From: Astropecten irregularis
Lineage: Eukaryota > Echinodermata > Asteroidea > Paxillosida > Astropectinidae
Reading direction: 5' to 3'
NCBI GenBank assembly: GCA_963971285.1
Contig: OZ020261.1
Coordinates: forward strand, 1,612,001-1,676,000
Length of the DNA: 64,000 nt
A program made the translations under genes and the position numbers. The notes under the pieces are model-generated. The model was not told where the DNA came from and ran no database searches. It saw nothing but the letters and a program-made list of their open reading frames with translations. Each line of letters begins with the position of its first letter. Positions within the stretch are counted from its first letter, which is position 1. Of this stretch, positions 1 through 64,000 are shown in pieces.

Positions 1-222
1 TTACGTATAACTTTCAGGATATGAAGATGGTGTTGTAGAAACATACCGTTCAGATATTTCCACCTGAAATGCTGCATTTATCCAGAAATTAGTAAAACCA
101 AGACCGAAAACAGTTTTGATATCGGGGTAAGATCAAAACCATTCTTTACAAATTGAGATGGGTTTTCACCTATTTTCTCGTGACTCAGATGTCCGATTGA
201 GCTCAAGTTGTCACAGGTTTAC
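1..222. mobile_element. Family A-related MITE, partial (subfamily with GTCCGATTGAGCTCAA)
   Basis: Starts inside the element at the window edge (TTACGTATAACTTTCAGG) and ends at TCACAGGTTTA. The inner half differs from the reference and matches 1155-1410. Confidence 0.65.
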
Positions 223-1154
223 TATTTCATGTACATGCATGATGAGACAAAGTGTGAGTGCTGTTCTGTTACCTTTACCACTGCAAGTAAGCCTATGCAT
301 ACCCTAACGTTTAGCATATTGTATTCCTATAGTGTAACATTTTGGGCACAGTTCATCTTTAAAGACAGTTCGATTCTGAGCAAGATGATTATTAGATGAC
401 TTTTATTGCAATCAAATCGAGCAACACAAATTCATTTACCCCTTCATTTCAATGGTCCGTACTCGACACGTTGCCACATACCAGACCCATACACACCCTA
501 CAATACATATATATGACCGGATACTTCAAAATGAGTCTTAAGTTCACCTAGTTACTTTCCCATTGGACTTATGCATAAAGGAGTGAATATCTAGCTGCTC
601 AATTTGTGATATGATTCAAGTCTATACTACAATAGTACAAAAATGGTTAAGGTGTAAATATCATACATTTCTATTACTATGCATGTGTGCCACGTGTTTT
701 GAATGCATATAACTAAGAATCATCCTGAGCTACTTGTGCCTCATTTTGTAAGATTGGATCGGTTTTCCAGGGTTTTTCTCGCTTTGTATCGTTGTGCGAG
801 TCCTACCTGCCTGAGTAGTTATCTCACGGTGCATTAGACGCTACATGCCAATACCACGCTTGGTTAACTCATTAGCTACCAAGCGAACGCTACCCTAATT
901 TGTCAAAACTCGTTTTCCCGCGCAAAATGAATTCTTCGTTCCCGCGCGCGCCAAAGTAAAGCGCGCGAAAAAAAGTTTTGCAGGCAAATGCGAATCGATT
1001 TATTGATGCTGGACTTGCTGTGTGAGTGAAATGCGGCGATCTAGGCAGAGTGTGCGCATGCGCTCCGTGTTTCTCAAATAGGACGCAATTAAACATGTGA
1101 ACGGCAATTACAAATGCGAATTTCTTGGTCATAGGCCTACGAGTTTTTTGCCGA
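223..1154. other. No gene seen
   Basis: Unique-looking AT-rich sequence with one GC patch (895-1070, several CGCGCG). No splice-bounded reading frame recognised. Confidence 0.6.
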
Positions 1155-1410
1155 TTTACGTATAACTTTCAGGTTATAAAGGTTGTGATGTACAAACATA
1201 CCGTTAAAATATTTTTAACCTGAAATTGTGTTTTTATCCAGAAATTAGTAAAACGAAGACCGACAACAGTTTTGATCTCGGGGTAAGATCAAAACTATTC
1301 TTATAAGAAAAATTGTGTCGAGTTTTGGCTATTTTCTCGTGACTCAGATGTCCGATTGAGCTCAAATTTTCACAGGTTAATTATTTTATGTGCATGCTGG
1401 ATTAGACAAA
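1155..1410. mobile_element. Family A-related MITE, partial, same subfamily as 1-222
   Basis: Shares TTACGTATAACTTTCAGG, TTTTGATCTCGGGGTAAGAT and CAGATGTCCGATTGAGCTCA with 1-222; terminal repeats are missing. Confidence 0.65.
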
Positions 1411-1481
1411 GTGATTATACTTTTAAACGGAAATAAATTTAATCTTCAAATAACAACAAGGGTAACTCACTGGTTCATTTT

Positions 1482-1838
1482 AAAGGTGGTAGTATAATAC
1501 TTGGGTAGCATACCGAAACAGAAATCTCCACAGATTTATGACCTATAACTTACAGGGTATAAAGATGATGATGGTAGAAACATATAACATTATAATTTTT
1601 CGGCCTGAAATGCTATATTTATCCAGAAAAGAGTGAAACCAACGACTACAACTATTGATCTTGAAAAAGAAAAAATAACGGTGAAAAGACTTTTAAAATA
1701 CTGCGGGAGTTTTTCACTGTTTTCTCAAAGAGTGGGCACCGTATCTGACTGAAATTTTCACAGATGACTGTTACTGTATCTCCCTTTATATTTTACAGAA
1801 TATTTATGACAAAAACCAAAGTATTATATTACCTTTAA
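1482..1838. mobile_element. Family A MITE, diverged full-length copy
   Basis: TTAAAGGTGGTAGTATAATA at the left, AAAGTATTATATTACCTTTA at the right. Confidence 0.75.
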
Positions 1839-2416
1839 GTCAATCCTGCTCCAGTAATTTTGTCTTTGTTCACTACGAAACAAAAATTTGACAAGGGAAA
1901 TATATGGTACAAAGACAAGTTTACTATTTTTGATTTTTTTCCCCCACTTTCCTTTCCTTTCCTTTAGATTTCTAAACCCTTTTTCGTTTGATCTGCACAA
2001 TATGGTGAATAATTATCCATTCTGAACAGGCTTTGGCATTATTTTCTCAGGGGGATTCACACAAAGAAATCACTACATACGATTGCACGGACATCCCGGC
2101 TGATGATATCGAATGAGACTGTTTTTGAGCTACTCTGCATAATTGCAGTTGCTGCGTGGTACAGCAATTGAATAAACGCAGTGCCGTTGTGCTTAATCTA
2201 GGTCAAGTAGTTGCTACATAGCAACATGGAACCCGCTATGGAATAATGTGGATTTTTGGCAAGGCAGAATTGTGATTTTTGTATGTTGCCATGGCTGAGT
2301 AATAAGTGTATGGCCGATTTGGTTAGATTGAAACAGCACGTCGTGTTTGCGTCCCTGCGCAAGATACTTTACATCAAATTCCTCCATCCTACTTTTCTTT
2401 AAATTCCTCCTTTGTT

Positions 2417-2776
2417 TTAAAGGTAGTATCATACTTTGGTTTTTGTCAAAGAAGTACAGATTCATGGGCAAAAATATCAAGACAGATACAGTCACAGTCA
2501 TCTGTGAAAATTTCAGTCCCATACGGTGCCCACATTTTGAGAAAATCGTGAAAAACGGCCGCAGTATTTCTGAAGTCTTTTCTCTTTTTTTTTTATCTTT
2601 TAAAAGATCAAAAAGATTTTCGGTCGTTGTTTTACTAATTTCTGGATAAGTACACCATTTCAGGTAGAAAAAATGTAACGGTATGTTTCTACCAGCACCA
2701 TCTTCATACCAAGTTATACGTAAATCTGTGAACATTTCTGTTTTGGTGTCTTACCAAAGTATGATACTACCTTTAA
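2417..2776. mobile_element. Family A MITE, complete copy
   Basis: Both ends are intact: TTAAAGGTAGTATCATACTT and the exact inverse. Interior landmarks of the family: TTCATGGGCAAAAATATCAA, CATCTGTGAAAATTTCAG, CATACGGTGCCCAC, TTTCTGGATAA, ACCATCTTCATACC. No coding capacity. This copy serves as the reference for the family. Confidence 0.85.
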
Positions 2777-2799
2777 AGCATTTGTGCGATATTATAATT

Positions 2800-2960
2800 G
2801 GGTGCTGTGGCCTAGTGGTGTGGCGTGTCATACTCAAGGTCTTGTGGTTAATCTACAGATTGTGGGTTCGAATCCAGGCATGGGTTAGTGGTCATTGCGT
2901 CTTTGGGCAAGACACTTTACTTCAAATTCCTCTTCTTCATCCAGGAGTGCAATAAACACT
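2800..2960 (+). mobile_element. SINE type 1 (tRNA-derived head)
   Basis: TGGCCTAGTGGTGTGGCG (A-box), GTGGGTTCGAATCCAGGC (B-box), then TTTGGGCAAGACACTTTAC. Truncated after the TCCAGGAGT motif. Confidence 0.75.
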
Positions 2961-3344
2961 TGTATGGACTGAAAATACTTTGTTTTGTATAGTCATTTGT
3001 GCGCAATAATGGGTGCTGTGGCCTATAGTGCACATGCGTAGCATACACAGTGTGGACTTCACGACAAAGGACGCCCTCATAATGCAGATTTCAAAGACGT
3101 TATGCGGACTCGCACACGTCCACATAATGTTTCTATGCTAACGAAAATGCCAAAAGAAGGCATTTTTCATGTGTCTTTATCCGTCGCAAATTGAAGATTA
3201 GCATTCAAGGGATATTCGGTCCAAATTTCATCATGAAAAAAATGGGTACACTTCAAATAACAAATTGTTTAAAGATGTCCATTTGGTCAGAACATCAAAA
3301 CAAAGGAAAAACAATATACATATTAGTAAAAGAAATAGGCCTAT

Positions 3345-3560
3345 GTGTGGTCTGGTGTGTTTAATCAAGATTTTGTAGTCAATCTACAGATTGGGGGTTC
3401 GAATCCAGCCATGGGTTAGTTGTGTTTGTATCCTTGGGGCTTGGGCAAGATGCTTTGTCACATATACTGCTCCTCTTCACCAACGTGTAAAATAGGTACC
3501 AGCGAAGGTAGAGAATGGCTTTGTGGTTTGATTAGCCTCTGTACACCTTACGATAGCCAG
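3345..3560 (+). mobile_element. SINE type 1, partial
   Basis: GTCAATCTACAGATTGGGGG, GGTTCGAATCCAGCCATGGG, TTGGGCAAGATGCTTTGTC, then GGTACC and GTTTGATTAGCCTCTGT. Confidence 0.7.
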
Positions 3561-4766
3561 GGCTAAATCAAGTCCCCCTTCTTCGCAACTTGAGTTACGA
3601 TCGATCGTAGGGGCTTCGTGAACTTCTGTCATTTTGCTGTAGAATAACGGGATACAGTTGAATCGTTGTGGGAACCAGCACTCTCGTACTGTGCTGGAGT
3701 CAGAGATGGAAAAAGTGCTTGACTGACAACCATGACGCACCAAATACTCATTGTGATTTTATTCATGCCTTGTGAAGCAGCTGACAGAAGCGATTGGTAC
3801 AGACTAATACTCCAACTGAAGTATTTCCCCAACTTCAAACAACTACTGCGTCTATGCCCACGTCTAGAGGACATCCGAAGACCAGACATTGTAACAATCA
3901 CCCATCACCATCAACCATGAAGAAGTAGCTGTCACACTGCAAATGTACTGCTTTGAAGGTCATGAAAAGACAGAAGAACAGTTTGTACATATATCCAACA
4001 AGAAGACAACCATACTCTAAGTGTTACGCCTCACCTACCCCTATCTTTGGAAGTTTTCACCGGGCTTCTCTCCATTATTAACTGTTGGGAAGACCTCTGA
4101 CAAACATGTCACTCGTCCCGCGGAAGAAAAGTACAACCAGGACAGAGAATGGAATTAAACAAAGCGAGAAATGGAAATGACAGAAAGGAAAAGACAAAAC
4201 AAGCTTTGGAAAATAAAACGACAATGTACCGACCGTGTTATCATGCTTCTTTGCGGCAGTAAATGTTTCAGAAATATCCAAACATGAAATGTATGTTCTC
4301 CTATGTGTTTAGTAAAGCTCAGTGTGGTCTACATTGGCGTTGTGAAACCACGTCGCTTTTAGACCCTTTCTTTCAAGTTGAAGTCTTTACATAATATATG
4401 AGAACAAATAATCGCAGGGTATTTTTTAAACGACATGCAACAGCCGTCGATAGAGAAGTGCAATTGCTATCATCGTACGTGACAAGGTCCATTGAGAAGC
4501 CTGCTAACACTACGGTAGCACATCACTTATACCTTTGCACCAACAAAACAAAGTGATATGGCGAAATAACCACTGCTATATCGCTTTGAGTCATTTGTCC
4601 ACTTTGACCGTATAAGTGGATCCGTTCGTGTATAACTCATGACTTAAGTGACACCACTTTCTCCTAACAAGTAGTTTGCCAACGACCTTTGTGGGTTAAA
4701 GTACAGCCGAGGGGTGGGTGAAAGGGATAGAAGACAAGAAAATAGAGTGTATTTTTTCAAAATTTA

Positions 4767-5071
4767 CGGTAAGGGTAATATCATACTTTGTTTTTTGTCA
4801 ACGAAATACAGATTCATGGGCAAAAATATCAAGGAAGATACAGTCACAGTCATCTGTGAAATTCCCAGTCCCATACGGTGCCCACTTCTTGAGAAAACAG
4901 TGAAAACTCCCACGGTATCTTTAAACCATTATTGTTGATCTTCTTAAGATCAAAATTGTTGTTGGTTGTTGGTTTGACTCTTTTCTGGATAAATACAGCA
5001 TTTCAGGCACACAAATCTTCACGGTCTGTTTCTACCATCACCATCTTTATACCGTTTAAGTAAAAAATCTG
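4767..5071. mobile_element. Family A MITE, right end truncated
   Basis: GGTAATATCATACTTTG at the left and all interior landmarks; breaks off after CACCATCTTTATACC. Confidence 0.7.
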
Positions 5072-5688
5072 GTGAATTTTGACGATTAACGCAGCAAAAG
5101 TCACGCAAAATGTACTATTCGCGTGACGAGAAACCAAAGCGTGATTTAGTTTTGTTTTTTCAAATTCATCACTTGAAATTCGTGCAAAACTTCTACTCTA
5201 AACTATCTTTTTGCCCGGGTTAAACAAAAAATCTTCAAAAGAAAAGAAATGAACGTAAAGTTTGGTGAACTTCTCTAGCCTGACAACGATGGTATGTCTG
5301 TGAATATTTTTTCATTAATGTCGCGACTTTTAATGGTCGATTTTCAGACACTGTGAACAAATTGGACAGCATGTTTAATATTGCTTTAGTGAATATGTTC
5401 AATCTGTTGGATGGAATTTCAGTAAATCATTGAAATAGATCACATTTTTAATTTAATTTTGCAAAGGGCTGGTTCTTGTTTCTGCCGGGGGTAGTAATTT
5501 ACACTCACAATCTAGTACTTTCAGAGAGAATCAGGCAAAAGTGCAAGTTGACTCCGAAGTTAATGTTTCACTTTTCGAAAAGAGATTTTTAAATTCATCG
5601 TACCTTCACCAAATGGCTGAAAAAAGCAATTAAAGTGATGTTTGAAGCTTTGGACAATTCTATATTTTTGGGCTCCTACTTTGATGTC

Positions 5689-5900
5689 TTTTCAAAACAG
5701 AGGCTCAGGGTCGGACACCATTTTAGTGAATCCATTCTAAAATAAAGGGTTTCAAAATAGAGGCTTTTTGGCTGCGGTTCGGAAGTAGATTCTCTGGTTT
5801 AAAAAGGAAAACAGAGATTCAGCTTCAATGAAAAATCAAAACCTATATTTTCAGCATAATGGATGACGGAGCCTGAGCCTGAGTTTCGAAAAAGCCCTTA
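5689..5900. mobile_element. Family E fold-back element
   Basis: Carries GGTTCGGAAGTAGATTCTCT, AACAGAGATTCAGCTTCAAT, ACCTATATTTTCAGCAT and GGAGCCTGAGCC, shared with 9012-9245 and 50677-50943. Confidence 0.65.
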
Positions 5901-6093
5901 GTTGATACCCTGCGTGTATTTGGTCACTAGATTGGTCTTGTTTGCACTGACGTCTATGCCATAATTTGAGCTGTGTTGTCCAAATAGAATGTTACTTATT
6001 CTGTGACATACGTCCGCTTACAAATGTTGAATTCGGTCGCAATATTTTGCAAGAAATATATTTGTAACATTTATTTAACCGTCTATGCAAACC

Positions 6094-6235
6094 AGGGGTC
6101 GATTTCACAAAACTCATCGTAACTTATTATTAATCGTAAGACTTATGATGCATTGCAGCCCGTCGTAGGATTCGATGGGTTATCCTTCGTAACTCGAGTT
6201 ACGATCGATCGTAGGACTTCGTGAAATCGACCCCT
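6094..6235. mobile_element. Family G palindromic MITE
   Basis: AGGGGTCGATTTCACAAAAC at the left and its inverse at the right, with central CGTAACTCGAGTTACGATCG. Confidence 0.8.
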
Positions 6236-7384
6236 GTATACGTTTTGTTTATTAAAAAAACATAAAAGAGAATATAATACACTACACGCTCTCAATGCCT
6301 CAAAATAAAGAACGGAAATTTATATTATCCAACTCTGATCTTAACTTTTTCGTCACACCCCCTCCCCCTACATAAACGCTCGGTCATTGAACTGTAAGTA
6401 CTATCGTGCTTTCCGTTTTATTTTCAGCTTCTGAAATTCATTTCAGCTTATTTAGTGTTGTAAAGGAAACTTTACAAGCAAATATACCAAAAAAAACCGT
6501 CACCATTTAGAACCAAATTGTTCACATGCAACCAGTACGTTTCTTTAACTATAGACCTACACACTTTGTACGTGGGACAGAAATACACACTGAATTGACT
6601 ATTAACGTTGTAAATAGATGGAATGGTTTCTCGATGTGGACATTTACTCTGGGGTAATGAAGACCGATAGTGACCGGGGATATGTATGGCTGTGCTGGCG
6701 CCGATGGCTGCCCGTCAGTTCCCCACAAATGAGGGACAGAAATTACGGTGCTCTAATCCAAGCTTATCCAGTAATGACCATCCCTAATCGAAACAAATGA
6801 ACTGCCTGGCCGCAAATAAACACGTTTTGTGAAATATAACTCAATTTGCACACATACATAAGGGACAAAAATTGCCTTTATTAGTACAACACAAAGCATT
6901 GTGAATTTCACTGATCAAGTGAAACTCTGTGAAAATCGGCTTTGCGTCAAGATTCTAAAACAAAAATAAAAAATAATGCCAATTCCAATTGAAAATGATA
7001 ATAACTAGACCTGTGTTTGTTGACAAACACTGAGCTGTTTCGCGTATGTTTTATAAATAATATGAAAAACAAACATGAACGGAATTGGCCCAGTACAGAG
7101 AAATAGCGGTGTTTTAATTGTCGTAAACAACTATCAGGAGCGTCGTCATTCGTCCATCAATACACGTATACAGATTCGTCTACATACACATGCCCATGAG
7201 AAACACAGAAATGGCCGAGTGTAGTATGTATGGTTGTGCATTGGGCGGTGGAAACAGCAAACTGATTGATTTTCTAGCTGGTCGTGCTTCGTTCACGTGT
7301 ACACAATAGGCCCACTACTATAGATAGCCATATCAGCGGTCCAAAAAGTTCCAAAAACCGTGTTTTGTGTTATGTTTGACTCTA

Positions 7385-7620
7385 AATGGCAAAATTAATT
7401 ATTCAAAAAAATCAATAAAAAAATCAGTCGATAACGTCATCGTGACGTTACTTCACATTTGGGATAGTAATAGCATTTCTTAAATACCCACCAAGTTTCA
7501 TCACGATCGGATATTCGCTGATATGTGTTTCTGTGAAAAAAAAGGCAACATTAATTATTCAAAAATCAATAAAAAATCAGCCGATGACGTCATCGTGACG
7601 TCACTTCACATTTCGGATAC
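7385..7620. repeat. Direct repeat with TGACGTCA motifs
   Basis: TTAATTATTCAAAA, CAATAAAAA.ATCAG and GATGACGTCATCGTGACGTC recur after about 155 bases. Further TGACGTCA sites lie at about 7757 and 7906. Confidence 0.75.
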
Positions 7621-8305
7621 TAGTACCATTCCCTATCTACCCACTGCCTATAGCCTAACAAACAATTTGCTGAAAGAATTTCGAAAATACGATTTGTCGT
7701 TCATGAGATATAAAGAAAAGGTCCACAAAAATTGAATAATTCGTATAAAAATCACATGATGACGTCATCAACACGTGACTGAAATTGTTGTCTTTAACAC
7801 GTCCCCCCATACTTACATATCAAGTCTGAGCTGCATCGGACTTGCCGTTTCGGAGATAAAGAGCCCTAAAATTTGCACTTTTATGATGACGTAATTGTGC
7901 ACGTGATGACGTCACGATGACGTACATACGCGGGACACTATTCGGGGTGTTGGTCTAACTATGTGCCAACAAGTACGAAGTTGATCGGAATTGGCATAAT
8001 GGTAGAAGTGGCTCTTAGAAAACCCCTGTGTTATGTCTATGGGAACAAAGTGGGGAAAGAAGAAAAAAAGGAAAAAATATTTATAAAAAAAAATAAGAAA
8101 AACAAAAGCTGTTCCGCTGCATGCGAAACAGCTTATAAGAAGAAGAATTATTGTAACAGATAACTCAAATCCCACCACATACGAGACAGAAATTTCCTTA
8201 ATAACGACAATACAAAGTATTGTAAGTTGTGAGATTCACTGATCAAGTTTTGACCGTTAAATAATTATACATTTTTAATAGTGAGTCCAAAAGAAGAACA
8301 ATAAC

Positions 8306-8453
8306 GCTAGCTCGGTGGCCTAGCGGTATGGCATCTGCACTAGTAAGCAGGAGGTCGTGGGTTTAAATCCCACATGAGTCAGCGCGTGATGTTTTCAAGG
8401 GCGATAAATAGTTTGCATAATTAAATTCAATAAACGAATAAATTGATTATAAC
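8306..8453 (+). mobile_element. tRNA-derived SINE with perfect 12-bp target duplication
   Basis: The head GGCCTAGCGGTATGGC ... CTAGTAAGCAGGAGGTCGTG ... GGTTTAAATCC has RNA polymerase III A- and B-boxes and resembles tRNA-Thr(AGT) with T-stem GTGGG/CCCAC. The acceptor stem pairs poorly, so it is not a working tRNA. AAGAACAATAAC occurs exactly at 8294-8305 and 8454-8465. No poly(A) tail; the tail is AT-rich. Confidence 0.85.
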
Positions 8454-8550
8454 AAGAACAATAACAATTTCAATTTTGAGGATACTTTTAGCATATAATG
8501 AAAACGATGATATGATCGACTAATATGCATAATTACATTAGTTTGTAACA

Positions 8551-8919
8551 TTAAAGGGATGGTACAGAATTTATAAGACAAAATACACTTCATGATCACA
8601 GAATCACATAAAACTTACACAGTATAATGGTGATGATAGGAGAAAACATCCCATGTTTTTGTCTGAAATGCCATATTCGTTGAGAAATGAATGAAACTAT
8701 TTTCCGATCGGAATAAATCGCTTCGAAGCGTTTTATTCATTCGTTGAAATGTGTACAGTTCTCTATAAACGGGTTTTCACTATTTTCTCGGGACCCAGAT
8801 GGCTGATTGACCTCAAACTTCTACAGGTTTGTCAGTTAAGGTATATGATGGATACATAATGTGCTTTCACTGTCAGCAACGGGTTTTTCCCAAAAACCAG
8901 TTCTGTACTATCCCTTTAA
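8551..8919. mobile_element. Family C MITE, full length
   Basis: Ends TTAAAGGGATGGTACAGAAT and its inverse. Interior CGCTTCGAAGCG palindrome, GGCTGATTGACCTCAAACTT. Layout resembles family A but the sequence is different. Confidence 0.8.
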
Positions 8920-9011
8920 CTTTGTGGCCACTTAGCCATCAAAATGCAGGTCCTCTTATTTGCTGTGAATGAGCTTCTTGAAAAAGACTTACATAAATGA
9001 AATGAAACTTA

Positions 9012-9245
9012 TACGGCCTTTCCGAAACGGAGGCTTAGGCTCAGGCTCAGGCTCCAGCTCTGACTTCCATATGCTAAAAATATAGGTTGTAGTTTTCCAT
9101 TGAAGCTGAAGCTCTGTTTTCCTTTCCATACTAGAGAATCTACTTCAGACCCGCAGCCAAAAGCCAACAATTTTGATGCCCGTTGTGTTAGAATGGATTC
9201 GCGAAATGGAGCCGGAGCCTGAAACTGTTCCGAAAACGCCCTTAG
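9012..9245. mobile_element. Family E fold-back element
   Basis: GGCCTTTCCGAAACGGAGGC at the left and GTTCCGAAAACGCCC at the right. Confidence 0.7.
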
Positions 9246-9721
9246 GCTTTGAGAAAGATCCTGCTAGGATCGAAACGCGTCAGGCCCTCCTAACTCCAAG
9301 CAGTAATGAAATGGATAGCTAGTGATGAATTTGGAATGAATGGCTGGGGCTTGACAGGCATTCTGACAAAGCCCCCTGTAGCCTCTGACCTGATTTTTGT
9401 TTTTCGCAAAGCCAAACAGATTCCTGAGAAATGTTTCTCGAGAAGATCTGAGATTAGCAGAGCAAGGTCCATGTCACGACCAACGGCCAATGTAGGCACA
9501 GGGACACAACACGATTTTAATCGGATTGAACCAATGTCACTGATAGGAATCAACACACAAAGTTAAGCAAAGCCTGACACACTAAGCCGCTTACAAAATA
9601 AGGTCCTATCACCATCCTTGTAAGTGGCATATGAAGTCGCTATGCAGATGGTACTTAATGCTTCTTGAAACCCACGTACCTGGGGCCAATTTCAGTACCT
9701 TCTTAAAGCTGCAAAATTTGC

Positions 9722-10050
9722 TTAAAGGTAATATCAAACTTTGGTAGCATTACCGAAACAGAAATCTTCACAGATTTAACTATAACCTACATGGTTTAAA
9801 GATGGTGATGGTAGAAACATACCTCTACAGATTTTCTGCCGGAAATGCTGTATTTGTCCAGAAAAAAAGTTCAACCAGTGACCAAAATCATTTTTGATCT
9901 TTTGAAGATCAAAATTAAAAAAGAAAAGACTTAAAAAAATACTGTGGCCATTGTTCACTGTTTTCTCAAAAAGTGGGTACCGTATGGGACTGGAATTTTC
10001 ACAGATGACTGTTAATGTACCTTATTTTTGCCCATGGGTCTGCAAGCATA
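9722..10050. mobile_element. Family A MITE, right end truncated
   Basis: TTAAAGGTAATATCAAACTT at the left; ends after TTTTTGCCCATGGGTCTGC. Confidence 0.7.
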
Positions 10051-10120
10051 ACAAAAATCAATGAATAATAAACGTATAATACATGATTGGTAAAAGCCAC
10101 AGAACAGCACTCAAACTTTA

Positions 10121-10212
10121 GGCCTTTTCACACGACACTAACAAAAACTTTCAACCATTGAGAAAATAATGTTCTCACGGTTGAGAGTTTTAAGTGCCGT
10201 GTGAAAAGACCT
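10121..10212. mobile_element. Short palindromic MITE
   Basis: GGCCTTTTCACACGACACTA left and GTGCCGTGTGAAAAGACC right. Confidence 0.75.
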
Positions 10213-10247
10213 TTTGTCTGAGTCTGATCCAGCATGTAGATGAAACA

Positions 10248-10356
10248 TTAGGCACGTTCACACTGACCAAAAAAGCACGACTATTTGGGTCGCGATTTGG
10301 GTCGCCCAAATAGTCGCGCTTTTTTGGTGTGTGGGTGTGTGTGTGAACGTGCCTAA
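10248..10356. mobile_element. Short palindromic MITE
   Basis: TTAGGCACGTTCACACTGAC left, its inverse right; loop arms CGACTATTTGGGTCGCG and GGGCGACCCAAATAG-type. Confidence 0.8.
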
Positions 10357-10363
10357 TAAACCT

Positions 10364-10578
10364 GTGAAGATTTCAGCTCAATCGGACATCTGAATCACGA
10401 CAAAATAGCGAAAACATTACTCCGTCTTAAAAACCGTTTTCGGTCTTTGTGTTACCAATTTCTGGATAAATACAGCATTTAAACGATATGTTCCTACCAC
10501 AACACCATCTTCATACCCTGATAGTTATACGTGATCTGTGCACGTTTGGGTATGTTACCAAATCTGTACTGTACCTTG
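10364..10578. mobile_element. Family A-related MITE, partial
   Basis: Carries CTCAATCGGACATCTGAATC, TTTCTGGATAAATACAGCAT and ACCATCTTCATACCCTG; only the right half is present. Confidence 0.6.
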
Positions 10579-10728
10579 AAGTTGAAGCAAATGTTGTGCT
10601 ATAAAGCCAGCCATATTGGCCCCTGTCAAATATTATATGGCCCTACATAACATCCATGAGTGGATGATTGCAAGCAAAAGAAAATGTATAGGCCTACATA
10701 ACCCGATAACGTAGCCCCTGTTAGTATG

Positions 10729-11065
10729 TTAAAGGTAGCATCATACTTTGGATACATATAATTCTTACAGGGTAAAATTATGGTGATGGTAGGAACATAC
10801 TGTTAAAATTTGTCTGCCTATAATGCTGTATTTATCCAGAAAAGAGTAAAACCAGTGACCAACATTATTTTTGATCTTTTAAAGATCAAAATTAAAAGAG
10901 AAAAGACTTAACAAATACTGTGGCCGTTTGTCACTGTTTTCTCATAAAAATGAGCTCCGTGTGAGACTGAAATTTTCACAGATGACTGTGACTCTTTCTG
11001 TCTTGATATTTTGCCCATAAATCTGTATTTCTTTGACAAAAAACAAAGTGTGATATTATCTTTAA
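10729..11065. mobile_element. Family A MITE, near full length
   Basis: TTAAAGGTAGCATCATACTT at the left and GTGTGATATTATCTTTAA at the right. Confidence 0.75.
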
Positions 11066-11480
11066 ACAATTCGTGATATACGGGTATCTGTTATTCTCAT
11101 TCTCCCGGTGGAGTAACTATACACGACGACACAAGGTGAGCTAGCTAGACCTTGATTCTTATATGTGATTATATCAAAGCTGTCTTCTTATTTATTTTCA
11201 TTTCCCTAGTGTAATCTGTAACAACCATCTTAAAGTTGACATTGGATGTATTTCATGTGGTAAAAATCTGACTTGTGTCGGCACTGGATGTTTGTGGAAC
11301 GGTGATCAGATTATAGGAAGAAAAACAAATTACAAGACAGAAAAATGTAAACATGAAGAGATATGTTTTGCGCTATATTGGCTCATATTAGACTGCATGA
11401 GAGAACAAAGAAATGCGTTTCTTTGTGTCTATAGGATACATGTTCCAAGACCTTTCTTTCCAAAACTAACCCTGCTTAAA

Positions 11481-11795
11481 TTAAAGGTAGTATCATATTT
11501 TTGTTTTTGTCACAAGAAATACAGATTCATGGGCAGAAATATCAAGGAAGATACAGTAACAGTCATTTGTGAAAATTTCAGTCCCATACGGTGCCAACTT
11601 TTTTTAGAAAACAGTGAAAAAACGGCCACTATATTTCTTAAGTCTTTTCTCTTCCATTTTCAATCTTTAAAAGATAAAAAATAAATTTTGTCAGTCTGGT
11701 TTTACTCTTTCCTGGATAAATAGATCGTTTAAGATTTATAAATCTGTGAAAATGTCTGTTTCGGTATGCTACCAAAGTATGATACTACCTCTAAG
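11481..11795. mobile_element. Family A MITE, near full length with internal deletion
   Basis: TTAAAGGTAGTATCATATTT at the left, ACCAAAGTATGATACTACCT at the right. Confidence 0.75.
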
Positions 11796-11959
11796 GCCCG
11801 GTTCAGACGTCGTGACATTTTTATTCGAGATAAAAATATTCTTCATGTTTGAATAATATTAAAATGAAGTGATAATCAAAATATATCCGAGGGGGAATCC
11901 CAGTGGACGGGTAACGAGGCCAGCCGAAAGATGGCAATGTCGTGTACACGTATTGTATT

Positions 11960-12205
11960 GGGGTCGATTTCACAAAACGCATCGTAACTTATTATCATTC
12001 GTAGGTTTTAAGGCATACTGCAGCCCTACGTGGGATACGATGGGTTTTCCTTCGTAACTCGAGTTACGATCGATCGTAACGTCCTGTCAACCGTAGGTCT
12101 TATGATGCATCGCAATCCCACGTAGAGGTCGGATACGATGGGTTAGCATAGTATCCTTCGTAACTCGAGTAACGATCGATCGTAGGACTTCGTGAAATCA
12201 ACCCC
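11960..12205. mobile_element. Family G MITE, partly doubled
   Basis: Same ends as 6094-6235, but the TCGTAACTCGAGT(A/T)ACGATCGATCG core occurs twice (12052 and 12160 areas). Confidence 0.75.
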
Positions 12206-13780
12206 AATTTGTAACGCCGTTAATACAGCTATATTTCAGTCACGTATTCGGAGAACTAGGCTCTATATTTTGGTCTATTATTGCTCTGTCCTGAAAAACA
12301 AGATACTCGCTACAAATTGTGAGAGTGCTGGGCCGCTGGCCACAAGATCAACCCTAATTGTCCATATTAATCTGCGTTTTTCTGATAAAATCAGTGCAAA
12401 GATGGTATGAGGCTCCTTGCTTTTCAGGGTGAAATTTCTTGTTCCTGTCAATGAAAGTGTGCACAAACGCCTGTAGCAATGTTGCTTGGCAATTTGAGAG
12501 AAAGTTTTGATGAGAGGTTTAGTGGAAAATGTTTTTTGGCTGTGGTTTGTGATTTCTCGATACCTACAGTATTTCAGACGGTGATATTGCAATGCAAATT
12601 TGGTGTTAATATCAACTTTATAAACAGTAAGCTTCCACATCGAAACTTAACCTCTTTATAAATTGAAAAGTGAAGAAAGAGAAACTAACTAGAGCGGGAT
12701 TCGAATCAAGGACCTTCAAAATACCATACAGGCGCTTTACCAACTGAGCTTTCCAGCCCTACGTTGGTGGTGTCCCTATAGTCATTCATCTGTGTTCGCT
12801 TGGCAGTCAGAAGTCATGAAACCACGCACACACTGCTATATCCCAAGGATCATGTTATCGATACGCGCAGCAATAATGCACCATGAGCTGAGAAACAGTA
12901 ATATAATTCAACAGAGATCAAGAATGTTTTAATCACGAATAAAATCAGAGTTTTCTTTTCGAACGCGTGCCCTATAAGCACGATGCTGACATAATTATGC
13001 TTACCCACACAGAAAAACAAATCGTCCTTTATCGCGAAACGATTTCGAGATTCCGCGCGATAATGCTTAAAGCCACTTTTCACCATCAAGAAAAAAATAC
13101 TTTCCGACGGAGGAAGGCGTATCGAGGGATGTAATCCAGGGCGGAAAAAAAACACCGAAAAAAGCCAGCGGCTGATAAATTATGACATTTATGACATTCA
13201 CCGGGCCAGCTCGGTCGATGTTGGCGGTGCCAAGCCGCCGATATGACGGATGAGCTACATCGCCGAGCCGCGCTGAAAGACAAAATATGTATCAGATCGA
13301 TGATGCTTCGGGCGGGGGACTTTGATGATCTGTGATGGGAATAGCTACGGTCATTCGGGAGAGTGTTAATAAAGTGCGCACTGATGGTGTGATGGGCCAG
13401 GGTAACCGGAAGAGACTAAACTACCTGCACCTTCCTGACAAGCTATCCAATATTGACACTGTTAATTTATACGTACGGATGAGACCACATGACACGCGAA
13501 ACAACAACAAAGTATTTAGTGAGGAAGGTTCTAAGGCTTTGTATGGTGACAATTTGGATCGGTTTGCGGAAACATCATGTAAGAATCGTTAGTACTTTCG
13601 AATATCTATTTCGTTCGCACTTCTTGTTAGGTCTCAACGTTTCGACTAGCCTGCTCAAGTCATCATCAGTAGACAAGCGTTATATTTGACGAGAATGTGG
13701 AAAACAGGGAACTTCTGTTTTGAGCTAAAGCAGTTGCAGCTTTGAAAGAATAGAACTTGGGCTGCTTAAGCACAGAATGC
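12206..13780. other. No gene seen
   Basis: One SINE (12662-12890), then unassigned sequence with a CG-rich patch at 13190-13300. Short open frames do not resemble known families. Confidence 0.55.
12662..12890 (-). mobile_element. SINE type 2 (tRNA-derived)
   Basis: On the minus strand GGAAAGCTCAGTTGGTAAAG (A-box) and CCTTGATTCGAATCCCG (B-box); shares the CCCTACGTTGGTGGTGTCCC and CAGAAG..CATGAAACCACGC tail with five other copies here. Confidence 0.75.
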
Positions 13781-14155
13781 TTAAAGGGATGGTACAAAAC
13801 TGTTTTTTGCGACAAAACCGTTGCTGACAGTGAAAGCACATTATGTAATCCATCATATACATTAACTGACAAACCTGTAGAAGTTTGAGGTCAATCAGCC
13901 ATCTGCGTCACGAGAAAATAGTGAAAACCCGTGTATAGAGAACTGTACACATTTCAACGAATGAATAAAACGCTTCGAAGCGATTTATTCCAATCGGAAA
14001 ATAGTTTCATTTATTTCTCAACGAATATGGCATTTCAGACAAAAACATTTCATGGGATGTTTTCTCCTATCATCACCATTATACTGTGTAAGTTTTATGT
14101 GAATCTGTGATCATGAAGTGTATTTTGTCTTACCAATTCTGTACCCTCCCTTTAA
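13781..14155. mobile_element. Family C MITE, full length, inverted relative to 8551
   Basis: TTAAAGGGATGGTACAAAAC at the left, TTCTGTACCCTCCCTTTAA at the right; interior matches 8551-8919 in reverse. Confidence 0.8.
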
Positions 14156-14345
14156 GCATGAAAGGTCTTCCTTAATGAAATAGCTTTACCGACCGAATTT
14201 TCACGTGATGTTTATTGCTTTTGACTTGTATTCGGCCATTGTTTGCTGAGCATAACATTCACAAGGAGTTTTGGATGGCATAGTGATTTTATTCACCAAG
14301 GTGTTTTGGTGTTTTGGTGCTTAAGCAAAATTTGGTGCCTAAGCA
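14153..14345. mobile_element. Family H-related element
   Basis: TTGCTGAGCATAACATTCAC, GACTTGTATTCGGCCATTG and GGTGCTTAAGCA are shared with 32305-32525 and 52887-53140. Confidence 0.6.
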
Positions 14346-14434
14346 GATCTATCAAATTTTTCCCGATGATACCGCCATATCAAACATTGTGAAAAATGTC
14401 GATAATGTAAGCATGTATAAAATCATTTCGTGGG

Positions 14435-14705
14435 GGAATACTTTAGACACCGATGGTGTAGAGCCTATACCGAAGGTGTAGATTTGACACAGATGGTGTA
14501 GATTTGACACCGATAGTGTAGATTTGGCACTACACCGCTTATTACATTCAGTGACGCCTCTTGTGAAGGTTTTACACCGCGAGTGCGAATTATACACCAT
14601 TGGTGTACATCCCACACCCTTGAAGTGTGAACTTACGAATTCATCTGACCACGAAATGCAAAGAATTTACACTAACGGTGTAGGTAAAACACCTATAATG
14701 TAAAC
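14435..14705. repeat. Cluster of short ACACC-N3-GGTGT palindromes
   Basis: ACACCGATGGTGTAG, ACACAGATGGTGTAG, ACACCGATAGTGTAG, ACACCATTGGTGTAC and ACACTAACGGTGTAG, plus weaker forms: about ten in 270 bases, partly at about 21-base spacing. Confidence 0.7.
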
Positions 14706-14952
14706 AATGGTTAACAATACACTTGAAAGTTTGAAACCTCTGCCTTAAACCAAAATGATACTGGGAAATCCATAATAAGATTTGTTGGACACAAGTCAAG
14801 GAATTTGCTCCGGAAAGAAGATGGGAAATTACTTATCTAGGCCTATCAGATTTGAATTTCCAAAATGAAGAGCCTTGTGGCCAGCCTAGCTCGCTCGCTC
14901 GCACTCTGCCAGGGTAAAAAGGGAAGTTTCATCCGGCGAAAGTTGACACCGA

Positions 14953-15738
14953 GACCCGGTGTGGCGGTCTCAGCTGACTCCCCGTCCCAGCTGTCCCCCT
15001 TACTAAATATAGTACCAATACGTCATGCTATCTCTGCGCACAACAACGGTAAGTCGTCCGTTTAAGTGGCGTACTGAGCTGTGGTCGAGCTGTGCATTCC
15101 ACGCTACACAACACAACAGGTTTTTTCCTTCTTGTGAAGGCCACGCATTGCTTCTGTGATTTATTACAAAATAATACAGGAAAGGAATGGACACGCTACA
15201 AAAATACTAGCAGAACCAGGGAATTTAACGTAAAGACATGGAGGTCAAGGAAAGGGGAGGGGGTGAATAAGGGAAGAAACAGAAAGCTAGAAGGGGAGAG
15301 AATACAGGGATGGGGAAAGAAATGGGGGGGGGGGGGGTTGGGGGGGTTTAATAGTTCGAGGTCAAAAGGTTGAAAGCTGACAGATGGACAAACAGGACTT
15401 GGGTAGACATACATGTAAACCCATCATAGGATGTAGGACAAAGTGCTATTTGCCTTAAATTGGACCTGTAGACCCTTATATAAATTGACGGATATTCGCC
15501 AGAGAATGCTCACTCTACGTACCCAAAAGAATACTTCATTAAAGTAATTAATGAATTAATAACATCAACTAATCTCTCGCTATATGAGGCACGGTACCGT
15601 GCGATATTTACTGTAGTCATGGGGGGGGACATCTCAGCAAGGGAGACCAAGGAGACCGTGCACATGTCGGGCTGAACTGTCCCCCTACGTCAGGGGAGAC
15701 AGCTGAGACGGGGAGTCAGCTGAGACCGCCACACCGGT
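14953..15738. repeat. Inverted repeat with ~690-bp interior
   Basis: The ~48-base left arm (GACCCGGTGTGGCGGTCTCA ... CAGCTGTCCCCC) is mirrored at 15693-15738 with few changes. The interior has a 15-base G-run area (15325-15350) and no gene. Possibly one transposon with arms as its ends. Confidence 0.6.
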
Positions 15739-15761
15739 CCTCCTGGTTTAATCCGGACACG

Positions 15762-16028
15762 ATGAAGAGAATGAAGGCCAAGTTGTTGCGTGCATATACG
15801 GCTGTTGCATTGATGAAGGTTATAGTACTCAGTAACGGGATGATCCTATACGGGGTCATTGATGCCTATCAGACGGCAGGGATATCATCTGACCAGGCAA
15901 GGATGCCTGTGGCACTACCGTGGTCGGATTTCCATAATCCAGACAACTTGACATTGCACAGCCAAAGTAGGAATATCAAACTACATCTCTACAACCAAAA
16001 AAGGCACAAACAAAATCACATGTCATGA
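15762..16028 (+). CDS. Open frame with a signal-anchor-like N-terminus, unproven
   Basis: MKRMKAKLLRAYTAVALMKV continues with a hydrophobic stretch to VIDAYQT, the look of a type II membrane protein's first coding exon (as in Golgi transferases). A weak donor AAA|GTAGGA occurs near 15967. It begins right after the right arm of an inverted repeat (14953-15738). I recognise no family and see no following exon, so it may be chance. Confidence 0.2.
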   Translation: MKRMKAKLLRAYTAVALMKVIVLSNGMILYGVIDAYQTAGISSDQARMPVALPWSDFHNPDNLTLHSQSRNIKLHLYNQKRHKQNHMS

Positions 16029-16210
16029 TGAGATTTGTCGAACCTTGAATGGCATCTTCGATATCAAGCCGGTATATGAATTTATTATTTTGTCTAGGAC
16101 AATCTTAGCGGTGTTGGAATAAGGTTCTCGACTCGATCGAGGTTTACACGGTGTAGGCATGGAACATCACAGAGTATAACATAAAATGATTCGCAGAGCG
16201 AAAATCACCA

Positions 16211-16345
16211 GGGGCCAATTTCACGGCGCTGCTTAGCACAAAAATTTGCTGAGCATGACATTTCTGTCTTAATACAAACAGGGTAAACGACCAAATGTCC
16301 ATGTGTTGTGTATCACTTGCGATTGTTCTTTGCCTGTTGTTCACT
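16211..16345. mobile_element. Family H MITE, partial
   Basis: GGGGCCAATTTCACGGCGCT, then GCTTAGCACAAAAATTTGCT and the middle part; adjoins a family A fragment. Confidence 0.7.
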
Positions 16346-16349
16346 GACC

Positions 16350-16576
16350 ATGAACATCAAATGACAGAAAATCTTGTTGATCTTTTAAAAGATCAAAAAT
16401 GAAAGAGAAAAGACTTAAGCAATACTGTAACTGTTTTTTCACTGTTTTATCAAAAAGTGGGCACCGCACGGGACTGAAATTTTCACAGATGACTGTTACT
16501 GTATCTGTCTTGATATTTGTGCCCATGAATCTGTATTTCTCTCATAAAAACCAAAGTATGATACTACCTTTAAACA
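16350..16576. mobile_element. Family A MITE, left end truncated
   Basis: Shows GATCTTTTAAAAGATC, GTGGGCACCGCACGGGACTG and the right end CAAAGTATGATACTACCTTT. Confidence 0.7.
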
Positions 16577-17320
16577 TTATTATTATGTTAATGCATTGCA
16601 TGAATAGAAATGGTTATCAATAACTAAATCACTTAGCCCTATATACCAGTAGGTAATGAATGGTGATCAGTCATACAACTCGACATAACCTAGGAATACC
16701 GGTACAATTTATACAGCTAGATATTACAGACCTGTACAGAACAGTCCACCAATCTGGGGAAACTTTGACAGATGGGAATGGCCAGAGGTTTGCCAAACAT
16801 GCCGGCGGCTGAGACAGTTTGATGGCACGGAGCAAAACAGCTACAGGGCTCTTGATTGATTCGTAGGAGCAGAGGTGATTCTGGGGTGATCGGGGCTCGT
16901 GAAACTCCCCAGGGCGAGGCGAGGAACTCCCGCTGCGGTAGGGTGCTCTCCCCTTGCATCAATTTTCCAGATCGATACGGTGTAGGGAGAAACCCGTTCA
17001 CCAGCACGTAATGGAAACCCAGCTGAGAGGCGGGTTTTGGTAGGCCCTATAGGGAGGGTGCTGCGCTCTCGGGGTGATGCACGAATGGGGACAACCTGCT
17101 TACAAACAAGCTTGCTAGAAGCAGCTGATGCTCTAAGCCCACTTCCACTGGTCTTCTTATCATAAGCGTAAAATCGGTGCTTACAGAAACAGAAAAGATC
17201 CCTTTTCATGGTATCAGCTCATACGATATCCGTTCATTCACAGGATAAGAACTTCGCATTCCTCTATTTTTTCGCTAAGCTTACTCGGCGAGCGTATACA
17301 ATAATGAGCGCATGTCTCAT
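16577..17320. other. GC-richer unassigned stretch
   Basis: 16730-17130 is distinctly GC-richer than its surroundings and open in two minus-strand frames (up to 122 codons), which could hint at an exon, but I recognise no motif and no convincing splice sites. Confidence 0.4.
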
Positions 17321-17450
17321 GGGGCCAATTTTATGGAGTTGTTAAGCGCGAAAAAATGCTTAGCACAAAATGTCTTGCTCAATAAAATAGACCCCCATTA
17401 CAAATTGCATTTGATATTCATGGTCAGCGAACAACATCCAATTAAAAAAA
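17321..17450. mobile_element. Family H MITE, partial
   Basis: GGGGCCAATTTTATGGAGTT, TGCTTAGCACAAAATG and GATATTCATGGTCAGCGAAC. Confidence 0.7.
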
Positions 17451-17669
17451 ACAATCTGAAGTGATACATAACACATAGGAATTTGGTTGATAATCCTCAT
17501 TTTATTTATACAAGTTATAAACTGCTGTAAACTGCTCATCAGCAAAAATAACGACATGAAGTATATAATTTTTTGCTTGGAGTTAGGAGGGCCTGATGTT
17601 TCGATCCAAGGCTGAATGACAAGAGGACAAGAACATCCCGCTAAAGGATCGAAACTCCAAGCTATTTTA

Positions 17670-17855
17670 TTAAAGGTACAGTACGAGATTGGTAACATAC
17701 CCAAACAGAAATGTTCACAGATTTTCCGATAACTTTCAGAGTATGACGATGGTGCTGGTAGAAACATACCGTCCAAACATTTCCGCATGAAATGCTGTAC
17801 TTATCCAGAAATAGGAAAAAAAAAACAAAGACCGAAAACAGTTTTGATCTCAGTG
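17670..17855. mobile_element. Family A-related MITE, left half
   Basis: Starts TTAAAGGTACAGTACGAGAT; interior ATGGTGCTGGTAGAAACATA and TTATCCAGAAATAGG. A similar left end occurs at 60547. Confidence 0.6.
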
Positions 17856-19726
17856 TTTCAACAAAGTGGGCGTATTCGTTGAAGCTTGAACCGGTGCCGT
17901 GACAGTGTAATTAGGGGGAGGTGGTCACGGAAACGCACCGTTGCGTGCTCGGATCGTTCACGGGGTGATCGCACTAGACTCCCCCCGTAATGGACTCGGT
18001 GTCAACCTGCACTTTCTCGCAAACTTCCCGAAAGAGTAAGACCGAAAAAACGAAATCATCAATAATTTACAAGGTTTCTAACGGTTATGAGTGTTCAGCG
18101 TGAAATCACCACGAGCCATCAATCAGCCTTGTTTTAGCTGGTCGGTGTATGCACGTACTCGGCATCTGAAATCAATTTGGACTTCCTTTTCCCGTTGGCA
18201 ATTTATCAGAAGTTTATGATAAAGCTACTCTATATCTAGAATTTCATTGTGGGTAGATTGTTTGAGCGTGATATCATTTTCTTTCCTTTTATTATTATTT
18301 TTTCTTCCCTTTCTTTCCTTTTATTTTGATCATCTGTTTCATTTGTTTCATTTATCTATTTTTCATTCAGGGGAGAGGTCATAATTTTGATAACGTGTTC
18401 TCAACAGGACCCCGTAGATTGACTTTCAAGCCTTCAATTCCAGATTAATTTAGATGTAGCAGCCCATTTCTCTATTGGAAATTGGAGCTGCTTAGCAGGA
18501 AATAAAATTACTTAGCAGTGTTTCGAGGGTGGAACAAGGCAAAAGTATTAAAGCCTTATTAACTGCCTTAAGAGGGCGCCCTGTGGACGCCATGTTCGAT
18601 TCTTGTTCGAATTTTCATTAAAAGCAGAATTCAGTGCAAATGTCATTGGAGGCATTTTATAGCCAATTAGTTTCAGGCAATCTCCAAGAAGAAACAGATT
18701 CCTCTTTGAACTTGCATATAAATTTCGTTAGAATAGTGAAAAACTGCCTAGTATACTGATGTCGGAAATTAAAAATGTTTTCTGTTTTCTGTTTTACTCA
18801 TTTCTAGCAAAATACATCATTTCGGGCTGAGCAATTTTAACGCCGGGTATATTTATACCAGGTCTATCTTTATACTTTGTAAGTTATACCATGGAGGAAG
18901 GAATACGTAAATCTGTGAACATAATGTCTGTTTTGGTTTCCTATATACCAAAGTACGATACTGATAGTACCTTTAAACATGAGCCCCTGAGACACAAAAC
19001 TGAAATCATAACCCCAGGCCCGACTGACAACAACAACAAAAACACAGTGGAAGAAATAGGGAACCAGACTCTTTTTTCCTAGAAGAATTTGTTCAGTTGT
19101 CGAGCCGATGACATGCATATGAGCACGGTCGATAGCCAACGCCTTCGGTCAGGCCTGAAATTCTAACAATCTACAATGCTAACTGGGGCTGGCAGGGACA
19201 GGCGGGCACCAGGCCGTCCAGAAATGCCACGGGGGAAATCCACACACCCCTCCCCACCAAACCTCCTCGCGTGACCCGCTCCAGGACTTTGTATCTCCGG
19301 TCCTAGCCATTTTAAAGGAATTGACCTCATTTTTTCCACCGTAAACACAGGGCATGAAATTCATGTCAGGTTCGTGCATAATGCAGGATTGGGTCTTGAT
19401 TTAATTTTAAAAGGAGATGGGCGTGTCTGAATGAACACCAATGCAGATTAGGAAACTCGACATGACTCGAAGCGGTTTCTTTGTAGCAATGGAGCTCAAT
19501 CAAACTAAATCACTCGTTTGACGGGATACACGGGGTTTCATTTCAGTGACAATTCGCTGGGAACGTCGAGAGTGTGATACTGCAAAATGAGGTATACGTG
19601 TAAATTCATGGCAAGTTGTCGTAAGGGAATGGGGCTTTGCACTGGAAGAAGAGGAATTAATGTTGAAGTAGTTGTTCCTTCCGTATATGTCCCAGCGTGG
19701 AGATATTAAACATAATCTCCATTGGC
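17856..19726. other. No gene seen
   Basis: Unassigned sequence with one family A relic (18755-18980). Confidence 0.55.
18755..18980. mobile_element. Family A-related MITE, right half
   Basis: TCATTTCTAGCAAAATACAT, GTAAATCTGTGAACATAATG and a degenerate right end near 18975. Confidence 0.55.
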
Positions 19727-19808
19727 ATGGGGCCAATTTCACGGCCCTGCTTAGCACAAAACCATAACATTACTGTCTTAATAAAAACAGGATAAACAAC
19801 CAAATGGA
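19727..19808. mobile_element. Family H MITE, partial
   Basis: GGGGCCAATTTCACGGCCCT and CTGCTTAGCAC; cut by the family G element at 19811. Confidence 0.7.
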
Positions 19809-19810
19809 CC

Positions 19811-19938
19811 AGGGGTCGATTTCACCAAACTCATCGTAACTTACTTATGACGCGCATTGCAGCCCTACGTAGGAAACGATTGGTTATCCTTCGTAAAAAT
19901 TCACTTACGATCGATCGTAGGGCTTCGTGAAATTCACC
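19811..19938. mobile_element. Family G palindromic MITE
   Basis: AGGGGTCGATTTCACCAAAC left, TCGTAGGGCTTCGTGAAATT right. A short fragment is also at about 3585-3625. Confidence 0.75.
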
Positions 19939-20587
19939 TCAGATTAAATTCCCAATCATCTTTTTGAAGATGATGCCTGCTAATGAAAACCAATTGATAC
20001 ATTTTTGTTTTTGGTGTTTCCATCCGTCATAGGCCCCTTGTATCCGGTAACCGGAGAAATAGTCACTAGCAAAATAAAAAAGTTATCAAACGAAAGAATT
20101 AAAGAAAATGTATACTACGGACCAGTAACGTGGAACCGGTGTTGGGAAACACGTGCCCCAACGCACCGTCATCGGTTGCCATTAAGTCAAGGCACGTTCC
20201 CGTGGTTTTTAAGCGTGTCTGAAAGTGAGTCCCCCGGGTTAGAAGCAGGACGTAATAAAACCGAATTATCTGGAAAGCAGTGACCGACCTGATGAAATAA
20301 TTGTTGTATTAGTGAACACGGTTAGTAGTGCAGGCCTTAGGCTAGTAAAGCTATATGACGCGGCATATTGTGGTGATATTTACCTTAATGGCTTTTCCTA
20401 GTATTATATATATCTCTGAAAATACCTGCGGCTAAATTGGAGCTAAATTCGAAAATTTTACAGGTTCTTGATCAGTTTTGCCATCCGAAAATCGGAAAAT
20501 GAAGGCCTTAAATTTGTCAAGGATATGGGATAAAAGCTTAGATTTCTTGCTCAAGGCGGTAAAATTAAACTCTGCAGAGCAGAAAAG

Positions 20588-21060
20588 ACTAAATCAGATC
20601 AGGTCAGATCAGATACAATCAAATCAAATCCGATTATATCAGATCTCAGATCAGATCAGATCTCAGATCAGATCAAATCAGATCACTCAGATCAGATCAC
20701 TTAGACCAGATCAGATCAGATCACTCAGATCAGATTACATTAGATCAAATCAAATCGCATCAGATCAGATCACTCAGATAGGATCAGATCAAAGCAAATC
20801 AAATCAGATCAGATCAGATCAGATCATTCAGATTGGATCAGATCAAATCAAATCGAATCAGATCACTCAGATAGGATTCAGATCAAATCAAATCGAATCA
20901 GATCAGATCACTCAGATAGAATCAGATCAAATCAAATCGAAACAGATCAGATCAGATCACTCAGAAAGGATCAGATCAAATCAAATCGAATCAGATCAGA
21001 TCAGATCAGATCACTCAGATAGGATCAGATCAAATCAGAGCAGAGATGGAACAAGGAAGA
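20588..21060. repeat. GATC-rich pentamer array with higher-order units
   Basis: Built from AGATC, AAATC and GAATC pentamers; longer units of about 45-60 bases start CACTCAGATAGGATCAGATC and repeat about six times. The long + strand open frame here (QIRSDQI...) follows from the 5-base period and is not a gene. Confidence 0.9.
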
Positions 21061-21612
21061 GCAAAGCAGAGATCAGTAATGATTAAAACAAAAGATTCAC
21101 AAGAATTGCGCCTGGCAATTTTACAAAATTCAAAATTTCAAGTTCAATTCCGTCATTCTCTGGCAAAGTCATGAACCTAAAATCAGACAATGCAACTTTT
21201 AAAACACAACGGCAAAACCCATATTTTCGGCAATAGGTCATATCCATTATTATTCTAACATGTGCTATAGCTGTCTCGACTCTCGACGCGCCGACTTTTC
21301 AGGTTGCACATAAATAATGCAGCATTCAAGATAGGCCACAAATGTCAAAATATTACAATCATGTATTACTTGAAATTTAGAATGTTTCAATTGATTTTGA
21401 TTTGCCGTGGGGGAAACATTACCGCTAGCTGGCTGGTTTAATTCAATGACTACTGTACATGGCATGTATACCCAAATTACGCACCCGAATGTAGTCGTAA
21501 GTACCAATGATTTCTCTAAGGGGTATAGTCATGACAATTGAACAATACGTTGAATGGTATCATATCGTGAGAGCAAATATCATCATATGGATAATTAAAT
21601 TCAATCTAACAT

Positions 21613-21856
21613 GGGGCCAATTTCATAGAGCTGCTAAGCACAAAAAGTTGCTTAGCACAAAAATATCTTGCCCAATAAAACAAATCACCATTAAACATTC
21701 CATTTGATATTCATGGTCAGCGAACAACAGCTGCAGAGAACAATCACAAATGATACACAACACATGGACATTTGGTTGTTAATCCCGGTTCTTATTAAGA
21801 CAGGAATTTCATGCTTAGCAATTTGCTGTGCTAAGCAGGGCTATGAAATTGGCCCC
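21613..21856. mobile_element. Family H palindromic MITE, complete
   Basis: GGGGCCAATTTCATAGAGCT at the left and its inverse at the right; GCTAAGCAC and TTGCTTAGCA repeats next to the ends. Confidence 0.8.
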
Positions 21857-22259
21857 ATGTCACAGAGCAACACATGTACAGTATGCCTACACAATTAAAC
21901 AATCACTTTCATGTATAATTTTTGAAGCAAGAAAAGCAATGTGCCGACAATACTACAAAACCACATACAATTCAAAAATGTATTCCTCGGTCCCAGCGAT
22001 GTGTATCTTTGTTACCGTATAATCAATTTGAGACCCTCACAACCTCGTCCCCATGGGTGCGCGCATGCTACGGTCACATTGGCCAGTCCCAATTATATTT
22101 ACAATGTAATATCAAATTTGATGTGGAAATGTTATGTAAGGAGCACAAGTATCGGAAAGACGTTTGTAATGAAAACAAGACTTTTTCGGTGGAATTTTAG
22201 AGTGGCGTTATTATCAAATAAACTACCAAGAGAGGTGCCGTAAAAATGTTCTGAAGCAA

Positions 22260-22615
22260 TTAAAGGTAGTATCTTACTTTGGATTTTGTCAAAGAAATAC
22301 AGATTTGTGGGCAAAAATATCAAGGAAGATACGGTAACAGTCATCTGTGAAAATTTCAATCCAATACAGTGCCCACTTTTTGAGGAAACAGTGAAAAACA
22401 GCCACAGTATTTCTTAAGTCTTTTCTCTTTAATTTTTTATCTTTTAAAGGATCAAAAATATTTTCGGTCATTGTTTGACTAATTTCTGGATAAATACACC
22501 ATTTCAGGCGGTTTTTTAGTAGGTTTCTACTAGCATCATCTTCATAACCTGAAAATTATGCGTAAATCTGTGAACATTTCTGTTTTGGTCTCTTACCAAA
22601 GTATGATACCTTTAA
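22260..22615. mobile_element. Family A MITE, full length
   Basis: TTAAAGGTAGTATCTTACTT at the left and AAAGTATGATACCTTTAA at the right. Confidence 0.8.
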
Positions 22616-22857
22616 ATTAGGCATACTGATTTTAATTCTGTTGTAGGTCTACTGTCGCTTGCATCACTCTGTTTTTTAAAAGACAATATTCTTTCAAACA
22701 GCATATCATACAGTAAGCCTTAACTGCATGTGGAAGTGGCAATAATTATTAAGATTCCGTCAAATCACACATTCAGAACTTTAAAATGCGCGTTCGTATT
22801 GTGCTGCGGGTTTGTAAAACAGGAATCATGCAGTGTACATGCATGCGAATAAAATTA

Positions 22858-23197
22858 GGTACAGGCAGTATCATACTTTGATAGGAAACCAAAGCAAAAA
22901 TGTTCACAGATTTACCTATAACTTAATACAGGACAAGATGGTGCTGGTAGAAACATATCGTTAAATTTGTTGCGCATGAAATGCTGTTTTTATCAAGAAA
23001 TTAGTAAAAGCAACGATTGAAAATATTGTTGATCTTTAAAAGATCGGTGAAAAGATTTAAAGGAATTCTGTGGGAGTTTTTTACTGTTTTCTCAAAAGGT
23101 CGGCACAGAATGACTGTTGTACCGGTATCTTTTTTGATATTTTTGCCCATGAATCTGCATTTATTTGACAAAGGCCAATATATGATATTACTTTTAA
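22858..23197. mobile_element. Family A MITE, near full length
   Basis: GGCAGTATCATACTTTG at the left, ATATGATATTACTTTTAAT at the right, opposite orientation to the previous copy. Confidence 0.7.
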
Positions 23198-24211
23198 TCT
23201 GTGTTTTCAAATAGGTTTTTTAATAATATTCAGTCAGTTTCCATGTGGTTATTTTGATGATAAACATTTTTGATGGTAATATGGCAGCATTTCGGGGGGA
23301 ATATCATAAAAAAAAAAAGTTTTTTTTCGTCCATTTTCGTTGTTTTTTCCCATGATAATCAAATGCAAATCAAAAGACTGATGCCCGTCCATGAGAGCTG
23401 TGCATGGTTAGAGATCCAATAAATTGATAACATCGCAAGGCTGGAAGGCTTGTGACAGGGGCAGGGGACTCTGTCCATAACAGCAAGGTTAATAATTATG
23501 GAAACGAGGTTGTTGGTGATGATATCACCACCCTGGGGAGGCGATCAACATCAGTCAAGAACAAGATAACTAATACACTTACAAGATGGCGAGGCCATTA
23601 CAGGTATTGTTATTTAATCTGATCAAACAATAATCGGCAAGGTCTGTGTGTTGACAAACAAAATGCAATTGAAAAACAAATCTTGAAAAAAAATTGGATG
23701 TTTTCAGTTATTAAGCGCCAATTACATAAAATAAAATCCTTGTGTAGGCTATAATGCATGTTTTTCAACCCCTAATAAGACATAACAGAAGCGAGTGTTA
23801 GAAGGACCCAAAATATTGGGTCGTCTAGTCCCCGGCCAAAAAATAATGGCTCTTCTAGCCCCCAAAAGAATTTGGCACTAGAACCGCGTCTGCTGGTGTG
23901 ATGTATCAGTCGCCATTATATCAAGGCCCAAGTGTTTGATGACACAGGGCAGTGTCTAGTATTAGCCGTAGCAGTCACAATGACAATGACAATGACAAGA
24001 ATATGACAAGGACATTGCTGAGGTTCTCTTACTGGCCAACAAAAGGGCACGGGGTCTCAAGCACCCTGCATCCCCAAGACCCCAACCCTTCAGTCCTCAC
24101 AAAACAAACACACAACAACATGATGTCGATTTTGAAAGACAAAATATCACACCAAACATTTCTGAAACTCAGTTGAGGAATTGTTGCACTGGTCCTCCTT
24201 ATGAATTTGAC

Positions 24212-24574
24212 TTAAAGGTAGTATCATACTTTGGTAAGAGACCAAAACAGACTTTTTCACAGATTTACCTATAACTTACAGTGTATGAAGATGGTTGTGG
24301 TAGAAACACACCAATACAATTTTTCCGCCTGAAATGCTGTATTTATCCAGAAAAGAGTAAAACAACGACCAAAAATCGTTTTGATCTTTTAAAAGATCAA
24401 AAATAAAAGAGAAAACACTTAAGAAATAATGTGGCCGTTTTTCAATGTTTTCTCAAAAAGTGGGAACCGTATGGGACTGAAATTTTCACAGATGACTGTT
24501 AACTGTATCTTCCTTGATATTGACCACGAATCTGCATTTCTTTAACAAAAACCAAAGTATGATTTTACCTTTAA
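24212..24574. mobile_element. Family A MITE, full length
   Basis: TTAAAGGTAGTATCATACTT and AAAGTATGATTTTACCTTTA ends; 363 bases. Confidence 0.8.
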
Positions 24575-25461
24575 TATAGTCTTGCCACTGGGCACACCGA
24601 ATTCAACCTCAAGTAACTTTGAAGCAGCATGGGCAAATAACGTGACAATCAATGAATTGGCAATGACAATAAAACTACAACTGGCGTACAGAATAAGGCT
24701 AATGTTTGTCAATGAAACATAATCACGATGCTAGAGGGCGCCATGCACTGAACACAGACCATTACTTTTTGTATTATTGTGACCTAATTAATGGCATTAT
24801 TCAAAATACATACTATACTACAAAATAAATGAATGCGTTGTCCTTCGACTGGATTTCAATATCATTATAGGGGGGTATGCAGATTCATTTTTTTTGTGAG
24901 GGGTGGGGTCGGAGGGGGTACTGTTGTAATAATGTTTACTGGAATCTCGGAATCACCCTTTGCAAGTGGTTTTACAAGCTTTACAAAATATTTGACCTTT
25001 ATTTTGTTTCCTATTTTCTTCATTTGGATACGGTTTGTTGTCTTTTCTCCAGAATTGGAAAACTCAATTATTTACTAAATTTTATTTCGAAACATGAACA
25101 GTGTGCTACAATATTGATACTACAACTGTTGAAGATGAAGATGAAGTCGGATATACAATGGAAATGTGAATATCAATTTAAGCAGTCTATTACAACATAT
25201 CACCTAAAAGCATATTGCTCCCGTACCGTATTTAGACAGAAGTGTTTGCCTACACCGTTACCGAACTCACTCAGACTTGTTAGGTTGATATTTAATTAAT
25301 TGTACCCTATAGGACCCTAACATTTTATGGTAGTATCAAAAGAACCACCTGAGTCCGTTCATGTCCACTCAAAAGCACTGAGTGTATAAGCAATAATTAT
25401 ACGTCGGTAAAGAGTATATATAAGCCTAATTTCCATGGACACAATTTGATTGGGGGATTGG

Positions 25462-25816
25462 TTAAAGGTATTATTACACTTTGGTACTAACCAAAACAGA
25501 CATGTTCACAGATTTACCTATAACTTACAGGGTATAAAGATGATGCTGGTAGCTGAAACATACTGTTAAAAATGTTTCCGCCTGAAATGGTGTATTTATC
25601 CAGAAATAGTGTAAAAGATTTGTTTGTTTGTTTTTAAATAACGGTGAAAAGATTTACAGAAATACTGTGGGTGTTTGTCACTGTTTTTTTTTTTTTTATG
25701 GGCACCGTATGGGACTGAACATTTCACAGCTGACTTTTACTGTATCTTCCTTGATATTTTTTATCAATGTATCTGCATTTCCTTGATAAAAACCAAAGTA
25801 TGATAATTACCTTTAA
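25462..25816. mobile_element. Family A MITE, full length
   Basis: TTAAAGGTATTATTACACTT and AAAGTATGATAATTACCTTT ends. Confidence 0.8.
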
Positions 25817-26857
25817 AGACCTTTAAGAGCACAGTCACCGCGTCGAACGTGAAGGTTTTTCATTTTGACAACACACACGCAAGATAAATTACTGCTGCCT
25901 TGAATGTTATTAAAAAGTGGATGTGAAAGTTTTCTCAAGAAAAAAAGCGTAAATTTCAGAAACCATGATTTTGTTATGGAAAAACTACTTTTGAATGGTA
26001 CAAAGTAATAAGCCTACATGTAGTACTAGTAGAACTAATAATTTATGAACCACCAGTAAGTAGTAGCCTACTAACGTTAGTCGTCAAAACGCCATTACTT
26101 TAAAGATAATTTGGGACCGGTAACATTCACTCGGGCCTAGTAGTAGTACTAAAGTACTTTTAAAAACCTAAAGACTATTGTACAGATTTAACTCTTTTCG
26201 TTGAGAACTTTAAGTCTGCTGAAGAAAGGTTTTGTGTCTTTAAAACATGAATGTGGTTTTGAGCGCCTTATCAAGGAAAGTTTTGAGTCTTACCTTCAGC
26301 CAAGCAGTCTTGGTCCTTGGAGAAAAACTTTCCCTGAAGTTCGAATTCGCGACTGAACAATATTTCACACATCGTCGCCAGCCCTATGGTGTCAGAAAAA
26401 ACATGGCGGATAAGTTTCTGGAAGTTTCTTCAGGCCAACAAAAGTCACACTGTTTTCCAGGTTTTTGCGGGCTTTTTCCTGCCAGGCAAACCCACAGAAC
26501 ATTCCCAGAACACTCGAGAATAAGTTGCAAGTCTTTCATTCGTACTCTGCAGACGACTTTTCTGTACAAAACTTTGTGTTGACGACACAAATCCCGTCTG
26601 GTGTGAAACTTCTAAGTTGCTGCGATTGATGTGGTTTATTATGTCATAGTAGTTCGTCGCACTGCGCATGCTAGTGCGTGCGCGCTGCATAATTAACACA
26701 GGCATTGGAACAATGCACACGCGCCCAGCCATTGTTTGGTCGCGTGCCACCTGCACCGCGCGCGTGATGAAACGGAAGTGTTATACAAGTGCCAAATCAT
26801 TATTTTTTAATAAAATAATAAAATAAACACAATTATTATAATAATAATGTTCACAGC

Positions 26858-26882
26858 AACGTTAGGGTTAGGGGTTAGGGTC
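26858..26882. repeat. Short interstitial telomere-like motif
   Basis: GTTAGGGTTAGGGG and GTTAGGG: three TTAGGG-like units only. Too short to mean a telomere fusion. Confidence 0.5.
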
Positions 26883-27787
26883 ATGCACAAACTTTATTTA
26901 CCTATTTCTAAATAACTTCCAACCCGATCGACTTGAAATCGATTATATTCTACTAATGGGAGCATTCTCTATCTTATATTTTAAAAAAAATGGACAGCAA
27001 ACATGTTTCTTTAAAAGGTACTTGTAAAGTCAGGTCGGAGTGGACATTTCCCCCATCAGCCGATTTCTCCATATTGACTTTTAAGTTTTATAGCAAAATG
27101 TTTCCCCGTATAAACGTAGGCTTTAACAATATAAACAAAACGTTATTACAAAAGGAAAATAATAAAATACATGTAGCATGTAGATAAGATCAACAAATTA
27201 AACTGAAACAAGTTTAAAAAAGTAAAATGGAAATGCGTAAATGAATTAATTAAAAAGAATGAAAAATAATTGTAATTAAATTAACACATACAATAATTAA
27301 AATAAAAGCAAAAAAATAAAATTATTTGCATTCGTTAGGCTGCAACGCAACAAATTTGTTTTGCTATACAATTATTTATTTGTATTTGTTTCCTTAGTTT
27401 TGTTATTTTAGTATAATTATGATTTATATCATGAAATTTAATCTTTATGTTTTAATTTTTTAAGCTGAAACTTCCTTATAAATTTTTTTATGGACAGATG
27501 AAAGGGCGCCCTCATTTGTCCATGCCCAGCCATTAGCAATCTGTTGTGGCGAACGGTACAAACGGGGATGTCATTTTCCGCTGGTAGGTATTTGTTTTTA
27601 ATATTTTTATATTTCAGGGAAGAATTTTGCCAAAAATACCGATTCGTTGTCTTTTGTTTACATCAAGCAGTAATTTGTGCACTTTTGAGCTTAAAAAACT
27701 CAGCTTAGTGATAAGAAAATGCAGATGCTTTACATTTTGCCAGAGTCAGAGATCATGTCAATGCGTTTACGCACAGCAGACGACACT

Positions 27788-27800
27788 AAAAATGGCGGGT
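27788..27800 (+). promoter_or_regulatory. YY1-like motif upstream of SMG9
   Basis: AAAAATGGCGGGT matches the AANATGGCG core of YY1 sites, which often sit at or just after animal transcription starts. It lies 0.86 kb before the SMG9 ATG and upstream of the inferred 5' splice acceptor, so it could mark a first noncoding exon. Motif match only. Confidence 0.3.
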
Positions 27801-28080
27801 CTGAAATCAGCTTTTCAGATCTTGCGGATTTTGTTCGCTGACTGTGGGTTGAATAATAATGAAAAGTCTAGCTGAATTGGAAAGGAGGGGGCCCTCCTTC
27901 TATTTAACTTGTTACTTTGTCAATTTATAGGCCCGGCCTGCCCCCAGCCCCGCCGCCCAGGCTAGCGTTATGTTACGTTACAGTCCAAATCAATGTGATT
28001 GTCATTTTCATGGACTAGGCCCTACTAGCTAACGTTAGGCCTATCTTGAGTATTGTATTGACCGGGGCCTATACTGTATT

Positions 28081-28357
28081 GTATACACCGATCCGACAGC
28101 GTGACCATGCAGGGAGGTAGGATAGGAAACACCGGCTGTTACTGCATGCAGTGTCCCTGCAAAAGTGCAAGTAGGCCTATTTTGGTCGGCAACAAAAGAA
28201 TTTACCACCGCCGCACTCTACTGCAGTGCAGGGGACACCCTGCAATTATATTTAAGAGTGCGGCGGAATTGGAATTCTTTCGTTGCCGAACAAAAGGCAG
28301 TTGGGACACTGCAGTAATGGTGGACAATATATATCATGCCGTCGGATCAGTCTATAT
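28081..28357. mobile_element. Family F fold-back element upstream of SMG9
   Basis: CCGATCCGACAGCG left, CGTCGGATCAGTCTATA right; paired GCCGCACTCTA / AGAGTGCGGC and CACTGCAG arms. Shared with 33752-34016. Confidence 0.75.
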
Positions 28358-28565
28358 TTTGCAAAATAATGAAAATTTGGCATAATGAAATTTGTTGCTG
28401 TCGGGCCAAAATCACTTGATGCAGGCGCTGACTATAAACTAGTTTAAGTTATCAACTTACGTTTTCCTCAGGTTTGGCTGCTGGCCTATTTGTTTTTCAA
28501 TGTAAGTGCAGCTGTGAATAGAAAGTAGTATTAAGGCCTAATGTCTAATGATCTTTGCTTTTCAG

Positions 28566-28646
28566 TTGCCAAGGTTACTTGCAATTTGACGGAAATTGAT
28601 ACACACCAGGTCATGTCACAGAATTGTATGATCCTCTAATCATCAT
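28566..28646 (+). other. SMG9: SMG9 probable 5'UTR part of the first coding exon
   Basis: A pyrimidine-rich stretch ending in TTTTCAG closes at 28565, a plausible 3' splice site, so a noncoding exon may lie further upstream. An in-frame TGA at 28629-28631 shows that translation cannot start earlier in this exon. The transcription start is not determined. Confidence 0.5.
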
Positions 28647-28739
28647 ATGGCGTCCAAAGGCGGAGTTGGTCCAGTGGGCGGGGCCAGTGGGGGGCCCAAC
28701 GGCAGTCAACGACGGCGCAGAAGAAGAGGAAGGTCAAAG
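28647..28739 (+). CDS. SMG9: SMG9 coding exon 1
   Basis: Encodes residues 1-31, starting MASKGGVGPV and ending in an Arg-rich tract (six consecutive Arg at 22-27). The donor is AAAG|GTCAGT. Phase 0 at the end. Confidence 0.85.
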
Positions 28740-31700
28740 GTCAGTCAATCAATCAATATCCTTATTAACAGTGTTCTAGCCACGCCGGTCGGCACCGGTT
28801 GTGGACATCCGGCACTCAGCTTTCCGACCAGCACTCGAGATGAAAAATTATGTTGCCGACCAGCACAAAAAACCTTGAAAATCACAGAAAATGCACAAGC
28901 TACAACATAAATGTTGTGTTTTTTCACTGAAAGAACAGTAAGATTCTGACTTGGAGACAAATTTGAAAAGATAAATTGACCAGATCCCCAATAACAAAAT
29001 AGAATATTGATGACACGCTCACATATGTAAGGACTTGCAATTCTGCTCATCAGGGATGTTTGTTAAGTACAGGAGAACGCCACTGTAAAGAACGAAGGGC
29101 TATATATACCGAACATCATCCTTGGCTCCCAATTTTTGTGTACAAATCATACCCAATATGGTTTAAATCACTCTAACCAACGACCACTATAATGGACAAT
29201 ATCTGTGCATCCTGTCATGTTTGTTAACAGCGTTCCACTTTACAAGAACAAAGCCATGTCTCCACAAGGATACAAATGTTGGTATTTTGCATAGCATGGC
29301 TTGTGTCTGTTTACAGTTTCCCAGTATGTCAAGCAAAAGGAACATGGTGATACATCTGAGGCCGATTTCACTAATGCTTTGCAATCATCGCTAAAGCCCA
29401 AATACACCGTTTAACGGAAAATTGCTATTTCACAAAGTAGAGATTAATTTTCCGTTTAGCGATGGATTTGGGCTTTAGTGATGATCTCAAAGCGTTAGTG
29501 AAATCGTCCCCTGTTGTGAATTACCGGTAGGCATTTCATTTCAATCTTGTATTACATTTTTTGTAAATGCAGACACAGGAGGAATCGCGTGATGACTTTA
29601 GTTCCCCTCAGCTCAGCAAGCCAACCATCATCCTCGCTAAATCTTCGTCATCTCAAGCACAGGTAGGTAATAATGATAATAATTTGGTAGGCTAATCATC
29701 CTTACTCGCAGCTGGGGTGCTGAATTATTGCGAAAGATGCGGCTACATCGTGATCGAGTTGCTGGCATTCATGGGTGCCCTTGGCTGGTAGCCACATCAA
29801 CCCATATCGTGGAGCACAGCCTGAGATTGAAAGTCTTTGATTTTTGTGGAGGGAGGAAACCGGAGAACTGGGTGTACTGTTCTTTGATGGATCAGAGTGT
29901 GTGAGGTGCTGTGGCCTAGTGGTCTTCTGTGTGGTACTCAAGATCTTGTTGTCAATCTACAGATTGTGGGTTCGAATCCAGCCATGGGTTAGTGGTGCTT
30001 AAGTCCTTGGGCAAGACGCTTTGTCGCATGTTGCTCCTCTTCACCCAGGAGTAAATTGGTACCTGTGAGGGTAGAGATGGCTTTATGTGTTTGATAAGCC
30101 TTTGTGTGTCTTTTACAGCAGCCAGTGCTGTATACTCCCCATCCCAGGGAGCTGAGATTGTTTCAGGAATGTAAATGTAGCCCAATGACCAGGGATAGGA
30201 ATAGTGTATAGCATTGTAATACCACTTGTGTACGAACACTTTATAAATTCTATAATAATTATTATTATTATTAATGTTCCCGTTCTTTTCTTTGTTTTAA
30301 AAGGGCAAGGCAGAACTGTATGGGTCCTCCCCAGAACCAGGGGGTGCCACTCCCTCAGCCCAAACGGACATTCCCAAATCCACTCCCCAGTTTAAAATAA
30401 TCACTCGCCAGAGCGATTCAACGCCCAACCGACCGATACCGACTGCAACTCTATCTGGCGCCCTCGCTCCCTCGGCAACCGCCAACTATCAATCACCGAT
30501 TACCTTGGCAACGTACGGGGCGTCGCCATCATTAGCAGGGTCAGTTGAGACTGGGCAGCAGTCTGTTGGTAGCACCCATAGCCAACCACAGGTTGTGAGT
30601 CAGGGCACAAGACTGCAACCAGCACCTGCATTTACAATAGAAGGTATGTTTGCTGCCACCAAGTGTTGACCTTTGACCTTTTCTTCAAAGTTGTAGGCAG
30701 CTTTCCATATAATGCGCATTTTTTTTCATCCAAAATTGTGTGTGCAGTGCTTTTGCTAAAAATTTGCTCATTATAAAGATGCACGCGGCCGTTTCCGATG
30801 GACACACACATAATGGAAAGATTCGCTTGCTTTTTTATAATGGTCGATTTTTTTGCGACGAGACGCACACGCAACGTATACACAGCAGACGAAGCATTAA
30901 GATATTCTCTCTCATCATTCCCTTTCAGGGTTCCGAAAAAAGAGTGTTATACATGGTGCATGGTGTCTTCGCAAGTCTCACTTAGTTCTGGGGCCAATTT
31001 CACTATTACACTTTGCGATCATCGCTTAAAATCCCAACTCCATCCCTATTAAAATGGCCTGTTCACCATGCCAAACTTCAAATCCTACATTCTTTTGTAA
31101 AGTTGATAGAACAGCTGCGGTCTGTTCATAATTTGATTTGTCATGAAATAAAAACAAGCCTGTGAAATTTACAGCTCAATTGATCTTTAGAAACAGTAGA
31201 AATCAGCAAAAAAAAACATTGCAATTGTTATGCGAAATTGTAATGTAATTGTAATTGTGAGGTTTTGATCTCGGAGATCAAAACTGTTTTCGGTCTTTTG
31301 TTTTAATTATTTCTGGATAAATACAACATTTCAGGCTGAATTATTTCAACAGTATGTTTCTACCAGCACCATTTCTATACATGTATGTGCAATATACCCT
31401 GTAAGTTATACGTAAATCTGTGAACAAATGTCTGTTTTGGTTTCCTACCATAGTACCTTTAAAGGGGGTGTATCGTCATGCTGGCTCAGTTCCTAATGCA
31501 CCCATCGGCATTTGTCTTGTAAGCAGGTTTTCCACTTAAACTGTACTGGGACCACAAAGTGGCGCTGTCCAAAAAAAGATGCTGAGGAACGACAATAAAC
31601 CCCTTTAATGATTCTATCCTTTTTGTTCTGTTCTGACCAGTCCCAATTCACAATCGGCTTGCTGCTCCTGCTGAAATGCATCAGAGCGTACGTCTTGTGG

Positions 31701-34700
31701 ACGACAATTTCCAGTGGTGCGACAATGTGATGGAGGTTAGTATAACCCAAGTCATTGGCAAGTACACAAAGACAAATTGACTGGAACAGGATTCGAACCA
31801 GTGACCTCCTGAATACCGTACAAGTGCTCTACCAAGTGAGCCATCCAGCCCTACGTTGAAATGTTGCTATCAGCAATATGACATCGCGTGACATTAATCA
31901 CCTTTCTCTTTTCTATTGTTTGATTTGCTTGGCCTATATAATAGCTCACACAATGCGTTCATTGTTTGTTTTAAGCAGATGCTGCTGGATCACACAGACT
32001 TCCTGGTGGTCGGTGTATTGGGCCTGCAGGGTAGTGGGAAATCAACTTTGATGTCCATGCTGGCCGGAAACAGACCAAGTGACCAACAAAGGTGATTTTA
32101 CTATTAGTTTGACAATGGACCAGACCATCAGTGGGAAATGAAATTCAAACCCTAGTTATCAGAATGTAATGAAATGGTATTGTTGTTTCTTGTTGCCCGA
32201 ACGACAGTACAAAATCAAAAAGCCCCTCAAAACTTCATTGTATTATACGTACATGGGGTGATGTGTCCTAGTGATCTGGTGTGTGGTACCCAAGGGCTTG
32301 AGTAGATTTCAAAGAGCTGCTTAAGTACCCAAATTTCCTTAAGCACCAAAAATCTTTGTTAATAAATCAGTATGCCAGCCAAAACTCCTTGTGAATGTTA
32401 TATGCTCAGCAAGCAATGGTCGAATACAAGTCAAAAGCAGTATACATCACATTACGATTTGGGTGGTAATACTTTTTGATCAAGGAAGACTTTTCATGCT
32501 TAAGCAAATTTTGTACTTTGAGTGAAGCACAGCATTTTTCACTGTGAAGAGACCATCAGTCTTGTTTCAGTGTGAGGGACTGGTTTCTCCATACCATAGG
32601 GGTGGAGGCATTCATTACTGCCTTGCTGTGGACTAGCAGTCCTATATATAAGTACTGTGAAGAGACCATCAGTCTTGTTTCAGTTTTTCTCCATACCATT
32701 GGGGTGGAGGCATTCATTGCTGCCTTGCCATGGACTAGGTACCCATAATGAATAACTGTGTCATTTCTTCTTCATATGCAGCTCATATGTTTTCAAGCCT
32801 CAAACCAAAGAGATCCGGAACCAGTCTATGCATCAGACCATGGGAATTGACCTGTTTGTTACAAGTGAAAGGGTAATAATATTGGATACGCAGCCGGTAC
32901 TCAGCTCTTCAGTCATGGATCACCTGCTTAGTCATGAGAAGAGTCTGCCGCCAGACATGGCGTCAGCAGAAATCTGCAACGAGATTCAGGTAGTTTATTA
33001 TTACAATCATCAAATAACCACAAGGGAAACTGACTGAATTTTAAATTGAAGTCATTGAAAAGTGACTAAAGACTGGAGCGGGATTTGAACCGGCGACCTC
33101 CTGAATAACGTACATGCACTGTACCAATTGAGCCTTCCAGCCCTACGTTGGTGGTGACCCCAATAGTCAATTATCTTTGTTCGTTTGGCTGTCAGAAGCC
33201 AAGAAACCACGCACACACCGCCATACCCCAAGGATCGTTTTACCGATACGCGCAGCAATGCTGCAACCCGGGAACGGTACATGGGGATCACTCAAAGAGG
33301 ATACAGCTTTTTAATTAATATAATCATCAAATAACCACAATGGAAACTGACTGAATTTTAAAATTCCCAGACTAACAGTCATCTGGTAAAAATCAGACTG
33401 TAGAGGGCAGCAGACAGACATTTAGCAATAATCAAACTGTAGATGGCAGCAGACAGACATTTAGCACTAAACAGACTCAAGAGGGCAGCAGACTGACACA
33501 TGACCATCTCCCTAATATTCAGTCCTTACAGCTAGCCTCATTCCTCTTCACTGTCTGTCACATCGTGATCGTCATTCAAGACTGGTTCCTAGACATGAAC
33601 CTTATCGAGTTCATCAAACGGGCGGAGATGTTGAAGCCACCCACGCCCACCCCTACACCAGCAATGGAAGGGTCCAACAGCGAGGAAACGGACGATTTCT
33701 TTCCAAACCTTGGTAATAATTGTTTTTTCTTTTCATTTCAATCCTGCATAAACTATAAACCGATCCGACGACGCGACCATGGAGGTAGGAAAACACCCGC
33801 CATTACTGCAGTGTCCCCGCCCGCCCTTTGTCTGGCAACAAAAGAATTTACGTCCGCCGCACTCTATAATTGCATGGTGAACGTCCCCTAATCATGGGAC
33901 GTACACCCTGCATTTATAGAGTGCGGCAGAGCATACATTCTTTTGTTACCGGACAAAAGGCGGGCGGGGACACTGCAGTAATGGTGAACAGTGCATCGTG
34001 CCGTCGGATCAGTCTATTGGCTTTTTCTAGAAAAGGGACACTCAAAAACAATAAAAAGACAAAACAAAACAGGAAAAAGAGACAGAACATATTGTGATTT
34101 AAACATTATCAAGATGTGAACATTTTCCACAGTTTCCTTAGCAAACTAGGCTCCATATGGGACTGGAAATTTCACAGATTAATGTTATTGCATCTTCCTT
34201 GAAGTTTCTGCCCATGAATCTACATTTCTTTAATCAAAACCAAAGTAGGAAGTTACCTTTAATAAAAGTTGACAGAATTACACTTTTTCCATATAGTCAT
34301 TTGCATAAATGTACATACAATTGTGGCTTAAGGTAATTATTTAATCTATACATAAATGTAACTTTGGTAATAGTGACTGTTGTATAAAACAAAATTACAG
34401 ATGTATCATTCTTTACATCAGAGGTGGAGATTTTATTGTCCGATTGGCCTAAAATTTTATAGCTAATCAACTTAATATCCCTTTCAGCACGGGTTTTTTT
34501 ATTTTTTTGGTTTGCTTGCACCGACCTCATTATCAGCCACCGGTCAATTAGAGGTCATCTGGCCAGGCTATACCGGTATATGCAGGGAGCATGGCATAAA
34601 CAATGCTGGCACACAATATTTAAATACTGCTGCACAACAACCCAAATTCCAGGCGGTCTGTTCTCAATGAAAGCAGCTGTGCTCAGAACTCGCATATTGC

Positions 34701-37700
34701 ATGTGGTCTGCTCAAAAATAAGTGCTGATCTTTTCAAATGGTGAATGTACCACAACGAGCACATTTTGGGAAACAATAAAGGTTCCTTGAACCTCTTGTT
34801 CCAGACAGTACTCCCATTCAATTTATTTCAATGGAAATAACAAAGCAATCATGAATATTCTCGCGCATGAGGCGAACTGCCATAGATGCTTCCCAGGCGG
34901 AAGGGGTTATATAATATTAAAACAAAATATAGCATAACAATTTGTAAAAACAAAGTAAATTATTTTATATCTTTCAGTTTTCGTCCTGAACAAAGCCCGA
35001 CAGGAGGATTTCCAACTGACCGCTGTCCAGTCCATGCAAACAGCAATTGACCAGCTGTTCAAGGACTCCAAGATGACCTTTCAAGGTGAGTTGACCTTTG
35101 ACCTTTGACCCTGATCAGGTTACAGCTATAATACATCGTTGGTTATTGGTCAATTTGTTTTTCGGATACGAACAACTCATTCCAATCATTTAGATTTCAA
35201 TACAGTGCAATGCCAATATAACAAAAATCAGTGAATGTACATGTTTAGTATAGAACTTTCTTTTGTTTACAAACATTGACTGGTGGTTGGCAATACTTGG
35301 CATGGGCGGCCAAATGTTGCAAATCATTTCATCTTCTTGACAGATGGCGTTACCAAATGCAAAATTTTTGCAAAGTTTCTATAGCTGTACAAAATCATCA
35401 TCATTACTTGTATTGTGTCCATTATATTCAACAATAATTATTTCAATGTTTATGAAACATTGTGTACAAATTGTGGTTATTATGTTCTGCTTTGACGGCT
35501 CGCCACAGTTTCTGCCATCTTGGTTGGCAAACATTTGGGCTGTGACGTTGCAAAAGAAAGGTCTATAGCGATTTGGTCGGCGGCCATTTTTATAAAGCAC
35601 CATGTTGTCCAATGAAGTGCGCCCATTTTTGATAGCTTTTTACACAAGCTCTACATTTTTGCTGCTGTATGTAGGGGTTGTTGGACTGGTCGTGATATTT
35701 CATGGAATCTATTGTTGTTGCCATGGAAGAATTGATTTTGTTTCATTCCATGTTTGAAATTTGAATCAAACTGTTTGGAATGTACGGTGTCTGAGCTACA
35801 TGTTTTATTACTATACCGCATAAATATTCATGACCTAGAGCCAAATCCCAATTGGTCAATTTGTTATCACGTGCCAGTGGATATATTTGCTGATCACCAG
35901 CGAGTAAGCCGGGGAATCTCTGAAGGAGCTGTTACACACGTAACATCTCACTGCTCATGGAACACTGCACTGCGCATCTTTCCTAGTTTACAGTGCGCAT
36001 GACGTTTTGCTGCACGTCTCGACAAAATTGTGGAAAATGAAGAATATATGAGGTTTTTGAGGTATAGTAAAACAAATATCACATGTTTGTGGTTCTGAGG
36101 TGAATTGGAAGAAATTTAACTTAATGTTTCGATCAGAATGCTCTGTTCATCCTCAGAAGGATGCTGGACTCTGGGGGACGTAGAGGCCTAAGTTCTGGAT
36201 CAATTTAGATTGGCAGTAGAAAGGATGCTCTGTTCGTCCTCCGGAGAAGGATGCTGGACTCTGGGGTACGTAGAGGCCTAAGTTCTGGATCAAAAGGATT
36301 GGCAGTAGAAAGGATGTTCTGTTCGTCCTCTGGAGAAGGATGCTGGACTCTGGAGGAAGTAGAGGCCTAAGTTCGGGATCAAAGAATTGGCAGTAGAAAG
36401 GATGTTCTGGCGATGTCCTTTAAATAGCTCTTTCAGCCATCTCACTGTTTCCTTGTTGGGGTTGACGAGATCAAGGTCAATGTCCCTTGGTGGACGGAGG
36501 AGGGTGTGGCACTCGAAGATAATGTGGTGTGTGGTCTGATCGGTGAGGCTGGTGAGGGGATGCATCCCCCAGCGGTGCATGCAGTAGTTGAAACAGCCGA
36601 CTCCTGTCCGCATCCGGTTCAGGTTGACCCATGTGCTTCTTGGAAGCTCTGCTCTTGGTGGCAGCATCGTGTTAGGATTGACTGTGAATTGCAGCGGTGG
36701 GGTGGTCTCCTGCCAGCGAGCTCTCCATGGAGTCAAGGATGTTGAAATTTGATTCTTGGAGATTTGCTGCGTGACGGGAGAAAGGGCATCTGGAAGGGAG
36801 GCGTTGGCAGCCCTGTTACACCTTCTGGACAGTGAGAGTGGATTGGGTGTTTGGGATCCAACATGGCCTTGTTCACTAACTTGGAGGTGTTGTGTGATGC
36901 CTTGTCAGAGAATGCAAGGGTAATTTCAGGTAGTGGGATGAATGACTTTTGATGGAATGTTACAAGAGAGCAGCAATGTTCAGACCCTTTCGTAAATTTT
37001 AACTGATTCCATATCTGCAATGGCAAGTTGGCCTCTGGGAGTGAACACTACTCCTAGGGGGTTATGTAGTTTGTCAATGATCCTCATCATGTGCATCCCA
37101 TCAGCACTGTAGCGGTGAACCTCCCCACTACTGCTGCTGTGAAGCACCACGTAGATGTCCCCAAAGTGGTCACAGCACATCCCGACTGGATTCAGTCGCT
37201 TCCCCTCGACGATGGTATCCACGGAGAAGACCTCATTTCCATCAAAGTCCATGGAAACCAGCTTGCCTCTTTCATAGTTGCTGAAGATGAGATGGCCCTT
37301 GTTGCTGATTGCCAGGCGCCTATCAATGTCCTCAGCTGGTACTGTGTTGATGAGGGCACCGTCAATCTCATGGAGGGAGATTATCTTCCGCTCTACATCA
37401 CCGACTGCGATCCGGTATTTGTCATCAACTGCAATACAGGAGAGGTCTTTCATAGGTTGATAGCCTTCATCTCTTGACGCAACAGGGATGAAGCTGTACA
37501 ACAACCTGATGTCTTCTGCTTTGATTCTCTGGAAGACCTTGACCTCAGGTCGATCGATGATGATCAGTTTGTCGTCGCGAGTGACAGCAAGATCGTAGGG
37601 GTTCTGCAGCTTCCCTGAAGCCTGGTCAGGAGGAGAATCAAAGTAGCCCTGGAACTCACCCACAGGATTGAAAATGCTTACTTTGTTCTCGTCAAAATCC

Positions 37701-40700
37701 CCAACGACTATGTCACCATTTGTTAAGGTGCCAATACTTGCAGCTAACTTGAAATCAGACTTTGGGTTTTTGCGGATGGTTGCCTTCAGAGACCATTCCT
37801 CCTCCACTAGAAGCTTCCCCAGGGAGAGTGCCTCCACTGGATCTGGCTTGAAGCCCAGAAAGTGTGGCAGACCATGCCCTAGGCTTGGCACATGCTGCTC
37901 ATTTATGTCCTGTAAGTTATGGACAAGTTTCTTTTTCAGGTCAAGAAGCTCATATCGACTTGACTGATCCAGAACACCCTCTGCCATTTCCAAGGTGTCC
38001 TGAGCCCACCTCAGGTTCTCGGAGTATGACTCGTGAGCACTTTTCAGCATGTTTCCTCTCTGCTCCACAAGTTTGTGAGCTTCACTCTTCAGGGCATCTT
38101 CGTTTGCTCTAATTGATGCGACCATTTTGTTTGCCTGCTCAGAAATGCCATCCAGAGCATCATGAAGCATCGACTCCAGTCTGCTGGAGGCGTTGTCGAT
38201 GAATGTTTTCCCCAAAACAAACACTTCCGTCCTCTTCTGTGCTTCACAAAGCAGAACTTTTACCTCTTTCCTAGAGGTCATCTCAGCAGGCTCTATGTTT
38301 TCGTAGTCATGTTCCGGCTTGCTGTGATCAAGAGCCGTGCAGACGGCACAGATCAGAACCTGGCAAGACTTACAGAAGAAGCTGACCTCGTAGTTGGCAT
38401 GCTTCTTGCACTTTGGCACCTTGTCTCTCAACTTGCTCTTGAAGGATGCCTTCCCAGACCTCAGGTCATCCATGGTTACGATCTCATGCCTCTTCGTCTT
38501 CACTGCTCTCCGGTGAGCCTTCTCACACTCGGAGCAAAGGTACTCCTTGCAGTCCGCACAGCGTGAGACAGCTTCGTCATCTTCACAGTTCTCACAACCT
38601 ATCCTGGACTTCTGCCGCTTCACCAGAGCCTCCTGAATCATGATCTCCTCCACCAGTGCAGTCAGAGCAAAATTGTCCGAGAGGCCTTCAATGCCATTCT
38701 CGGGAACGCTGGTTTCTTTTCGACAGAGAGGACAGGGAAGCTTGTCGCTGTTGGGAAATTGGTTGCCTTTGTATTTTTTAAGGCACTCAGAGCAGAAACT
38801 GTGAAGGCAGTCCAGTGTCTTGGGACGGTTCAGTCGGTTGAAGCAGATGGGGCACTCCAGGTGTCTTTGGCTTATCTTGTTGAGGACTTCTTCAGTGGTC
38901 ACTTCCTCCATCTTGAAATCTGTTATGTTCAAAGAAAAAGTACATGAGTCTGTGAGTGATACAATAGGTGTAAAGTGGAACGTCACTGGAACGTCAACGG
39001 GATACACAGAAATTGTTCGCTATAGTGGTCGTTCATTAAAGTGAACAATGTTCAGCAGGCCTATACATTGTACATAAAAGTTTGGAGCCAAGGATGATGT
39101 TCGGTTAAGCCAAATGTTCTGTATAGCGGTGTTTGTTATAGCGAGGTTCCTCTGTACTAGTTTATGATGACAGCTTGTCATTGACTGGTCATTGATTTGT
39201 CATCATCGTCATAACGAATTAATTAGCACATAGATACTCTTAGCCTCAACCCACAAGATGAAATTCAGAATGTTTCCCAATTGACTGGCTGTGGCTGTTA
39301 CTGTGGCTGTTGCTACAGCTGTGGCTACGACTGAGGTAATTGGCAGCACAGCCATTTTGTTGAGACATCCCAATTGACTGGCTTCGACCGTGGCTACGGC
39401 CGTGACGTTACAAATATCAAGCCACAAAGGAAGGTGACTTTGTTGTGGCTCGGCTGACCTCAGCGTTTGCATGCTTGTAAACATGGATTCAAAACGTCTA
39501 GATAATATTGGGGGCTTGTCTACGCAGCCAAAAGGTTTGTCCCAACTGTACTGGCTGAATGCAGTTCAAAGACAATGCAGCCACGGCCGTAGTCAACGGC
39601 CACATGTCAGGCAATTGGGACACGGCCTCATTTCCAGATAAACACGGATAATGTTTCAACTTCTGTCCGGGGGGAGGGGGGGGACATGAAACTTAAGAAA
39701 ATCATCAGTCATATTTGACTCATCAGGAATTGAACCACAGTTAAATTAAACAGTGCCTTCCTATATTTTAATGTTTCAGAGATGAAATAACAAATTTGGT
39801 ATCTTCAAGAATATTGAACAAAAGTTAATAATAAAAATGATCAAGGAAATCTCGTTGGAAAAACATCAATGTTATTATTATTATTCATGGTTTATTAAAA
39901 ATCTTTTCCATCGCAGCCAGAGGCTGAATTAGGGAAAATAATACATTTATAAGATAAACAATAAAACTATAATAAACTTGACCTTTAACATGTTAAAAAA
40001 CACCTTGAGAATGGCAAAAAAAATGTAAATGATAAAAAAAAAAAAAGGAGAAAGGGTATGTTCATCAAAACTTGTCGAGAAACATGGACAAAGAATTGTT
40101 TCAGAGAATGACCCATATTTAGATATAAAATGGAAATATTTAAAAAGGGACTAACAAAAGTGTTTCATGTAACTAGGTGTGTTTCCAAGTAGGTCAAAGC
40201 ATGGAGCGATGGTGCTTTAAGACAAGAAGTTACCCATTTTGTGCAGCCCCGCCCCTCAATTAGCGGACCAATTACAGCAATGATTTTATTCAATTTTAAG
40301 TCTGACATGTGCAATGTATGCTTGGAGCATCAGTTTTGTACATGTCACCGGTTGTACTATCTTTTCATAGGGCTGAATACCGAGCAGCGTTATAGGGAGG
40401 ATTTGTTTGTCCGTAAACCTCTTCTGGAGGCTGTGGACAGTAGTTTTTAAAGGCATCCCTATTATAAAAGCTTGAGCTTCAGCAATCTTGATAAATGTAC
40501 CTAGACAGCTAGTACTAGTTGTAAGGGGGGCATGTGCCCTGGTGTGCGTTCCACTCCAGCTAACTACGCGCACAGCGCACAATGTGCGCCACCGTTTTCA
40601 AACCGGAACACGCTGTTCGCCAAACACGCACACAACGTTCGCCCAACATAGCTAACGGTGTAGAGGAGGTGTTTGCTGAAGTTGGCTAACTACATGGAAT

Positions 40701-43700
40701 GAAAGATGGACGCAGTACGCAACACATGTTTGCCATTTGTTGCGTGTGCGTTCCACTACAAAATCCAAGCGTAACGCAAACGTAGCAAACATGTTCCCGT
40801 ATGTGCGCTCAAGCGGAACACACCCCTGGCCAGGTGCCACTTGTTAGGGGGCATAAAAAAACGCAAAGCCGAAATAATTAATATAATAAACGGTAGCTGT
40901 ACTGACAGTGAAATTATCGGAAAACTAATAGGTTACAATGAACAAAGAAGTATTCCAATTTCAAATTGTCTGATTTTTTTTTTCATTGGCATCAGAAGTT
41001 AGTCTAAGCCTAGTGGCACAATTTTAGCACTTCTATTGGCAGATTGGGTGCCATGTTCCCTACATGTAGATCTATATGCCTGAGTGGCTGTCTATGCAGA
41101 ATGTCATATATAGTGCACATTAACGATTACATACATATGTTACTTACCTTCATATGATGTTTAATTAAATTAATACACTTGAACAGAAACTGCAAATTCT
41201 GACAGATTTAGACCAGGAAATTAATCCTGTACTGATTCTCTTATTCATACATGTACGCTGACTGACTATCATTCCCACAATGCACAGCTCACTTCCTCTC
41301 CTACTTGTACATTTCTCATCACTATCTGGGATTTCCCTTGAACTTGAGCTAGACTTGCCTCAGTCTGGTGACCATTTGAACTTTAGACACAATTGAATGT
41401 ACATGTACATTGGCCATGCAGATTATAAGAAATGTATAACGGTACATATTGTGAACATACATTGCTGGCCTACTGCCTATAGTACTGTATATGTACATGT
41501 AACAATACAGTAAAGCAGTGTCATGATCAGTTGCACAAAAACATTACCTGAAAAAAAAATGTATAAAAATGTATGCGTACGTACTTGTTGAAAGGTCAAA
41601 TCTCTATAAATAGTATTTGAACTTCCATGCACAATAACGAATGAACAAACTCTTTCATCAATTGATGTGTTGATTTATGTTGATATGAAGTCAAATATAA
41701 TTTAGCAAATGACTGTTGCAGGATCTAATATTGCAACTTGACATGCCTGAGGATTGTTGTATTAGAGTCTGCCAACTATTATTATTTAGGCCTATCCCCA
41801 GTCCCATTCTTCCCACCCTTTGTAGTGTGGCAACTTTGATCTTGCCTACCTGACCCCTCTGTGTGTGACCAATCCTCTCTCCTATTGTCCTGACTCCCTC
41901 ATCCATACTTTTGTGTTTCCCTTCCCTTCCATGTTCTTGTCCGTAATTCAGTTCGCCTTTGAGAAAGATCCTGTTAGGATCGAAATGCGTCAGGCCCTCC
42001 TAACTTTAAGCATTATTTAGGCCCATTAAATCTATTCAGCCCTACATGGATGATGTGCATATAATTATGTTGGCTGTGTTCCAAATTGTCAATTACTGTA
42101 CCATCGTTCTCGTGCTATTCAGAAGCCAATGAAACCACTCATAAATAATGTTATATCCCACAGATCATAGACATGTGGTTTGAATGTCTTTTGTGTCATA
42201 TAGGTGTGTAGTATGAAGTGTGTAGTATGAACGCATGCAGGTCATGATTGACCCATGTTGAAATTGTGTACATTATGACAGAAGCCCTTTAAATTCAGAT
42301 CTTACAGTACATTCAAATCATTCAGCAAAAATGTTCTATCTTGTGTCTCAGGTTTTGATCAGGGATTCATTTTTCCCAGGTTTGCTTACTAGTCTACATG
42401 TTGGCACATGGTGTAAGAGTGCCGGTACGGTATTCTGGAGGTCGCTCATTCGAATCCCACTCCAGTCAATTGTTTTTGTTTACTATAATTCAATGACTTA
42501 AAATGGATCCAGTCAGTTTCCCTAAGTGTGGTTATTTGGTGATTACATGTTTTTTTTGTTATAATGCTGCGCCTTCAACATGTCTGTACGTGTACAAGTT
42601 ACACTTACAGTTATTATAATCATCAAATAACCACAAGGGAAACTGACTGGGTTATTTTTAAATCAAAGTGAAAGGTGGCAAAAGAAAAATTGACTGCAGA
42701 TGGAGGTGAACCCTCGACCTCTGGAATACCGTACCGGTCGGTGCTCTACCAACTGAGCTATCCAGCCCTATGTTGCAAGTGTACCATATTATCTCTCATT
42801 GTTTTGCTATGTAATCAAGAAGCCATGATTATATTGTTTTCGAGTAAAAGTACTTGTGTGTACGAGTACAAGTCCTTATCTTCTGAGTAAGAGTACATGT
42901 ATCTTCGAAGTACTATTCATATGCCTGTAATTTCTACATGCTAGATTCTTTGTTAGAATGTTCGATTTCATGAACTAGACTAACAATGCTGCATGTAAAT
43001 GGCATGACCATTCTTGAGTACCACAGCATAAAATAATTTGTATAAGCGCCACTGATTGCATACGTTTGGTAATGACTCTGAAAATTTATGGCAATAAAAA
43101 CTTACTTGGTGAGAAGTACAGCTGCTTTGGATAGTATAATGCATATTGAGAAACTTTCAATTCGAAGTACCGCGGTTATGGAAAAATATGTCACTTTTTA
43201 TCTCCAAAAATTACGAATCTGAGAAGCGTTATGGCCGTAACGCTTCTCAGCTATTGACTAACTGTTATCTGGCGTGAAATAACCGCTCTAGTTTGTCGCC
43301 AAAATCTCAAAAACGCTACCACCTTTTGAAGTGAAACTTTCACAGGTTAGTTTTATGGTATATATATTCAATTATATTGGTTTGAAACAAACAGTAGGCT
43401 CAAATTACCAAACGTATGCAATCCCTTTAAATACTCTCACAGACGGCAAATGAGTCGTATACGTTGATGGTCCCACATTTTTCCTTCTTTTTGTCAGAAC
43501 CATATCGAATATCGGTTCATTGGGGTCGATATTGTTGTACCTTTGTATTTTAACAGCCATGTAACTTAACTTAGGGATTTTTTATCGAGTAATGTTTATA
43601 ATCGAGTACGAGTACATTCATGCTCAAGTAAAATTTTTGGATGTCGAGTTCCGAGTATTTTCCAGCCCGAGTACAAGAACCACAGTTGGAGTGCAAGTAC

Positions 43701-46700
43701 TTGGACATTCGAGTATGAGTACGAGTGTGAGTACTCTGAAAAGAGTAGTACTCGAGTACAAGTACCGAGTACGAGTACTACAACACTGGTAGTTGGTAGG
43801 GTAAAACCGCTCTGAAGAGTACCTGTTTATGGGCAAGACGACCAGCAAGGATCTGTCATTGTAAAGTCTGGTGCCAAAGGATACACAAAGGTTTAGAGTC
43901 TGAGCAATTTTAATAGAGATTTACGGGGAGCATTCTTGAGATATGATTGAAAAAAATGAAAACAGTTTGAAAGTTACAGAAAATGTGGTGCCAAATAATG
44001 AAAAGTGCTTTTTGGAACTGAAAAATTAACTATTTTTGAGTGAATGTATTTAACAGAGCAACAGGACAAGCAACGTACGGTATACATAGTGTGTTTTACA
44101 AGGAATTTAATTATTGGTGGACTCGCTGGACTGGTGACCAGTTTAAATGTGTCATGTCAAATGTGATACGATGGATGTATGGCAGTACAGTCATACACAT
44201 TATAATCAATTAAAATGTAAGGAATACATTTCTAGCGTTTTTATTATGTTTCATATAATTTGATACCAACAAAATTATAGATTTTTTGATTATACACCTG
44301 TATTATTAAACATAACTTCTTCATTTTATTTATAAAATTAATTAGTTTTAAGTTTGATAATATTCATTAAATCAACAAACTTTCCATATTTGGCGAGAAA
44401 TCAGTTGTTAGGTAATTATAGAGGAATCATTCAATTTGCCAACCATTCATAAATTCTGGATTGATGAGGTTTCAAAATCAAAGTCTGTTTCCGACAAAAG
44501 TCTAATCTCTGAGTCTTTGATCACAGTATAAAAGACAACTTCTTAAATTTTCATAAATTTTCATAAATTCTAGTAGAAAGGGGAGTTAAGATGGCGAGCA
44601 GTTAATAATTGTGGAACTAAACGTTCCAAGTCAAGGTGCTGCTGAGGGGGGAGGGGGGGGGGGGGGGTGTTAAAGTAGGGAGGGTAGGAATTAATGTCAA
44701 AGTTAAAGAGGATGTTCAACACTCAACAAACATCGCTTTATTTGTTGGAACTATAATCCTTAAATTGCTTGTCATGAGAAACAAAGAATTATCTCACACT
44801 GAACACAGAAAGAGAGTCTTTTTGGATGATTTTTCTCAACTTGCAAGCTCCCCAATATTCAGATTCTCTGAATTACGGCAATGGGGGCAGCAGACAAATT
44901 TGTGTGATTTTGTGACGTCAGATATGGGAGCGTTTTGTTCAAAAGAAAAGGCTCCCATATCTGACGTAACAAAATCACACAAATTTGTCTGCTGCCCCCA
45001 TTGACGAAATTCAGCGAATCTTAATTTTGGAGAGCTTGCGGGCCGAGAGAAAAATCATTAAAAAAAACTCTGTTTCTGTGTTCAGTGTGAGATAAATATC
45101 TTCTAGGTCTCTAGTCTAGCATTCTCGCCGATGTATACCTTCCCAGATTCACTGGAGATCATAAACACACCAGCTTTCATTATGTCTGTTTGTCCTTGTT
45201 GGACTGTATTACACCTTGAAGATTCTTGGTAGATGAAAGGTATAGCCTACCCCCAGAGGCCAGCTTGGATATGCTGAAGCTTATGTGATGTATTGCCAGA
45301 GTTTGGAAGGGTTACTGTGACCTCAGGTAGTGGGATAAATGACTTTTGATGGAATTTTTATTAGCAGCGATATTCAGACCCTTTCGTAAATTTTAACTGA
45401 GACCTTTTCTGCAATGGCCAGTTCGCCTTTGGGAGTGAACACCAGTCCTAAGGGGTTACGTAGTTTGTCAATGATCCTCGCCATGTGCATCCCATCAGCA
45501 CTGTAGCGGTGTACCTCCCCACTCCAGATTTTATCGCTGGCGTGAAACGTCAGGTAGATGTCCCCAAAGTGGTTACAGCTTACCCCGGACGGTTTCAGTC
45601 GCTTCCCCTCGATGATGGTATCCACGGAGAAGACCTCCTTTCCAGCAAAGTCCATGGAAACCAGCTTGGCCCCTTTGTAGTTGCTGAAGATGAGATGGCC
45701 CTTGTTGCTGATTGCCAGGCACCTTCCAATGGCCTCAGCTGGTACTGTGTTGATGAGGGTACCGTCAATCTCATGGAGGGAGATTATCTTCTGCTCTACA
45801 TCACCGACTGCGATCCGGTATTTGTCATCAACTGCAATACAGGAGAGGTCTTTCATAGGTTGATAGCCTTCATCTCTTGACGCAATAGGGATGAAGCTGT
45901 ACAAGAACCTGATGTCTTCTGATGTGGTTGCCTGGAAGACCTTGACTTCAGGTCCATCGATGATGATCAGTTTGTCGTCTTGAGTGACAGCAAGATCGTA
46001 GGGGTTCTGCAGCTTCCCTGAAGGCTGATCAGAGGGAGAATCAAGGTAGCCCTGGAATTTACCCAGAGGATTGAAAATGCTCACTGTTTTCTTGTCAAAA
46101 TCACCGATGACTATGTCACCATTTGTTAAGGTGCCAATAACCCTCTTGAAATCAGACTTTGGGTTGCTGCGGATGGTTACCTTCAGAGACCATTCCTCCT
46201 CCACTAGAAGCTTCCCCAGGGAGAGTGCCTCCACTGGACCTGGCTTGAAGCCCAGAAAGTGTGGCAGACCGTGCCCTAGGCTTGGCACATGCTGCTCATT
46301 TATGTCCTGTAAGTTATGGACAAGTTTCTTTTTCAGGTCAAGAAGCTCATATCGACTTAACTGATCCAGAACACCCTCTGCCATTTCCAAGGTGTCCTGA
46401 GCCCACCTCAGGTTCTCGGAGTATGACTCGTGGGCACTTTTCAGCATGTTTCCTCTCTGCTCCACAAGTTTGTGAGCTTCACTCTTCAGGGCATCTTCGT
46501 TTGCTCTAATTGATGCGACCATTTTGTTTGCCTGCTCAGAAATGCCATCCAGAGCATCATGAAGCATCGACTCCCGTCTGCTAGAGGCGTTGTCGATGAA
46601 TGTTTTCCCCGAAACAAACACTTCCGTCCTCTTCTGTGCTTCAGAGAGCAGAACTTTTACCTCTTCCCTAGAGGTCATCTCAGCAGGCTCTATGTTTTCG

Positions 46701-49700
46701 TAGTCATGTTCCGGCTTGCTGTGATCAAGAGCCGTGCAGATGGCACAGATCAGAACCTGGCAAGACTTACAGAAGAAGCTGACCTCGTAGTTGGCGTGCT
46801 TCTTGCACTTTGGCACCTTGTCTCTCAACTTGCTCTTGAAGGATGCCTTCCCAGACCTCAGGTCGTCCATGGTTACGATCTCGTGCCTCTTCGTCTTCAC
46901 TGCTCTCCGGTGAGCCTTCTCACACTCGGAGCAAAGGTACTCCTTGCAGTTGGCACAGCGTGAGACAGCTTCGTCATCTTCACAGTTCTCACAACCTATC
47001 CTGGACTTCTGCCGCTTCACCAGAGCCTCCTGAATCGTGATCTCCTCCACCAGCGCAGTCAGAGCAAAATTGTCCAAGAGACCTTCAATGCCATTCTCGG
47101 GAACGCCGGTTTCTTTTCGACAGAGAGGACAGGGAAGCTTGTCGCTGTTGGGAAATTGGTTGCCTTTGTATGTTTCCAGGCATTCAGAGCAGAAACTGTG
47201 AAGACAGTCCAGTATCTTGGGACGGTTTATTCGGTTGAAGCAGATTGTGCACTCCAGGTGTCCTTGGCTTATCTTGTTGAGGACCTCTTCAGTTGTCACT
47301 TCCTCCATCTTGAAATCTGTTACATTCAAAGAAAAAGTACCCGTTGTGAGTGGTACAGTAGTTGTACAGTGAAACACGCCGGGATGCACAGAAATTGTAT
47401 ACAAATAATGAATGTTTATGAGTTGAATGGTAAAAATAATTTCATGAGGTGACAGATGGACTGTTCCATTTCACGAGGCGAAGCCGAGTGAATGGAACAG
47501 TCCATCTGTCACCGAATGAAATTATTTTTTCCATTCTACGAATGTGAAACATTCATTATTTGTTTTATATAACATCTAAGTAGATCTTTGTCATTTGATT
47601 TTGATTGGAGGATAATATTTTAAGAGTTAGCGAGACAAAAAAAGCTTAAAATCTTGGCAAACTATATGCTCTTATTGCAGTAACGCGCGTTGCACACCAA
47701 CGCGTACGCGCGCACGCAGTGACAAATAAATGGAATGCCGCTTGACCAATCACGTATGGCGTGCAATGGTACAAATCGGATGGCACCAAAAATGCACGGT
47801 GGATGGAACAAATTTCAACAGTTGTGACGTAAGCCATGAATTGGTCTATTTATCAAATATCACGTGACATACAATCCTCCAATCAAATGACAAGGATCTA
47901 CTAAGGTGTTATATAATTCGCTATAGTGGTCGTTCATTATAGTGAACAATGTTCAGCAGGCCTATACATTGTACATGTTGTACAGTACATAATAATTGGT
48001 TGGTCAAGGATGTCGTTCGGTATAGCCAAATGTTCGGTATAGCGGTGTTCGTTAGACATGTTAGAGGTACGCTCCTCTGTACTAGTTTATGATGACAGCT
48101 TGTCATTATTTTGTCATTGATTTGTCATCAATGAATTTATTAGCACACAGATATTCTGAGCCTGAACCCACAAGATGAAATTCAGGCTGTGTCCCAATTA
48201 ACTGGCTGCGGCTGCGGCTGCTGTAATTGGCAGCGGCTGCGGTAATTGGCTGCGGCTGCGGTAATTGGCTGCAGCTGCGGTAATTGGCAGTGGCTGCGGT
48301 AATTGGCAGCACAGCCATTTTCTTGCCACATCCTATTGTCTGGCTTCAACCGCCGCTAGGACCGTGACATCACGAATATCACGCAACAAAGGAAGGTGAC
48401 TTTGGGCCTGTTTGTTTAACGCACAGGATCCCAGATTTGCAGATCCACGTCCTATGCACTGTATGCTAAAATGGGATCCGGATCAGTAGAATCCGTGATC
48501 CTGTGCATTAAACAAACAGGCCCTTTGTTGTGGTCCGGCTGCCCGCAGCATTCGCATGCTTGTTAACATGGATTCAATTCGTCTATGATTGAGGATGTGC
48601 ATACGCAGCCAAAAGGCGCGACCCAATTCTACTGGCTGAATGCAGTTTGCGGAAGACGCAGTTGCAGCCAGGGCCGTAGTCAGCAGCCGCAGCCAATCAT
48701 TTGGGACACGGCCTTATTTCCAGATAAACACAGATAATGTTTCAACTTGAGTCGGGGGGGGGGACATGAAACTTAAGAAAATCATCAGTCATATTTAACT
48801 CATCAGGAATTGAACCATTTTCTAAATTACAACCTTCATAAACTGCCTTCTTATGTTTTAACGTCTAAATGCAGAGATTGCTGTCTGGGTCTGTCCACAT
48901 TAATGGTACCTTTTTTTAATACAAGATAACTTTTGGGGTGTGAAATGGGAGGTGGATTTAAGATCAGGTTTTTGGCTCATTTTTGTTTCCTGAACATTCC
49001 TGTATTCATTCGTGGACTGAAAAGGAATAGGCTGATTCACTGGATATGTAGGAAATTACAAGGTCATCTTTAAGATGAAATGAACGATTATGTTCATAAC
49101 ATGGACAGACATTCTTGTGTTATATAAGTATTTTTCTTGTTATTATTAATGCAGACTTGTTCCGTATACATGTATATTACTTGTTCAATGTAAACTTGTC
49201 TTCACTCAAAATTAAAGCAACTTATTTGATATTTAAGAAATTAGGATGCGTCTTAAACAATGTTTGTAACATGGACAGACATTTTGTGACAAATTTCTGT
49301 CCATGTTACAAACATTAAATCTTGAAGATGTAGACCCTCCGGTTGCTAAAATACCTAGAGGTAATATACTATGATTGGCCAGTGGCAATCCCTCAATGGA
49401 TAGCTCTGCTGTAGAAACAAAACTTGGGATAATTAATTCATTTCATTACTAATTCCCAACACTTTATGATGAAATATCTGTCCATGTTACAAACATTACA
49501 TCTTGAATATGATCCCCTGTAATATCTTCAATACTAAGGAATTTATCAAACTTTTTGGCTGGCCAAGTTCTTACAAGAATGTGGGATGTAGTGAAAGAGA
49601 AAACATGGCAAATTACTTGATGTATCAACTCCTGTCCACGGTTCCCTCTAAATGTCACACTAAAAGTCCCCATTAGTGTGGACAGACCCATCTTCAAGAG

Positions 49701-52700
49701 TATTGAACAAAAGTTGATAAAAATGATAAAGTCATCAAATAACCACAAGGGAAACTGACTGAAGTTTAAGTCATTGAAAAGTAAACAAAGAAAAATTGAA
49801 CAGAGCAGGATAAGAACCATCAGCAACCTCCTGAATGGACCGTTCCGGCTTTGCTCTTAAGCCCCGCCTTTGTGTGTTTTACATACAGCTGTGACCGAGT
49901 TTGACCGAGGCTTTCGTGGTCACCTGATTAAAAGGCGTTCTCTAATTGGTTAATGTGCACAGTTTAATTGACAGGCTGGAAGGGTCCATACTGACACTCT
50001 ACCAACTGAGCTAATCCAACCCTATGTTGGTGGTGTCCCTAATAGTAAATTATCTTTGTTAATTAATTGGCTATCAGAAGCCATACCACGCACATACCGA
50101 TCTCAAGCTTCACGGATCATTTTATCGATACGCCCAATGCTGCAACCTCAATGCTGTATCCTCTTTGAGTGATCCCGCATATATCTTTTCATAGGACTTA
50201 TATACATGTAAGGAGTCATTCTTAAAGGTAGTATCATATACTTTGGTAGCATATACCGAAACAGAAATCTCCACAGATTTACCTGTATAACTTACAGGGT
50301 ATAAAGATGGTGATGGTAGAAACATACCATTAAAAATGTTCTGCCTTAAATGCTGTAATTATCTAGAAAAGACTAAAGACCAATGACCGAAAACAATTTT
50401 GATGTTCCAAAGATCAAAAATCCTGTGAAAAGATTTTACATGTACATAGAATAGTAAGAATACCGTTGGTATTTTTACTGTTTTCTCAATAAATGGCCAC
50501 CGTATGGGATAGGGAATTTCACAGATGACTGTCACAGTATTTTACTTGATATTTTTGCCCATAAAGCTTCATTTCTTTGCAAAATGTTTGAAATTACCTT
50601 TAATAATGAGTTTGAAATTTGAATACACACTGTAGGCCTATATGACAACTTGTCAGTTACAAAGTGTACAGTACTAGGGCCTTTTCCAAACCTTGGCTAC
50701 GGCTCAGGCTCCGGCTCCAGCTCCATTTCGTGAATCCATTCTAAAATAACGGGTATCAAAATAGAGGCTTTTGCATACGGTTTGGAAGTAGATACTCTAT
50801 TTTGAACAAGAAAACAGAGATTCAGCTTCAATAAAAAAGCAACAACCTATATTTTCAGCATATGGATGACAGAGACGAAGCTGGAGCCTGAGCCGGAGCC
50901 TGAGCCGGAGCCTGAGCCGGAGCCGAGGTTTGGAAAAGGGCCCTAGTAAACCTAATTGTAGTTGTATCATTAAAGGTAGTATCATACTTACTTTGGCTTT
51001 TATCAAAGAAATACAGATTCATGGGCAACAATATCAAGGAAGATACAGTAAATGTAATCTGTGAAAATTTCAGTTCCATACGGTGCCCACTTTTTGAGAA
51101 AACAGTGAAAAACGGCCACAGTATTTCTTATGTCTTTTCTCTTTTATTTTTGATCTTTTAAAGGATCAAAAAGATTTTCGGTCGTTGTTTTACTAATTTC
51201 TGGATTTACACCATTTCAGGTGGAACAATTTTAACGGGTACATGTTTCTACCACCACCATATCTTCATACCCTGAAAGTTAAACGTAAATCTGTGAACAT
51301 TTCTGTTTTGGTTTCTTACCAAAGTATGATACTACCTTTAAGTACACACATCTCAGGCCTGGAATTAAGTTCTGAAAGGGGCAAGGCCACTTTTCCATTG
51401 CAAGGGGCACTTCCATTGGAAAATCATAATGCCTATGGAAACATTTGAAGGGGGCACCAAGGCTCAGAACAAGGGCAGCGAAGGCCATGCCTGGCCTTCA
51501 TTTAATTCCTGGCTTGCATTATACCTGTAATACTATCATAGGGCCATAAAAATAAAAATTGTTGTATTGGCGTAACGGAGGTTTGGAAAATAGTGTAGGG
51601 CGGGCGGATTTTTTATTTTTTTTATTTTATTTTTCCTGGGGTATGAAATGCTTTTTCCCCTGTATATCACAGTATTTGACGTGTCAAATAAAGACAAGAA
51701 ATGACATAACAACTTTAACCAGTCTGGTTTCCATCTTTTGCTCCTTTTAAGCTTTAACATACAAATTTGCGATTTTTTTATTTTATTTTATTTTTTTCCC
51801 GATTTTTTATTTATTTATTTTTTATTATTTTTTTTTTTTGGTTAAAAATGTTTAGGGTCGGGGCATATTTTTGGGTCGGGTGGGTTACGCCAATACAACA
51901 ATTTTTTTTTTATGGCCTAGGGCTTTATACTGGGCTTGGAAGGCATTACTGTTATGTCCCAACTGTGCCTCTTCCCCAACTATGTCCGGGTCATGCCCAA
52001 CTGTGACGGACACAGTTGCAGGCATACCCATCTTAAATTGGGCACAAACGTACAGTTATACCTCTGCAGCGAATCAGTATAACCCCCAAACACTACATTT
52101 TTGATATGCACAGTGAGCAAACTTTGCCAGCTAGGTAGACCTACATATAGCTATTTTATAGGCATATCTCATGTTTGTGTTTGGCCAAACAAAATGTGGA
52201 GATTGAAGAGGAATTGTGTTTATTATCGTGAGATCCCCGTTGTATGCAAGCCAAATAAAGTCAGACGCCCAGAAAACAAGTTTTTAGCCAGCACTTTTCC
52301 ATTTTCAAAATTGAATGAGGATTGGTAAGATAGAAAATGATTTAAGACCCTCCCACACCTGCATCGTTTGGCCACAGTTGGGATGTACATGTGTAACATT
52401 ACTAAGGAAGCCTTGGACAGTCATTTTCAAAGGAGGTGATTGTGTAAAAGCTTCAAAAATCCTGATAATGTATTAGACAGTGAACATTTATGCAGTATGC
52501 CATGCATACATGTATAATGCATATTAATGATGTACTTACCTATTCATGTGATGTGTAATTAAATTAATACAATGTACACTTGAACGGAATTAAATGCAAA
52601 TTCCGGTAGATTTAGTTGTCTACAAACAGGCAGACCAGGAAATAAGCTGTATATAGTGCTTTCTCCGAATATCATTCCCACAATGCACACCTACACTTTC

Positions 52701-55700
52701 TGTCCTACTAAGTGCATTTCTCATCACCATCAGGGTATTTCCCTAGAATGTGAGCTAGACTTGTCTCAGTCTAAGTGACCATTTGAACTCAATTGACACA
52801 ATTGAATAATAACCATGTCTGTTTATATCAAATTTACGCATACATTGTGTATTGCTGGCCTACTTACATGTACATGTAGTTCCTATAGTACTTGGGCCAA
52901 TTTATAGACCTGCTAAGCACACTTTGCTTAAGCATGAAAAAAGTCTATCTTGATCAAACAGGATTGCCAACAAAATGTCTGTGTGATGTTTACTGCTTTT
53001 GACTTGTATTCAGCCATTTTTTGCTGAGCATAACATTCACTACAAGTTTTGGCTGGCATACTGTATCAGCCCTGTATCAATATTATTTACCAAGGTTTTT
53101 GGTGCTTAAGCAAATTTGGGTGTTTAAGCAGCTGTTTTCAGTCCCTGCCTGATTCTGTGGGTTTTACCCAGAATATAACTCTGGGGTTTTCCTCCCACCT
53201 CTAAAACTGTATCTTCTTCTCATCATCTTTCCATAACAGGTTTCATCAGGCTTTCGAGCTACAGTGCCTTGGTCACTTTTGAGGAATCCTTGGTGTCAGT
53301 ACCAGAAATAAATAATAGCTCTATGAAATTGGGCACTGTACATACAGTATTCAGTTGCACAAGTAAAAAAAAAGGTACATGTATGTGTATGTACTGGTTG
53401 AAAGGTCAAACTAAAGGTATTTGAGCTTTTACGCACACACGCACAGTAACGACTGAATAAATCCTTTCATCAATTGAATTGTTGATTTACATGCACTTGA
53501 CTGGTGCAGAATCCATTCATTCAAACTGAGGATTATTGTACTGGAATCAACCAACTTCCATTCAGCCATACAGTACACGTACATAATGTACACATGTCCT
53601 GTAACCATATGTTGGCTGGGTTCCAAATTGTCAATTACCTTTGTTCATGTGTTAGTCAGAAGCCATGAAACCACTCGTAAATACCGTTATATCCAACAAA
53701 ATGACAGATGATTGGAAAGTGAACAGGAGAGGGATTCGAACCGGTGACCTCCTCCTGAATACTGTACAGGTGCTCTACCAACTGAGCTATCCAGCCCTAC
53801 GTTGGTGGTGTCCCTAATAGTCAATTATCTTTGTTCGTTTGTCAGTCAGAAGCCATGAAACCACTCACATACCGCTATATCACAAGGATCATAGACACAT
53901 GGTTTGTACATCTTGAAAGTGCATTTTGTATTTTCATTATTGTGTAGTATGAAGTTATGAACAAAGACTCAAAGGGCATGATTGTGACCCATATTGAAAT
54001 TTTGACACAGACAAAAGCCCTTTAAACTCAGATCTTATATCAAATCACTCGGCGAAATGTATCTTTTGTCTCAGTTTTTGAGGGATTAATTTTCATCCAT
54101 TAGCTTACATGTTGGTACACTGTACATGTATGTAAGAGTGCCGGTACTGTATTCCAGAGGTCACTGGTTCAGATCTCACTCCAGTAAATATTTCGTTGTT
54201 CCTTTTCAATGACTTAAAATTAATCCAGTGAGTTTCCCATGTGGTTATTTGATGATTACATGTTTTTTATTTGTTATGCTGCACCTTGAATATCCAGCAA
54301 GGTGGATGTGGTTGTACATGTAGGCCCTACAAGTCATGGTAATTGATATTATAATCATCAAATAACCACAGAGGTGTGTCGTCATGGCTGTGGTCTGACA
54401 TGCCATAGGCCTACTCAGTATCTTGTGGTCAATCTACAGATTGTTGGTTCGAATCCAGCCATGGGTTGTGGTGCTTGACCTTGGGGAAGATGCTCTGTGA
54501 CATATTGTACCTCTTCACCAAGGAGTAAATGGGTACCTGTGAGGGCAGAGATTGCTTTGTGTTTGATTAGCCTTTGTGTGCTTATAGCAGCTAGGGCTGG
54601 ATACTCCCCTGGGAGTTGAGATTGTTTCAGGAATGTTAATGTAGCCCGATGACCAGGGATAGCGAGTGCCATGAGGGCCGTTTACGGCAAATAACGGCGC
54701 TGCCCAAATGTCCATTAGGCCTAAAAAAAAAAATTTTTGTGTTGCCCCCCGCGACCGACCGTAAAATGCCAAAACTTTGGGTCGGGAATTTTTTTTTTTT
54801 TTTTTTTCTCCGAGTCCTAAAGTATAAAAACTCACCATTTTTGACAGAAAATGTAAGATTTAGCAGTAAAAAAGCGTGTCATTTAATATATTTCATATTT
54901 TCTATATGTATATGAACGACACAGTATGGGTATTTATTCTGAGATGTTTGAAAGTCGGCCAAAAAAAAAAAAAAAAAAAAAAAAAATCGACTGACCGACC
55001 CAAAATTTTGATTTTTCCTCGTGAGGGCAACACAACAATTTTTTTTTTTAGGCCTTATTGTTATCACATCTTGCCTTTCTGCCCTCAAGTTTACTTCTTT
55101 GCAATTGTTTTGTCGTCCTGTTCTAGGATCAGCTTCTCTGTCCCACACCAAATTAATACCAGGCATGAACGCTAAGAACCTGCCCCTTGATGTCAACTTG
55201 TTCGTGATTCCAAAGTTTGACGCAACAGGTGCAGAAAGCTCCTCAATGGACGGTAAGAGTTTTGATACCTGATCAGCACTATTACAGATATGAGCCCAGT
55301 CTATGGGTATGTTCAGATGAGGGGCTGGGCTTCGTGACTCGGTTGTGGTTAATTGATGCCCAAAGCAGGGGTTCCAGTACCTGACCACAAACTCCAAAAT
55401 CACCTTATGTTCATATGATATTAGTAACTCCAGGACTGGGGGCCACGGCAGGGCTAGATAAAGAGTTGGAAATGCATTCCACAATTGGAATTTCAAAACG
55501 TTGCAACCAGCAACACGACATAGCGTGACGTTGATCACCTTTTTTCCTTATTCTACTTCCGTACTTCTTGTCTTCAAAGTTACTGCACCTTGAATACCCA
55601 GCAGGGTGGATATGTGCTTTTATTATTATAATATTATGATAATTAGAATTTGTAGACATCGTACCTTGTATTAAATACGTTTACATGTGCAATATTGTTC

Positions 55701-57669
55701 ATACATGTACATGATACACAGTAGTTGCGATGATCGTAGTCTGTCATGGGGACTGGGTCAGTCCCCATGTCAGACCTAGGGTTACGATCATCGCAACTAG
55801 ATACACAGTTGCTGCTGTCATTGCATGAAAGATGGCTGAATTTATCCTAAATTTGTCTCATGTACAATCCATTAATTTACAAAAACAAAATAATATTATC
55901 TATTAGCATGGTAATCCTTCTTGCTTTTGTGTCATGTAGATCAGTCCATCCTGTTGAGTCTGTTACCGGTCTCCTATCAGGGCCATCCCAGCATTGAACT
56001 CCTCATCAATGCATTCCGGAACCAGATCTACGGTGCAGGCAGAAGCACCCTCACTCACGCAACGCTCACTGAGAAGAATTGGTAAGTACAAGCCTAAATA
56101 ATACTTGAAGCTATGCATGGTGGAAGAACTAAAAGAAGGTAGGTTTGTGGTGACACCAAGAGCCTGTCTTTAACACAAAGGATCCCATATTTAGGGATCC
56201 ACGTCCTATGCAGGGTACGCTAAAATGGGATCGGGATCTGCAGAATCCATGATCTCATGAATTTAACAAACAGGCCTCATGTAATCTCTTCTGTTAAAGT
56301 GTGTGGTTCTGAGAAGAACCGTTGGTATTATCTCGACGTTCCGAACAGTGTGCTCTGTTCGTCCTCAGGAGAGTGACTGGTTGCCTGACTTCGACGATGC
56401 TGAATATAAGTTCCAAGGATGCACTGAACTGGAACGTCTGGATTGCATGGAATCCTACAGAATGCTCGCACTGAGTAGCCATTGATTCAGTAGATTCCAC
56501 TTATATTCAGCATCGTCAAAGTCGGGCAACCAGTCACTCTCCTGAGGACGAACAGAGCACACTGTTCAGAACGTCGAGATAATACCACCGGTTCTTCTCA
56601 GAACCACACACTCTCACAGAAGAGATTACATGGTGTCACCGCAAACCTACCTTCTTTAAGTACAAGCCTCTTTTAATTTTAGCTTAAAAATACTAGTACA
56701 GGCTGAGTCAAAAAGAAGTTGACTGGGATTGGTGACTCTCAAGAGTTCAATATAAAAGCACAAACCGGTACAGTAAAAGTTCATGTGCGGCATGATGGTC
56801 TAAATCAGTCATGTGAGGGCGCACTACGAACAGCGATCAATCCACTAACGTCTTGGACCAAGACTGTCCCTGTCACAGCGTGCGTGCGGCGTGCCCTGTT
56901 GCATTGTTTATGGCATGTCTGGTCACGATGAGACTCGCTCATGCATTGCACACTGCATTGCACAAATGAAACATGGAGAAATAAGCGTGAATGGAGGAAG
57001 TTGGCTTTGTGGTGGTGACCCATAATAAAGGTTTCCATAAGCACTCTTGTAGTGCTTCCATAAGTTGTGGGAGTGTTTTTGAAGGCGGTTTCTTTTTGAT
57101 AAGCCCCATAAAATCTTCGAGGTAAGCGGCTGAAGGCGCGTGGGTATTTCGAATTACGGAGATATTTTTGTGCATAAAAGCCTATTCTTTCGGCAGGAAT
57201 GATTTCTGTCTTCGAGTTAAGTGGAGTTCTGATGTACGATAAGCATTTTTGAGTTAACAAGCTTTCACTGTTTTTAACAAGCACTCTCTCCTGCTTATTG
57301 GAAAAAATAATAACAAATTGATCATTCCTAAGAGGAGTTATGTCTTTAAAGGTTTCTCTTTTTCATTCTTTCAAAATCTTATCCCTTGAAACAAAAGTAA
57401 ATGTACATCAAAAAAGATTTGAGGCTTTGCATGGTGATAATTGGTATGTGGATCGGTTTGCAGAAACACCATGTAAGAATTGTTCGTACATTCGCGTAAG
57501 GTCTCAATGTTTTGACTAGCATGCTCTAGTCCTCCTGATACATAAATGTACATTGCAAGACGTTCTTATTCTTTTTCTTTTCATTTTCAGGTTTCACTAT
57601 GCAGCAAGGACTTGGGACACGATTAAGAAATCCTCTCTGATGTCGGAGTTCAACAGACTTCTTACTTGA
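28647..57669 (+). CDS. SMG9: SMG9, nonsense-mediated mRNA decay factor (11 coding exons)
   Basis: Joined exons 28647-28739, 29573-29662, 30304-30643, 31641-31735, 31979-32091, 32782-32989, 33523-33712, 34978-35085, 55127-55252, 55940-56081, 57591-57669 give 1584 nt and 527 residues with no stop; every intron is GT-AG and phases agree. Human SMG9 has 520 residues. Residues 1-174 are low-complexity with an Arg run and the PTIILAK motif. The GTPase-like fold starts near 175, with P-loop GLQGSGKS at 221-228 and a Walker B-like strand VIILDTQP (D279). The C-terminus has EKNWFHYAARTWD and ends RLLT. Family knowledge: SMG9 pairs with SMG8 and restrains the SMG1 kinase that phosphorylates UPF1 in cytoplasmic mRNA surveillance. 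The start ATG has an in-frame TGA upstream at 28629. Intron 8 is about 20 kb and hosts two TRIM genes on the other strand. Identification is strong; only transcript ends are uncertain. Confidence 0.95.
29358..29512. mobile_element. Hairpin MITE in SMG9 intron 1
   Basis: GAGGCCGATTTCACTAATGC left, inverse right; arms AGCCCAAAT / ATTTGGGCT and ACGGAAAATT. A left-end relic (GGGGCCAATTTCACTATTAC) is at 30990-31035. Confidence 0.75.
29573..29662 (+). CDS. SMG9: SMG9 coding exon 2
   Basis: Acceptor TGTAAATGCAG and donor CACAG|GTAGGT. Encodes residues 32-61, including KPTIILAKSS, which matches the short conserved PIIL(S/A)K motif of the disordered SMG9 N-terminus. Phase 0 at both ends. Confidence 0.88.
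29902..30200 (+). mobile_element. SINE type 1, most complete copy, in SMG9 intron 2
   Basis: GTGCTGTGGCCTAGTGGTCT, GTGGGTTCGAATCCAGCCAT, TTGGGCAAGACGCTTTGTC, TTCACCCAGGAGTAAATTGG, TTTGATAAGCC, and an end near GACCAGGGATAG. About 300 bases. Confidence 0.8.
30304..30643 (+). CDS. SMG9: SMG9 coding exon 3
   Basis: Acceptor TTGTTTTAAAAG, donor GAAG|GTATGT. Codes for residues 62-174, rich in Pro, Ser, Thr and Gln, expected to be disordered as in other SMG9 proteins. The open frame over 340 nt and the correct phase into the next exon support it. Ends in phase 1. Confidence 0.85.
31258..31462. mobile_element. Family A-related MITE, right half, in SMG9 intron 3
   Basis: GATCTCGGAGATCAAAACTG, TTTCTGGATAAATACAAC, GTAAATCTGTGAACAAATGT and a worn right end. 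Confidence 0.6.
31641..31735 (+). CDS. SMG9: SMG9 coding exon 4
   Basis: Acceptor GTTCTGACCAG, donor GGAG|GTTAGT. Codes for residues 175-206, with VRLVDDNFQWCDNVME, closely matching the conserved KLVDDQMNWCD stretch that opens the GTPase-like domain. Ends in phase 0. Confidence 0.93.
31778..31857 (-). mobile_element. SINE type 2, head only, in SMG9 intron 4
   Basis: Minus strand GGATGGCTCACTTGGTAGAG and GGTCACTGGTTCGAATCC. Confidence 0.7.
31979..32091 (+). CDS. SMG9: SMG9 coding exon 5 (P-loop)
   Basis: Acceptor GTTTTAAGCAG, donor CAAAG|GTGATT. Codes for residues 207-243 plus two bases of 244, with DFLVVGVLGLQGSGKST, the nucleotide-binding P-loop; the human equivalent carries GLQGTGKS. Confidence 0.96.
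32250..32305 (+). mobile_element. SINE type 1, head fragment, in SMG9 intron 5
   Basis: GGGTGATGTGTCCTAGTGAT, then GGTGTGTGGTACCCAAGG. Confidence 0.5.
32305..32525. mobile_element. Family H-related element in SMG9 intron 5
   Basis: AAAGAGCTGCTTAAGTACCC, CCAGCCAAAACTCCTTGTGA and CATGCTTAAGCAAATTTTG. Confidence 0.6.
32541..32745. repeat. ~105-bp tandem duplication before SMG9 exon 6
   Basis: CTGTGAAGAGACCATCAGTC, then CTCCATACCAT.GGGGTGGAG and GGACTAG occur twice in direct order, ending about 37 bases before the acceptor. Confidence 0.8.
32782..32989 (+). CDS. SMG9: SMG9 coding exon 6 (Walker B region)
   Basis: Acceptor TTCATATGCAG, donor TTCAG|GTAGTT. Completes residue 244 and codes for 245-313: SYVFKPQT, then GIDLFVTSERVIILDTQPVL and HLLSHEKSLPP, all conserved in SMG9. 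Ends in phase 0. Confidence 0.95.
33004..33364 (-). mobile_element. SINE type 2 in SMG9 intron 6, with duplicated flank
   Basis: Minus strand GGAAGGCTCAATTGGTACAG and CGCCGGTTCAAATCCCGC. The piece ATCATCAAATAACCACAAGG appears on both sides (33008 and 33327), so two copies overlap or a tail was duplicated. Confidence 0.7.
33375..33500. repeat. ~43-bp tandem repeat before SMG9 exon 7
   Basis: GAGGGCAGCAGACAGACATT and variants three times, ending right at the pyrimidine stretch of the exon 7 acceptor. Confidence 0.75.
33523..33712 (+). CDS. SMG9: SMG9 coding exon 7
   Basis: Acceptor CTAATATTCAG, donor CTTG|GTAATA. Codes for residues 314-376 and one base of 377: SLQLASFLFTVCHIVIVIQD, then a Pro/Thr-rich loop (PPTPTPTPAMEG) and an acidic stretch, the same order as in vertebrate SMG9. 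Confidence 0.95.
33752..34016. mobile_element. Family F fold-back element in SMG9 intron 7
   Basis: AACTATAAACCGATCCGACG left, CCGTCGGATCAGTCTAT right, with the same inner arms as 28081-28357. It starts about 40 bases after the exon 7 donor. Confidence 0.8.
34112..34262. mobile_element. Family A MITE, right third, in SMG9 intron 7
   Basis: CATATGGGACTGGAAATTTC, GCCCATGAATCTACATTTCT and AAAGTAGGAAGTTACCTTTA. Confidence 0.6.
34978..35085 (+). CDS. SMG9: SMG9 coding exon 8
   Basis: Acceptor TATCTTTCAG, donor CAAG|GTGAGT. Codes VFVLNKARQEDFQLTAVQSM and IDQLFKDSKMTFQG, aligning with the VFLQNKARREDF segment of human SMG9. It is followed by the ~20 kb intron that contains the TRIM genes. Confidence 0.94.
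35086..36134 (+). other. Start of SMG9 intron 8, no other gene seen
   Basis: Unassigned intronic sequence between the exon 8 donor and the LINE remnant. Confidence 0.6.
36135..36410. repeat. ~88-bp tandem repeat, three units
   Basis: TGCTCTGTTCGTCCT, GAGAAGGATGCTGGACTCTG and AGAGGCCTAAGTTC recur at 87-89 base spacing at the 3' end of a LINE fragment. Confidence 0.8.
36290..36850 (-). mobile_element. LINE ORF2 C-terminal fragment
   Basis: The minus strand encodes PRSTWVNLNRMRTGVGCFNY, HRWGMHPLT and THHIIFECHTL, then ETVRWLKEL: the LNRLRTG...C..C/HH...EC arrangement at the end of jockey/CR1-type LINE polymerases. The open frame ends in the three tandem repeats at 36135-36410. It lies directly downstream of TRIM copy A, where homology with unit B stops. 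Confidence 0.7.
36980..38911 (-). CDS. TRIM-type RING/B-box/coiled-coil/propeller protein, copy A
   Basis: A single coding exon, 643 residues. RING finger C3HC4 at C20, C23, C35, H37, C40, C43, C60, C63; B-box 1 at about 106-145 (CENC...); B-box 2 with C168, H171, C180, C183, C188, C191, H196, H201; coiled coil about 205-350; then from about 393 to the end NHL-like beta-propeller strands such as GDIVVGDFDENKVSIFNP. Predicted cytoplasmic E3 ubiquitin ligase of the TRIM2/3/56-like class; the substrate is unknown. The start is MEEVTTEEV: directly upstream on the minus strand TTTTTCTTTGAACATAACAG is a good splice acceptor (exon begins at 38919), and the context is AAGATGG. The frame stays open 32 codons further, so an intron-retained longer N-terminus is possible. 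The gene lies antisense in SMG9 intron 8. Confidence 0.9.
   Translation of the reverse strand: MEEVTTEEVLNKISQRHLECPICFNRLNRPKTLDCLHSFCSECLKKYKGNQFPNSDKLPCPLCRKETSVPENGIEGLSDNFALTALVEEIMIQEALVKRQKSRIGCENCEDDEAVSRCADCKEYLCSECEKAHRRAVKTKRHEIVTMDDLRSGKASFKSKLRDKVPKCKKHANYEVSFFCKSCQVLICAVCTALDHSKPEHDYENIEPAEMTSRKEVKVLLCEAQKRTEVFVLGKTFIDNASSRLESMLHDALDGISEQANKMVASIRANEDALKSEAHKLVEQRGNMLKSAHESYSENLRWAQDTLEMAEGVLDQSSRYELLDLKKKLVHNLQDINEQHVPSLGHGLPHFLGFKPDPVEALSLGKLLVEEEWSLKATIRKNPKSDFKLAASIGTLTNGDIVVGDFDENKVSIFNPVGEFQGYFDSPPDQASGKLQNPYDLAVTRDDKLIIIDRPEVKVFQRIKAEDIRLLYSFIPVASRDEGYQPMKDLSCIAVDDKYRIAVGDVERKIISLHEIDGALINTVPAEDIDRRLAISNKGHLIFSNYERGKLVSMDFDGNEVFSVDTIVEGKRLNPVGMCCDHFGDIYVVLHSSSSGEVHRYSADGMHMMRIIDKLHNPLGVVFTPRGQLAIADMESVKIYERV
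39255..39650. repeat. Fold-back element with GGCTGTGGCTGTT-type tandem core, unit A
   Basis: Ends are GTTTCCCAATTGACTGGCTG and AATTGGGACACGGCC. The same element in unit B (48185-48712) shows it was present before the duplication. Confidence 0.6.
39842..41090. other. Unit A-specific intronic stretch
   Basis: Not matched in unit B. AT-rich 39870-40070, then the possible inverted-repeat element 40534-40835. No coding signal. Confidence 0.5.
40534..40835. mobile_element. Possible inverted-repeat element in TRIM A intron
   Basis: CTGGTGTGCGTTCCAC left against GCGGAACACACCCC right, with many GCGTTCCA and AACGCA motifs inside. It is absent from unit B at this place. Boundaries are weak. Confidence 0.4.
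41148..41340 (-). other. Probable noncoding 5' exon of TRIM copy A
   Basis: On the minus strand the stretch ends in a consensus donor AAG|GTAAGTA (last exon base 41148). The block up to about 41380 is conserved in TRIM unit B (52540-52790) although sequence around it has drifted or is interrupted. This suggests the first exon and core promoter, spliced over about 2.2 kb to the acceptor before MEEVTT. The 5' edge is a guess. Confidence 0.55.
41265..41283 (+). promoter_or_regulatory. ZNF143/SBS-like motif, TRIM unit A
   Basis: ACTATCATTCCCACAATGC closely resembles the SBS consensus ACTACAATTCCCAGMATGC bound by ZNF143/STAF at animal promoters. It sits 117 bases from the inferred donor of the noncoding exon and is kept in unit B. 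Confidence 0.45.
42400..42570 (+). mobile_element. SINE type 2, + oriented, TRIM unit A
   Basis: GTAAGAGTGCCGGTACGGTA, GGTCGCTCATTCGAATCCCA and TTGGTGATTACATG. Its partner in unit B is 54115-54265. Confidence 0.65.
42605..42780 (-). mobile_element. SINE type 2
   Basis: Minus strand GGATAGCTCAGTTGGTAGAG, GAGGTCGAGGGTTCACCTC; GTCAGTTTCCCTTGTGGTTA at the far end. Confidence 0.7.
42835..43790. repeat. GAGTAC/GTACTC-rich repeat flanks
   Basis: Clusters of GAGTAC, AAGTACTTG and ACTCGAGTAC at 42840-42930 and 43590-43785, enclosing a family D MITE. The two clusters are partly complementary, so this may be one decayed inverted-repeat element. Confidence 0.5.
43054..43422. mobile_element. Family D MITE
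   Basis: Ends GATTGCATACGTTTGGTAAT and its inverse. Interior GAGAAGCGTTATGGCCGTAA palindrome and GAAACTTTCACAGGTTAG, again the family A/C layout. Nested in the GAGTAC-rich region. Confidence 0.7.
43790..44788. other. No gene seen between the TRIM units
   Basis: AT-rich intronic sequence of SMG9 with a G-run at 44641. Confidence 0.6.
44641..44668. repeat. G-run
   Basis: A G-dominated stretch of about 25 bases, able to form a quadruplex; another is at 15325-15350. Confidence 0.7.
44789..45095. repeat. Long fold-back element between the TRIM genes
   Basis: Arms pair from TTATCTCACACTGAACACAG at the left to its inverse at the right; the inner ~53 bases (CAATGGGGGCAGCAGACAAA ... GATATGGGAGC) are almost perfect. 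Loop is about 20 bases. A transcript through it would form a strong hairpin. Confidence 0.85.
45357..45362 (-). terminator. Candidate polyadenylation signal of TRIM copy B
   Basis: AATAAA on the minus strand about 12 bases after the TGA. Copy A has diverged here and lacks it. Confidence 0.35.
45374..47308 (-). CDS. TRIM-type RING/B-box/coiled-coil/propeller protein, copy B
   Basis: A 644-residue tandem paralogue of copy A, 8.4 kb away, same strand. All RING and B-box zinc ligands are kept (C20, C23, C35, H37, C40, C43, C60, C63; B-box 2 C168 to H201), so it should be a working E3 ligase. I count about 17 substitutions against copy A in the first ~375 residues but about 50-60 plus short indels in the last ~270, including a DKIW insertion in the last propeller part. 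The start is MEEVTTEEV after the acceptor TTTTTCTTTGAATGTAACAG (exon starts 47316). An AATAAA on the minus strand at 45362-45357 lies only about 12 bases past the stop. A ~518 bp nested hairpin insertion sits about 80 bp upstream of the acceptor. Confidence 0.9.
   Translation of the reverse strand: MEEVTTEEVLNKISQGHLECTICFNRINRPKILDCLHSFCSECLETYKGNQFPNSDKLPCPLCRKETGVPENGIEGLLDNFALTALVEEITIQEALVKRQKSRIGCENCEDDEAVSRCANCKEYLCSECEKAHRRAVKTKRHEIVTMDDLRSGKASFKSKLRDKVPKCKKHANYEVSFFCKSCQVLICAICTALDHSKPEHDYENIEPAEMTSREEVKVLLSEAQKRTEVFVSGKTFIDNASSRRESMLHDALDGISEQANKMVASIRANEDALKSEAHKLVEQRGNMLKSAHESYSENLRWAQDTLEMAEGVLDQLSRYELLDLKKKLVHNLQDINEQHVPSLGHGLPHFLGFKPGPVEALSLGKLLVEEEWSLKVTIRSNPKSDFKRVIGTLTNGDIVIGDFDKKTVSIFNPLGKFQGYLDSPSDQPSGKLQNPYDLAVTQDDKLIIIDGPEVKVFQATTSEDIRFLYSFIPIASRDEGYQPMKDLSCIAVDDKYRIAVGDVEQKIISLHEIDGTLINTVPAEAIGRCLAISNKGHLIFSNYKGAKLVSMDFAGKEVFSVDTIIEGKRLKPSGVSCNHFGDIYLTFHASDKIWSGEVHRYSADGMHMARIIDKLRNPLGLVFTPKGELAIAEKVSVKIYERV
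47399..47916. mobile_element. Nested hairpin insertion upstream of TRIM copy B
   Basis: Copy A reads ACAGAAATTG|TTCGCTATAG; copy B has about 518 bases between the same flanks. The insert has two parts: a tight hairpin 47400-47566 (arms CAAATAATGAATGTTT, GGTGACAGATGGACTGTTCC) and an element 47565-47916 with ends TTATATAACATCTAAGTAGA / its near-complement. No protein-coding capacity is seen. Confidence 0.8.
48185..48712. repeat. Same fold-back element in unit B with expanded core
   Basis: Between 48200 and 48305 a unit like GCTGCGGTAATTGGC is repeated about five times; unit A has only one or two such units. The 120-bp MITE is nested inside. Confidence 0.65.
48404..48523. mobile_element. 120-bp palindromic MITE with 3-bp target duplication
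   Basis: Ends are GGGCCTGTTTGTTTAA and its inverse, flanked by TTT on both sides. Unit A has the empty site GACTTTGTTGTGG. A 3-bp duplication fits the PIF/Harbinger type. A diverged copy is at 56161-56276. Confidence 0.85.
48887..49689. mobile_element. ~803-bp inverted-repeat DNA element, only in TRIM unit B
   Basis: Ends GGGTCTGTCCACATTAATGG and the near-complement at 49668-49689. Unit A runs through this site without it. The interior repeats ATGGACAGACATT and its complement several times; no transposase is visible, so it is non-autonomous. Confidence 0.75.
49733..50160 (-). mobile_element. SINE type 2 split by a small inverted-repeat insert
   Basis: Both halves (CAAATAACCACAAGGGAAAC ... 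CCTCCTGAAT, and TACTGACACTCTACCAACTG ... ATGCTGCAACC) match the family. Between them 49837-49990 begins GGACCGTTCCGGC and ends GCTGGAAGGGTCC, flanked by AT on both sides. Confidence 0.75.
49837..49990. mobile_element. Small inverted-repeat element inside a SINE
   Basis: About 154 bases with complementary ends GGACCGTTCC / GGAAGGGTCC; the intact SINE consensus at 53760 shows what was interrupted. Confidence 0.65.
50222..50603. mobile_element. Family A MITE, full length, in SMG9 intron 8
   Basis: TTAAAGGTAGTATCATATAC at the left, GAAATTACCTTTAA at the right. Confidence 0.75.
50677..50943. mobile_element. Family E fold-back element, best-preserved ends
   Basis: GGGCCTTTTCCAAACCTTGG at the left, GAGGTTTGGAAAAGGGCCC at the right, flanked by CTA/TAG, which fits a TA target. 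Near the right end GAGCCGGAGCCT is repeated three times. Confidence 0.75.
50970..51341. mobile_element. Family A MITE, full length, in SMG9 intron 8
   Basis: TTAAAGGTAGTATCATACTT and AAAGTATGATACTACCTTTA ends, opposite orientation to the copy at 50222. Confidence 0.8.
51540..51918. mobile_element. Fold-back element with A/T-run ends
   Basis: Begins GGGCCATAAAAATAAAAATT then GTTGTATTGGCGTAAC and ends with the inverse. The interior is extremely T-rich. Same family as 54717-55055. Confidence 0.7.
52540..52750 (-). other. Probable noncoding 5' exon of TRIM copy B
   Basis: Counterpart of the copy A exon. The donor reads ATAG|GTAAGTACA on the minus strand (last exon base 52540). The intron to the coding exon would be about 5.2 kb, longer than in copy A because of later transposon insertions. 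The 5' edge is a guess. Confidence 0.5.
52667..52686 (+). promoter_or_regulatory. ZNF143/SBS-like motif, TRIM unit B
   Basis: GAATATCATTCCCACAATGC keeps the ATTCCCACAATGC core seen in unit A, in the same place relative to the splice donor. The upstream half of the consensus is weaker here. Confidence 0.4.
52887..53140. mobile_element. Family H-related element in SMG9 intron 8
   Basis: GGGCCAATTTATAGACCTGC left, TTGACTTGTATTCAGCCAT middle, GGTGCTTAAGCAAATTTGGG right. Confidence 0.6.
53700..53905 (-). mobile_element. SINE type 2
   Basis: Minus strand GGATAGCTCAGTTGGTAGAG and GAGGTCACCGGTTCGAATCC: the best tRNA-like head of this family in the window. Confidence 0.8.
54115..54265 (+). mobile_element. 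SINE type 2, + oriented, TRIM unit B
   Basis: GTAAGAGTGCCGGTACTGTA, GAGGTCACTGGTTCAGATCT and GGTTATTTGATGATTACATG. Orthologous in position to 42400-42570. Confidence 0.65.
54372..54665 (+). mobile_element. SINE type 1, near complete, in SMG9 intron 8
   Basis: GTGGTCAATCTACAGATTGT, GGTTCGAATCCAGCCATGGG, CTTCACCAAGGAGTAAATGG and the GATGACCAGGGATAG end. Confidence 0.75.
54717..55055. mobile_element. Fold-back element with A/T-run ends, close to SMG9 exon 9
   Basis: Begins AGGCCTAAAAAAAAAAATTT then TGTGTTGCCC, ends GGGCAACACAACAATT plus T-run and AGGCCT. GACCGACC/GTCGG arms pair inside. It ends about 70 bases before the exon 9 acceptor. Confidence 0.75.
55127..55252 (+). CDS. SMG9: SMG9 coding exon 9
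   Basis: Acceptor TCCTGTTCTAG, donor GACG|GTAAGA. Codes GSASLSHTKLIPGMNAKNLP then LDVNLFVIPKF, matching LPPDFLDSEVNLFLVPFMD in human SMG9. A poly(A)/poly(T) fold-back element ends about 70 bases upstream. Confidence 0.93.
55723..55799. mobile_element. 77-bp hairpin element with 10-bp direct flanks
   Basis: Arms AGTTGCGATGATCGTAG and GGTTACGATCATCGCAACT. GATACACAGT lies on both sides (55713-55722, 55800-55809), which looks like a 9-10 bp target duplication as made by Mutator-type transposition. In SMG9 intron 9. Confidence 0.75.
55940..56081 (+). CDS. SMG9: SMG9 coding exon 10
   Basis: Acceptor TGTCATGTAG, donor ATTG|GTAAGT. Codes LLSLLPVSYQGHPSIELLIN and ends at LTEKNW, matching the human LFSLLPGYRGHPSFQSL and LTEKNWFHYAARIWD. 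Ends in phase 2. Confidence 0.95.
56132..56657. repeat. Long fold-back element in SMG9 intron 10
   Basis: Arms run from AAAGAAGGTAGGTTTGTGGT (left) to its inverse at 56657. They include TCTCGACGTTC, TGTGCTCTGTTCGTCCTCAG and GACTGGTTGCCTGAC. The left arm is split by the MITE 56161-56276. Confidence 0.85.
56161..56276. mobile_element. Second copy of the GGGCCTGTTT palindromic MITE
   Basis: Shares AGGATCCC, GGATCCACGTCCTATGCA and GCTAAAATGGGATC with 48404-48523. It is inserted into the left arm of the 56132-56657 fold-back; the right arm lacks it. Confidence 0.8.
57591..57669 (+). CDS. SMG9: SMG9 coding exon 11 (terminal)
   Basis: Acceptor TTCATTTTCAG. Codes FHYAARTWDTIKKSSLMSEF then NRLLT and a TGA at 57667-57669, almost the same C-terminus as human SMG9 (KKSSALAEYSRLLA). 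Confidence 0.95.
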
Positions 57670-57829
57670 GCACTGACCCAGTTCACCTCGGAGGGTAACA
57701 CAGTTGCAGGCTGAGGAGCTACAAGACCAGCTTCTAAAGGCGGTGGTTAGAGGTTTACAGTTCTCAACGCTAGGATTCTGGATTGTCATCACTGTTGAGG
57801 CCAGGACATTTCATAAACCTTGTTCCTTA

Positions 57830-59290
57830 CGGATGGCCACATTTGGAGTCTGTAATCAGATTCTTAAAGGTGGCCACACTTGGAGATTATCCTTGAGGAT
57901 GGCCTGACTGGAGATTCTGTACCCAAATCGTAAAGGATGGCTACATTGGAGATAACATGTCCTTAAGGATGGCTACGGTGGAGGTCCATAAGTCCTCTAC
58001 CTAGATCCTCAATGAGGCTACATGGAGGTTCCTAGCTCCTTGGTCATTTAATTTCCAGACCCTTAATGAGGGCTATGTTTGAGGTCAAGAGGTCCTATAC
58101 TCAGATCCTCAAGGAGGCTGGATACATGGAAAGTTCCTACATATAGGTCATTTTACTCAGATATTTAATGAGAGCTACATTAAAGGTCCTGAGGGTCTAT
58201 ACCCATATCCTTACAAGGAGGCTACCTGGGAGGTTCATAGGTCCTATACCCAGAACCTCAAGGAGGCTACATGTGCATGGGATATTCATTCGTCACACAT
58301 CCAAATCCTCTATGAGGCTACCTGGAGGTTCATCCTCTACCCAGATCCTCTATGAGGCTACCTGGAGGTTCATCCTCTACCCAGATCCTCTATGAGGCTA
58401 CCTGGAGGTTCATCCTCTACCCAGATCCTCTATGAGGCTACCTGGAGGTTCATCCTCTACCCAGATCCTCTATGAGGCTACTTGGAGGTTCATCCTCTAC
58501 CCAGATCCTCTATGAGGCTACCTGGAGGTTCATCCTCTACCCAGATCCTCTAAGAGGCTACCTGGAGGTTCATCCTCTACCCAGATCCTCTTTGAGGCTA
58601 CCTGGAGGTTCATCCTCTACCCAGATCCTCTAAGAGGCTACCTGGAGGTTCATCCTCTACCCAGATCCTCTATGAGGCTACCTGGAGGTTCATCCTCTAC
58701 CCAGATCCTCTTTGAGGCTACCTGGAGGTTCATCCTCTACCCAGATCCTCTTTGAGGCTACCTGGAGGTTCATCCTCTACCCAGATCCTCTTTGAGGCTA
58801 CCTGGAGGTTCATCCTCTACCCAGATCCTCTAAGAGGCTACCTGGAGGTTCATCCTCTACCCAGATCCTCTAAGAGGCTACTTGGAGGTTCATCCTCTAC
58901 CCAGATCCTCTTTGAGGCTACCTGGAGGTTCATCCTCTACCCAGATCCTCTTTGAGGCAAACTGGAGGTTCCTAGGTACTATACCTATACCTGTACATGT
59001 ATCTTCTAAGCTAATTGGAAGGTTCATGGGTCCTTTACCCAGATCCTCAAGGTGGCTTCCTGGGAGGCTTGTGACCCCTACACCCAGATTCTTTAAGAGG
59101 TTACATCCATGGTCATTCCTATGTCTATTACCAGATCTTCAATGAGGCTCCATGGGAGGTCCTGTTGCCAGATCCTCAAAGAGGCTTATGGGAGGTTCAT
59201 GGGTCCTTTACCCAGACCCTCATATCAAGGAGACTAACTTGGAGATTCATAGGTCCGATACCTAGATCCTCAATGAGTGCCAAGCTTGGT
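57830..59290. repeat. Degenerate flanks of the 40-bp minisatellite
   Basis: Before and after the regular array the phrases GAGGTTC, CCCAGATCCT and AAGGAGGCTAC keep recurring at looser spacing, so the regular block looks like a recently homogenised core of an older, longer array. Confidence 0.7.
58300..58960. repeat. 40-bp minisatellite in the probable SMG9 3'UTR
   Basis: About 16 units with landmarks CCAGATCCTCTATGAGGCTA and CCTGGAGGTTCATCCTCTAC. Variation is mainly TATGAGG / TAAGAGG / TTTGAGG and CCTGG / CTTGG. Unlike a CRISPR array there are no unique spacers. Confidence 0.95.
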
Positions 59291-59460
59291 GTCTAAGAGT
59301 ACAGTATAATGTACTCAAAATTCCAGTATCTGGGCAATATTTTGTTTGGCTGTGACATTCTGCACTCCCGGTCTCGATCAATTTTGTTCACCTATTATTT
59401 ACAATTTGTTTCAGTGAATGCACAGAAGTAAACTGTTTCAATGTGTCAATAATCATATTG

Positions 59461-59466
59461 AATAAA
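59461..59466 (+). terminator. Candidate SMG9 polyadenylation signal
   Basis: AATAAA with GT/T-rich sequence 10-60 bases downstream. It is the first canonical signal after the SMG9 stop. Confidence 0.5.
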
Positions 59467-59550
59467 ATATTTGTTTTAGTTGTGCCTTTATTTTGTGGTT
59501 GCTTGCAACTTTTCCTTTAAACTTTGAAGGTGTACTTACAGAATTGTTGA

Positions 59551-60150
59551 GTCGAAGGTGGTGGCAATGCCATGTCTGACTGTGGTGAGCAACCACCTGA
59601 CAGAACAGACAAACAAGCAGACAAATGTAGAAGGTGGTGGCAATGCCATGTCTGACTGAGGTGAGCAACCACCTGACAGAACAGACAAACAAGCAGACAA
59701 ATGTAGAAGGTGGTGGCAATGCCATGTCTGACTGAGGTGAGCAACCACCTGACAGAACAGACAAACAAGCAGACAAATGTAGAAGGTGGTGGCAATGCCA
59801 TGTCTGACTGAGGTGAGCAACCACCTGACAGAACAGGCAAACAAGCAGACAAATGTAGAAGGTGGTGGCAATACCATGTCTGACTGAGGTGAGCAACCAC
59901 CTGACAGAACAGACAAACAAGCAGACAAATGTAGAAGGTGGTGGCAATGCCATGTCTGACTGAGGTGAGCAACCACCTGACAGAACAGGCAAACAAGCAG
60001 ACAAATGTAGAAGGTGGTGGCAATGCCATGTCTGACTGAGGTGAGCAACCACCTGACAGAACAGACAAACAAGCGGACAAATGTAGAAGGTGGTGGCAAT
60101 GCCATGTCTCACTGAGGTGAACAACCACCTGACAGAACAATTTGACAAAA
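59551..60150. repeat. 76-bp minisatellite, eight units
   Basis: Units begin at 59551, 59627, 59703, 59779, 59855, 59931, 60007 and 60083 (GTAGAAGGTGGTGGCAATGC ... CTGACAGAACAGACAAACAA). Only a handful of single-base differences, so it is young or homogenised. Confidence 0.95.
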
Positions 60151-60546
60151 AAACAGACACCTGAGCAAGAATGTCATTTTTTCTACGGTTTATTATTTAC
60201 ATAACTTGCAAAATCATAAGCCAATTTTCTAAACTGAAATTGATGCATTACAAGTTTTTAAAACCAAATATGGAAGGCTATGTCCTCTAAAAAATATAAA
60301 AATACATGTACATGTATTTCATTTTAGTCTGATTGTATATTAAACATTTGAGCCAAAGGATTGAAAAATTTGGAAAACAATTTTCAACATGAACCGAAAT
60401 AATTTTTTAAGGCTGCATATTTTTGTACCAGAAAATTTGTTTTAGGTAATTTGTTTTTATTTACACATTTTATTGAAATAGACTTCATTGTAATTATGGT
60501 TCAACGTCTAGGCCAGCCTTTTATAAGTTTTAGTCTAATTAATTTT

Positions 60547-60621
60547 TAAAGGTACAGTACATGATTGGTAACATTCCCAAACAGAAATGTTTAGAGATTT
60601 ACTTACATAACTTTCAGGGTG
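60547..60621. mobile_element. Family A-related MITE, left end only
   Basis: TTAAAGGTACAGTACATGAT to ACATAACTTTCAGGG, cut by the fold-back element that starts near 60622. Confidence 0.55.
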
Positions 60622-61130
60622 CGCCGACCAACTCGTACTCCGACCAACTCATACTCCGACCAACTCCTACGCTGACTAGCTCAAACACAATTTCCAATGA
60701 AATGACTTTTCTCTAAATTTAAAGACTCTAAAGCAAAAACAGGAATGTCAGAGTTTTTTTTCAAGGTTTTATCCCTTAAAAATATCAATCCCTTGAAAAA
60801 AAATATCCCTGGTAAAAAAGAAACCATGATTCCTTGAACTTAAATTCTGCAATCCCCTAAAAAGGAAATCCCAGAAGATATTTTTATTTTACAATTCTGA
60901 AAAATGCCAATCCCTCAAACAAAATCTCAAGAAAAACCTACTATCGCCTCAAAAAGAAATCCTAAAAGGTATATTTATTATACGATCCTGAAAAATGCCA
61001 ATTCGTCAACCGAAATTTCGCGAAAAAAATCCTGATACATAAACAGCCAATTCCTCAAAAATCTTTATTTGTGTGGCATGAGAGATGGTCAGCATACGAG
61101 TTGGTCTGCGTAAGAGTTCGTCAGAATCAG
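60622..61130. repeat. Fold-back element between minisatellite and CFAP126
   Basis: CGACCAACTCGTACTCCGAC at the left (phrase repeated three times) against ACGAGTTGGTCTGCGTAAGA at the right. The interior carries a roughly 100-base unit two to three times (TGAAAAATGCCAAT, AATCCC, CAAAAAGAAATCC). Confidence 0.6.
61064..61069 (-). terminator. Candidate CFAP126 polyadenylation signal
   Basis: AATAAA on the minus strand, about 143 bases after the stop. It lies inside a fold-back element, so its use is uncertain. Confidence 0.35.
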
Positions 61131-61211
61131 TCAGATGGCAAATGCACTAAATGAAATAAGGCAATCTTGTTTGTTTCTTGGATTCATGGATCGTTGTTGG
61201 TTGGTTTGGTT

Positions 61212-61370
61212 TTAGACTGCTTCAGCTTGAGGGCTTGGTGACTCCTTCCTTGGGGAGGCAGAGACATTTCCTGGTGAGGGGTTGGCAGGCCTCTCTGCGG
61301 GGGACTTGGACGGTGGGGTCTTGGTTGGACTGGGTGTTGACTTCCTGGGGCTTATTTCAGGTTTGCACGC
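61212..61370 (-). CDS. CFAP126: CFAP126 (Flattop), terminal coding exon
   Basis: Minus-strand acceptor TTGATTGTCTCCAG opens the exon; it codes ACKPEISPRKSTPSPTKTPP and continues Pro/Ser/Lys-rich to QAEAV and a stop. The CKPEI start corresponds to GLCPEILGKP of human CFAP126, and the low-complexity Ser-Pro-Lys tail is typical of Flattop C-termini. It joins the preceding exon in phase 0. An AATAAA on the minus strand at 61069-61064 could end the transcript. Confidence 0.85.
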   Translation of the reverse strand, partial: ACKPEISPRKSTPSPTKTPPSKSPAERPANPSPGNVSASPRKESPSPQAEAV

Positions 61371-61559
61371 CTGGAGACAATCAAGAAAACAAGCCATTTA
61401 TAAATTAGCAGAAAGCTCAGATTAAGACACAATTTCATTGCAGTTTCAATGGAAGTACCTTGACAAGATCCCAAGCTTTGCAACTTATTCAAGACCCTTC
61501 TTGGAAGTGGCCTTCTAGATCTATATTTCTGCCTGAACGTTCTTTTGTGATTGGAAGCT

Positions 61560-62040
61560 GTTGATATTCCACCAAGGTCTTCAGCTCCTAGGAGTCCCCT
61601 TGGATCTAAAAATCAATCAATCAGTGGGAGTATGTGCTACAGCAGCACGTTGCAACATCTACCTTCAAGCGGTACTCCTTCAGTCTTCTGATGGCCATCC
61701 CCCAGGCAGCCACACAACCAATCCCCATCTCAGCAAAATAACGATCCATCTGATGCAACCAGTAGGTTCTCTCACAGAGAGAATCTGCCCGGCAGGGATC
61801 ACTCGCAGGGAATCTAGCCACATGACCATGCAGTCGCATCTGACGCTCACGTATCATGCAGTTAATAGGTCTCATCTGACTCACCCTGAGTAACCTCAAG
61901 TTAGACACACGGTTCGACCCAAGGATCCTCCTCAAAGAGCCAGTACCAAAGACATTGAGTCGCCTCCCCAGGCCCCCAGTCAAAGTCCATCTCTCACAAC
62001 CGTCCGTAGAGTAAGATCTGAGAAGCTCCTCACCTTTGTG
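61560..62040 (-). mobile_element. LINE reverse-transcriptase C-terminal fragment in CFAP126 intron
   Basis: The minus strand encodes FGTGSLRRILGSNRVSNLRL and then MIRERQMRLHGHVARFPASD, the typical ending of many non-LTR retrotransposon polymerases (RRILG...LR.R.LRW.GHVARM). It is a 3' fragment without the catalytic core. Confidence 0.75.
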
Positions 62041-62041
62041 A

Positions 62042-62210
62042 CTTAGGTAATAGGTCTCATCTGACTCTCCCTGAGTAACCTCTCGTTAGACACACGGCCC
62101 GACCAGCAGTACCCAAGGATCCTCCTCAGAGACCCAGTACATAAGAACATTGAGTCGCCTCCCCAGGCCCCCAGTAAAAGTCCATCTCTCACAACCGTAG
62201 AGTATAAAGA
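62042..62210 (-). mobile_element. Second partial copy of the same LINE segment
   Basis: About 165 bases repeat 61868-62035 in direct orientation (GGTCTCATCTGACTC..., CCCAGGCCCCCAGT..., CTCTCACAACCGT) with small indels. It ends right at the donor of the CFAP126 core exon. Confidence 0.75.
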
Positions 62211-62223
62211 TCTAAGTACTAAC

Positions 62224-62481
62224 CTGTGTAACTTCCTTGACTGGGGAACCAGCTGCTTGCCTCATGTATTCTTCATGATTCCTCCTCCCCTTCACGATGC
62301 CCCTTGCTGCGGGATCCGACCGCGCCATGAACGTCGTCACGTTGCCCGGAATCTTCAGGGGCATGTCCCACGTTCCGACGAACTTGCCCCAAGGATTCTC
62401 GGAGGATTTAGGCACGCCCCCGAGGAGATGGCCCCTGTCATTGGCGATGATCTGCGTGAAGCCCTCGTAACATGACGGCCT
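62224..62481 (-). CDS. CFAP126: CFAP126 (Flattop), conserved core exon
   Basis: Acceptor TTTCTTTCATTTAG and donor ACACAG|GTTAGTA on the minus strand bound an 86-codon exon, phase 0 at both ends. It codes YEGFTQIIANDRGHLLGGVP, then NPWGKFVGTWDMPLKIPGNV, nearly the same as human Flattop (EGYTQIIANDRGHLLPSVPR, NPWGSFMGTWQMPLKIP). Family knowledge: Flattop is a microtubule-associated protein of motile cilia and basal bodies that acts downstream of planar polarity. The N-terminal exon (NY..NQYEKAF type) is not visible in 62482-64000 and probably lies beyond the window. A LINE fragment sits in the intron between the two exons. The gene converges with SMG9. Confidence 0.93.
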
Positions 62482-64000
62482 CTAAATGAAAGAAAAAGAA
62501 CATACTTCCACATTAATTCTTCATTCCTTCATTATCTGATCAGGAGAAATGAGTACATGTACCAGTAAGCTTGACCTAGTGAGCTTGGTATTGAGGCTTA
62601 TTATTTAGTCTGCAAAAATATCAAGGAAGATACAGTTACAGTCATCTACAGTAAGTACTTCTTAAGTCTTTTCTCTTTGATCTTTTAAAAGATGAAAAAG
62701 ATTTTCGGCTGTTGTTTTACTAATTTCTGGATAAATACTAGTGCTGTGCATTTTCGGAGCTTTTGAAAACCGGAAAACGCTTTGAAAAAAATAGCGGTTG
62801 CCCGAGCTCCGATTCATAAAAATGAATGATAGCGCTATATTACGCACGTGTCGATAATATGCACGATCAATGGATGCATAGCGCTGTATGTAGGAGTGTG
62901 TAAAACATGCTACAACGATCGTTGCGCCGACGTATACATTCAGTTTCTGGTCTCGATCTACCGTACGTGCGTGTTTGGGAATCTTGCGATGATTTGGTGC
63001 CGGCAACCTTACAGAATATTCAGTCAGAATCTTTCATAACTTGCTCAGCGTGACATGTCACATTTCTTACCGAAAAATCTGCATTGAAGCAGGCCGAAAT
63101 CCACGGTACCGAGCGCAACTTGAATGCATGCACGTTGTACGTACGACCATGGGCGGAAATCCCGGGGGGGACAGGGGGGACACGTCCCCCCCATGATTTT
63201 GGAAGTGGGGGACATAATGTCGATTGTCCCCTCCATGTTTTAACCCTTTACCATGAGCAACTTTTTTGTCGACTGCGCACTGACCACTTGCTCATTCCCA
63301 TGAGCGAATTTTGTGAACTGTCGTGTTTGCCATGCGAGTTGAGATGCCCCTGCATGGCCGGCCCGCATACATACACGTAACGTTTACTGCACTGCAATCG
63401 ACTTTAACCGCATACAGTCGGCAAACGTATACATTTTTGTATATATAAATCTGGTTAGGCATCTCCCGTTCGAATCGATCCATTTAAAACCGTTTTTTCC
63501 ATAGAGCACCATGCTCAAATCCATCGATTTTGCACTGACACATGCATGACGGATTTAATCTCGTTCGTCGTCGGAGTTTCGCGAAACTTCTTCAGTTATT
63601 CTTCACATGATACTGCGTTTTGAATGAGGTTGCTTTATTCAAACTATATTTCCGAAGAATTCTCGTACATCCATAACAAAACACAAGGTGCCATATTTGG
63701 AAATATTAAGGTACATTTATATTTATTATTTGTCATCTGTCATTACGTTTGTAATAAATGTAAAGTTCCCATGATTTTTCTGTGGAAGTACAGAATTTGA
63801 GTACAATAGAGTACAGTATAGAAGTCTACCTATAGGCCCGTAAAATACAGTGTCTTCAATTAAAAACTTAACTGGTTCACCCAAGTATTGTCTTCAGCTG
63901 AAGCAAAACATTTGCATTTTCTTCATTCAAAATATGTGTCTCATTTTGAGGTTTACATTTTTTGCTTCACCATAGACATATTTCTAAATTCAAATCTGCG
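62482..64000. other. No exon recognised
   Basis: Should be an intron or 5' region of CFAP126 on the minus strand. I looked for the conserved N-terminus of Flattop and did not find it. Contains a family A fragment and a C/G-run palindrome (63160-63240, CCGGGGGGGACA / TGTCCCC). Confidence 0.5.
62612..62738. mobile_element. Family A MITE fragment in CFAP126 upstream intron
   Basis: AAAAATATCAAGGAAGATAC, ATCTTTTAAAAGATGAAAAA and CTAATTTCTGGATAAATAC. Confidence 0.55.

Follow-up and report, generated by a model that had tools for sequence, protein, structure and literature searches.

A constrained RING/B-box/coiled-coil half and excess amino-acid change on one predicted propeller face in tandem echinoderm TRIM-NHL genes

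The diversification of tandem TRIM-NHL genes in the genome of the sea star Astropecten irregularis falls unevenly on the protein. The half carrying the RING, the B-boxes and the coiled coil is constrained, whereas in the C-terminal NHL propeller amino-acid change roughly keeps pace with silent change or exceeds it; moreover, in two separate arrays of copies the excess change sits on what is modelled as one face of the propeller, the A-B and C-D turns being conserved. Probably, therefore, these tandem copies combine a constant ligase half with a diversifying recognition face.

Two such copies, A and B, lie in the window, by which we mean the whole 64,000-nucleotide stretch of DNA analysed (Table 1). 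Judged by their sequences they belong, as tandem copies, to an expanded TRIM-NHL family of echinoderms, and their proteins are 89% identical. Both reading frames are fully open on the minus strand at the coordinates first given, with all indels between them in-frame. The Pfam families zf-C3HC4 and zf-RING_UBOX exceed the cut-off in both copies, showing an N-terminal RING, and zf-B_box is found in two stretches of each; the Pfam NHL match is weak and confined to copy A, and a filamin domain was not reported in the Pfam scan of the two copies. A profile of 14 propellers of the family matches the solved NHL domains of Thin, TRIM2, TRIM71 and Brat, with a best E value of 1.3e-34, Brat being aligned over positions 7-264 of the 267 in the profile. 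The same order of RING, B-box, coiled coil and NHL propeller is that of TRIM2, TRIM3, TRIM71/LIN-41, Brat, Mei-P26 and Thin, the coiled coil being placed here by its position. Among ten neighbouring open reading frames, out of the 173 in the window, none gave a match above the Pfam cut-off and one gave a match below it.

Table 1. Features of the two TRIM-NHL copies and their flanks, in window coordinates (dN, dS and K2P are for the A/B comparison)
Feature	Position	Strand	Evidence
Copy A, TRIM-NHL, single-exon ORF, 643 aa	36980..38911	-	open ORF; Pfam RING, B-box, NHL
Copy A RING region, residues 1-72	38696..38911	-	Pfam; dN 0.045, dS 0.164
Copy A B-boxes, residues 73-210	38282..38695	-	Pfam zf-B_box, 2 stretches; dN 0.012, dS 0.074
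Copy A putative coiled coil and linker, residues 211-384	37760..38281	-	position between B-boxes and propeller; dN 0.023, dS 0.035
Copy A NHL propeller, residues 385-643, six predicted blades	36983..37759	-	profile match to solved TRIM-NHL propellers; dN 0.104, dS 0.106
Copy B, TRIM-NHL, single-exon ORF, 644 aa, tandem paralogue of A	45374..47308	-	open ORF; Pfam
Copy B RING/B-box/coiled coil, residues 1-384	46157..47308	-	alignment to A; Pfam
Copy B NHL propeller, residues 385-644	45377..46156	-	alignment to A; profile match to solved propellers
A 3' flank, homologous to B 45281-45373	36890..36979	-	K2P 0.245
A 5' flank, homologous to B 47309-47398 and 47917-48864	38912..39774	-	K2P 0.17-0.19
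About 520 bp in the 5' flank of B, absent from that of A	47399..47916	.	blastn block jump

The mitochondrial contig of the genome reads as COX1 under the echinoderm code, AAA standing for Asn in the motif STNHKDIG, and carries ND1 on the opposite strand, an asteroid-type order. The relatives of this pair are numerous, a protein search of the 475.7 Mb genome returning at least 71 matches (342 candidates, 69 scored). At least 20 of these lie on C17 between 2.77 and 2.99 Mb and at least 15 on C8 between 3.63 and 3.96 Mb. The compared C17 copies share 85-92% identity among themselves and 35-37% with A. Three of the 20 C17 matches (a copy with an internal stop, a partial copy, and L056) were left out of all tests; the remaining 17, together with five copies on C10 and C24, constitute a clade of 22. 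Over the 136 C17 pairs the mean NG86 omega is 0.457 in the N-terminal half and 0.976 in the propeller (mean dN 0.0875), at dS values of 0.079 and 0.090, respectively. Under M0 the 22 copies give an omega of 0.674 for the N-terminal half and of 1.325 for the propeller (2dL 10.1 against an omega of 1), and M2a improves on M1a in the propeller by a 2dL of 230 with 17 copies and of 385 with 22. The corresponding value for the N-terminal half is 57 (17 copies), and since a grid Bayesian scan of the 22-copy clade detects apparently positively selected (hot) sites at 37 of 395 positions there, as well as at 38 of 248 in the propeller, the N-terminal half is not free of a selection signal. The string of residues at the hot sites is distinct in each of the 22 copies.

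A structure predicted from the two window sequences shows the NHL strand pattern at poor confidence (mean pLDDT 48.9), and the strand classes used here, taken from this low-confidence model, fit the register of the NHL repeat, strands A1 and D2 having been added by hand. The top is defined by the D-A and B-C loops and the bottom by the A-B and C-D turns. With these predicted classes, hot sites of the 22-copy clade occupy 29 of 76 top positions and none of the 48 at the bottom, along with 9 of 123 strand positions and 0 of 1 outside the classes; the corresponding omega values are 2.01 for the top (p 1.4e-7), 0.39 for the bottom and 1.04 for the strands. Every one of the 12 top loops contains at least one hot site. 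When the classes were slid along the sequence, the unshifted register proved the best of 45, a shift of -10 leaving 2 hot sites at the top and placing 22 at the bottom. Purifying selection is supported above 0.9 at just two of the 48 bottom sites.

One question then is whether a signal of this kind could be a model artefact created by recombination or by misaligned loops. Across the 136 C17 pairs the synonymous distance of one half does not correlate with that of the other (Spearman 0.06, Mantel p 0.36), which we read as recombination between copies, and indels do occur within the loops. However, M1a null simulations of the propeller, drawn from an earlier M1a fit and comprising 24 sets, 16 of them with shuffled genealogies (4 or 10 genealogies, 8 sets each), yielded a maximal 2dL of 36.0 against the observed 230. 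Likewise, counts over 11 disjoint pairs, which require no tree, give a pN/pS of 1.41 for the top (one-sided p 0.003), 0.36 for the bottom, 0.72 for the strands and 0.52 for the N-terminal half, and the loops are anchored by conserved motifs. An artefact is thus very improbable as the source of the signal. The 3' flanks of the C17 copies diverge by a mean K2P of 0.017 and 0.041 in the first 200 columns, less than the propeller dN, the 5' flanks being unalignable past about 80 bp; in this array coding dS (0.08-0.09) exceeds 3'-flank divergence, the reverse of the situation in the window pair.

The array on C8 provides a second replicate. Eight of its 15 matches were fetched, exon 2 being available, in part, for six of them, and columns with fewer than three codons were skipped; wherever exon 2 was seen, exon 1 ends after the first blade and this downstream exon encodes the remainder. 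The direction of the effect was stated before the test, when part of the sequences had already been seen, and with loop classes that represent a motif reading made after seeing the alignment, omega (8 copies for exon 1, 6 for exon 2) is 0.49 from RING to coiled coil, 1.89 at the top, 0.21 at the bottom and 0.52 in the strands. Columns variable in amino acid number 48 of 62 at the top versus 8 of 35 at the bottom (p 3.5e-7). Among four subsets the top estimate is lowest, at 1.46, when the divergent L051 is excluded and highest, at 2.29, with only exon 1 considered, and it changed from 2.14 with five exon-2 copies to 1.89 once L054 was added. Silent divergence in C8 is lower in the N-terminal half than in the propeller (dS 0.089 versus 0.209, or 0.087 versus 0.139 without L051), such that gene conversion of the N-terminal half is likely in this array.

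TRIM-NHL proteins have been described mostly as conserved regulators of development and of RNA, and arms-race evolution of TRIMs is documented for B30.2 domains. If the reading of a diversifying recognition face is true, a new recognition fold would be available to animal innate immunity, with the residues for testing it already named. The RING module would act as a constant ubiquitin-ligase effector, while the top face of the propeller could bind a varying ligand, be it pathogen proteins or other changing partners; the tandem copies would form a repertoire in the germline, within which exchange may spread working effector halves, with selection keeping the propellers different. To the fuller version of this reading we give even chances: that echinoderms possess a germline TRIM-NHL repertoire with a hypervariable propeller face, in register in every blade and recombined onto a shared ligase half, and that this repertoire is an invertebrate counterpart of the antiviral TRIMs, its diversity having arisen convergently in the two loops that also vary in the propellers of fungal allorecognition.

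Several known systems bear on this picture. Human TRIM-NHL proteins number four and have well-conserved orthologues (PMC9634614), whereas here we find tandem arrays with a diversifying face; the human NHL domains are described as differing at the loops connecting the blades and at the top opening (PMC9634614). A 2008 survey of TRIMs notes invertebrate expansion in the filamin-related subgroup only (PMC2533329). The finTRIMs of fish and primate TRIM5alpha (PRY-SPRY) offer the example of an expanded family with positively selected C-terminal loops, accompanied by a few selected sites in the RBB part (PMC2657112), but there the recognition domain is B30.2 and here it would be the NHL propeller. 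In the WD40 domain of Podospora HET-D and HET-E (HNWD) the positively selected residues lie on the top platform, within the d-to-a loop and b-to-c turn of each repeat (PMC1805685), and these are the two loops affected here; the HNWD genes are, however, fungal, and their near-identical WD40 repeats undergo concerted evolution within and between genes, whereas here the blades differ from one another and the effector would be a TRIM ligase. TRIM56, a TRIM with an NHL-like C-terminus and an antiviral role, is comparable by description (PMC9634614, PMC6623546). Among the titles and abstract openings listed from one open-access library, none reported a positively selected NHL propeller in a TRIM or TRIM arrays with a diversifying NHL face.

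The diversifying face could instead bind RNA, as it does in Brat, Mei-P26 and LIN-41, in which case the copies would differ in RNA specificity and not in immune recognition. The top surface is that by which NHL domains, including those of these three proteins, bind RNA (PMC9070667, PMC9634614). On the other hand, top-face charge is not uniformly positive, the 22 copies having net values between -1 and +8, and A and B values of -4 and +2, respectively, a weak argument, as linear counts ignore geometry. We regard this alternative as unlikely.

In the window pair itself the contrast between the halves is seen on a smaller scale. Hand counts in the original prediction of about 17 changes in the N-terminal part and 50-60 in the propeller are borne out by alignment, with 19 differing positions in columns 1-384 and 53 after (gaps counted), as is the faster change of the propeller (NG86 dN 0.104, dS 0.106) relative to the RING/B-box/coiled-coil half (dN 0.023, dS 0.070). 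Fitted pairwise by codon likelihood (kappa 3.3), omega is 0.437 in the N-terminal half and 1.316 in the propeller, and a model with a common omega and free synonymous rates is rejected (p 0.015). Equality of synonymous divergence between the halves is not rejected (p 0.28), nor does silent divergence differ significantly among the four domains (p 0.098). The contrast is thus one of amino-acid and not of silent change, which speaks against N-half conversion as its cause, and it lies between neutral and selected: the propeller omega is indistinguishable from 1 (p 0.36), reaching p 0.028 only when equal synonymous divergence is imposed. The prediction had offered positive selection on the propeller or conversion of the N-terminal half, and had held that equal synonymous divergence together with a propeller omega well below 1 would reduce the pattern to relaxed constraint; the former was observed and the latter was not. 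Positive selection is clear in the two related arrays, and in the pair an omega above 1 appears in the estimate and not in the test; the 5' half shows no significant synonymous drop, homogenisation being suggested elsewhere (pair coding sequence against flanks; C8 N-terminal half). The pair alone proves neither process; its designation as a recognition-type TRIM may be apt.

It is possible, at somewhat less than even chances, that duplication has simply relaxed the constraint on the pair propeller, loops drifting and strands being held. Besides an omega near 1, the changes avoid strands (35 of 133 loop positions versus 15 of 133 in strands, p 0.003) and lack the face bias (top 21 of 78, bottom 14 of 55, p 1.0). 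Yet both frames have remained open, with in-frame indels only, and the same domain displays a one-face omega of about 2 in two related arrays. In this context the pair could show the family pattern on a small scale, at a younger or less diversified stage.

The other alternative, that gene conversion keeps the N-terminal half alike while the propeller retains older divergence, we hold to be rather unlikely, if less so than RNA binding. Silent differences in the coding sequence of the pair (33 of 416) are rarer than differences in the homologous flanks (150 of 921, p 2e-5), silent divergence has its minimum in the coiled coil (0.035) and its maximum in the RING (0.164), the B-boxes lying between (0.074), and both the C8 dS values and the uncorrelated half distances in C17 point in the same direction. 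Against it stand the absence of a significant difference in silent divergence between halves or among domains in the pair, a synonymous-run test for conversion that detected nothing (p 0.52), and the stretch of identical protein predicted at about residues 122-189, confirmed as 121-189, which contains three silent changes (codons 142, 148 and 171) and is hence a conserved protein stretch rather than a freshly copied tract; furthermore, conversion cannot lift omega to 2 on one face. The longest identical nucleotide run between A and B is 141, and clustering by permutation is significant over the gene (p 0.016) and within the propeller (p 0.003), with p 0.27 within the N-terminal half. The closeness of the coding sequences relative to their flanks means either homogenised coding sequence, or constrained silent sites, or a flank that is a poor yardstick. 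As flank divergence (K2P 0.17-0.25) also exceeds the propeller dN, only with coding silent sites as the reference could the pair propeller be said to evolve faster than neutral. The rival explanations are not mutually exclusive, and the likelihoods given to them do not sum to one.

Sites of the pair homologous to the C17 hot sites are weakly enriched in changes (11 of 37 versus 39 of 229, p 0.07), with an omega of 0.66. When polarised by the paralogue at 21.3 Mb on C8, 11 changes fall to A and 10 to B, 47 receiving no assignment.

Around copy B of the TRIM-NHL pair, the inverted repeat has arms of 110 nt with 87% complementarity, separated by a spacer of 3 nt, and the insertion, judged by eye, looks like that of a mobile element. 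The cores of the copies in both tandem arrays of the window are 96-99% alike.

Features in the window and elsewhere in the same genome (G000; C25 and C131 are contigs, L045 and L047 loci)
Feature	Location	Remark
Tandem array pair	window 58181-59080 and 59475-60291	periods 40 and 76 bp
Inverted repeat	window 44830-45052	directly 3' of copy B
Insertion, ~520 bp	window 47399-47916	upstream flank of B only
COX1-family match (L045)	G000:C131:32162-33484	
COX1-like stretch (L047)	G000:C25:9951047-9952018	nuclear contig

Among the related TRIM-NHL copies clustered on contig C17 (17 loci), close likeness reaches ~80 bp 5' of the ATG, the sequence farther upstream being unalignable, while most pairs remain similar over several hundred bases of their 3' flanks.

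The frame matching the COX1 family on C131 comprises 552 codons with no internal stops, and this contig may be of bacterial origin within the assembly. The COX1-like stretch on C25, which carries seven in-frame TGA codons, is probably a copy of mitochondrial DNA in the nucleus.
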